38,838 nucleotides of DNA from Hassallia byssoidea VB512170 (lineage in GTDB: Bacteria > Cyanobacteriota > Cyanobacteriia > Cyanobacteriales > Nostocaceae). The translations under genes and the position numbers were made by a program. Below, in pieces: positions 1-38,838 of the stretch. Under the pieces are notes generated by a model that ran no database searches, was not told where the DNA came from, and saw only the letters and a list, made by a program, of their open reading frames with translations. The stretch covers positions 1 to 38,838 of the forward strand of contig NZ_JTCM02000025.1 in the NCBI RefSeq assembly GCF_000817785.2, read 5' to 3'. Position 1 is the first letter of the stretch. Every line of letters starts with the position of its first letter.

Positions 1-96
1 AAAAATGGACAGGCTTCATCCTTTGTGACTCGCTATCGTGTTGAGGATCTTTAAAACAAGCCTGTCCATTTTTGTCTACATGAGTGTGAAACCCCA
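1..96. repeat. 95-bp hairpin element, copy 1 (cut by window edge)
   Basis: The arms at 1-16 (AAAAATGGACAGGCTT) and 58-73 are perfect reverse complements and enclose a loop of about 41 nt. A conserved tail follows, ending in GTGAAACCCCAC. The left end is cut off by the window. Related copies lie at 5378-5492 and 25692-25803, and the last abuts a RAYT transposase gene. It is read as a non-autonomous mobile element related to that transposase. The copies are seen directly; mobility is inferred. Confidence 0.75.
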
Positions 97-163
97 CTAT
101 CCATCCCCAGCCTGTAAGAGAGTGGGGAATTCCGTGGAATCAGTTAAAGCGTGAATAGAAATC

Positions 164-213
164 CGTAGTAAGCACTTCAGTGCTTAAAATAAGCACGCGC
201 ATTGCTTACTACG
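164..213. repeat. Palindromic intergenic repeat (CGTAGTAAGCA...TGCTTACTACG)
   Basis: An 11-bp perfect inverted repeat encloses a 28-nt centre that carries further short AGCA/TGCT complementarity. It resembles palindromes commonly scattered between cyanobacterial genes. It lies downstream of the permease gene that ends at 505. There is no T-run, so it is not called a terminator. Confidence 0.55.
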
Positions 214-258
214 AGTCTAATTTAAGTTCTCTGTGTGACACTTGCGTAAATCTTGACG

Positions 259-447
259 AAACTTCGAGTTCAAAGGCTGAAACTTCGAGTTCAGAACATG
301 AAACTTCGAGTTGAAAGGCTGAAACTTCGAGTTGAAAGGCTGAAACTTCGAGTTGAAAGGCTGAAACTTCGAGTTGAAAGGCTGAAACTTCGAGTTCAGA
401 ACATGAAACTTCGAGTTCAGAACACGAAACTTCGAGTTCAGAACACG
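259..447. repeat. 21-bp tandem repeat array A (9 units)
   Basis: Nine consecutive 21-bp units begin AAACTTCGAGTT. The last nine bases take one of two forms, (C/G)AAAGGCTG or CAGAACA(T/C)G; four GAAAGGCTG units sit together in the middle. Both strands stay open because 21 is a multiple of three, which gives artificial heptapeptide repeats; it is not treated as coding. A related array at 3896-4063 lies on the other side of the efflux genes. The rest of 1-504 holds only this array, the palindrome and the hairpin element. Confidence 0.85.
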
Positions 448-504
448 AAATTTCAAATTTCCAAACTTACCCTTGTCTGCCAATCTTTCCATCTTGCCAT
501 TAAC

Positions 505-1722
505 CTAAGCACTACGTAGCGCGACAATCGGATCGAGTTTAGCAGCGCGACGTGCGGGGACGACACCAAAGAATAAACCGATACCACCAGAAACGCCAAC
601 GGCAACAGCGATCGCTACAGGAGAAATTGACGCTTCTAAAGGAGTCAGCGCTCCTACTAGCATAATGCCACCGATACCAATTCCAGTGCCAATTAACCCA
701 CCAGCGGCTGAGAGAATTACTGCCTCAATGATGAACTGTAGCAGAATATCTTGTTGAGTTGCGCCGATCGCTTTTCGCAATCCGATTTCTTGAGTGCGTT
801 CGGTGACGGAAACAAGCATAATATTCATGATGCCAATACCACCGACGACTAAGGAAATGCTGGAGATCGCTGCTAGCATAATTGTTAACGCACCAGTAAT
901 TTGACCGACGGTTTGCAGTGCATCCTTTTGAGCGCGGATGGTAAAATCATCTTCGTTAATTATTTTGTGTCGCAGTCGCAGCAAGTTAGTAATTTGAAAC
1001 TCTGCTGCATCTACACTGTCTGAATTCTTCGCTGAAGCGACGATATAAGTTACCTCCAATCCATAAGGAGAAGTCTTCCCCACCAAGCGATTTGCTGAGG
1101 TGGTGACGGGTGTTAATGCTGCTTCATCGTAATCTGCACCTACACTCGAACCTTTAGCTGCTAGCACTCCAATTACTTGAAAGCTGGCATTTTTGATTCG
1201 CATTTGCTGCCCGATGGGGTTAGCATTACCAAAGAGTTTTTCTGCCAAATCAGCACCCAAGACAACAACTTGGTTGCTGCGCTTCATGTCTATGTCGGTG
1301 AAAAACCGTCCTAAAGCCGTTTCAAAATCGCGCACCACCAAGAACGAAGGAGTCGTACCGATAATATTGACATCGGTGTTGCGGTTGCGGTAAGTTACCA
1401 CCTGCCTGCTGTTTAACTCCGCCGTCACAGCTGCTACAGTTGGGACTTGAGAAGCGATCGCTTCTGCATCTTCTAAAATTAGAGTTTTTGGCAATTCATT
1501 GGAAATGCGCTGAGTTTCTTGATTACCGGGAATTATAAATAACACGTTCGGTCCCAACGACTCGAGCTGTTTATTAACGTACTTTTGTCCACCTTGCCCG
1601 ATACCAATCATCGCGATTACCGAGGCGTTACCGATGACAATACCTAACATTGTCAAGACACTACGTAACTTATTTGACAGCAGAGTTGTCCCTGCCATTT
1701 TGACACTTTCGAGAATGTTCAT
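505..1722 (-). CDS. MacB/FtsX-type ABC transporter permease
   Basis: The membrane subunit of a MacB-like tripartite exporter, 405 aa from ATG at 1722 (MNILESVKMAGTTLLSNK). The layout is typical: an N-terminal membrane segment (LRSVLTMLGIVIGNASVIAM), a large periplasmic MacB core domain, and a C-terminal FtsX domain with three membrane segments containing IGIMNIMLVSVTERTQEIG and a KAIGA motif. The frame stays open for 73 codons further upstream, but those codons run through low-complexity repeats and give a Pro/Arg/Asn-rich tail, so ATG 1722 is preferred. It lies 225 bp downstream of the membrane-fusion protein gene on the same strand and probably works with it. No ABC ATPase gene is present next to the pair. 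Family confidence is high; the substrate is unknown. Confidence 0.9.
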   Translation of the reverse strand: MNILESVKMAGTTLLSNKLRSVLTMLGIVIGNASVIAMIGIGQGGQKYVNKQLESLGPNVLFIIPGNQETQRISNELPKTLILEDAEAIASQVPTVAAVTAELNSRQVVTYRNRNTDVNIIGTTPSFLVVRDFETALGRFFTDIDMKRSNQVVVLGADLAEKLFGNANPIGQQMRIKNASFQVIGVLAAKGSSVGADYDEAALTPVTTSANRLVGKTSPYGLEVTYIVASAKNSDSVDAAEFQITNLLRLRHKIINEDDFTIRAQKDALQTVGQITGALTIMLAAISSISLVVGGIGIMNIMLVSVTERTQEIGLRKAIGATQQDILLQFIIEAVILSAAGGLIGTGIGIGGIMLVGALTPLEASISPVAIAVAVGVSGGIGLFFGVVPARRAAKLDPIVALRSA

Positions 1723-1947
1723 AAGAATTGGGAATTGGGAATTGGGAATGGGGAATGGGGCATGGGGGAGGCAGTGCGGTCTTGGGGTCTCACGCCACTC
1801 CCTACAACGGGGGAACCCCCAAGAGCGGGGTGGCGACCCAAGTAGAGCACCTGCCGTCATGGGGCATAGCGCATAGAAATACGGAAACTTCTTTTTATTC
1901 CCATTGCGATAGGGCCCATTGCGATAGGGCCCATTGCCCATTGCCCA
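1723..1947. repeat. Composite STRR and palindrome block between the efflux genes
   Basis: A GGGAATTG/GGGAATGG heptamer tract (about 1728-1767) faces an inverted CCCATTG tract (about 1900-1950). Between them lies a palindromic block with GGAGGCAGTGCG near 1768, a GGGGGAACCCCC palindrome near 1810 and GCACCTGCCGTC near 1847. The outer motifs of that block recur at 28590-28680. The block separates a membrane-fusion protein gene from its permease gene, where an ATPase gene is often found in related operons. Confidence 0.7.
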
Positions 1948-3396
1948 TTACTCCTCTTTTTTGTATTCTTTAGGAGGGTTAATAAAGACGCGATCGCCTG
2001 CTTTAACTCCCTCTAAAATCTGAGTTTGGTCTTTGATTTGCGAACCGATTGTGACTTCGCGAAACTGGGGTTTATTTTTTGCATCGGGTATCAACACACC
2101 CGTTTGACCTTTTTCGGTAACAATCGCCACCGTTGGTAATACCAGAGCATTTGACAGGCGATCGCCTAAGAACGTCAAATCGACATTTAAGCCAGAACGC
2201 AATTTATCTGCGCCCGTATCCAATGCAACCCGTATTTGAAAGGATGTTACACCTTGTTCTACTACTGCTTCTGGAGAAATTAGGCGTACACGTCCTTTAA
2301 AAACTTGATCTGGATAAGCATCGGCGACAATTTCCACAGGTTGTCCCTGTTTAATTCTGCCGATATCAGCTTCGGGGACTTGCGCTAGCACTTCTAAACC
2401 GCGTGCGACAGCGACAATTGAACTAGAAGTTGCTGAGGCACTACTTGAGGCAGAAGTTGTTGGGGTGACAAACGCGCCGATGTTAGCATACTTCTGGGTG
2501 ACAATTCCTGCAAAAGGTGCGCGGATAATCGTCTCATCTAAATTAACTTGCTCCGCCTTCAATTGAGCTTGCGCTGATGCCACAGCTGCTTTACGCTGGG
2601 CGATAACTTCCGGACGGGTGCCATTTTCCAACAACCGCAACTGCGCTTTTGCTTCTTCTACTGCGGCTTTGCGTTGAGCGATTTCTTCGGAACGGCTACC
2701 AGCTTGTTGCAGTGATAATCGCTTTTGTGCTTCAAGCAAATTCGCTTTCGCGCTTTTATCTTCGCTGATAAATTGATCTAATTCTTGTTTTTGAACTGCT
2801 CCCTGCTGATATAAATATTGGTAACGCTTGACTTGTTCGCTACTGTAATTCGCCTTTGCTTGAGCTGCATCTACCAAAGCTTGAGCTTGAGCAACTTCTT
2901 GAGGACGATTTCCCGCTTGTGCTTGGGCTAATTGCGCTTGGGCTTGTGATAAACGCGCTTTCGATTGATCGATTTCTTGAGGACGACTTCCGGCTTGTGC
3001 TTCGGCTAACTGAGCCTGAGATTGAGCTAAAGAAGCGCGAAATTGCTGGATTCTTGCTTGAATGTCTGCACTATCCATCCGGGCAAGAATTTGTCCTGCT
3101 TGGACGCGATCGCCTTGCTCAACATACAATTGTTTTAAGGTTCCCGGATTTTTCGGGCTAATATTCACGCTTTGAACTGGTACAACCTTACCACTAGTGG
3201 TAATCCGCAAAGTAACGTTTTTCGCTGACACTGGCACAGTTAATTGCGTAATATCCTCTTTGCGTGTACCCTGATTTACAAAGGTGTATGTCGTCGTTGC
3301 GCCAGCAACCACCACACCAGCAGCCATCAGCCCAATCAGCCAGCGGAATGGATTCTTTACTTTACCAAATATGGGGACTTCTATTTGCGTAGTCAT
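1948..3396 (-). CDS. HlyD/RND-type periplasmic adaptor (membrane fusion protein)
   Basis: 482 aa, periplasmic adaptor of a tripartite efflux pump. An N-terminal membrane anchor (about residues 17-40) is followed by a lipoyl/barrel half-motif (ISPKNPGTLKQLYVEQGDRV), a long alpha-hairpin (about 110-290), the second lipoyl half (IIRAPFAGIVTQKYANIGAF) and beta-barrel and membrane-proximal domains. The coiled coil is unusually repetitive, with recurring AQAQLAxAQAG(S/N)RPQE blocks, which suggests internal duplication. A short AGG lies 6 nt before the ATG. It is upstream of and co-directional with the MacB-type permease, so the two probably form one exporter. The substrate cannot be told from sequence. 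Confidence 0.92.
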   Translation of the reverse strand: MTTQIEVPIFGKVKNPFRWLIGLMAAGVVVAGATTTYTFVNQGTRKEDITQLTVPVSAKNVTLRITTSGKVVPVQSVNISPKNPGTLKQLYVEQGDRVQAGQILARMDSADIQARIQQFRASLAQSQAQLAEAQAGSRPQEIDQSKARLSQAQAQLAQAQAGNRPQEVAQAQALVDAAQAKANYSSEQVKRYQYLYQQGAVQKQELDQFISEDKSAKANLLEAQKRLSLQQAGSRSEEIAQRKAAVEEAKAQLRLLENGTRPEVIAQRKAAVASAQAQLKAEQVNLDETIIRAPFAGIVTQKYANIGAFVTPTTSASSSASATSSSIVAVARGLEVLAQVPEADIGRIKQGQPVEIVADAYPDQVFKGRVRLISPEAVVEQGVTSFQIRVALDTGADKLRSGLNVDLTFLGDRLSNALVLPTVAIVTEKGQTGVLIPDAKNKPQFREVTIGSQIKDQTQILEGVKAGDRVFINPPKEYKKEE

Positions 3397-3660
3397 ATAT
3401 AGCCTGTAAAAAATGATGCGGGTTGGCGGTTGATAAGCGCTTCAACAACTTGAGGAAGTTACCAATCAAAAGTTGTATAAGGGTAATTTTCAGCTCTTTG
3501 TCTTAGGCAAGATTAATTGTCTGTGGTGCGGCAAATCGAGAATTCCGTGATTACGTTCGTAAAAGATAATTTACATTAACTTAAGTTTTTTATCATATTA
3601 ACCTTATATACTTACAAATCACTTCACCTGAACGGGTGACTTTAATCATGAGTAATCAGT
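3397..3660. other. Upstream region of the efflux adaptor gene
   Basis: An AT-rich stretch before the adaptor start. The only structure noticed is a short palindrome TCACC-TGAAC-GGGTGA near 3624-3641. No gene is seen. Confidence 0.4.
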
Positions 3661-3781
3661 CTGGAGACTGGGGAATGGGGAATGGGTAATGGGTAATGGG
3701 TAATGGGGAATGGGGAATGGGTAATGGGGAATGGGTAATGGGGAATGGGGAATGGGGAATGGGGAATGGGGAATGGGTAAG
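3661..3781. repeat. STRR array, heptamers GGGGAAT / GGGTAAT
   Basis: About 17 tandem heptamers of two alternating types (GGGGAAT and GGGTAAT). It is typical of cyanobacterial short tandemly repeated repeats. It is complementary in sense to the CCCAATG array at 4111-4272. Confidence 0.85.
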
Positions 3782-3791
3782 AATTCGTTCT

Positions 3792-3840
3792 CTCGTTCCT
3801 AGCCTCTGGCAAGGAATGCATTCAGTGGGCTGCTGCCTCG
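3792..3840. repeat. REP-type palindrome
   Basis: CTCGTTCCTAGCC-TCT-GGCAAGGAATGC followed by TTCAGTGGGCTGCTGCCTCG. The first stem has one A/A mismatch. It matches the two-stem plan of the REPs that flank the RAYT gene near 25.1 and 25.85 kb. Confidence 0.65.
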
Positions 3841-3895
3841 ACTGTTAGTAATAAAGGCACAAGCTTTAAAAACTGCATTTTTTGGCTCTGCCAGG

Positions 3896-4063
3896 AAACT
3901 TCGAGTTCTGAACACGAAACTTGAGCTTCTGAACACGAAACTTGAGCTTCTGAACACGAAACTTGAGCTTCTGAACATGAAACTTCGAGTTCTGAACATG
4001 AAACTTCGAGTTCTGAACATGAAACTTCGAGTTCTGAACATGAAACTTGAGCTTCTGAACATG
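3896..4063. repeat. 21-bp tandem repeat array B (8 units)
   Basis: Eight 21-bp units occur in two forms, AAACTTCGAGTTCTGAACA(T/C)G and AAACTTGAGCTTCTGAACA(T/C)G. The core AAACTTCGAGTTC and the ending GAACATG are shared with array A at 259-447, in the same orientation. Open frames across it are an artefact of the period. Confidence 0.85.
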
Positions 4064-4110
4064 AAACTTTAAGCATTTAACTGGGAATGTCTCGTTCTAC
4101 ACTTAAACAC

Positions 4111-4272
4111 CAATGCCCGATGCCCAATGCCCCATGCCCAATGCCCAATGCGAGCGTGCCCGATGCCCGATGCCCAATGCGAGCGTGCCCAATGCCCAAT
4201 GCGAGCGTGCCCAATGCCCAATGCGAGCGTGCCCAATGCCCAATGCGAGCGTGCCCAATGCCCAATGCCCAA
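4111..4272. repeat. STRR array CCCAATG with GCGAGCGTG spacers
   Basis: Pairs of CCCAATG heptamers are separated by CGAGCGTG, giving a higher-order unit of about 22 bp repeated about five times. It ends about 85 bp before the TPR gene start and so lies in its upstream region. Confidence 0.8.
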
Positions 4273-4356
4273 CTCCAAAATTTAGCTGTCGCTCAGAGCT
4301 TAGATCGTTTAAGCTAGCTGAAAGAATCTTTAGATTTATGGTTAAGAGGCGTTAGT

Positions 4357-5235
4357 GTGCCCAAATTAGTTCGATTAATTTCGCTTTTAGTTGCCTGTGG
4401 TTTCTGGAGTTTGCCTTATAAAGCTCATGCACAGGCATTGATTCCTCATACACTGCAACTTGATACAGCTAAATTGGAGCAGCAGGGGTTGAGTCTGGCA
4501 CAAGAAGCGGCTCAACTAGCGCAGTTTCAACAGACGGAAATGGCTTTACCCAGAGCAAGGCTGGCAACTCAACTTGCTCCTAAGAATGATAAAGTATGGT
4601 TTCTCTTAGGTGGCTTGTATTTGCAAAACAAGCAGTTGGATACGGCGATCGCTGCTTTAAATAAGGCACAATCTCTCAACCCGAAGAATGCTGACGTTCA
4701 GTTTGCTTTGGGTTCAGCTAATTTTCAGCAGCAAAAGTACCAAGCTGCGGCTGAGTATTATCAAGCGGGTTTGAAGTTAAAACCCAATGACTCAGAGGGA
4801 TTGTTTGATTTAGGGAATGCCTACTATAAGCTGAGTAGATTTCCAGAAGCGATCGCCCAATACAATAAAGCAGTAGCCGCTGACAAAAAATTCTGGCCCG
4901 CGATTAACAACGTCGGGTTAATTAACTACGAACAGGGCAATATCCCCGGCGCAATTAAGCAATGGCAAACGGCTGTTGCCCTAGAAAAACAAGCCGCAGA
5001 ACCTTTATTAGCATTGGCAGTGGCACTGTATACTAAAGGCGATCGCGCTTCCGGTTTGGCAATGGGAGAAGCTGCAATGCGAATCGACGAGCGCTATGGT
5101 GATTTGACTTTCCTGAAGGAGAATCTCTGGGGCGATCGCTTGCTCGCTGATACGAAGAAATTCCTCGAATTACCTCGCATTCAAGCCGCCCGCCAGCCAA
5201 AGCAAACCCCGTCAGTCAATAGACAGCCGCAATAA
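4357..5235 (+). CDS. TPR-repeat protein with signal peptide
   Basis: 292 aa from a GTG start, with GAGG 7 nt upstream. An N-terminal hydrophobic signal (LISLLVACGFWSL) ends near AHA-QA, so export is likely. The rest is tandem tetratricopeptide repeats, for example VWFLLGGLYLQNKQLDTAIA (about 76-95), VQFALGSANFQQQKYQAAAE and LFDLGNAYYKLSRFPEAIAQ, with four to five repeats up to about residue 235. TPR proteins are scaffolds, so the partner cannot be named. The last codons are followed at once by an STRR array. Confidence 0.85.
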   Translation: MPKLVRLISLLVACGFWSLPYKAHAQALIPHTLQLDTAKLEQQGLSLAQEAAQLAQFQQTEMALPRARLATQLAPKNDKVWFLLGGLYLQNKQLDTAIAALNKAQSLNPKNADVQFALGSANFQQQKYQAAAEYYQAGLKLKPNDSEGLFDLGNAYYKLSRFPEAIAQYNKAVAADKKFWPAINNVGLINYEQGNIPGAIKQWQTAVALEKQAAEPLLALAVALYTKGDRASGLAMGEAAMRIDERYGDLTFLKENLWGDRLLADTKKFLELPRIQAARQPKQTPSVNRQPQ

Positions 5236-5236
5236 G

Positions 5237-5385
5237 AGGGAGAGGGGGGGACAAGGAGAGGGGGGACAAGGAGGACAAGGAGGACAAGGGAGACAGAGGG
5301 ACAAAAAAAATAATTCTTTCCCCCATCTCCCCATCTCCCCATCTCCCCATCTCCCCATCTCCCCATCTCCCCCACTCCCCTTGGG
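5237..5385. repeat. STRR block: GACAAGGAG array then CCCCATCT array
   Basis: A GGACAAGGA-type array (about 5245-5305) is followed by about nine CCCCATCT-type units (5320-5372). The first family recurs inside the gyrA-like gene (about 7745-7795) and at 35.5 and 38.7 kb. Confidence 0.8.
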
Positions 5386-5492
5386 CTAAACCTGGACAAA
5401 TATGGACAGGCTTCATCAAAAAATAGTCGTGAAGGATCGATGATCTACAAAACAAGCCTGTCCATATTTGTCTATTATTTGTGAAACCCCAC
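5378..5492. repeat. 95-bp hairpin element, copy 2
   Basis: The arms at 5395-5413 (GACAAATATGGACAGGCTT) and 5454-5472 are perfect 19-nt reverse complements. The left flank CCCCTTGGGCTAAACCTG matches the sequence next to the RAYT gene in copy 3. The right flank TTTGTGAAACCCCACT matches copy 1. Relative to copy 3, two positions in the stem differ and both are compensated on the other arm. Together with the STRR block it fills the gap between the TPR and response-regulator genes. Confidence 0.8.
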
Positions 5493-5602
5493 TCCCAATC
5501 CCCCCTTGCTTAAAAGCACCATTTAACAGTACATATATACTAAAGTGTGAAAAGTAAACAGTCGCCCAACATATTGACGGGCGACGGTTACTAAATAAAT
5601 TG

Positions 5603-6007
5603 TCAATTGTCCTGTTTGGGTAGCAGTGCGATGATTTGATCGACAAATTGTTGATGGTCAACAACTGGTTTAGAGATGTAACCATCAGCACCGCTTTGCT
5701 TGAGAAAGTTCTCGCGATCGCCTTCCATCGCGTGTGCCGTTACCAAAATAACAGGTAAATTTGCTGTTTGTGGATCTGATTTCAACATTTGTGTAATCTT
5801 GATACCATCAACAGACTTACCTTGGTAAACACTTCTTGAGAGAGAAACATCCATCAAAATAATGTCTGCTTCACCGGAAGAGGCAATTTTCATTACCTCT
5901 TCCACATTTTCAGTATGTTTTACCTCCAAGCCACCGCGCTTGGTCAAAATTTTGGAAAAAACACGAGCATTAATCAGATCGTCTTCGACAATCAAAACAG
6001 TTTTCAT
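5603..6007 (-). CDS. Single-domain CheY-like response regulator
   Basis: 134 aa, a receiver domain only. The acidic pair is D9/D10 (IVEDD), the phospho-acceptor D53 (IILMD), the conserved Thr90 (ILVTA) and Lys113 (ISKP). With no output domain, it probably acts by protein contact in a phosphorelay. It is divergent from the gyrA-like gene, and no kinase is adjacent. No clear Shine-Dalgarno precedes the ATG. Confidence 0.92.
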   Translation of the reverse strand: MKTVLIVEDDLINARVFSKILTKRGGLEVKHTENVEEVMKIASSGEADIILMDVSLSRSVYQGKSVDGIKITQMLKSDPQTANLPVILVTAHAMEGDRENFLKQSGADGYISKPVVDHQQFVDQIIALLPKQDN

Positions 6008-6237
6008 GAGAATTTAACTTATAGAGGTGAGGGAACTTACCACGTCGATCAAAACAGTTGTCTGTCTACTTTAAAAAAATCAATGTGTATCTCCGTCGTA
6101 TGACCGATAATACTACTGATTTTTGCCTTATGAGTGTCAAGATTTTGTGTTTGATTTCATTTCATCCGTTATGCTGTGGTTGCTGCTGTGTTCATTTATA
6201 GAGATTTTTGTGTAGTGAAAATTCAGGGAAAAAACTC

Positions 6238-8757
6238 ATGGCAAAACAGTTAAATCTTCTCCCAACGGGACAGGTAATCACCACAGCCCTGCACACGGAG
6301 ATGCAACGGTCTTACCTAGAATATGCCATGAGTGTGATTGTCGGGCGGGCGTTACCAGACGTGCGTGATGGCTTAAAACCAGTGCATCGGCGTATTTTGT
6401 ATGCGATGCACGAACTCGGTTTAACCCCTGACAGACCCTATCGTAAGTGCGCTCGTGTAGTCGGAGACGTACTCGGTAAATATCATCCCCACGGCGACCA
6501 ATCGGTTTATGACGCTTTGGTTCGGTTGGTGCAGGATTTTTCTAGTCGGTATCCCTTATTGGCAGGACATGGCAACTTTGGCAGTGTGGATAACGACCCA
6601 CCCGCAGCGATGCGCTACACAGAAACGCGCCTTGCAGCCATTAGCCATGAGGGAATGCTGACAGAAATTGGTGAAGAAACGGTGGAATTTATCGGTAACT
6701 TCGATAATTCCCAACAAGAACCGACAGTGTTACCGGCGCAGTTGCCGTTCTTGTTGCTAAATGGCTGTGCGGGTATTGCGGTCGGGATGGCAACAAATAT
6801 TCCACCGCACAACTTAGGGGAAGTAGTTGATGGGTTAATTGCCTTAATCGACAATCCCGATTTAAGTGATGAAAAATTATTTCAGCTAATTCCGGGTCCA
6901 GATTTTCCCACCGGCGGGGAAATCATTGGTGATGCTGGCATTCGCGAGGCATACAGCACAGGTAAGGGTGGTATTGTGCTGCGAGGAGTTGCCCAAATAG
7001 AGGAAATTGCACCTGTTAGGGGTAGCAAACGGCGAACAGCAATTATCATTACGGAATTGCCTTATCAAGTGAATAAGGCAGCTTGGATTGAGAAAGTAGC
7101 GGAATTAGTCAATCAAGGTCGCTTGCAAGGAATTTCCGATCTGCGGGATGAAAGCGATCGCGAAGGTATGCGCGTAGTCATTGAACTCAAACGCGATACT
7201 AATCCCCAAGATGTTCTTGGGCATTTATATCACCAAACCGCTCTGCAAACTAATTTTGGGGCAATTCTTTTAGCGATCGTTGATGGACAACCGCGCCAGC
7301 TTAGTTTGCGTCATTTGTTGCAGGAATTTTTAAGTTTCCGCGAACACACTCTTAATCGGCGTTACAGCCACGAGTTAGAAAAAGCACAAAATCGCTTACA
7401 TTTGCTCGACGGCTTGCTCAAAGCATTATCTAACTTAGATGATGTAATTGAAATTTTGCGGCAAGCGGCTGATGGTGCTAGCGCAAAAATCGATCTGTGT
7501 AGCCTGCTTGATTTGACTGAAGTCCAAGCAGATGCCATTTTAGCAATGCCGTTGCGACGTCTCACCAGTTTAGAACAGCAAAATTTACAGCGGGAGTTTG
7601 AGCAATTAGCTGAGGAAATTGAATTATTACAACGGTTGCTTAACGACAGAAAAGAGTTACTTAAAGCGCTGAAAAAAGACTTGCGTACTCTCAAGCGCAA
7701 GTACAGCGATGCTCGTCGTACCAAGCTTTTGGCTCTTGATACCCAGACAAAGGGACAAGAAGACAAGGAGACAAGGAGACAAGGAGACAAAGAAGAAAAT
7801 TTAAAATCCAAAATCGAAAATCCAAAATCCGAAGAACCTGTAGAAGAAGTTGTTTTAGAGTTTAGCCACCGGGGGTATGTGCGCCGCACTCAGCCATCAG
7901 CTAAAAAGCCGAAAGCTGACAACGGTTTGTCGGATAATGACTTTATTATCCAAACAGCAGTAACTGATACAGACAAAGAGTTAATGGTGTTAACTAGTGG
8001 TGGTAAAGTCTACCCTGTGAACGTGGGAGACATTCCCCCAACTACTGGACGTTCTCCACGGGGAAAACCGCTGATAACCATGCTCAGTAGTACCGCTCAA
8101 GGCTCTCAAGAAGCTGTTATCAACCGCTTTGTACTGCCAGAAAACGCCGAAACCTCGCAAATGATTCTTTTGACAAAGCAGGCACGAATTAAGCGCCTTT
8201 CCCTAGGGGAATTTACTAACCTGACTCGTCGCGGAATTACAATTTTAAAACTGAAAGACGATGATGAATTGTTATTTAGCCAATTCACTACTCCTGGAGA
8301 ACATCTAATTGTTGCCAGTTCCGGTGGGCGATTGTTGCGGTTTCCGGTAAATGATGAACAATTAGCGATTATGGGTCGTACTGCTGTCGGGTTGCAAGCA
8401 TTACGGCTGTTGAAACATCAGCAAATGGTCGGCTGTGTAACATTTGCCAAGGATAGTAATTTGTTGTTGGTTACTGAAGAAGGATATGCCAAACGAATAC
8501 CGGTGAAGGAGTTTAAACTAGCTAATCGGGGTGATTTGGGTACGCAAGCGCTGAAGTTTAAAAGTAAAACTGACAACCTAGCTGGTATGGTAATGGCGAT
8601 CGCTTCTTCTGAAGTAGCGCTAGTAACAAATCGAGAGCGGGTAGTGCGTCTAAGTGTAGAAACAGTGCCTTTGTTAGGCAGAGATGCTACCGGTGAAAGC
8701 GTTCTTCAGCTTAACCGCGATGAAAAAATCATCACCGTTGCCCAAGTCTATTCGTGA
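6238..8757 (+). CDS. gyrA: Type IIA topoisomerase subunit A (GyrA/ParC family)
   Basis: 839 aa from ATG 6238 ([11 protein letters not shown]), with AGGGA about 9 nt upstream; a TTG at 6208 is less likely. It is the breakage-reunion subunit that cuts DNA with a catalytic tyrosine, here Tyr127 in [10 protein letters not shown]. Other marks are [17 protein letters not shown] and [15 protein letters not shown]. The C-terminal beta-pinwheel (from about residue 540) has no clear QRRGG GyrA-box; its first blade has only GRSPRGKPL. It could therefore be the second, ParC-like paralogue found in many cyanobacteria. Residues about 503-533, between the coiled coil and the pinwheel, are encoded by STRR sequence inserted in frame. 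A hairpin at 8790 follows the stop. Family certain, paralogue uncertain. Confidence 0.93.
7741..7838 (+). repeat. STRR insertion inside the gyrA-like gene
   Basis: GACAAGGAGACAAGGAGACA repeats are followed by an AAAATCCAAAATC-type tract, entirely within the reading frame. They encode a charged linker ([20 protein letters not shown]). The same GACAAGGAG family is intergenic at 5.2, 35.5 and 38.7 kb. Confidence 0.8.
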
Positions 8758-8789
8758 ACTACTAAATCCACAAAACTTACCTCACTAGT

Positions 8790-8815
8790 AGAGACGTTCT
8801 GGATCGAACGTCTCT
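8790..8815 (+). terminator. Hairpin after gyrA-like gene (dispersed AGAGACGTTC palindrome)
   Basis: A perfect 10-bp stem AGAGACGTTC / GAACGTCTCT with a 6-nt loop, 32 nt after the stop. The run after it (TCTGTTGTT) is only weakly T-rich. The same palindrome occurs after ftsH, so it may be a dispersed repeat that serves as a terminator. Confidence 0.5.
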
Positions 8816-9122
8816 TCTGTTGTTAAATGCTAATTATTACTAATACTTCAAAGGACTGTGTACAGCAGCATTCACACAGAATATCAAAGATTAGGTAAAA
8901 AAGTCTTAATATCTGACACCATAACAGATATACTAATTGAAATAATATCTCAATAAATCTAATTAGTTGTGACAAAGCAAAACTGAAGCGCTTTGTAACC
9001 TCAGCCTTAAAAATTCACGTTCAAGTGGATTTCTTAGTCTGTTCTCAATATCAGCGATCGCTATCAAAGTCAATAAAATATCACAAGATTTGAAATATTA
9101 TGTTGCATCTTAGAAAAAGATT
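8816..9122. other. AT-rich intergenic region upstream of the Hlip gene
   Basis: About 300 bp with no open frame of note and no strong repeat. It probably holds the Hlip promoter region; apart from the box at 9123-9140, nothing specific was recognised. Confidence 0.35.
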
Positions 9123-9140
9123 GTTATATTAGTTTACATA
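9123..9140 (+). promoter_or_regulatory. HLR1-like box (putative RpaB site)
   Basis: GTTATATTAGTTTACATA fits the HLR1 plan of two (G/T)TTACA half-sites with 4-nt spacing, with one mismatch (T for C in the first half-site). HLR1 is the known binding site of the response regulator RpaB at high-light genes, including hli genes. It ends 40 nt before the Hlip ATG. The match is seen; regulation is inferred. Confidence 0.5.
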
Positions 9141-9180
9141 GAGTAACAAAGTTTCGTAAATCCACTTTGGAGTGCCAACC

Positions 9181-9360
9181 ATGCAAAACACAACAAAAGT
9201 TTCCGCCCCCGTAATGGACGATCGCAATGCTTGGCGTTGGGGCTTCACCCCACAAGCAGAAATTTGGAACGGTCGCTTGGCAATGATTGGCTTTTTAGCC
9301 GCCGCTTTAATTGAGATATTCTCTGGTGAAGGTTTCCTGCACTTCTGGGGCATCCTGTAA
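9181..9360 (+). CDS. hli: High-light-inducible protein (Hlip/SCP)
   Basis: 59 aa, one membrane helix, from ATG 9181 with GGAG 8 nt upstream. The Lhc-type chlorophyll-binding motif AEIWNGRLAMIGFLAAALIE is complete, with the Glu, Asn and Arg ligand residues in place. Hlips bind chlorophyll and carotenoid in the thylakoid membrane and protect photosystem assembly under excess light. A preceding in-frame GTG adds only three residues and lacks spacing for the GGAG. It is a monocistronic unit: an HLR1-like box lies upstream and a strong terminator downstream. The paralogue within the Hlip family cannot be fixed. Confidence 0.93.
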   Translation: MQNTTKVSAPVMDDRNAWRWGFTPQAEIWNGRLAMIGFLAAALIEIFSGEGFLHFWGIL

Positions 9361-9390
9361 TATTTAAAACGATAAATATCTTAATAAATA

Positions 9391-9427
9391 AAAAACCTGG
9401 GAGTGTTAATTCACTTCCAGGTTTTTT
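9391..9427 (+). terminator. Rho-independent terminator of the Hlip gene
   Basis: AAAAACCTGGGAGTG-TTAATT-CACTTCCAGGTTTTTT is a long stem with one G/T pair and A and T tracts on the two sides, so it can act in both directions. It starts 31 nt after the Hlip stop. Confidence 0.9.
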
Positions 9428-9436
9428 ACAATTTTT

Positions 9437-9532
9437 AGTCAATAGTCCAGAGTCCATAGTCAAGAGTAAATAGTCGAAGTATTGTTGACTTTTGACTTTT
9501 GACTCTTGACTGTTGACTGTTGACTCTTAACT
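9437..9532. repeat. Inverted STRR pair (AGTCAAN / NTTGACT)
   Basis: AGTC-based heptamers at 9437-9479 (AGTCAATAGTCCAGAGTCC) are followed after a few bases by TTGACTN heptamers at 9484-9532. The two arms are imperfect reverse complements and can fold on each other. The block lies between the convergent Hlip and sigA genes. Confidence 0.8.
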
Positions 9533-9543
9533 CTAAATCTTAA

Positions 9544-10713
9544 CTACCTAATATATTCCTTGAGAACGCTGTTGCGATTTGGGTGGCGTAACTTGCGGAG
9601 TGCTTTCGCCTCAATTTGACGAATTCGTTCGCGGGTGACGTTGAAAATTTGTCCAATTTCTTCTAAAGTCTTCATGCGACCGTCATCTAAACCGTAGCGC
9701 AGTCTGAGAACGTCGCGTTCGCGGGGGCTAAGACTGTCGAGGACTTTTTCTAGGTCTTCGCGCAGAAGATTTTTGGAAACTTGGTCTTCTGGGGTTTCGC
9801 CATCTGACTCAATAAAATCGCCGAGTCGAGAATCTTCTTCTTTGCCAATAGGCGTTTCTAAAGAAATCGGCAGTTGTGCAGATTTAGCAATAAACCGCAG
9901 CTTCTCAATAGTCATTTCCATACGAGTAGCGATTTCTTCTTCAGTGGGTTTGCGACCCATTTCTTGAGAAAGCAGCTTGGTGGTTTTCTTAATCCGAGAG
10001 ATGGTTTCGTAAAGATGAACCGGAAGTCGGATAGTGCGAGATTGATCGGCGATCGCACGAGTAATTGCTTGACGAATCCACCACGTAGCGTATGTAGAAA
10101 ACTTATAACCTTTTTCGTGGTCAAACTTTTCGGCAGCGCGAATCAAACCTAGGCTACCTTCCTGAATTAAGTCTTGGAAGGACAAGCCACGATTCATATA
10201 CTTCTTGGCAATTGAAACTACTAAGCGCAGGTTAGATTGCACCATCTTATCTTTCGCCCTGCGACCGACATGTAGGCGATAACGAAATGCTGGTAGCGGC
10301 AGTTGCACTGCTTCTGCCCATTCGCTGTCCTTCGGATCGCGATCCAACTGATCTAAAAGTTTTTCGCGTGCTCTTTCTAATTCCAGTAAGTCGGCAATCT
10401 TTCGTGCCAATTCAATTTCTTCATCTGCCCGAAGAAGGCGAATACGACCAATTTCTTGCAAGTAAAGCCGAATCGAATCTTCGGTATAATGCTTTTTCTT
10501 GCTTTGGGTCCGGCGACGCGATTTAGCGGCTTTCCCAGACTTTGCGTCGTCCTCATCAGACTGAGGCTCTAAAAATTCATCGTCGCCTTCATCGTTAATA
10601 AGCAAGTCCTCTTCATCCTCGATTAAGAGTTCTTCTAACTCGAGCTCAGGCTGATTCATTATTTCTAGGTCAGGCTGATAAATGCTTTCGAGTACGTTGT
10701 TAGCCTGGTTCAT
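9544..10713 (-). CDS. sigA: Primary sigma factor SigA (RpoD, group 1)
   Basis: 389 aa, the main RNA polymerase sigma factor. An acidic N-terminal segment (about 22-56) is followed by region 1.2 ([16 protein letters not shown], about 79-94), region 2 with the core-binding and -10 recognition helices ([20 protein letters not shown], then [20 protein letters not shown]), region 3, and region 4.2 with the helix-turn-helix [20 protein letters not shown] near the C-terminus. The complete -10/-35 recognition helices and full length support group 1 rather than a group 2 paralogue. The ATG is preceded by AGGA. The 1.58 kb upstream has no clear gene, so long or multiple promoters are possible. Confidence 0.96.
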
Positions 10714-11759
10714 GCCGCGTTCCTCATGCTCCTTGCAGAATCAATTCAGGAAAGATGTTTTTACTGCTCTTATAAATGAGCTTTTTGACAAGCGAAAATA
10801 CAGGGCTTAAAGAAAGCCACTAATATTTCCGGAATCTTTACGCCTCCCAAGGGAGGTATTTGTAGCTTAAGTGCGAAGCCGCCGTTTCAACCGACTTCTG
10901 ATGATGAAACTAAACGCCATAAGTGTTGCTGTTACACATCACTTTTGACTAACTGGTCTAAAAAAGACTCATCTTTCTAAAAAACTCACCACTCCATATA
11001 AAACTAATATGACTGTTGGGAGATGTTTATGTAAAGACTGTTCCGATTGTAGCCTGTTTCACAGAAATTGCACTCTTTTTGTGTAATTACAATGAAGTCT
11101 TTAAGTAAAGTTGAGCCTGTTCCACCTAAAAAGTATTGAAAAAAGTAATTATACCCTTAAATTTTGCCAAATCTTTTTCGGATTTACAGTGGCATTATCA
11201 TTACATTCAAACTGAGGTATACTTGCCTTTCTCTAATTTCTAAGTATGATGTAAAACATTAGCTACTTAGAAACCGTGCATTTAATGTTAACTCAGTTTA
11301 GATGTTTGAGTGCAGCCCTTTTTACATTTACTTCATATCTTACTGAGTGATAATTTGCGTAAACTAGACATCGCCTTAAAGCTAAACAGTTGAGATGCTA
11401 TGAGTGCTTCATCAAGCTTGTTGTTTTTATGATTGATTAAGCTTACCCACTTGCATTAGTTTCCGAACTGAACAGTTGTGTTGCTCATATTCAAGCACTC
11501 AACTGGCTTTTTTCCAATCACCTAAACTGAGGAGTTAAGGTATTGGGCAGAATCAGCGCTTTCTCAATTCGGTCTTAATCACACCTTAGCGCAAGAAGTG
11601 AGATTTCAGCCTTATGAAACTTGACAAACTGTTCTTATTGTATACAACGATATTTTAATCAATTCACAAAAGATTTGACACATAAGATTATAGATATTAG
11701 CCTACAAAGGGTCAAAACTGCATGACATTTATGCGAAATTGTCACTTGTGCTACAGCAG
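10714..11759. other. Long region upstream of sigA without a recognised gene
   Basis: AT-rich, with no HIP1 site noticed and no STRR, unlike most gaps in this window. A short hairpin CCTCCC-AA-GGGAGG lies near 10843-10857, about 130 nt before the sigA start. No sustained open frame is convincing in the first kilobase. It may hold distal sigA promoters or an unrecognised RNA. No known RNA family was identified by eye. Confidence 0.4.
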
Positions 11760-11876
11760 ATGAAGATATTAACAAGTTTTTCACAAGCTGCTGGAGAGCG
11801 CTTAAAAGCCAGAAATTTGAGCCAAGAGCAAGGACTAGGGTCATTTATACGGCTTTATCGCATTACTTCTTTGTAG
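11760..11876 (+). CDS. Possible 38-aa small protein
   Basis: ATG to TAG encodes MKILTSFSQAAGERLKARNL followed by SQEQGLGSFIRLYRITSL. The composition is balanced and the peptide is basic and amphipathic, which looks more like coding sequence than the surrounding AT-rich DNA. No good Shine-Dalgarno is seen, and I do not recognise the family. It could be a real short protein or chance. Confidence 0.35.
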   Translation: MKILTSFSQAAGERLKARNLSQEQGLGSFIRLYRITSL

Positions 11877-12208
11877 ATGCTTTGGTGAAGCTGCGACTAC
11901 TAAACTTTAGACTACTTCCATCGCTCCTATTAGAGCCTCAGTAGTAGGGCTACCTAACTTGCACTAAATTTAACCAAATTACGGAAAATCATGAATCCTT
12001 TCCGAAAAAACTTGACAAAAAATCCTTTTTGTGAATTAGTTTAGATTTCTGCTTGCCTTATTTTTCAGCTTCAAAAGTTCAACTGGCAGGGTAAATGACA
12101 TTTAAATGGTTAAACATAACAATTAACTAAAGTGCGTTAGTAAAACTATTTAATAAGAATTTTTCTCAAACAAAATTTTTGTGTACTTCTTTTAAAACCA
12201 AGGCACGA

Positions 12209-12253
12209 AAAAGCCCCCAGTTATTGCTGCGAAGCGTAAACAGGGGGTTATTT
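12209..12253 (-). terminator. Terminator of the fasciclin gene
   Basis: Read on the minus strand, CCCCC and GGGGG arms enclose a 25-30-nt loop and are followed by CTTTTTC. It lies 40 nt after the fasciclin stop. The rest of 11877-12292 shows no gene. Confidence 0.65.
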
Positions 12254-12292
12254 AGTTGGCTTAACTATATTTGCGCTGACGGTGCTTAAGAC

Positions 12293-12940
12293 TTACTTAA
12301 AATTGGGTGGCAGAATTACTTTGTCAACTACATGCACAATGCCATTGCTAGCGGGAATGTCAGCTTGAACGACTTTAGCACCGTTGACTGTGACTGAGTT
12401 GCTGGCACTATCAACTTTTACTGTCACAGGAGTACCCTCTACTGTTTTGACTTGTCCAGATGTTAGCTGGCTAGAGGTGACTTGCCCGGGTACAACATGA
12501 TATCCCAAAAGCTTGACTAATTTTGATTTGTTTTCTGGCTTGAGGAGTTTGTCTACAGTACCTTTTGGTAATGCGGCAAAAGCAGCATCAGTAGGTGCAA
12601 ATACTGTGTAAGGTCCTTTCCCAGTCAATTGTTCAGTTAAGCCTGCGGCTTGTACTGCCTTTGTTAAAGTTGTAAATGAACCCTGACTGGCTGCTGTCTG
12701 TGCCAATTCTCCCAAATTTTGGTTTGCAGTTGTGCCTGCGGGTGTTGGTGAGGCAGAAGGAACGGTAGTTGCTGGAGTTTCCGTTGTTGTCGGGGGAAGG
12801 GTTGTCTGAGTTTCTGTAGCGGGAGGAACTGTTGGATTTTCGGCAACCGGCTGGTTGTTACAGGCAGACAGAGCAACAAGACTGCCTACACTAATTGCAC
12901 TGAACAATACTTTTGCTAAAATGCTGTTACTCTTTTTCAT
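12293..12940 (-). CDS. Fasciclin (FAS1) domain lipoprotein
   Basis: 215 aa from ATG 12940 (MKKSNSILAK). An N-terminal lipoprotein signal has a lipobox LVALSAC, so Cys26 is the likely lipidated residue. A Pro/Thr-rich linker (about 32-70) leads to one FAS1 domain with the H1 box YTVFAPTDAAFAALPKGT and the H2 box NGIVHVVDKVILPP. FAS1 domains mediate adhesion or surface interactions. An in-frame TTG 18 nt upstream would lengthen the signal by six residues and is less likely. It has its own terminator at 12209-12253. Confidence 0.92.
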   Translation of the reverse strand: MKKSNSILAKVLFSAISVGSLVALSACNNQPVAENPTVPPATETQTTLPPTTTETPATTVPSASPTPAGTTANQNLGELAQTAASQGSFTTLTKAVQAAGLTEQLTGKGPYTVFAPTDAAFAALPKGTVDKLLKPENKSKLVKLLGYHVVPGQVTSSQLTSGQVKTVEGTPVTVKVDSASNSVTVNGAKVVQADIPASNGIVHVVDKVILPPNFK

Positions 12941-13473
12941 GGTCTGACCAAAAATCAAGATAAATTAACAACTATTTAAAAATTTTAATAATTGTCAGAA
13001 CTAATCCCTCAGCCTAGCGAGGTAGTTTTTCAAAATATCTAGACAATCTGACCAAAAGGTGTAGAAAAAAATAAGCATGAAAGTTAGTGCCAAATCTCTA
13101 TTACCAGAACGGTGGCAATGGCTGCTAGGTGGAGCGATCGCCATGCTCACTGCTAGCACTTTGGATTGGATTCAACCTTAGAACCAACAGTACCATAACA
13201 GGGCGATCGCTCAAAATCGTTCTTTGCAGTTCTCATGGGTACTGTATTTCTGCCAACGGGCAAGGAACCACTTTTCTCTCTTGAGCTTTTGGTTGATGCA
13301 TCTACATCTGTCTGTTGTTTGGAAACGCCATCTCAATTATCTTTAATCAAGGCTCCTAAGTAAATAAGCGAACATTCTCTGGCGTAAATAAAATTTTTCA
13401 CACATAACGTGTTATTTAAGTTGTATTTATGGGAACTATATATCTGTAGTTTGATTATTTTTCAACAACCAGA
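12941..13473. other. Region with short open frames, possible gene remnant
   Basis: Between the divergent fasciclin and hypothetical genes. It contains a 34-codon frame at 13077-13181, and a separate 42-codon frame from about 13235 (starting MGTVFLPTGKEPLFSLELL). The two lie in different frames and could be parts of one decayed gene. Confidence 0.3.
13077..13181 (+). CDS. Possible 34-aa membrane peptide or gene fragment
   Basis: ATG to TAG encodes MKVSAKSLLPERWQWLLGGA followed by IAMLTASTLDWIQP. It has one hydrophobic helix and contains a HIP1-like site. It may be the N-terminus of a larger membrane protein broken by a frameshift; the following 42-codon frame would then be its continuation. 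I do not recognise it. Confidence 0.25.
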   Translation: MKVSAKSLLPERWQWLLGGAIAMLTASTLDWIQP

Positions 13474-14253
13474 ATGTTCTCTTTATCTCGTCAAAGTGTG
13501 ACTACTTTTTTTCTAATTTTTTTGTGCATCATCGGAGTTGGATTAATCCAATTTACGCGACTGCAAAAACATAACAGTAGCAATATTGCATCTTTCAAAA
13601 TCGAAAAAAAAATTAAATCAGAAAAATTACGTCTTATGTTTCTGAAAAATATGCCCAGTTTCGGCTATAAAAACTTAATTGCCGATTGGGTATATCTCGA
13701 TTTTTTGCAATACTTTGGTGATGATGAAATTCGCGAAAAAACAGGTTACAGTCTCAGTCCAGAATATTTTGAAGTCATTTTGGGAAACGATCCGCGATTT
13801 TTAACAGCTTATATTGGTCTTTCTACTAGTACTTCTATGTATGCTGCTATGCCAAAAAGGTCTGTTGCCTTAATGGAAAAAAGTTTAAAGTCACTATCTC
13901 CTTGGGTTCCAGAAAAATCTTATTATGTGTGGCGTTATAAAGGAATTGATGAGTTATTATTTTTAGGTAATTCGACCGCCGCAAGACAATCTTTTGAAAC
14001 GGCGGCAAACTGGGCGAATAACTATTCAGATGAAGAAAGTAAACAAGTTATAACTATTTCTCAAAAAACTGCTGATTTTCTCAGTCATAATCCTGATAGC
14101 AAACATGCTCAAATTGCTTCATGGGCAATGGTTTTAAATAATCATGTTGATGAGAAAACCCGTAAAATAGCAATTGGACAAATCGAAGCTTTGGGAGGAA
14201 AGGTAATCAGTACTCCTCAAGGAAATCAAATTAAGTTTCCGAAGAAAGATTGA
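13474..14253 (+). CDS. Conserved-looking hypothetical protein, membrane-anchored, helical
   Basis: 259 aa. An N-terminal membrane segment (about 8-27, FFLIFLCIIGVGLIQF) is followed by a mostly helical, probably extracytoplasmic domain. Notable stretches are YKNLIADWVYLDFLQYFGDD (about 65-84) and NDPRFLTAYIGLSTSTSMYA, which look like degenerate TPR-type helices. The function is not known to me. The gene stands alone between the fasciclin lipoprotein gene and an STRR/MITE block. The ATG lacks a clear Shine-Dalgarno. It is AT-rich but shows normal coding character. Confidence 0.75.
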   Translation: MFSLSRQSVTTFFLIFLCIIGVGLIQFTRLQKHNSSNIASFKIEKKIKSEKLRLMFLKNMPSFGYKNLIADWVYLDFLQYFGDDEIREKTGYSLSPEYFEVILGNDPRFLTAYIGLSTSTSMYAAMPKRSVALMEKSLKSLSPWVPEKSYYVWRYKGIDELLFLGNSTAARQSFETAANWANNYSDEESKQVITISQKTADFLSHNPDSKHAQIASWAMVLNNHVDEKTRKIAIGQIEALGGKVISTPQGNQIKFPKKD

Positions 14254-14254
14254 A

Positions 14255-14400
14255 TAGTGGTTGGTGGTTGGTTGTTGGTGGTTGGTGGTTGGTGGTTGGT
14301 GGTTAGTTGTTGGTAGTTGGTGGTTGGTGGTTGGTGGTTAGTTGTTTGTGGTTGGTGGTTGGTGGTTGGTGGTTAGTTGTTGGTGGTTGGTCGTTGGTTG
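14255..14400. repeat. STRR array GGTTGGT / GGTTAGT
   Basis: About 20 heptamer-like units (GGTTGGTGGTTGGTGGTTAG) begin directly after the stop of the preceding gene. It is imperfectly complementary to the AACTACTAACC array at 14525-14618 on the other side of a MITE-like element. Confidence 0.8.
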
Positions 14401-14519
14401 TTATACCAATTATCTGTGATGTTGCGTTTTATTCGCCTCAGGCTGGAAGCCTGGGGCTAAACGAACTAAGCCATGACTAGCGGGCTTGTTAAGAACATTT
14501 TTACAGAGAATTGGTATTA
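14401..14519. mobile_element. MITE-like element with TTATACCAATT ends
   Basis: About 119 bp with terminal inverted repeats TTATACCAATTATCTGTGA and TTTTACAGAGAATTGGTATTA. The centre holds a second palindrome (CCTCAGGCTGGAAGCCTGGGG). ATACCAATT ends are common in cyanobacterial non-autonomous elements. No transposase is inside. A target duplication could not be defined because STRRs flank it. Confidence 0.6.
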
Positions 14520-14524
14520 GTTGC

Positions 14525-14618
14525 TAATATGAACTAATAACTACTAACTACTAACTACTAACCTCTAACCTCTAACTACTAACTTATAACTACTAACCTC
14601 TAACTTATAACTACTAAC
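14525..14618. repeat. STRR array AACTACTAACC
   Basis: Tandem CTAACTA/CTAACCT units run to within 8 nt of the start of the next gene. They are the inverted partner of the GGTTAGT array at 14255-14400. Confidence 0.8.
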
Positions 14619-14625
14619 GCTTGCT

Positions 14626-15411
14626 TTGTTTTGGTATAACGGCAAATTAATTGAGTCTCAAACTCTGGAGTTAGCAATTGACGATCCGGGGTTACTTTAT
14701 GGAGCGACGGTTTTTACTACGCTGCGGGTTTATGGCAAGCTGGATAGTAGTTTAACTAATTGGGTGTCACATTGCGATCGCCTGCAATTTAGTTTACAAA
14801 CTTTTGGTTGGCAGCAACCAGACTGGAAGCGTCTGCGTCAAGGCGCAGAACTTATCATGGCACACTTTCCTATTCTGAGAATTACTGTCTTTCCTGATGG
14901 ACGAGAGTGGATAACTGGCAGATTATTAATCCCGGATTTGACTTATAAGCAAATAAATGGTATTGAATGCACCGTTTCCATACCGGAATATTATCGCAGT
15001 CTTGCGATTCACAAAACTGGAAATTACCTGAGTGCTTGGTTGGCAAAAAATAGCGCTCAAAAGTTGAATGCTCAAGAAACAATTTTAGTTTCAAAAGCGG
15101 GAAATTGGTTAGAAACGAGTACCGGCAATCTTTGGGGATGGCTTGATGGCTGTTGGCGGACGCCTCCAACAGAGGGAATTTTGCCAGGAATTATGCGTGA
15201 GAAATTGATAAATTACCTTCACACTCAGCAGCAAGTGGTGAGAGAGGAACCTTGGACACCAGAGTTAGTCAAAAAATTTGAGGCGATCGCTTACAGTAAT
15301 TGTGTAGTCGAACTTATCCCCATCCACACCGTCATTCAGCCGACAGGAAAGCTAGAATATGATCCCAGGCATCCGATTTTTCAGCAATTGCGGCAACTTT
15401 TTCTAGCATGA
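14626..15411 (+). CDS. pabC: Class IV aminotransferase, likely aminodeoxychorismate lyase
   Basis: 261 aa, PLP fold-type IV. It starts at TTG 14626, giving MFWYNGKLI, the expected N-terminus of the family; no ATG lies in frame upstream. The Lys for PLP is probably K130 in HKTGNYLSAW. GNWLETSTGNLWG and TPPTEGILPGIMRE match the phosphate-binding and C-terminal motifs. Aminodeoxychorismate lyase makes p-aminobenzoate for folate; a D-amino-acid or branched-chain aminotransferase role is the main alternative. The STRR array ends just before the start, and no Shine-Dalgarno is seen. ftsH follows after 112 bp. Confidence 0.82.
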   Translation: MFWYNGKLIESQTLELAIDDPGLLYGATVFTTLRVYGKLDSSLTNWVSHCDRLQFSLQTFGWQQPDWKRLRQGAELIMAHFPILRITVFPDGREWITGRLLIPDLTYKQINGIECTVSIPEYYRSLAIHKTGNYLSAWLAKNSAQKLNAQETILVSKAGNWLETSTGNLWGWLDGCWRTPPTEGILPGIMREKLINYLHTQQQVVREEPWTPELVKKFEAIAYSNCVVELIPIHTVIQPTGKLEYDPRHPIFQQLRQLFLA

Positions 15412-15523
15412 GGGTGCGGAAATCTGATATACCTTAAGATAAGTTAACATAATTCTTATAATGCCCTCTCCTAACAGAGATGCACTTGCCTTCGCACAAA
15501 AAGTATTGGAGGATTGACCGAGC

Positions 15524-17362
15524 GTGAATAAAAGATGGAGAAATGCGGGGCTGTACGCGCTGCTTTTTATTGTTGTCATAGCTTTAGGAACAGCATTCTT
15601 TGACAAACAACCCCAAAGCAGAGAAACATGGCGTTACAGTCAGTTTATTCAAGAAGTTGAAAACAATAACGTTGCAAAAGTCAGTTTAAGTGCAGATCGG
15701 TCTACGGCTCTTGTCAAGTCGAATCAAGGAACCCAGTTTATAGTCACCTTGGTCAACGATCCAGACCTGATCAATACTCTCACCGCAAAAAACGTTGATA
15801 TTTCTGTTTTGCCGCAAACCGATGAAGGATTTTGGTTTAAGGCACTCAGCAGCTTATTTTTCCCAGTATTGCTTTTAGTTGGCTTATTCTTTCTACTGCG
15901 TCGTGCCCAAAATGGTCCGGGTAGCCAAGCAATGAACTTTGGTAAGTCTAAAGCCAGAGTGCAAATGGAGCCACAAACCCAAGTAACCTTTGGTGATGTT
16001 GCGGGTATCGACCAAGCGAAGCTGGAATTAAACGAAGTTGTAGACTTTCTCAAAAACGCCGATCGCTTTACCGCAGTTGGTGCAAAAATTCCTAAAGGTG
16101 TGCTGCTAGTTGGTCCTCCCGGTACAGGTAAAACTTTACTAGCTCGTGCTGTAGCCGGGGAAGCGGGTGTTCCCTTCTTCTCCATCTCTGGTTCCGAGTT
16201 CGTAGAAATGTTCGTGGGTGTAGGTGCTTCCCGCGTGCGTGACTTGTTCGAGCAAGCTAAATCTAATGCTCCGTGTATCGTCTTCATCGATGAAATTGAC
16301 GCTGTAGGTCGTCAGCGGGGTGCAGGTTTAGGCGGTGGTAACGATGAGCGCGAACAAACCCTCAACCAGTTGCTGACCGAAATGGACGGCTTTGAGGGCA
16401 ACACCGGCATTATCATTATTGCTGCTACCAACCGTCCGGATGTATTGGATGCAGCATTGTTGCGTCCGGGTCGCTTTGACCGTCAAGTTGTGGTGGATCG
16501 TCCTGATTACGGCGGACGCAGTGAAATTCTCAAAGTTCATGCTCGTGGCAAGACTTTGGCGAAGGATGTGGACTTGGATAAAATTGCCCGTCGTACTCCT
16601 GGTTTCACCGGTGCGGATTTGTCCAACTTGTTGAATGAAGCGGCAATTTTGGCAGCACGACGCAATTTGACGGAAATTTCAATGGATGAAATCAACGACG
16701 CGATCGACCGCGTGTTGGCAGGTCCAGAGAAGAAAGACCGAGTAATGAGCGAAAAGCGCAAGACATTGGTAGCATACCACGAAGCCGGTCACGCTTTAGT
16801 TGGTGCTTTGATGCCAGATTATGACCCAGTGCAAAAAATTAGCATTATTCCTCGCGGTCGTGCAGGTGGTTTAACTTGGTTTACCCCCAGCGAAGACCGG
16901 ATGGACACTGGTTTATACAGCCGCGCTTATTTGGAAAATCAGATGGCTGTAGCTTTGGGTGGTCGGATTGCTGAAGAAATTATCTTTGGTGAAGAGGAAG
17001 TGACTACAGGTGCTTCTAACGACTTGCAACAAGTAGCGCGTGTTGCTCGGCAGATGATAACACGATTTGGCATGAGCGATCGCTTGGGTCCAGTTGCCCT
17101 CGGTCGTCAGCAAGGTAATATGTTCCTCGGTCGGGATATCATGTCAGAGCGCGATTTCTCGGAAGAAACCGCTGCTGCCGTTGATGAAGAAGTCCGCAAA
17201 CTTGTGGATGTAGCTTATCAACGTGCTAAAGATGTTTTGGTTAGCAACCGCCACATTCTCGACCTCATCGCGCAAATGCTGGTTGATAAGGAAACTGTGG
17301 ATGCTGATGAGTTGCAAGAAATTCTCGCGAACAACGATGTAAAAACCGCTGCGTTTGCGTAA
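15524..17362 (+). CDS. ftsH: ATP-dependent zinc metalloprotease FtsH
   Basis: 612 aa, membrane AAA protease; in cyanobacteria FtsH complexes remove damaged D1 and other thylakoid proteins. There are two membrane segments (about 9-25 and 109-125) with an FtsH extracellular domain between them. The Walker A motif is GPPGTGKT (197-204), Walker B is CIVFIDEID (251-259), the SRH contains ATNRPDVLD, and the zinc site HEAGH lies at 419-423. The start is GTG 15524 with GGAGG 11 nt upstream. Length and motifs are complete. Which of the usual four cyanobacterial FtsH paralogues it is cannot be settled by eye. A dispersed palindrome and a terminator follow it. Confidence 0.96.
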
Positions 17363-17365
17363 TTC

Positions 17366-17420
17366 AGTAGAGACGTTCCACACCGAACATTCAGTAGAGA
17401 CGTTCCACACCGAACGTCTG
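17366..17420. repeat. Duplicated AGAGACGTTC palindrome after ftsH
   Basis: CAGTAGAGACGTTCCACACC occurs twice in tandem. The second copy completes AGACGTTC-CACACC-GAACGTCT; the first is truncated after GAAC. It is the same family as the hairpin at 8790-8815. Confidence 0.7.
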
Positions 17421-17452
17421 TACACGAGTTAATTAACAATTCATAACTTTTG

Positions 17453-17491
17453 ATAGGGTAATTTTGGTACTTTCCATTACCCTATTTTTTT
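17453..17491 (+). terminator. Rho-independent terminator downstream of ftsH
   Basis: A 9-bp stem ATAGGGTAA / TTACCCTAT with a 15-nt loop, followed by TTTTTTT. It probably ends the pabC-ftsH transcript. The rest of the gap to 17729 shows no gene. Confidence 0.85.
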
Positions 17492-17729
17492 AGTATCAAA
17501 AAGTAGAATAGGCTGAAGTACAAAAATATAAGCGATCGATATTAGTTGAGCTTCTTGAAGTAATATAGCGGTTAAGAGTTGTGTACAAATACGCGCTAAT
17601 TTCACCTTTTAGGAGAATTGCTATAGAGGTGGTATCTATTAGACCTATCCTTAATATAAACAGATAAATTTTACCAGCATCTCAAATGGAAGTTGGTGAA
17701 AAAGCTTGTAAACTGCCTTTGTAATGTCT

Positions 17730-18497
17730 CTAAAGGCTATTTGGATCTACGCCCATAGCCCGCAGCCTTTCTGCTAGTAATTGGGCACGTTGTTCAGCTT
17801 CGGAAACACGTTGTTCAGCTTCGGAAACACGTTGTTCAGCTTCAAAAGCACGTTGTTCAGCTTCAAAAGCGCGTTCATCACCAGTTAGCAAAATATTCCC
17901 ATCTTTGTAACACCAACGCAACCAAATATCTTGTCTACCTTCAAATTCTCCTTCCCAAAGAGTCAAACCTAAACCAACTTGTTCTAACCAAGTTTCTGTA
18001 GTTTCAAAATAACGCCTTCCTCTAAGTTCATAAATGCGTAGCGGTTGTCCTAATTGCTGAGTGGGGTCATATACAATGTAGTAACTCACCCGCATGTGTT
18101 CATAAATTTCTAGTTTTCTCCCTAATTCATCACCTTCTTTATTTGAGACAATTTCAATTGCAACTTCTGGGGGTTTACCAAAACGCCAAACCATGTAACA
18201 ACGATTTTGCTTTTCCCACCAATTTTGAGGAACTTGTACATCTAAGCTGAGGAAAATATCGGGTACAATGGGAGGCTCACCGTCTGTATGATAAATGCCG
18301 ACATTAGCAGCGGCTAGGAAAATTTGATTTTGTTGAGAACTATAAAGAGAACCGACTGAAAGGCGTTGTTGTTTTTCGGAAGCGAAATTATCCACAGGCT
18401 TATCATCTTCAGTGACTAGCTGGTTAGCATCTGGCACGTAGTAATCATCATTATTGATTAAAAGTTGCTCAACCATAAATTTATCTACAAATTTCAA
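17730..18497 (-). CDS. Uma2-family protein with C-terminal heptad repeats
   Basis: 255 aa. The core (about 50-190) is a PD-(D/E)xK-like Uma2 domain: VPDIFLSLDVQVP, PPEVAIEIVSNKEGDELGRK and VSYYIVYDPTQQLG supply the usual acidic and Lys positions. Uma2 proteins are very abundant in cyanobacteria; a nuclease fold is established but the role is not. The C-terminus has four near-identical heptads (RAFEAEQ twice, RVSEAEQ twice) that form a coiled coil ending in AERLRAMGVDPNSL. The underlying DNA is a 21-bp tandem repeat. It is a single gene, convergent with ftsH. Confidence 0.88.
   Translation of the reverse strand: MKFVDKFMVEQLLINNDDYYVPDANQLVTEDDKPVDNFASEKQQRLSVGSLYSSQQNQIFLAAANVGIYHTDGEPPIVPDIFLSLDVQVPQNWWEKQNRCYMVWRFGKPPEVAIEIVSNKEGDELGRKLEIYEHMRVSYYIVYDPTQQLGQPLRIYELRGRRYFETTETWLEQVGLGLTLWEGEFEGRQDIWLRWCYKDGNILLTGDERAFEAEQRAFEAEQRVSEAEQRVSEAEQRAQLLAERLRAMGVDPNSL
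17800..17870 (-). repeat. 21-bp coding tandem repeat in the Uma2 gene
   Basis: Units of the form ACGTTGTTCAGCTTCGGAAA repeat about four times, with a two-plus-two pattern of sequence variants, and encode the heptads RVSEAEQ / RAFEAEQ. The array is a likely site of copy-number change. Confidence 0.8.
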
Positions 18498-18816
18498 GTG
18501 TTATTTCTAGGTTAGTTGATTAAAAAGTAAAAGTGCGATTAGCCTTTATGCTTTAAGCTTTGCTTATCGCACTTTCTGTATTCGGATAATATGGAATATA
18601 CGCATGAGTGGCAAATTTATTAATAACAAGACAATTAAAGGTACATATAAGTTGATTCCTAGGGAAACCGATTTGAATCAAACTCAATTTGGAGAATTCA
18701 CAGTAATTAAGGAAAATTAAAGCAAAAGACAACTAGTCTTGCATTACTAGATGTTACTTTCACATAAATACTGTAACAATATTTATAAAATCGTTGAAAA
18801 TTAGTGCATTTCACCT
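18498..18816. other. Intergenic region between Uma2 and glcD
   Basis: AT-rich. The only candidate content is a 38-codon frame at 18604-18720. It should carry the divergent promoters of the two flanking genes, but none could be assigned confidently. Confidence 0.35.
18604..18720 (+). CDS. Possible 38-aa small protein or gene remnant
   Basis: ATG to TAA encodes MSGKFINNKTIKGTYKLIPR followed by ETDLNQTQFGEFTVIKEN. It has balanced composition and reads like the edge of a globular domain. No Shine-Dalgarno is obvious and I do not recognise it. Confidence 0.25.
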   Translation: MSGKFINNKTIKGTYKLIPRETDLNQTQFGEFTVIKEN

Positions 18817-20286
18817 ATGCTTACCCAAGATAAACAACAACGCAACTGGAAACCGATTATTAAGCAATTTGAGGCTGTACTGGGCAAAAATGGGGTAGTA
18901 CAGCGTCGAGAAGAACTGATTACTTATGAGTGTGATGGTTTGACTAGCTATCGTCAACGTCCAGCGGTGGTAGTTTTGCCAAGAACTACAGAACAAGTTG
19001 CCCAAGTCGTGAAGATATGCGATCGCTATTCTATCCCCTTTATCGCCCGTGGCTCTGGCACCGGTTTATCTGGTGGTGCTTTGCCAATTGAAGATTGCGT
19101 TTTAATTGTCACTTCTTTAATGCGGCAAATACTCAGCGTCGATTTAGAAAATCAGCGCGTAGTCGTTCAGCCTGGGGTAATTAACAATTGGGTGACACAA
19201 ACTGTTTGTGGTGCTGGATTTTACTACGCTCCCGATCCTTCGAGTCAAATTATCTGCTCAATTGGTGGCAATGTCGCAGAAAATTCTGGTGGAGTACATT
19301 GCTTGAAGTACGGTGTCACCACTAACCACGTTCTCGGATTGAAAATTGTCACGCCTGATGGTTCAATTGTCGATATTGGCGGACAAATTCCGGAAATGCC
19401 TGGTTATGATTTAACAGGTATATTTGTTGGTTCCGAGGGCACTTTAGGAATTGCTACAGAAATTACTTTGCGAATTCTCAAAAGCGCAGAATCAATTTGC
19501 GTCCTTCTAGCAGATTTTACCACAGTTGAAGCCGCAGCGGAAAGTGTTTCTGACATCATCAGCGCCGGCATTATTCCCGGTGGGATGGAAATGATGGATA
19601 ATATCAGCATCAATGCTGTGGAAGATGTAGTTGCTACAAATTGTTATCCCCGCGATGCAACGGCAATTTTGTTAGTAGAAATCGACGGTTTAGAAGTGGA
19701 AGTTACAGCAAATAAACAGCGCGTTGCAGAAATTTGTCTCAAGAATGGTGCGCGTAACATTACATCTGCTAGTGACTTAGAAACGCGATTAAAATTGTGG
19801 AAAGGACGCAAAGCCGCTTTTGCCGCTGCGGGAAATTTAAGTCCTGACTATTATGTTCAAGATGGTGTAATTCCCCGCACGCAATTACCTTACGTTTTGC
19901 AAGAAATTGAGGCATTAAGTCAAAAATTTGGTTATCAAATTGCGAATGTATTTCACGCTGGAGATGGCAATCTTCACCCGCTGATTTTATTTGATAATTC
20001 CGTGGAGGGTGCATTAGAAAAGGTGGAAGAAGTCGGCGGAGAAATTCTTAAACTTTGCGTGAGAGTAGGTGGAAGTATTTCTGGTGAACATGGCATTGGT
20101 GCAGATAAAAAATGTTATATGCCAGATATGTTTAGCGAAATCGATTTAGAAACTATGCAATGGGTTCGGCAAGTTTTTAATCCTCAAGGTTTAGCAAATC
20201 CTGGAAAGATTTTTCCCACACCGCGTACTTGTGGTGAAGCTGCTTCTGCAAGTAAGCAGCAGTTTGAAGGTGTGGAACGCTTTTAA
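18817..20286 (+). CDS. glcD: Glycolate dehydrogenase / FAD-linked oxidase subunit GlcD
   Basis: 489 aa. It oxidises glycolate (or D-lactate) to the 2-oxoacid in photorespiration. The FAD-binding type 4 domain spans about 50-235: PRTTEQVAQVVKICDRY, ARGSGTGLSGGALPIED and GGNVAENSGGVHCLKYGVTT, then YDLTGIFVGSEGTLGI. The C-terminal FAD-oxidase domain contains FHAGDGNLHPLILFD and GGSISGEHGIGADKK. It is full length for the family. The start is the ATG in CACCTATGCTTACC. It stands alone; no glcE or glcF is adjacent. Confidence 0.93.
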   Translation: MLTQDKQQRNWKPIIKQFEAVLGKNGVVQRREELITYECDGLTSYRQRPAVVVLPRTTEQVAQVVKICDRYSIPFIARGSGTGLSGGALPIEDCVLIVTSLMRQILSVDLENQRVVVQPGVINNWVTQTVCGAGFYYAPDPSSQIICSIGGNVAENSGGVHCLKYGVTTNHVLGLKIVTPDGSIVDIGGQIPEMPGYDLTGIFVGSEGTLGIATEITLRILKSAESICVLLADFTTVEAAAESVSDIISAGIIPGGMEMMDNISINAVEDVVATNCYPRDATAILLVEIDGLEVEVTANKQRVAEICLKNGARNITSASDLETRLKLWKGRKAAFAAAGNLSPDYYVQDGVIPRTQLPYVLQEIEALSQKFGYQIANVFHAGDGNLHPLILFDNSVEGALEKVEEVGGEILKLCVRVGGSISGEHGIGADKKCYMPDMFSEIDLETMQWVRQVFNPQGLANPGKIFPTPRTCGEAASASKQQFEGVERF

Positions 20287-20324
20287 ATTTCGCGCCTTGG
20301 CGTAATACAATACAGATATTGTAG

Positions 20325-20352
20325 GGTGCGTTATAACGAAGTTTAACGCACC
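20325..20352. repeat. GGTGCGTTA palindrome downstream of glcD
   Basis: GGTGCGTTA-TAACGAAGTT-TAACGCACC, a 9-bp stem. It is a common dispersed cyanobacterial palindrome. It has no T-run, and any effect on the glcD transcript end is speculative. Confidence 0.6.
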
Positions 20353-20706
20353 ATTAATGGTATGAGATACCGTATTTTCGGCGGTAACACAGCTTCTTAG
20401 TGGTTTTATATTTAATTTAACCCACCTACTTAATATAAGTACAGAAACTTTGAATATGTAGCTATCTTAAATAATTCGTAAAAAAGGCTTTTCGGAAAGA
20501 AACGAACCGCAGAGACGCAGAGAACACAGAGGAAGAGTAAAAAAGAGTTTCACGTTCTCATTTATTATAAAAATTTACTTTAAATGTATTTTAAACCACA
20601 GATAAACTTTGTTTTTTTTTCTTTATAAAAAGCCGATAAAAATCCGGATTGAGAATATTTTAGTTTGTAGTTTACAATAGCCGAGAACAGTTAGTCAAAG
20701 CCACAA
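20353..20706. other. Intergenic region upstream of the GH10-like gene
   Basis: AT-rich. It contains a short CGCAGAGACGCAGAGAACAC tract near 20508-20532, another dispersed cyanobacterial low-complexity repeat. No gene is seen. Confidence 0.4.
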
Positions 20707-21933
20707 ATGAATCGCTTTGCTCGTCGTTGTCTATTTTACTTATTATATTTAGGATTAATACTCAATTTAACAGTATTTTCGCTACCTGTACCTGTTAATA
20801 CTCAAAGTATAAATTCACCGGAAATAACAGAAATTCGTGGCGTTTGGCTGACTAATGTGGCAAGTGGTGTGCTATTTGTTCCTTGGGGTATCAATCGCGC
20901 TTTAAATCAATTATCAAGGCTCAATTTTAATACGATTTATCCTGTCGTTTGGAATCGAGGATATACTTTTTATAAAAGTCTTGTTGCTAAACAAATTACT
21001 GGTTCAGATTCTCAACCTTTGCTGAAATTCATGCACGGGGGACGAGATGCTTTAACAAGCTTAGTCAAGCTTTCTCAAGCTAAAAATTTGAGTGTGATTC
21101 CCTGGTTTGAATATGGGTTGATGATACCCCATAATTCACAATTGGCAAAAAGTTATCCAGATTGGTTGACTATTGGGCAATCGGGTATTAAATCTATTCA
21201 AGAAAGTCCTCCGGAAGAAATTAACAACGGTGTAAATAAGGTGGCTTGGCTGAATCCTCTCCATCCGCAAGTTAAAGAGTTTATTAAAGCGTTAATTTTG
21301 GAAATCGTTAGTAATTACAATGTCGATGGTATTCAGCTTGACGACCACTTTGCGATGCCTGTACAGTTCGGTTATGATGCTTTCACTGTCAAAGTTTATC
21401 AACAAGAACATCAAGGTAAAAGTCCCCCTACAGATTGTTTTAACTCAGAATGGATGCGTTGGCGAGCGGATAAAATTACAGATTTCATGGCGGAAATTTA
21501 TCAAGCTGTCAAAGCAGTTAAACCGAATGCGAAAATATCTCTATCGCCGAATTCTCAAGCTTTTGCTTATAAATATTACTTGCAAGATTGGGAAAGCTGG
21601 GTAAAAAAAGGTTTGGTGGATGAGTTGATTTTGCAGGTATATCGAGACGATCCTGACAGTTTTATGGCGGAAATCAGCGCACCAGCGGTACAATTTGCGC
21701 TGAGTCAAATACCTGTAGGAATAGGGATATCAACAGGTACTTTACGCGATTCTGTGGAAATTGCCCAAATTAAAGAACAAGTGAGAATGGTACGCGATCG
21801 CCATTTTGATGGTATCTCTTTTTTCTACTGGGAAAGTTTATGGGGTTACATCGCACCGGAATCCCCAAAACAACGGCGTCAGGCTTTTAGTGAGATTTTC
21901 AACGCTACAGCTAAGAAATCATTGCTGCCTTAA
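20707..21933 (+). CDS. GH10-like (GHL10) family glycosyl hydrolase-like protein
   Basis: 408 aa with an N-terminal signal (about 8-28) followed by a TIM-barrel domain of the GHL10/DUF187 type. EIRGVWLTNVASGVLFVPWG (about 41-60) is the typical family opening. NFNTIYPVVWNRGYTFYKS, IPWFEYGLMIP, VDGIQLDDHFAMP and HFDGISFFYWESLWGY follow in the expected order. The enzyme activity of this group is poorly defined; action on cell-wall or extracellular glycans is inferred. A small membrane protein gene starts 5 bp after it, so the two are probably co-transcribed. Confidence 0.88.
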   Translation: MNRFARRCLFYLLYLGLILNLTVFSLPVPVNTQSINSPEITEIRGVWLTNVASGVLFVPWGINRALNQLSRLNFNTIYPVVWNRGYTFYKSLVAKQITGSDSQPLLKFMHGGRDALTSLVKLSQAKNLSVIPWFEYGLMIPHNSQLAKSYPDWLTIGQSGIKSIQESPPEEINNGVNKVAWLNPLHPQVKEFIKALILEIVSNYNVDGIQLDDHFAMPVQFGYDAFTVKVYQQEHQGKSPPTDCFNSEWMRWRADKITDFMAEIYQAVKAVKPNAKISLSPNSQAFAYKYYLQDWESWVKKGLVDELILQVYRDDPDSFMAEISAPAVQFALSQIPVGIGISTGTLRDSVEIAQIKEQVRMVRDRHFDGISFFYWESLWGYIAPESPKQRRQAFSEIFNATAKKSLLP

Positions 21934-21938
21934 AAATA

Positions 21939-22508
21939 ATGGTACTAAAACCTGTAAAATCTGAACTAGGGTTCACTTTGCTGTGGACTGTAACTACTTT
22001 TAGCGGCTTTCTGCTCAGTTTGCTTTTTGTTGAAATTGGCGAAAAGGCAGATGTGGGAATTTTACAAGCTGCCATCGGTTCAAGTGCGATCGCACTTCCT
22101 CAAAGTTTCCTTCTCAGACAACGCATCTTCTCAAAGATGTGGGTGTTATCAACTGTTTTCGGTTGGATTGTCATCACGGCTATCAGTGTTGGTGCTATGG
22201 GTTGGATCGTCTCTACAAGTCAATTTTTACCCTTTCGAGTCGTTTATGGCTCAGTTTATGCAGCAATTGGCGGTTTTGTTATCGGATTCTTTCAATGGCT
22301 GGCGATTTGTCCGTCTGTTCCCTCGGCTTGGCGATGGATATTTATAAGTTCTTTGAGTTGGGCGATCGCTATACCTGTAGGTTCTGTCATTGGTATGCTT
22401 TTGTACCGTCTATCAAGGGTATTTTTAGGCGAAATCGTCGGTTTAGCTATTACTTGGCTTTTGGTTGCTATTATTACAGGTATCAATGCTGACAAAATTT
22501 TTCGGTAA
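21939..22508 (+). CDS. Multi-pass membrane protein of unknown function
   Basis: 189 aa, very hydrophobic, with about five membrane segments, including LLWTVTTFSGFLLSLLFVEI, LSTVFGWIVITAISVGAMGW, YAAIGGFVIGFFQWLAI and LAITWLLVAIITGI. The short spacing (5 bp) to the GH10-like gene suggests one transcript. I recognise no family motif beyond general similarity to small cyanobacterial membrane proteins with a GFFQWL element. Confidence 0.7.
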   Translation: MVLKPVKSELGFTLLWTVTTFSGFLLSLLFVEIGEKADVGILQAAIGSSAIALPQSFLLRQRIFSKMWVLSTVFGWIVITAISVGAMGWIVSTSQFLPFRVVYGSVYAAIGGFVIGFFQWLAICPSVPSAWRWIFISSLSWAIAIPVGSVIGMLLYRLSRVFLGEIVGLAITWLLVAIITGINADKIFR

Positions 22509-22818
22509 GATTGTAAAGAATTATAAAAATATTATTGATTTATAATTAAGTCTGTGCAAATATTTGAAAAAAGTATTAAAAATAACATTTAGGAAATTTA
22601 CTTTAACCTGCAAATGCATTTTCGCCTTTAAAAAGCAGGATTTTTTCAACTGATATTAATTAAGCTTCAAAGCTTGGCACGAAAAGTCGAGAAAGATATA
22701 AACATCGCTCTCGTCAACGCGCTGGAATACATTGTTTGCGGGGAAGTGAAGAATTTATCGAAATATTATATATACAACCCGCCATGAGTTGAAGAAAGCA
22801 AAACTAGACAAAGATCGC
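22509..22818. other. Intergenic region before the sensor kinase
   Basis: AT-rich. A weak terminator-like hairpin (CCTGC at 22607, GCAGG at 22635, then ATTTTTTC) could end the upstream pair of genes. No other gene is seen. Confidence 0.35.
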
Positions 22819-25044
22819 ATGAATATTAATCCATTGGAATCAACCGCAGAGTTGATACAAGCATCACCATCGGGTGCGATCGCCTCTGGCGGGGCTTTGC
22901 CCATCGCACTTCATGAGGAAAGTACTAGCGAGCAGCTTCTACTAAGCATATATAATTCTGTTGAAGCATCAATCTTTGTAGTAGATGTTTTAGAAAATGG
23001 GGATTTTCGGTATGTTGGGTTAAATCCAACTCACGAAAGATGGACTGGTATTCGTAAAGATGATTTGAGAGGGAAAACACCAGAAGAAGTACTTTCCCCA
23101 GTCGATGCGGCAAACGTGCGTCAGCATTATAGTGAGTGCGTGCGATGCAGCAAAACTATTTGCTACGAACAATGCTTGCAATTCCAGGGAATTCCTAGTT
23201 GGTGGAAAACAACGCTAACACCATTGCGAAATAGTAATTCCCGGATTTATCGATTAATTGGCACTAGTAAGAATATTACCGCTATCAAACAAGCAGAAGC
23301 AGGGGGAATTGACGCGCAGCGCGAGGAACTTCTAAAAGCGATCGCCGAACAAATTCACTCTGGTGTAGAATTACAGATAATTATCAATCAAACAGTAAAG
23401 AGAATTCGCTCTTTTTTAGAGAGCGATCGCGTCATCATTTATCGCTTCCAAGTCGATTGGAGTGGGATTATAATTGCCGAATCAACTATTGTTGCTGGTA
23501 CTTCTCTTCTAGGAACAAACATCAAAGATACTTGTTTTAGTGAAAAATATATAGAACGTTACAAACGTGGTGGAATTCAAGTTTTAGAAGATATTTACGC
23601 GGCTGGTTTGCATCCTTGTCAAATTGACTTACTTGCCTCTTTCCAGGTTAAAGCCAACGTCGTCGTGCCGATTTTATTAAAGCAGGATTTGTGGGGCTTA
23701 CTGATTGTCCACCATTGCCGATCGCCACGTCAATGGCAACAGACAGAAATTGATTTGCTCAAACAAATAGCTACTCAATTAGGAATTGCCGTACAGCAAA
23801 CACAACTTCAGCAACAAATAGAAACTCTCAAAGCACAGTTTAACTCGCAGATGCAGTTAATTTTCAACTATGAAGCAGTTGTGCGCCGAATTACCGAAAA
23901 AATCCGCGACAGTTTAGATGAAACACAGGTTTTGCAAACAGTAACTCAGGAATTAGCAAAAGTCCTGAAAGCTGATTCTTGTCAAATTGAATTTTATAAC
24001 AATTGTTGTAGTGTGGCAACAGTTGCCTATGAATACACTAATAGCAAATTTCCATGCCAAGAATCGAGCAGACAGATTGCAGACTTTCCAGAAATTTATC
24101 AGCAATTGTTGCAAAAAGAACCTTTACAATTTGTCCAAGTTGTGGGTGTGAATCCTCAAGCTGTAATGACATTAGCTTGTCCAATATTCGACGCACAAAA
24201 AATTTGGGGAAATCTGTGGCTGACAAGACAAACTCAAGAAGCTTTTGCAGAATTTGAAATTCAACTAGTACAGCAAATAGCCAACGAATGCGCGATCGCC
24301 ATTTGTCAAGCGCGACTTTACAAAGCTGCACAAGCACAAGTTAAAGAACTAGAAAAACTCAAACATCTGAAAAACGACTTTTTGCGAACCCTTTCTCATG
24401 AATTGCGAACCCCCATAACCAGCATCAGTCTTGCAGCGCAAACATTAGAAAGTGTTCTCCAGCAAGAAGGAGTATTAGAAATAGAATTAGTTCCGCAACT
24501 GTTTGGGATACTTGAAAACGAATGTGAACGAGAAAGCAAATTAATTAACGATCTACTTACATTAACATACCTCGAAGCCGACATTGAGCCAATGACTTTA
24601 ATAGCCATTGACTTACAAACCTGGCTTCCTTCTATCGTCGAGCCTTATCGAGAACGCATTTACTGCCAGCAGCAACAATTAAGTTTAAGTATTGCGAAAG
24701 AACTGCCATCTTTACAAATAGATATCACAGATTTGGAGCGTATTATCACAGAATTGTTAAATAATGCTTGTAAATATACTCCTGGTGGTGAAGCGATCGC
24801 AGTTTCAGCTTACTTGAAAGCAGACACAGTATGTCTTAGCGTTAGCAACACCGGCGTTGAGATACCCTCAGATGAACTTTCACGCATTTTCGATCCGTTT
24901 TACCGCATTCCCAAAAATGACCCCTGGAAATACGGTGGAACTGGATTAGGATTAGCATTAGTGAAGAAAATGGTCAAACATTTAAAAGCCACAATTGATG
25001 TAGAGAGTGCTGACAATAAAACCACCTTCACCATCCAATTTTAG
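22819..25044 (+). CDS. Hybrid-less sensor histidine kinase, PAS-GAF-GAF-HisKA-HATPase
   Basis: 741 aa from ATG 22819; a TTG ten codons upstream is possible. PAS is at about 38-158. The first GAF (about 170-325) has the cyanobacteriochrome plan: VDWSGIIIAEST, DTCFSEKYIERYKRGG, and HPCQIDLLASFQVKANVVVP with Cys267. The second GAF is at about 370-500. HisKA has phospho-acceptor His527 in RTLSHELRTPITS. The HATPase has N649 (LLNNACKYTPGG) and GTGLGLALVKK (707-717). The protein is soluble with no membrane segment. In cyanobacteriochromes the chromophore Cys is usually followed by His or Tyr; here it is Gln, so bilin binding is uncertain. Residues 19-30 are encoded by a palindromic repeat. No cognate regulator is adjacent. 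Confidence 0.9.
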   Translation: MNINPLESTAELIQASPSGAIASGGALPIALHEESTSEQLLLSIYNSVEASIFVVDVLENGDFRYVGLNPTHERWTGIRKDDLRGKTPEEVLSPVDAANVRQHYSECVRCSKTICYEQCLQFQGIPSWWKTTLTPLRNSNSRIYRLIGTSKNITAIKQAEAGGIDAQREELLKAIAEQIHSGVELQIIINQTVKRIRSFLESDRVIIYRFQVDWSGIIIAESTIVAGTSLLGTNIKDTCFSEKYIERYKRGGIQVLEDIYAAGLHPCQIDLLASFQVKANVVVPILLKQDLWGLLIVHHCRSPRQWQQTEIDLLKQIATQLGIAVQQTQLQQQIETLKAQFNSQMQLIFNYEAVVRRITEKIRDSLDETQVLQTVTQELAKVLKADSCQIEFYNNCCSVATVAYEYTNSKFPCQESSRQIADFPEIYQQLLQKEPLQFVQVVGVNPQAVMTLACPIFDAQKIWGNLWLTRQTQEAFAEFEIQLVQQIANECAIAICQARLYKAAQAQVKELEKLKHLKNDFLRTLSHELRTPITSISLAAQTLESVLQQEGVLEIELVPQLFGILENECERESKLINDLLTLTYLEADIEPMTLIAIDLQTWLPSIVEPYRERIYCQQQQLSLSIAKELPSLQIDITDLERIITELLNNACKYTPGGEAIAVSAYLKADTVCLSVSNTGVEIPSDELSRIFDPFYRIPKNDPWKYGGTGLGLALVKKMVKHLKATIDVESADNKTTFTIQF
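22874..22909. repeat. HIP1-containing palindrome inside the kinase coding sequence
   Basis: GTGCGAT / ATCGCAC arms enclose a GGC...GCC inner stem. The repeat is read in frame as AIASGGALPIAL near the N-terminus, before the PAS domain. It resembles intergenic palindromes of cyanobacteria. Confidence 0.6.
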
Positions 25045-25063
25045 CCTAACTCGTTCCTGTCCA

Positions 25064-25164
25064 CTCGTTCCCAGACTCTGGCTGGGAATGCCTTCATGAG
25101 CGATGCCTCATCTTAACTCGTTCCCAGACTCTGGCTGGCAATGTCTTCTGTGAGGCTCTGTCTC
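25064..25164. repeat. Two REP palindromes, 3' side of RAYT
   Basis: Two tandem units, each with CTCGTTCCCAGACTCTGGCT followed by a G(G/C)(G/C)AATG-type return arm and a second small GAGGC/GCCTC-type stem. The first unit spans about 25064-25109 and the second about 25117-25164. The second encodes the C-terminal tail of the RAYT protein. Confidence 0.8.
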
Positions 25165-25641
25165 CCCTAAATCAATCAACTCTACCTCTAATAACCCCGG
25201 TTGTCCCATATAATTACGGTAACTCGAATAGCGCCAATGAGCCGGATCATCTATATAACCACGTTTCACCGGATTATTATGGATATAATCCAACTTCTGT
25301 TTAAATATTTCCTCATCCAAAATAGCTTGTGGATGAAAACCTTCTTGCCAAACCTGATATTCTTGTTTTGTCTTATGTTTGAGTTTGTAGAATTCAAATT
25401 GATTAAGAATATAGCTAAAGTTATTTTTCTTAAGTAAGTCAATAATACAACGAGCCGTAAATGATTTAAAATCGCCTACTTCTTTAGATAAACTTGCGGC
25501 TGACGCAATTAAATGGAGATGATTCTCCATAATTACGTAACCATACAACTTTAATCGTTGCTGTCGTTGAAGAAAATTTAGAGAATTGAAAATAATTTCT
25601 GCGAATTCAACTTTACCAAACAGTGGCATCCAATTTACCAC
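25108..25641 (-). CDS. REP-associated tyrosine transposase (RAYT, Y1_Tnp)
   Basis: 177 aa from GTG 25641, a single-strand HUH-type transposase. The metal-binding HxH is in VIMENHLHLIAS and the catalytic Tyr is probably in FKQKLDYIHNNPVKRGYID. HWRYSSYRNYMGQPGLLEV is the usual C-terminal family block. The frame stays open upstream to 25728 and reads GRNRYHVLGTQPHFLTCTV, which looks like the missing first beta strand of the domain. The real start is therefore probably near 25695-25710 at a non-ATG codon, or the 5' end is altered. The last about 19 residues (from GETEPHRRH) are encoded by a REP. REPs flank both sides and hairpin copy 3 abuts the 5' end. Confidence 0.85.
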   Translation of the reverse strand: MVNWMPLFGKVEFAEIIFNSLNFLQRQQRLKLYGYVIMENHLHLIASAASLSKEVGDFKSFTARCIIDLLKKNNFSYILNQFEFYKLKHKTKQEYQVWQEGFHPQAILDEEIFKQKLDYIHNNPVKRGYIDDPAHWRYSSYRNYMGQPGLLEVELIDLGETEPHRRHCQPESGNELR

Positions 25642-25691
25642 TGTGCAGGTGAGAAAGTGTGGCTGGGTTCCTAGTACGTGGTAGCGGTTGC

Positions 25692-25803
25692 GTCCCTTGG
25701 GCTGACCCAGGACAAAAATGGACAGCCTTCATCCGAAAATGTCGTGGGGGATCGAGGATCTAGTAAACAAGGCTGTCCATTTTTGTCTACTTTTTGTGAA
25801 ACC
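25692..25803. repeat. 95-bp hairpin element, copy 3, abutting RAYT
   Basis: The arms at 25711-25729 (GACAAAAATGGACAGCCTT) and 25769-25787 are perfect 19-nt reverse complements. The left flank CCCTTGGGCTGACCCAG overlaps the 5' end of the RAYT reading frame. The right flank ends TTTTTGTGAAACCC. The G/C pair near the loop is inverted relative to copies 1 and 2, and both arms have changed. Confidence 0.85.
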
Positions 25804-25821
25804 CATAGTGTTACCTTATTA

Positions 25822-25880
25822 TAGCGAGGCAGAGCCACAAGAGATGCATTCCCAGCAGTCGTGCTGGGAACGAGAAAACG
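25822..25880. repeat. REP palindrome, 5' side of RAYT
   Basis: A small stem CGAGGCAGAGCC and a main stem CATTCCCAGCA-GTCG-TGCTGGGAACGAG, in inverse orientation to the REPs at 25064-25164. It completes a REP bracket around the RAYT gene and hairpin copy 3. Confidence 0.75.
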
Positions 25881-25898
25881 AGTAAAGCAGAAAATGCT

Positions 25899-26441
25899 TT
25901 AGCTGATTTCAGTTTCACTAGCTGCATTTAAAAGTCCAGTAGCGACTTCAGCAGTTATGTCGCTTGCTACTTCCCCAGCAGCTTCACCAAGTATCTCTTC
26001 TGCTATATCACCAACTATTGCCGCAACTAAACCAATGCCAGGTATTGCCTCGATAGCCAGTCTGGTTCGCCTTTTGACTATCACCCTCACCACCACATTA
26101 CACAGCTTTTTTTCATTTGGCGACTCAAAAAACTCGGCTGTATCATTAATAGCGTTACTCACTGTTTTACCCATAGTTGATGCGGCTTCATGAGTAAATT
26201 CTGCGGTTCCATTAACTGCATTACCTAACGTTTCACCAACAGATAATACAGCTGTGCCACATAAATTGACTGTGCTAGTAGCAACTTGACTTATCGCTTC
26301 ACCCGTAACAGACATGTCTATGATGGCTTTTTCCCCAACCGATGACGCAACTTGTCCAACTGACTTTGCGGTTTGAACAGTTATACTGCCTACTGCTTCC
26401 TGTACGGACTCAACTGCTTTAGTGACTGATTGCCAATTCAT
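25899..26441 (-). CDS. Hypothetical Ala/Val-rich amphipathic protein with glycine-zipper segment
   Basis: 180 aa. The first 105 residues are repeats of short amphipathic stretches such as AVGSITVQTAKSVGQVASSV and VGETLGNAVNGTAEFTHEAA, with an 11-residue-like rhythm reminiscent of apolipoprotein or LEA-like helices. A basic patch VRVIVKRRTR follows, then a Gly/Ala-rich hydrophobic segment (IPGIGLVAAIVGDIAEEILGEAAG) that could insert into a membrane. No family is recognised. A 16-bp perfect palindrome lies about 100 bp upstream of the start. It sits between the RAYT/REP block and tRNA-Lys. Confidence 0.7.
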   Translation of the reverse strand: MNWQSVTKAVESVQEAVGSITVQTAKSVGQVASSVGEKAIIDMSVTGEAISQVATSTVNLCGTAVLSVGETLGNAVNGTAEFTHEAASTMGKTVSNAINDTAEFFESPNEKKLCNVVVRVIVKRRTRLAIEAIPGIGLVAAIVGDIAEEILGEAAGEVASDITAEVATGLLNAASETEIS

Positions 26442-26542
26442 AAAGTTGGTTATTGTAATAATTATTTAATAAATTTTATTGATGTATTGCTTAACTGTCA
26501 TTATTATTCTTAGCAAAACATCCAACCTTTAAAATTAAATCA

Positions 26543-26558
26543 ATTCACTTAAGTGAAT
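26543..26558. promoter_or_regulatory. Perfect 16-bp palindrome ATTCACTTAAGTGAAT
   Basis: ATTCACTT/AAGTGAAT has no spacer and lies about 100 bp upstream of the minus-strand gene ending at 25899. It is operator-like. No binding protein can be named. Confidence 0.4.
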
Positions 26559-26723
26559 GACATACGAAAATCCTAAAAACTATCTAATTAAAGTTACTGA
26601 AATTGAGGCAATGTAAAAATACATTTCCTCAATTCTTAAGCTATGCGAAATACTAAATTTCTCAAAAAAGCGGAAAAAATGCTGGCGTAAGACTCAAAGG
26701 TATGCTATTATTCATAATGGTGT

Positions 26724-26795
26724 GGGTGACTAGCTCAATGGTAGAGCATCAGACTCTTAATCTGCTGGTTCTGGGTTCGAGTCCCAGGTCACCCA
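26724..26795 (+). tRNA. tRNA-Lys (anticodon CUU)
   Basis: 72 nt that folds as a cloverleaf: acceptor GGGTGAC / GTCACCC, D-stem GCTC/GAGC, anticodon loop CTCTTAA (anticodon CTT), T-stem CTGGG/CCCAG with loop TTCGAGT, discriminator A. The 27-43 pair is a T/C mismatch. CCA is not encoded. TATGCTATTATTC just upstream is a possible -10 region. Confidence 0.95.
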
Positions 26796-26864
26796 TTGAA
26801 TGATGTACATTATTTTTCACAAGATAGCCTTTAAAGATGTTACAAAGGCAGTTTATAACCTATT

Positions 26865-27614
26865 TTATGGTTCAGGCGCAACCATATATTTTTCAATAAC
26901 TGTCTTCCAAACTAAATATGCCTGACCATTTAAATGTAGCCCATCCACTGTATATTGAGCATCTAATTGGTTTTCTGAGTCTAATAAAAGAGAAAATATA
27001 TCTATATATTCATAATTAAATTCTTTCGCTAAGTTTTTCAAGCCGGAATTAATTTTTAAGACGTTATTATTATCTTGCCAATATAGATAAACTTTATTGT
27101 TGACAGGTAAGACACTTTGCACAAATACTTTTGTTTTTGGTGTTTTTTCTTTCAAGTCACGTAAGATATTTTTATATTGTTCTAAAGTTGCTGTTACCGA
27201 TTTCCCATCATTGATTAAATCGTTAATACCTATCATTAAGAATATTTGTTTTGGTTTGGATTCTAATATGGTATTTAAACGATGTAATATTCTCTCTGTG
27301 GTATCACCAGAAATACCCCTATTTTTTACATTCAATCCTAATAACTCTGTCCATTCACCTTCATCGGTGATACTATCACCCAACATAATGATATCCGATT
27401 CAGATAATGGTAGTTTTTCAAATTGGCTTTTTTTATGCCAATAGTAAGGCGGATAGTCAAAATGTTTACTCTTATTCTCGGGCAAAATATGCAAGACTTT
27501 ATTAAATAAATATGACAAACCACCTTTTTTGGCAATAAATAAAGCGATAGCGATAAAAAATAAAATATTGAAAATACAGGAAAGTAGTAAGAAATTTTGA
27601 GTTTGATTAATCAT
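26865..27614 (-). CDS. SGNH/GDSL-family hydrolase, membrane-anchored
   Basis: 249 aa. An N-terminal membrane segment (about 8-28) is followed by an SGNH hydrolase domain: block I IIMLGDSITDEGEW with the nucleophile Ser, block II NRGISGDTTERIL, block III MIGINDLINDG and block V YTVDGLHLNGQAYLVW with the catalytic Asp-His. It is a complete catalytic set, so an active esterase or acyl hydrolase is likely; the substrate is unknown. It is 29 bp downstream of miaA on the same strand, probably co-transcribed. Confidence 0.9.
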   Translation of the reverse strand: MINQTQNFLLLSCIFNILFFIAIALFIAKKGGLSYLFNKVLHILPENKSKHFDYPPYYWHKKSQFEKLPLSESDIIMLGDSITDEGEWTELLGLNVKNRGISGDTTERILHRLNTILESKPKQIFLMIGINDLINDGKSVTATLEQYKNILRDLKEKTPKTKVFVQSVLPVNNKVYLYWQDNNNVLKINSGLKNLAKEFNYEYIDIFSLLLDSENQLDAQYTVDGLHLNGQAYLVWKTVIEKYMVAPEP

Positions 27615-27643
27615 ATTTTTAAATTAAATATTAAATATTTAGC

Positions 27644-28549
27644 TTATTGTTGAGAATTCGTTAAAAAAAGCTGCACTCGCTGCCATACTTGTTCTAATAA
27701 ATTAGGATTATCTGCATCAAACCACTCAATCTGTGGAGATACCTGAAACCATGTGCGTTGACGTTTGGCAAATTGTCGCGTATGCAAAATTGTTAATTCT
27801 TGAGCTTTATCTAAAGATATCTCATCTGCTAAATATTCTTTTATTTCTTGATATCCTAATGTATTTAACAAAGATAAGTCAGCACCATATTTCTGACAAA
27901 GATATTCTACTTCAGCTACTAAGCCATTTGCGATCATTTGCTCTGTGCGCTTTGCAATACGCTGGGTTAAGTGGTGAGAATCGCAATTTAAACCAATTTG
28001 CAAAATTGGATAATTTGGTGGATTCTCTCCTTGCTGTTCGGAAATAGGGCGACCAGTGACATAAAATACCTCTAATGCTCTTAAGGTTCGCACTGGATCG
28101 TTAGGGTGAATTTTTTGTGCTGCAACTGGATCAACTTGTTGCAACATGATGTAGAGTTGCATTTGACCGAAAGATTCGAGATGCGATCGCAATTCTTTCT
28201 GCGGTGCAACTCTGGGAATTTTCATTCCTTGTACAATAGAACGTATATATAAACCGGTACCACCAACTAGCAATAGTGGACGAAGATCAAAAGAAGCAAT
28301 TAAGGCTTGTGCTTGCTGTTGGTAATCTGCTACCGTCATTATGTCTGTGGGAGCGCAAATATCTATTAAATAGTGTGACACCAACTTTTGTTCAGCCGTT
28401 GTTGGTTTAGCCGTACCAATATCAAACTCGCGGTACACTTGACGAGAATCTGCACTCAAAATTACAGAATTCAACTTTCTTGCCAAAGATAACGCTAACC
28501 CCGATTTACCTGTCGCCGTCGCTCCACAAATTACAATTAGTTTGGTCAT
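27644..28549 (-). CDS. miaA: tRNA dimethylallyltransferase MiaA
   Basis: 301 aa. It adds the dimethylallyl group to A37 of tRNAs that read UNN codons. The P-loop is GATATGKSGLA (about 9-19), followed by ILSADSRQVYREFDIGTAKP, the dimethylallyl diphosphate/tRNA-binding region LLVGGTGLYIRSIVQG, and RQFAKRQRTWFQ near the C-terminus. It is full length. It is upstream of the SGNH hydrolase gene. The start ATG directly abuts an upstream repeat block. Confidence 0.96.
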   Translation of the reverse strand: MTKLIVICGATATGKSGLALSLARKLNSVILSADSRQVYREFDIGTAKPTTAEQKLVSHYLIDICAPTDIMTVADYQQQAQALIASFDLRPLLLVGGTGLYIRSIVQGMKIPRVAPQKELRSHLESFGQMQLYIMLQQVDPVAAQKIHPNDPVRTLRALEVFYVTGRPISEQQGENPPNYPILQIGLNCDSHHLTQRIAKRTEQMIANGLVAEVEYLCQKYGADLSLLNTLGYQEIKEYLADEISLDKAQELTILHTRQFAKRQRTWFQVSPQIEWFDADNPNLLEQVWQRVQLFLTNSQQ

Positions 28550-28555
28550 TGGTCA

Positions 28556-28758
28556 AAGTAGGTCATTGGGCATTGGTAATTGGTTCGCCAGTGCGTTGGG
28601 GAGGCAGTGCGTTGGACGGGTTTCCCGGCTTGAAGCATCTGCCGTCGGGTCTCCCGACTTGAAGCACCTGGCGAACCCCGAAGGGGTAATGGGGAATTGG
28701 GCATTGGCATTGGGCTAGCGGGCAAGCGGGCAAGCGGGCTAGCGGGCAATTTCAGGAG
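28556..28758. repeat. Nested palindromes and STRRs upstream of miaA
   Basis: A GGTTCGCCAG / CTGGCGAACC 10-bp outer stem (about 28581-28677) encloses GGAGGCAGTGCG and GCATCTGCCGTC motifs that also occur at 1768-1860. It is flanked by GGGCATTGG-type heptamers. The end of the block is a GCGGGCAA/GCGGGCTA tandem (about 28717-28748). Confidence 0.7.
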
Positions 28759-28868
28759 GGGAAAAGGGAAAAGGGACTCATGGCAAGAAAGAAGAAATAT
28801 TTCCCCCCTGCCTAAGAAAGCCCCCCCTGCCCCCCTCTTCCACTTCCCCCCTCTCTAGCAAGGCTTTT
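28759..28868. other. Low-complexity purine then pyrimidine tract
   Basis: GGGGAAAAGGGAAAAGGGA is followed by runs of CCCCCC with CTGCC. No gene is seen. Confidence 0.4.
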
Positions 28869-28870
28869 AT

Positions 28871-28885
28871 GCTAGAATTTTGGAG
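28871..28885 (+). promoter_or_regulatory. Distal gyrB promoter-like motif
   Basis: GCTAGAATTTTGGAG contains TAGAAT, close to a -10 TATAAT. The same block, with its upstream CTTTT(A/G)TG, recurs 210 bp downstream. It may be one of two tandem gyrB promoters. Confidence 0.4.
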
Positions 28886-29080
28886 CCTTTTCGCTTCTTT
28901 TTCGGCTAATGTAATTTTGGCACAAGCGATACTCACTCTTCAGACTTGCTGCGCGATGCTCATCACATCGATAATATATTAATCGCACTCAAAGCCAATC
29001 CATCAAGTAAACCAAGCCAGCTACATCCCCTATATAAACTTATCATCTAATTGCCCTACAGTCGCCTCCAACCCTTTTGT

Positions 29081-29095
29081 GTTAGAATTTTGGAG
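29081..29095 (+). promoter_or_regulatory. Proximal gyrB promoter-like motif
   Basis: GTTAGAATTTTGGAG lies about 60 nt before the gyrB ATG. It matches the distal motif at 13 of 15 positions or better. A promoter role is inferred from the TAGAAT core and the duplication. Confidence 0.45.
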
Positions 29096-29152
29096 TGATT
29101 TGACTTTATTTGTATTTTAACGAGTTCACCCCCACGAATCAGGAGAAATTTC

Positions 29153-32100
29153 ATGACGAGCAGTTACAGTGCCGATCAGATTCAAGTTCTGGAAGGTCTG
29201 GAACCCGTCCGCAAACGACCGGGGATGTACATCGGCACCACTGGTCCAAAGGGACTTCATCATCTAGTTTACGAGGTGGTGGACAATTCCGTTGATGAGG
29301 CTTTGGCTGGGTACTGTACCCATGTGGAGGTGGAAATCAATGCCGATGGTTCTGTAACGGTAACAGACGACGGTCGCGGTATTCCCACCGATACTGTCTC
29401 TAAGACGGGAAAATCAGCACTAGAAACGGTGATGACGGTACTCCACGCTGGAGGTAAATTTGGCGGCGGTGGTTACAAAGTTTCTGGGGGATTGCACGGA
29501 GTTGGTATTTCTGTTGTCAACGCTCTATCTGAGATGGTTGAAGTTACAGTTTGGCGAGATAAAAAAGTCCATGTCCAACGCTTTGAACGCGGTATTCCGG
29601 TTACTGAAATGAAAGTGAAGCCGTTGAAAGAAGCAAGAACCGGAACTTCTATCACCTTCAAGCCAGATGAGCAAATCTTCACTACGGGTATTGAGTTTGA
29701 TTACATCACTTTAGCAGGTCGTCTGCGGGAATTGGCATATCTGAATGCCGGTGTGAAAATTATCTTCACCGACAACCGTTTAGAATTACTTAAAAGCGAT
29801 ACCCCCAAGGTAGAAACGTATGAGTATAAGGGCGGTATCAAAGAGTATATTGCCTACATCAACCGCGAGAAGCAGCCACTACATGAAGAAATTATTTTTG
29901 TGCAGGGGGAACGTAACAACGTGCAAGTTGAAGTGGCTTTGCAGTGGTGTACGGATGCTTATACGGATAACTTGTTAGGATTTGCGAATAATATTCGCAC
30001 GGTAGATGGTGGTACGCACCTAGAGGGTTTGAAGACGGTTCTGACACGCACCTTGAATGCGATCGCCCGCAAGCGCAATAAAATTAAAGACAACGAACCA
30101 AACCTCAGCGGTGAACACGTCCGTGAAGGTTTAACAGCGGTAATTTCCGTCAAAGTCCCCGAACCGGAATTTGAAGGACAAACTAAAACCAAACTCGGTA
30201 ACACCGAAGTCCGGGGAATTGTCGATTCTTTAGTTGGTGAAGTTCTCACCGAGTACTTAGAATTTCGCCCTGGTGTTGCCGATGCTGTTTTAGATAAAGC
30301 CATTCAAGCTTTCAAAGCCGCTGAAGCCGCACGTCATGCACGAGAGTTAGTCCGCCGCAAATCAGTACTGGAATCGTCGCCATTACCCGGTAAATTGGCA
30401 GATTGTAGCTCCAGAGATCCCGGTGAATCGGAGATTTTCATCGTCGAAGGCGATTCAGCGGGTGGTTGCTTCTTTTTATACACAAATATTTTACTTACTG
30501 ATGGACGTGTACTGACGCTAAAAGAGATTATAGACGAGCAAGAACAAGGTAAAGAGAACTTCTGTTACACCATTAGGGAGAGTGGCAACATAGGTGTAGA
30601 ACGTATTATTAATGCCAGACGAACCAAGGAAAATGCGGAAGTTGTGAAACTGACCTTGGACAACGGCGAAACAATTATCTGCACGCCAGATCATCCCTTT
30701 ATGTTGCGAGATGGTAGTTATAAAGCAGCAGAATTACTGACTCCCGAAGATTCGCTGATGCCCATACATCGCAAGCTCTCCCAGAAAAATGAACGAGGAA
30801 CTGGGCTGAATGGCTACGAAATGGTTTGGAATCCATTGAAAGATACATGGATTTATACGCATTTATTAGCAGATTTCTATAACCTTGAGCATGGTGTTTA
30901 TCAGTCTTTAGGTAGATGTCATCGTCATCATGTCGATTTCAACAAACTGAACAACAATCCGACAAACATCAAGCAAATGTCGCCGGAAGCGCACTTAGAA
31001 CTGCATCGGCAAAACTTGGAAAAGACATTACATCGACCAGATGTAATTGAAAAGAGCCGCCAAATTCATCAAAGTGAAGAATTTCGCGCTTTTATGAGCG
31101 AACGGATGCAGCAAGAGCAAACGCGGCAAATTCTCTCAGAACAAGCGAAAGCGCAGTGGGAAGATGAAGTCTACAAGGCTTATATGCTTGCTAAATGGCG
31201 TGAATTTTATGAAAGTAATGAGACTTATCGGCAAGAAAATAGCGAGCAACTCAATCGAGCGCAACAAGAGTATTGGAGTGATGAAGCAAATCGTCTAACT
31301 CAATCTCAACGAGTGCGCGAGTACTTTGAAAATAATCCGCAAGCGCGGAAGGTGCTTTCAGAATTAGCGAAAAAACAATGGGAAGACAAAGATTTATTAG
31401 ATTGGCGTCGAGAAAAAACCAAGGAACAATGGACGTGGGAATTTCGCGAACAACGTCGTGAAGCGTTAGAGAAAACCTACTATTTCAAAACGATCGCCGC
31501 TTTGAAGGAAGTTGAATTGCAAATCGGCTGCTTGGATTTAGAAGTTTATCGGTGTTATCGCAAGCATACACGCGACAAATCTATGCTGCGTTGGGAGACT
31601 TTTTGCGTTGGCGAAGCCTGCGCTCCGCGCACTCGATATTTTCATGGTAATCGCAGCCGAGCGCGTGAAGCTGTGAAAAACTACAACCATCGCGTTGTTT
31701 CTATTGATCGCTTGGAAGAAAGAATGGATGTTTACGATATCGAAGTTCCTAACTCTCACAACTTTGCTTTGGCAAGTGGTGTGTTTGTGCATAACAGCGC
31801 TAAACAAGGACGCGATCGCCGAACTCAAGCCATCCTTCCCCTACGCGGTAAAATCCTGAATATCGAAAAAACCGACGATGCCAAAATCTACAAAAACAAC
31901 GAAGTTCAATCGTTGATTACGGCGCTTGGTTTGGGTGTAAAAGGTGATGAATTCGACTCTAGCCAACTGCGTTATCACCGCATAGTCATCATGACAGACG
32001 CTGACGTAGATGGAGCGCACATCCGAACACTGTTGTTAACTTTCTTTTATCGGTATCAGCGATCGCTTATCGAACAGGGTTTCATATATATTGCTTGTCC

Positions 32101-32419
32101 GCCACTATATAAAGTAGAGCGAGGACGCAATTATTACTACTGTTATAGCGATCGCGAACTGCAACAGCGCATAGCTGAGTTTCCCGAAAATGCCAACTAC
32201 ACTATCCAACGGTTCAAAGGTTTGGGGGAAATGATGCCAGAACAACTCTGGACAACAACAATGAACCCAGAAACCCGCACCTTCAAACAAGTGGAAATTG
32301 AGGATGCAGCCGAAGCCGATCGCATTTTCACTATTTTAATGGGCGATCGCGTCGCACCGAGACGCGAATTCATTGAAACCTACGGTTCTAAACTTGACCT
32401 CACAGATTTAGATATCTAA
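29153..32419 (+). CDS. gyrB: DNA gyrase subunit B with in-frame intein
   Basis: 1088-codon precursor; spliced GyrB is 645 aa. AGGAGA lies 7 nt before the ATG. The GHKL ATPase has EVVDNSVDEALAGY, DDGRGIPTD and GGLHGVGISVVNALS. The transducer domain contains the expected EHVREGLTAVISVK. The TOPRIM acidic motif VEGDSAGG (431-438) is split by the intein from SAKQGRDRRTQ; the DxD follows at MTDADVDGAHI. QRFKGLGEMMPEQLWTTTM is the gyrase C-terminal block. Because the intein splits the TOPRIM domain, splicing should be essential for activity. It is convergent with ackA, with a 39-bp gap. The matching GyrA-family gene is 20 kb away. Confidence 0.97.
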   Translation: MTSSYSADQIQVLEGLEPVRKRPGMYIGTTGPKGLHHLVYEVVDNSVDEALAGYCTHVEVEINADGSVTVTDDGRGIPTDTVSKTGKSALETVMTVLHAGGKFGGGGYKVSGGLHGVGISVVNALSEMVEVTVWRDKKVHVQRFERGIPVTEMKVKPLKEARTGTSITFKPDEQIFTTGIEFDYITLAGRLRELAYLNAGVKIIFTDNRLELLKSDTPKVETYEYKGGIKEYIAYINREKQPLHEEIIFVQGERNNVQVEVALQWCTDAYTDNLLGFANNIRTVDGGTHLEGLKTVLTRTLNAIARKRNKIKDNEPNLSGEHVREGLTAVISVKVPEPEFEGQTKTKLGNTEVRGIVDSLVGEVLTEYLEFRPGVADAVLDKAIQAFKAAEAARHARELVRRKSVLESSPLPGKLADCSSRDPGESEIFIVEGDSAGGCFFLYTNILLTDGRVLTLKEIIDEQEQGKENFCYTIRESGNIGVERIINARRTKENAEVVKLTLDNGETIICTPDHPFMLRDGSYKAAELLTPEDSLMPIHRKLSQKNERGTGLNGYEMVWNPLKDTWIYTHLLADFYNLEHGVYQSLGRCHRHHVDFNKLNNNPTNIKQMSPEAHLELHRQNLEKTLHRPDVIEKSRQIHQSEEFRAFMSERMQQEQTRQILSEQAKAQWEDEVYKAYMLAKWREFYESNETYRQENSEQLNRAQQEYWSDEANRLTQSQRVREYFENNPQARKVLSELAKKQWEDKDLLDWRREKTKEQWTWEFREQRREALEKTYYFKTIAALKEVELQIGCLDLEVYRCYRKHTRDKSMLRWETFCVGEACAPRTRYFHGNRSRAREAVKNYNHRVVSIDRLEERMDVYDIEVPNSHNFALASGVFVHNSAKQGRDRRTQAILPLRGKILNIEKTDDAKIYKNNEVQSLITALGLGVKGDEFDSSQLRYHRIVIMTDADVDGAHIRTLLLTFFYRYQRSLIEQGFIYIACPPLYKVERGRNYYYCYSDRELQQRIAEFPENANYTIQRFKGLGEMMPEQLWTTTMNPETRTFKQVEIEDAAEADRIFTILMGDRVAPRREFIETYGSKLDLTDLDI
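30467..31795 (+). other. GyrB intein with HNH-type endonuclease domain (443 aa)
   Basis: It begins at Cys439 (CFFLYTNILLTDGRVLTLKE) and ends with His-Asn (ASGVFVHN) before extein Ser. Block B is ICTPDHPFMLRDG and block F is MDVYDIEVPNSHNF, so the splicing residues are all present. The insert is not a LAGLIDADG type: RCHRHHVDFNKLNNNPTNIK looks like an HNH nuclease core. A long helical region follows with repeats of the form (A/S)(K/E)xxWxD (AKAQWEDEVYKA, AKKQWEDKDLLD), perhaps modular DNA-binding. The insertion site after GDSAGG is a known GyrB intein site. Confidence 0.9.
31605..31635. repeat. Palindromic repeat inside the intein coding sequence
   Basis: GCGTTGGCGAAGCCTGCGCT followed by CCGCGCACTCG; the core TGCGC-TCC-GCGCA is palindromic. 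It resembles GC-rich repeats scattered in cyanobacterial genomes and reads VGEACAPRTR in frame, just before splicing block F. Confidence 0.5.
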
Positions 32420-32458
32420 AAAGTGTGAAGGGTAAGGATTAAGAATGAGTAACTTCTT

Positions 32459-33679
32459 TTACCTTGAGATGAGGTGTTGCCAAGTCCAAGTCGCGATCGC
32501 CCAATCTTCTTGAGTATGTATCACAAGTACCCGCACACCCGATTCAGTGGTAGCAATATCCTCATCAACAGGTTTGCGGGTATTTTTTTCCGGGTCAATT
32601 TTCATACCCAAAAATCCAAAGGCATCACAAGCAGCTTGGCGAATTGCTGGAGAATTTTCACCAACGCCGGCGGTAAACACCAAAACATCTAATCCCCCCA
32701 GACTGGCAAGCATCGCCCCAATCCCAGAACGCAAGCGATGTACGTACATATCCCAAGCAAGTTGAGCGCGATAATTGCCTTGGGCGATCGCCTCCATAAC
32801 TTGCGGCAAATCGCTGGATACACCCGAAATTCCACGTAAGCCAGAAGCTTTATTTAAGACATAATCTAAGCGCTCGGCTGAGTAATTTGATTGCCGCAAC
32901 AGATGAATCAAAATGCCCGGATCGACCGAACCAGAACGGCTGCCCATCATCAATCCATCTAAGGGCGTGAATCCCATTGTCGTGTCAACACTGCGACCGT
33001 TTTTAATCGCCGCCAAAGAGCAACCATTGCCTAAATGACAGGTGATTATCCGTAAAGAAGCTAAATCTCGACCAAGAATTTGAGCCGCACGTTTAGAGCA
33101 GTATTCGTGACTGATACCATGAAAGCCGTAGCGACGGATACCTTGTTCTATCCATTCGTAGGGACCGGGATAAATTGCTGCTGCATCGGGGATATGCGAA
33201 TGAAAACCCGTATCAAAAACTGCCACTTGGGGTATATTTCCCAAGCTTTTCTCAATCGCTGCAATTCCTTCCAAAGCGGCTGGATTATGTGCTGGAGCTA
33301 AGTTAGAAAGACGAGCGATCGCCTTTTTCACCTCATCAGTAATTACCACACTAGCACGGTAATCTTGCCCACCATGTACCACACGATGTCCCACCCCGTC
33401 GATTTCTGAAAGCTGACTAATCACCTTCGTGGAACCGCGAGTCAAGGTATGAAGCATATAAGCGACGTGTGCCGGTCGGGAATCAGCGTAGATTTCTTCC
33501 TCCAGCACCCCACCCGTAGCTGATTTCACCTTGATTTCTGCCACACCGCGATCTTGAGTCCATTTAACTTTACCTTCCCACAGCGGTTGAAGTGGTTCTG
33601 TGGGCAAAGCTGATTCTGTGATTTCATACAAACAACTCTTTTGGCTGCTAGATCCGGCATTCAGTACCAATATTTTCAT
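32459..33679 (-). CDS. ackA: Acetate kinase
   Basis: 406 aa. It interconverts acetate + ATP with acetyl phosphate + ADP. The N-terminal MKILVLNAGSSSQKSCLYEI contains the phosphate-loop NAGSSS. GHRVVHGG, VAVFDTGFHSHIP, YRRYGFHGISHEY-type residues (RYGFHGISHEYCSKRA), CHLGNGCSLAAI and MGSRSGSVDPGIL are all intact, as is FTAGVGENS near the C-terminus. It is full length. No pta gene is adjacent. It is convergent with gyrB and divergent from the P-loop kinase gene. Confidence 0.96.
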   Translation of the reverse strand: MKILVLNAGSSSQKSCLYEITESALPTEPLQPLWEGKVKWTQDRGVAEIKVKSATGGVLEEEIYADSRPAHVAYMLHTLTRGSTKVISQLSEIDGVGHRVVHGGQDYRASVVITDEVKKAIARLSNLAPAHNPAALEGIAAIEKSLGNIPQVAVFDTGFHSHIPDAAAIYPGPYEWIEQGIRRYGFHGISHEYCSKRAAQILGRDLASLRIITCHLGNGCSLAAIKNGRSVDTTMGFTPLDGLMMGSRSGSVDPGILIHLLRQSNYSAERLDYVLNKASGLRGISGVSSDLPQVMEAIAQGNYRAQLAWDMYVHRLRSGIGAMLASLGGLDVLVFTAGVGENSPAIRQAACDAFGFLGMKIDPEKNTRKPVDEDIATTESGVRVLVIHTQEDWAIATWTWQHLISR

Positions 33680-33803
33680 CGCTTTTTATTGCCAGCAAGT
33701 TTTGTGAGCTATGATTCGCTAACTGCTTGAGAAAGTCTCTGTTAAAAGTTTAGTCAAAGGCTAAAGATAAAAGCTATGAAGAAGCAATAAAAGGAGAGTG
33801 GCG

Positions 33804-34325
33804 ATGAAAAAAGTAGCGGTGTTTGGCAATGCTGGAGGCGGTAAATCAACTCTAAGCAAGAGATTATCCCAAATCACGGGTTTGCCACTTCACGTCTTGG
33901 ACAAGGTTAAATATCAATCAGGGGGTACGGAGGTTCCCCCTGAAGACTATAAGCGTGCCCATCAGCAAATTTTGGCTACTGACCGATGGATTATCGACGG
34001 GTTTGGTTGCATGGAAACCCTCTGGCTACGCCTGGACGAGGCGGATAGTCTGGTTTATGTGGATTTACCGCTATATGTTCATTTCTGGTGGGTAACTAAA
34101 CGACTAATCACAGGTTACTTTAAACCACCAGTAGGCTGGCACTCCAACAGTCCAATATTAAAGAGTTCGATTAATAGTTACCGTGTGCTTTGGTTATGTC
34201 ACAAATATTTGACACCAAAATATCGTGAGTATATCGAGCAGGCTCAAAGCATCAAAAGTGTTTATCACATTCGATCAACTAAACAGATTTCGCAATTTTT
34301 TGAATTAATTAATGCAGGAGACTAA
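33804..34325 (+). CDS. Small P-loop kinase, topology-modulation (FlaR)-like
   Basis: 173 aa from ATG 33804; AGGAG lies 7 nt upstream, which decides against the GTG at 33798. The Walker A is GNAGGGKST (8-16), then LPLHVLDKVKYQSGG and TDRWIIDGFGCMETLWLRLD, the hallmark of adenylate-kinase-like FlaR/topology-modulation P-loop proteins. SLVYVDLPLYVHFWWVTKR follows as the Walker B/lid region. The family's biochemical role is not settled. It is the only plus-strand gene in this carbon-metabolism stretch. Confidence 0.82.
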   Translation: MKKVAVFGNAGGGKSTLSKRLSQITGLPLHVLDKVKYQSGGTEVPPEDYKRAHQQILATDRWIIDGFGCMETLWLRLDEADSLVYVDLPLYVHFWWVTKRLITGYFKPPVGWHSNSPILKSSINSYRVLWLCHKYLTPKYREYIEQAQSIKSVYHIRSTKQISQFFELINAGD

Positions 34326-34360
34326 CTTTAACGATGGTGCATTAGCAAATACGTTTGTTT

Positions 34361-34391
34361 CCTCGTTCCTTGCCTCTGGCAAGGAACGAGG
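34361..34391. repeat. REP-type perfect palindrome between convergent genes
   Basis: CCTCGTTCCTTGCC-TCT-GGCAAGGAACGAGG is a 14-bp perfect stem with a 3-nt loop. It sits between the convergent P-loop kinase and tal genes and may block read-through from both sides, although no T-run is present. Its stem differs from the RAYT-flanking REPs but remains paired. Confidence 0.75.
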
Positions 34392-34402
34392 GGAGGGATA
34401 TG

Positions 34403-35410
34403 TTATGCGGCGCCGACTTTAACGTTTGCTTCCAGAGTAGATAATCTTTCGGCAAGTAGTTTTTCTAAGCTTTCCAAAGCTTTGGTGAAGCCATCGATAC
34501 CTTCGGATAGTTTATCAAATGCCATGCGATCGCTCACATGCATTTTTTCAAAGATATCTTTATCCATCGGTGTTTTTTCAATACCCATCTTTGGTGCATT
34601 CTTTGGATCGAGTTTGCGTGGCAATGCGTTTGTAGTCGCTTGCAACTCAGTCAAAAGTGCCGGAGAAATCGTCAACAAATCACAACCAGCTAATTCAGTA
34701 ATTTCACCAATGTTACGGAAACTAGCTCCCATAACTTCAGTTTTGTAGCCGAACTTCTTATAGTAGTTGTAGATTGTTGTCACAGACAAAACACCGGGGT
34801 CTTCGTGTGCGGGATAGCTATCGCGTCCGGTGTCTTTCTTGTACCAGTCGAGAATCCGCCCGACAAACGGAGAAATTAGAGTAACACCAGCTTCTGCACA
34901 AGCGATCGCCTGGTGAATCCCAAACAATAAAGTCAGGTTGCAGTGAATACCTTCTTTCTCCAGAATTTCCGCAGCGCGAATGCCTTCCCAAGTAGCAGCA
35001 ATTTTGATGAGAACGCGATCGCGTCCAACTCCAGCCGAAGAGTATTGAGCAATCAATTCCCGCGCTTTATTCACCGTCGCCTCAGTATCATACGACAAAC
35101 GCGCATCTACTTCCGTAGACACCCGACCGGGAATGATTTGCAAAATCTTCAATCCAAACGACACCGCCAAACGGTCAAACGCCATCACAACGATTTGCGC
35201 TTGGCTTGCGCTCGATCCTGCATCTTTCTTTGCTTGGAGTAATGTCTGATCGACAATTTCCTGATATTCTGGCATCTGTGCCGCAGCAGTAATCAGGGAT
35301 GGATTTGTCGTAGCATCTTGTGGCTTAAACTTCTCAATTGCCTGAATATCTCCCGTATCTGCCACGACAACGGTCATTGACCGCAATTGTTCCAGTAAAT
35401 TTTTAGACAT
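34403..35410 (-). CDS. tal: Transaldolase
   Basis: 335 aa, an enzyme of the oxidative/non-oxidative pentose phosphate pathway that transfers dihydroxyacetone units. The Schiff-base Lys is probably K136 in [38 protein letters not shown] (31-49) and [20 protein letters not shown] are typical. The C-terminal extension ([20 protein letters not shown]) fits the longer TalB type. It precedes the pyk-gap group on the same strand, separated by an STRR block. Confidence 0.95.
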
Positions 35411-35519
35411 ACATACTCCGTGAATGTTGTTTATTTAGGATTTACTTATTCCCTCTTCTTGACATCCTTCGCTGCACCTTCAATTCCAATTGTGGCAACT
35501 TTTCTTCACAATTGCCCAT

Positions 35520-35748
35520 CTGGGGAGAGGGGGGGGACAAGGGAGACAAGGGGACAAGGGGACAAGGAGAACAAGGAGGACAAGGAGGACAAGGAGGACA
35601 AGGGGGACAGCGAGATAGGCAGACAAGGAGAATTTTTGAATAATACTCCCCTTGTCTCCCCCTCCCCTTGTCCCCCCATCCCCCCATCCCCCCATCCCCC
35701 CCTCTCCTTGTCTCCTTGTCTCCCTGTCTCCCCCTCTCCCCAATGCCC
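35520..35748. repeat. Inverted STRR pair (GACAAGGAG / CCTTGTCTCC)
   Basis: GGACAAGGAGGACAAGGAGG-type units (35534-35632) are followed by CCCCTTGTCTCCCCCTCCCC and CCCCCCAT units (35647-35748). The arms are imperfect reverse complements over about 100 bp each and fill the tal-pyk gap. 35411-35519 shows nothing else. Confidence 0.85.
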
Positions 35749-35760
35749 CATTCTACGAAG

Positions 35761-37191
35761 TCAGGCAGAAATAGGCTGTCCAATTGTATGCACTTTAATT
35801 AAACTGGTTGTGCCTGATTTACCAACAGGGACGCCGGATGTAATCACGACTTTATCGCCGTTGTTTGCCAAACCCATGTCTACAACGCTTTTCACCACAT
35901 TCGTAAACATTTCTTCGGCGTTGTGGACTGGGGGAATTAAGCAAGGAACTACACCCCAGGAAAGTGCAAGCTGACGGTAAGTGGTTTCTAGGGGCGTGAG
36001 GGCGATAATTGGGGTTGTCGGACGGTATTTAGAGACTAATTGCGCTGTACTTCCAGAAGACGTGTTGCAGAGAATTGCCCTTGCACCTGTTTCGTAAGCG
36101 ACGCGACAAACCGCTTCGGCGACAGATTCAGTGACGCTGAGACTACCGCCCTTGTGAGTCCAAGAATGTCTGGCACCTTCTTGTAAAGATTGTTCTGTCC
36201 GCACGGCGATATTGTGCATCATCTCAACTGCGGCGATCGCATATTGTCCGACGGCAGTTTCTCCAGAAAGCATCACCGCATCCGTACCATCCAGGATAGA
36301 GTTTGCAACATCCGTTGCTTCGGCGCGGGTGGGATCGGGAGCGCTAATCATCGACTCTAACATTTGCGTGGCAGTAATTACAGGCTTGCCGGCTTGGTTG
36401 CAGCGGCGTGTAATTTCTTTTTGAATTAGGGGGACTTCATAAATGGGCATTTCTACCCCCAAATCGCCACGGGCAATCATAATGGCGTCGGCAACTTCTA
36501 AGATGCTATCTAAATCTTCTACTGCTTCTCGTCTTTCGATTTTGGCGATGATGCGAATGTTAGCACCTGCGGCTTCTACCATTCGTTGTGCGGGTTCTAA
36601 ATCTTGAGCCGATCGCACAAACGAAACCGCTACCCAGTCTACACCCAACTGAATGCCAAAGCGCAAATCGAGCAAGTCTTTTTCGGTAATCGAACTGACG
36701 GGTAAACGTGTTTCTGGCAAGTTTACACCTTTGCTGGTGGAAATAACTCCACCAATTTTCACCAACGCTCGAATTTTATCGGCATCGCGATCGCTTACAA
36801 TCAATTTCACGCGACCATCGTTAATTAAAATCGGTTCACCAGGTCGCACCATTGCAAATAAAGTCGGCAATGGTAGCGGCAATTCGTCGATACTGCTACC
36901 TTGCTCTTGCAGCACAAAAGTTACTTCTTGTCCAGCCTCTACAGTTAGTCCTTCTGGTGGCAAAACGCCCAAACGAATCTTTGGACCGCACAAATCTTGC
37001 ATAATCGCGATCGGATGAAGCGTATCCGCGCTAATCTTCCTTAGATGATGAAGCGTTTGCGCGTGGAATTCATGCGCCCCGTGAGAGAAATTCAACCGCG
37101 CTACATTCATTCCCGCATCTACCAACGCTTGCAGCCGTTCGGGTGCAGATGTAGCAGGTCCTACAGTACAAATAATCTTGGTTCGACGCAT
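35761..37191 (-). CDS. pyk: Pyruvate kinase
   Basis: 476 aa. It converts phosphoenolpyruvate + ADP to pyruvate + ATP. MRRTKIICTVGPATSAPERL is the usual N-terminus. The barrel motifs GMNVARLNFSHGAHEFH, MQDLCGPKIRLG, IRIIAKIERREAVEDLDSIL (catalytic Lys), MIARGDLGVEMP and ITATQMLESMISAP are intact, followed by the C-terminal allosteric domain. It is full length. It lies between tal and gap, all on the same strand, as a glycolytic group. Confidence 0.96.
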   Translation of the reverse strand: MRRTKIICTVGPATSAPERLQALVDAGMNVARLNFSHGAHEFHAQTLHHLRKISADTLHPIAIMQDLCGPKIRLGVLPPEGLTVEAGQEVTFVLQEQGSSIDELPLPLPTLFAMVRPGEPILINDGRVKLIVSDRDADKIRALVKIGGVISTSKGVNLPETRLPVSSITEKDLLDLRFGIQLGVDWVAVSFVRSAQDLEPAQRMVEAAGANIRIIAKIERREAVEDLDSILEVADAIMIARGDLGVEMPIYEVPLIQKEITRRCNQAGKPVITATQMLESMISAPDPTRAEATDVANSILDGTDAVMLSGETAVGQYAIAAVEMMHNIAVRTEQSLQEGARHSWTHKGGSLSVTESVAEAVCRVAYETGARAILCNTSSGSTAQLVSKYRPTTPIIALTPLETTYRQLALSWGVVPCLIPPVHNAEEMFTNVVKSVVDMGLANNGDKVVITSGVPVGKSGTTSLIKVHTIGQPISA

Positions 37192-37317
37192 AAAGTTTAG
37201 GGGTTCGGAGTTTAGGAAAGCAAATATTCAGACAGCGCGTAAAAAAATAACTGTAATGCACCATGATTTGCTGCTTTTGCGGATTACGCTACCCCTCAGA
37301 AATACGACGATTATGTT

Positions 37318-37520
37318 AAGTCAAGAGTCAAGAGTCAACAGTCAACAGTCCAAAGTCAAGAGTCAACAGTCCAAAGTCAAGAGTCAACAGTCAAGAGTCA
37401 ACAGTCCAAAGTCAAGAGTCAACAGTCCAAAGTCAAGAGTCAAAAGTCCAAAGTTTTTGCACCATTGACCATTGACCATTGACTATTGACCATTGACCAT
37501 TGACCATTGACTAATGACTA
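37318..37520. repeat. Inverted STRR pair (AGTCAAC / TTGACCA)
   Basis: AGTCAAG/AGTCAAC/AGTCCAA heptamers (37318-37458, about 20 units) are followed by TTGACCA heptamers (37464-37520, about 8 units) in inverse sense. They fill most of the pyk-gap intergenic region; 37192-37317 shows nothing else. Confidence 0.85.
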
Positions 37521-37521
37521 A

Positions 37522-38601
<1,080 letters not shown>

Positions 38602-38609
38602 TTATTCGG

Positions 38610-38838
38610 GGAATGGGGAGTGGGGAGTGGGGAGTGGGGAAGGGGGGATGGGGAGACAAGGGAGACAAGGGAGAGGGGGGAGACAAGGGAGAGGAGGAGA
38701 CAAACTCCCCCTGCAAGAAAGCAAGAAAACCCCCTTGTCCTCCTTGTCCTCCTTGTCCACGGACACCTTCCTCAACGGGGGGGAACCCCCGCACGGAAGT
38801 GTCCTCCCCTTGTCCTCCTTGTCCTCCTTGTCCTCCTT
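38610..38838. repeat. Inverted STRR pair upstream of gap, with palindrome
   Basis: GGGGAGT and GGGAGACAA units (38610-38702) are followed by CCTTGTCCTCCTTGTCC units (38731-38758 and 38806-38838) in inverse sense. Between the two last tracts, 38761-38804 forms an imperfect hairpin with a GGGGGGAACCCCC centre. The block is cut by the window end. Confidence 0.8.

What the first reader, a model, noticed from the sequence alone, without database searches (positions are those of the whole stretch)
25692..25803. Three-copy hairpin element with compensatory stem changes, linked to a RAYT gene
Copies at 1-96, 5378-5492 and 25692-25803 share a 19-bp perfect stem (16 bp visible in copy 1), a loop of about 40 nt and conserved flanks. 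Copy 2 differs from copy 3 at two stem positions, and in each case the partner base on the other arm has changed too (A/T to T/A and C/G to G/C). Copies 1 and 3 differ by the same G/C inversion. This pattern means the fold is under selection. Copy 3 lies directly at the 5' end of a RAYT transposase gene, and copy 2 keeps the CCCCTTGGGCT flank that is the start of that gene. The simplest reading is a transposable hairpin moved by this RAYT and distinct from the classical REPs also present.
Basis: partly seen in the sequence, partly recalled or inferred. Interest (0 to 1): 0.75.

Follow-up and report, generated by a model that had tools for sequence, protein, structure and literature searches.

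The report
Mobile hairpin that landed in RAYT
A short hairpin-shaped piece of DNA has spread through this cyanobacterial genome and one copy has landed in the start of a transposase gene; the signs point to a different enzyme, of the IS607 type, as its likely mover.

Summary
The three window copies belong to a large family: an arm pattern (up to 2 mismatches) has 166 hits in this genome against 0 for its reversed control, and a covariance model matches 150 of 150 scored candidates. The RAYT interpretation fails. In same-genus G001 (Spirirestis) the 94%-identical RAYT begins CACTATGGGACGC without hairpin; in the window a 108-bp insertion splits codon 2, with GGG at both junctions. The RAYT is the target: of nine homologous loci compared, only this one has the hairpin, while all nine have a REP-like palindrome. 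Other empty sites and a nested copy agree. In 38 copies with both ends read, C-runs flank both ends on the same strand, never GG; two GCC/CCC copies suggest a 2-bp CC core; a relative (type F) uses GG. This is the published signature of IS607 serine transposases. Two IS607-like genes here have GGACA-N5-GGACA just upstream, as the arms do; 12 readings with broken stems keep GACA-N6-GACA. Best reading: a miniature element, probably IS607-mobilised. The mover is inferred, not shown.

The parts
25694..25696 (+). left junction CCC (proposed core CC = 25695-25696; a single GGG on the other strand in the G001 empty site)
25697..25710 (+). left tail of copy 3 (TTGGGCTGACCCAG), class A
   Evidence: tail pattern at 71 places in the genome with up to 2 mismatches, control 0
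25711..25729 (+). left arm of copy 3, with two GGACA motifs 10 bp apart (the first from 25710)
25730..25768 (+). loop core of copy 3; the motif TCGTGGGG.ATCG.GGATCT recurs in other copies, in both orientations relative to the tails
25769..25787 (+). right arm of copy 3
25788..25801 (+). right tail of copy 3 (TACTTTTTGTGAAA)
25802..25804 (+). right junction CCC; overlaps the original RAYT start codon (ATG on the minus strand at 25806-25804)
   Evidence: comparison with G001 L075
25108..25686 (-). REP-associated tyrosine transposase gene cut off from its first codon by copy 3; no ATG/GTG/TTG in frame between the stop inside the element and GTG at 25641
   Evidence: NCBIfam NF047646 E=3.8e-26
25825..25876 (.). 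REP-like palindromes upstream of the RAYT (GGCTCTGCCT part found; the CGTTCC..GGGAA part not found by the script's pattern in the window)
5378..5489 (+). copy 2: CCC, left tail 5381-5394, arms 5395-5413 and 5454-5472, right tail 5473-5486, CCC 5487-5489
1..94 (+). copy 1, cut by the contig start: left arm 1-16, right arm 58-76, right tail 77-91, CCC 92-94

Best explanation
The hairpin is a non-autonomous miniature mobile element of about 106 bp: left tail, subterminal inverted arms of 17-19 bp, a 40-nt core, right tail. It inserts at CC (usually CCC) by exchange over a two-base core that ends up at both junctions, in one orientation. Copy 3 is an insertion into codon 2 of a RAYT gene, which it separates from its start. 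The likely mover is an IS607-type serine transposase supplied in trans, binding the GGACA motifs repeated 10 bp apart in the arms. Shown: copies at unrelated sites, empty sites in relatives, junction bases, orientation, the RAYT as target. Inferred: the two-base size of the core (few informative copies), the identity of the transposase, its binding to GGACA, and a double-stranded circular intermediate.
For: Empty sites: RAYT in G001; L131 in G002 with exactly one CCC; L107 in G002 and L113 in G001 and G004, with base differences at the site. A class B copy nested in a class A loop: target TTGGGCATCG became TTGGG-element-GGGGCATCG (L117/L227). Same-strand junctions: 28 of 30 class A and 7 of 8 class B copies have CCC on the left, 38 of 38 CCC on the right, none GG. 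The two class A exceptions have GCC on the left and CCC on the right (L122, L167); the G014 homologue of the L122 gene fits a 2-bp core at protein level. Type F: GGG before the tail in 9 of 9, GG after it in 6 of 7 whose right end was found. No other target preference is evident (base counts, no test). Published IS607 features match: insertions at GG, (G)GG preferred and nothing else, GG at both termini, subterminal imperfect inverted repeats, short direct repeats (PMC6188088: passages and introduction; PMC4058570 passages). Two IS607-like tnpA genes of this genome (C101, C144) have GGACA-N5-GGACA just upstream of their conserved start; in about 230 kb of this genome (overlaps not removed) 80 distinct places hold that pair, and 4 do not continue as a hairpin arm: these two and two in one GGACAAAGGA tandem repeat. 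The nearest plasmid relatives of the C144 TnpA include genes annotated as IS607 family transposase. MITEs linked to IS607 have a precedent in Staphylothermus marinus (PMC2678158 passages).
Against: No autonomous element with these tails was found; the smallest contig seen is 3,072 bp, so a repeated IS could be missing from the assembly. The ends of the two IS607 elements could not be placed, and no GG/CC lies 13-14 bp outside their GGACA pair as it does in the hairpin. The C101 gene shows no ATG/GTG/TTG start between the pair and its conserved part. The other 2 of 4 short IS607-like tnpA loci of G000 lack the pair. The G001 assembly has copies but no short Resolvase-type gene (2 matches, in frames of 532 and 442 aa). 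The pair also overlaps what looks like the tnpA promoter. Of five plasmid relatives looked at, none has it within 300 bp upstream of tnpA. Near-perfect pairing with covarying spacer bases is not required by a double-strand mechanism. Classes C and D have no GGACA pair. Class E right ends are CCC in 8 of 11 only.
Confidence: 0.55

Rival explanations
1. The hairpin is a REP-like element moved by a RAYT or other Y1 (HUH) transposase as single-stranded DNA; perhaps not by this RAYT but by another.
For: Strong hairpin with covariation; strand-specific insertion; five RAYT-family loci in the genome.
Against: The window RAYT is an insertion target, and the RAYT loci compared carry a different REP-like palindrome. 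The Y1_Tnp family matches 3 loci in the genome, one truncated beside a class A copy at a contig start. IS200/IS605 elements end in different left and right sequences rather than in one shared dinucleotide (recalled). Readings with a broken stem are frequent (24 of 75; 12 of 35 interior).
Confidence: 0.13
2. Another orientation-reading recombinase (IS110-type with bridge RNA, or a tyrosine recombinase) moves the element.
For: A shared core at both ends and one orientation also fit these enzymes (recalled).
Against: IS110-type insertion needs a longer target match (recalled); none is evident beyond CC/CCC in 72 left (type F rows included) and 57 right class A flanks. No search for IS110 or tyrosine recombinases was made.
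Confidence: 0.15
3. An ordinary DDE-transposase MITE with a 3-bp target duplication.
For: Inverted arms and CCC at both junctions, single in the empty site.
Against: A non-palindromic CCC target would be entered in both orientations; 38 of 38 copies show one. Two copies have unequal triplets (GCC/CCC). The arms lie about 14 bp inside the ends.
Confidence: 0.07
4. The hairpin is mainly a functional RNA or terminator kept by selection on its fold.
For: Covariation and a conserved loop core.
Against: Scattered sites, gene interruption and empty sites in relatives. At gathering score the window has one Rfam match, a tRNA elsewhere; eight other loci gave only sub-threshold microRNA matches. Broken-stem copies recur.
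Confidence: 0.04

Closest known systems
IS607 family (serine transposase TnpA, with TnpB)
   Same: (G)GG target with no further preference, the same dinucleotide at both termini, subterminal rather than terminal inverted repeats, short direct repeats near the ends (PMC6188088).
   Different: No coding gene; classes A, B and E use CC on the strand on which type F uses GG; the arms are near-perfect palindromes.
IS607-linked MITEs of Staphylothermus marinus
   Same: Miniature elements with inverted repeats, several copies, interrupting genes, in a genome whose transposable elements are IS607 (PMC2678158 passages).
   Different: About 260 nt and similar to DNA upstream of the transposases; here only the short GGACA repeat is shared.
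REP/RAYT systems (GTAG and CGTC REPs, REPINs)
   Same: Hairpin repeats in many copies; a RAYT gene is adjacent to one copy; GTAG REPs occur in cyanobacteria (PMC3733652 passages).
   Different: 108-bp insertion with a 19-bp stem and 40-nt loop, CC core, no constant GTAG foot; the adjacent RAYT is interrupted and has its own REP-like palindrome.
Cyanobacterial MITEs (Nezha; Anabaena sp. 90 MITEs)
   Same: Short, folding, gene-interrupting repeats; the Anabaena 90 set has no IS with similar inverted repeats in its genome (PMC3542288 passages).
   Different: Sequences not compared here; Nezha is known to me only from recall and from mentions in two papers.
Small dispersed repeats of Nostocales (Elhai 2008)
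   Same: Very small mobile repeats nested in other repeats (recalled).
   Different: About 21-27 nt (recalled); the paper is not held.

Membership tests
IS607-type miniature element | Insertion at GG/CC with the same dinucleotide at both junctions and once in the empty site | tested here: met
   clean to the base in two empty sites (RAYT/G001, L131/G002)
IS607-type miniature element | No target preference beyond (G)GG | tested here: met
   base counts, by eye; third C in 28 of 30 class A left flanks
IS607-type miniature element | Short direct repeats and subterminal inverted repeats at the ends | tested here: met
   GGACA-N5-GGACA in left arms of classes A, E and F, CGACA-N5-GGACA in B; not in C and D
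IS607-type miniature element | Ends shared with an autonomous IS607 element of the same genome | tested here: inconclusive
   GGACA-N5-GGACA upstream of tnpA at C101 and C144, but tails not shared and ends not placed
IS607-type miniature element | Moved by TnpA | not testable with these tools
   needs an experiment
REP/RAYT system | Hairpin flanks RAYT genes across relatives | tested here: not met
   1 of 9 loci compared, and that one is an insertion
REP/RAYT system | Constant GTAG or CGTC foot | tested here: not met
   feet vary: AGTAGAC in the window copy, AATAGAC, CCTAGAC, ATCAGAC in others
DDE MITE with target duplication | Either orientation relative to the duplicated target | tested here: not met
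   38 of 38 one orientation

The most novel reading that the evidence does not exclude
A superfamily of serine-transposase-driven miniature hairpins in Spirirestis, Scytonema and Rhizonema cyanobacteria in which the crossover dinucleotide has switched between GG (type F) and CC (classes A, B, E), and in which a conserved 40-nt core is inverted between the arms from time to time, so that tails, arms and core evolve as separable modules.
Probability: 0.4. Interest if true: 0.65.

Novelty: new variant of a known kind. Interest (0 to 1): 0.5.

Why it matters
It shows that a transposase gene next to a repeat need not be its mover: here the repeat has interrupted the transposase gene. If the IS607 reading is right, the family offers dozens of natural insertions, some with empty sites in relatives, from which the core, the target rule and the binding motif of a little-studied transposase class can be read, and a compact substrate for testing that class.

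Tried and rejected
RAYT as mover: rejected by the empty site, the comparison of RAYT loci and their own REP-like palindrome. Y1_Tnp survey: three loci; one is truncated beside a class A copy; the ends of the other two were not studied. A left-tail match without the usual arm (C203:132) was followed as a possible autonomous end; its inner 150 bp matched only itself and part of one other contig, so it was dropped. Other arm hits that looked unpaired (C47, C80, C129, C31) proved to be copies with an enlarged loop, an altered right arm or a nested copy. Rfam: nothing but a tRNA in the window at gathering score, only sub-threshold matches in eight other loci. No match to copy 3 in plasmids or phages, and none in viral contigs with a left-end pattern. 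A test of 2-bp against 3-bp duplication by reading frame did not discriminate, since both models give the same length. Twelve joined sites were searched in ten genomes, the window's own among them; seven alignments were read: L131, L107 and L113 (two genomes) as above, L110 and L118 imperfect, L134 with unrelated DNA between the flanks. The other six sites gave no spanning match that I read, L119 having a weak one in repeat-like sequence. A helix inside the loop (ATCC/GGAT): one of 4 pairs with a change on both sides, not claimed. Trichormus IS607: one GGACA 52 bp upstream and TGTCT-N5-TGTCC downstream of tnpA, suggestive only. An earlier count of the GGACA pair was made on a small set with some overlap and two loci of another genome; the recount replaces it and brought in the tandem-repeat case.

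Full report
The thing itself. The three window copies share an inverted arm (GACAAAAATGGACAGCC in copy 3), a loop of about 40 nt, a right tail (TA.....TGTGAAA) and, in copies 2 and 3, a left tail (TTGGGCT..), with CCC at every junction that is visible. Many matches lie at contig ends, so the repeat probably broke the assembly and one element can be counted twice; my rough estimate is about a hundred elements. Several loops are identical (9 readings of one kind, 7 of another), which suggests recent spread.

Covariation. On 25 diverse copies, 10 of 19 stem pairs change on both sides, well above shuffled and slid controls. But of 75 readings in this genome 51 have equal and 24 unequal arms; of the 35 with at least 60 bp on both sides, 23 and 12. 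Twelve readings share one kind of broken arm (4 mismatches; interior examples L122, L125, L157), and there both arms keep GACA-N6-GACA; the other twelve unequal ones do not keep it on both arms. So part of the family spreads with the repeated GACA motif kept and the pairing partly lost. Equal arms could come from selection on the fold or from one arm correcting the other; I cannot tell these apart.

The RAYT. In G001 the 94%-identical homologue begins CACTATGGGACGCAGC; the window has CACTATGGG, the element, then GGGACGCAAC. The insertion is 108 bp and splits codon 2; upstream of the remaining frame there is a stop inside the element and no ATG/GTG/TTG before GTG at 25641. One search found a match in 22 of 39 genomes (own included); I compared the window and the eight closest loci. 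Only the window has the hairpin within 350 bp upstream; a GGCTCnGCCT-type palindrome lies there in 9 of 9 (one mismatch allowed) and a CGTTCC...GGGAA palindrome (three mismatches allowed) in 7 of 9, not in the window or L080. G001 was identified as Spirirestis rafaelensis WJT71-NPBG6 by equal contig lengths (149801 and 54989); family Tolypothrichaceae. The window's own strain is not named.

Borders and target. A clean empty site for L131 in G002 has one CCC where the filled site has two; L107 (class E) in G002 and L113 (class B) in G001 and G004 also lack the element, with base differences at the site. A class B copy sits in the loop of a class A copy: TTGGGCATCG became TTGGG, element, GGGGCATCG (L117/L227), which a 2-bp GG core explains if the element brings one G on each side. 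In copies with both ends read, class A has CCC on the left in 28 of 30 and on the right in 30 of 30; class B in 7 of 8 (the other, L112, has CCCT) and 8 of 8; none has GG. The two class A exceptions have GCC on the left and CCC on the right, so the third C on the right probably belongs to the element and the exchanged core is CC; the G014 homologue of the L122 gene agrees at protein level. The script found no class E copy with both ends, so E rests on single ends: CC on the left in 11 of 11, CC on the right in 10 of 11, CCC on the right in 8 of 11. Beyond the core no position stands out by eye.

Variants. The same core occurs with other tails and arms (classes B, B', C, D, E) in this genome or in G001, G003 and G004. 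Relative to the tails it lies in both orientations in class A (27 rows unflipped, 18 flipped) and B (6 and 7) among 76 rows; the other 18 rows had mixed, other or no labels, and the 27 include one chance row (L093) and two class C rows (L057, L066). One loop sequence occurs flipped in class A (3) and unflipped in class B (1); in the other cleanly labelled rows a loop kept one orientation. So flips look inherited and occasional. A wider relative, type F, with tails GGGTTGGGATGAACCC and AAAATG[TA]AGCGG and longer loops, occurs in Rhizonema and Scytonema MAGs (9 of the 11 stretches found by one exact pattern, two of the 9 without a right end and two with the same right flank; the other two stretches are Spirirestis class A copies), and one was seen in each of G000, G001 and G116. 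Among 148 genomes of the order, this one included, 4 have a model match at E <= 0.001 (stricter filters); by DNA search 4 of 20, this one included.

Mechanism. An oriented, two-base core shared by both ends with no other evident target preference is unlike a DDE transposase or an IS200/IS605 element (the latter recalled) and is what has been reported for IS607: all insertions at GG, (G)GG preferred, nothing else, GG at the termini, subterminal inverted repeats and short direct repeats (PMC6188088: passages, introduction; PMC4058570: passages). This genome has 7 Resolvase-domain matches, four of them in short frames (190-221 aa) that I take for IS607-type tnpA; relatives of the C144 protein in plasmids are annotated as IS607 family transposase. 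Two of the four, with the same helix-turn-helix stretch (LGVNERTLRRWE), have GGACA-N5-GGACA just upstream. In about 230 kb of this genome (overlaps not removed, and chosen largely for hairpins) the pair occurs in 80 distinct contexts; 76 continue as a hairpin arm, two lie in a GGACAAAGGA tandem repeat, two are these. I therefore infer that a TnpA of this kind binds the arms. Against it: the IS607 ends could not be placed, no shared tails were found, the other two tnpA loci lack the motif, G001 shows no short gene of this kind, five plasmid relatives show no such pair within 300 bp upstream, the C101 gene has no standard start there, and the pair overlaps a likely promoter.

Known work. REP/RAYT and cyanobacterial REPs were read in passages (PMC3733652). 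MITEs in a genome with IS607 elements, similar to DNA upstream of its transposases, are reported for Staphylothermus marinus (PMC2678158 passages). Anabaena sp. 90 has 147 MITEs without a matching IS (PMC3542288 passages). The passages seen of PMC10969869, PMC3718332, PMC6004678 and PMC3852290 name no IS607-mobilised MITE of a bacterium. Seven literature searches listed nothing that I recognised as this family; most results were seen as listings only, and subscription journals and ISfinder were not searched, so this is not a claim that it is undescribed.

Verdict. A real, apparently recently active miniature mobile element.

Noticed in passing
L017-L019, L028, L029, L037-L039, L126, L128, L136, L138-L140, L144-L146, L151, L163; window 77-91: Short replacement modules recur inside hairpin copies (CACTCATTG for CAAAAATGG; GAACGCTTGTG or GAACTATGAGTG at the arm; ACATGAGTG in the right tail). 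Their origin is unexplained.
   Followed up: no
L134, L147-L150, L153, L154, L178-L181: A small repeat of about 25 nt (CTCCTTCGGAGACGCTAGCGCGAACAT and variants) sits at about the same place in the loop of several copies, like a nested very small repeat.
   Followed up: no
L227, L177: Hairpin elements inserted into other hairpin elements; the G-run of the loop core is a target in L227.
   Followed up: partly
L011/L164 (G000:C168:1-331): A class A copy lies against a truncated IS200-like Y1 transposase gene at a contig start, possibly a second transposase gene cut by the element.
   Followed up: partly
L236-L239, L241: Some type F copies carry nested GC-rich palindromes (such as CTGCCGGGGGAAGCTTCCCCCGGCAG) in the loop.
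   Followed up: no
window about 255-400: Tandem repeat of about 21 bp (GAAACTTCGAGTTGAAAGGCT).
   Followed up: no
window 5320-5377: CCCCATCT-type short tandem repeat directly beside copy 2.
   Followed up: no
L268 (G000:C101), L269 (G000:C144): In both IS607 elements a second long reading frame runs through tnpA in another frame and on into TnpB-like sequence.
   Followed up: no
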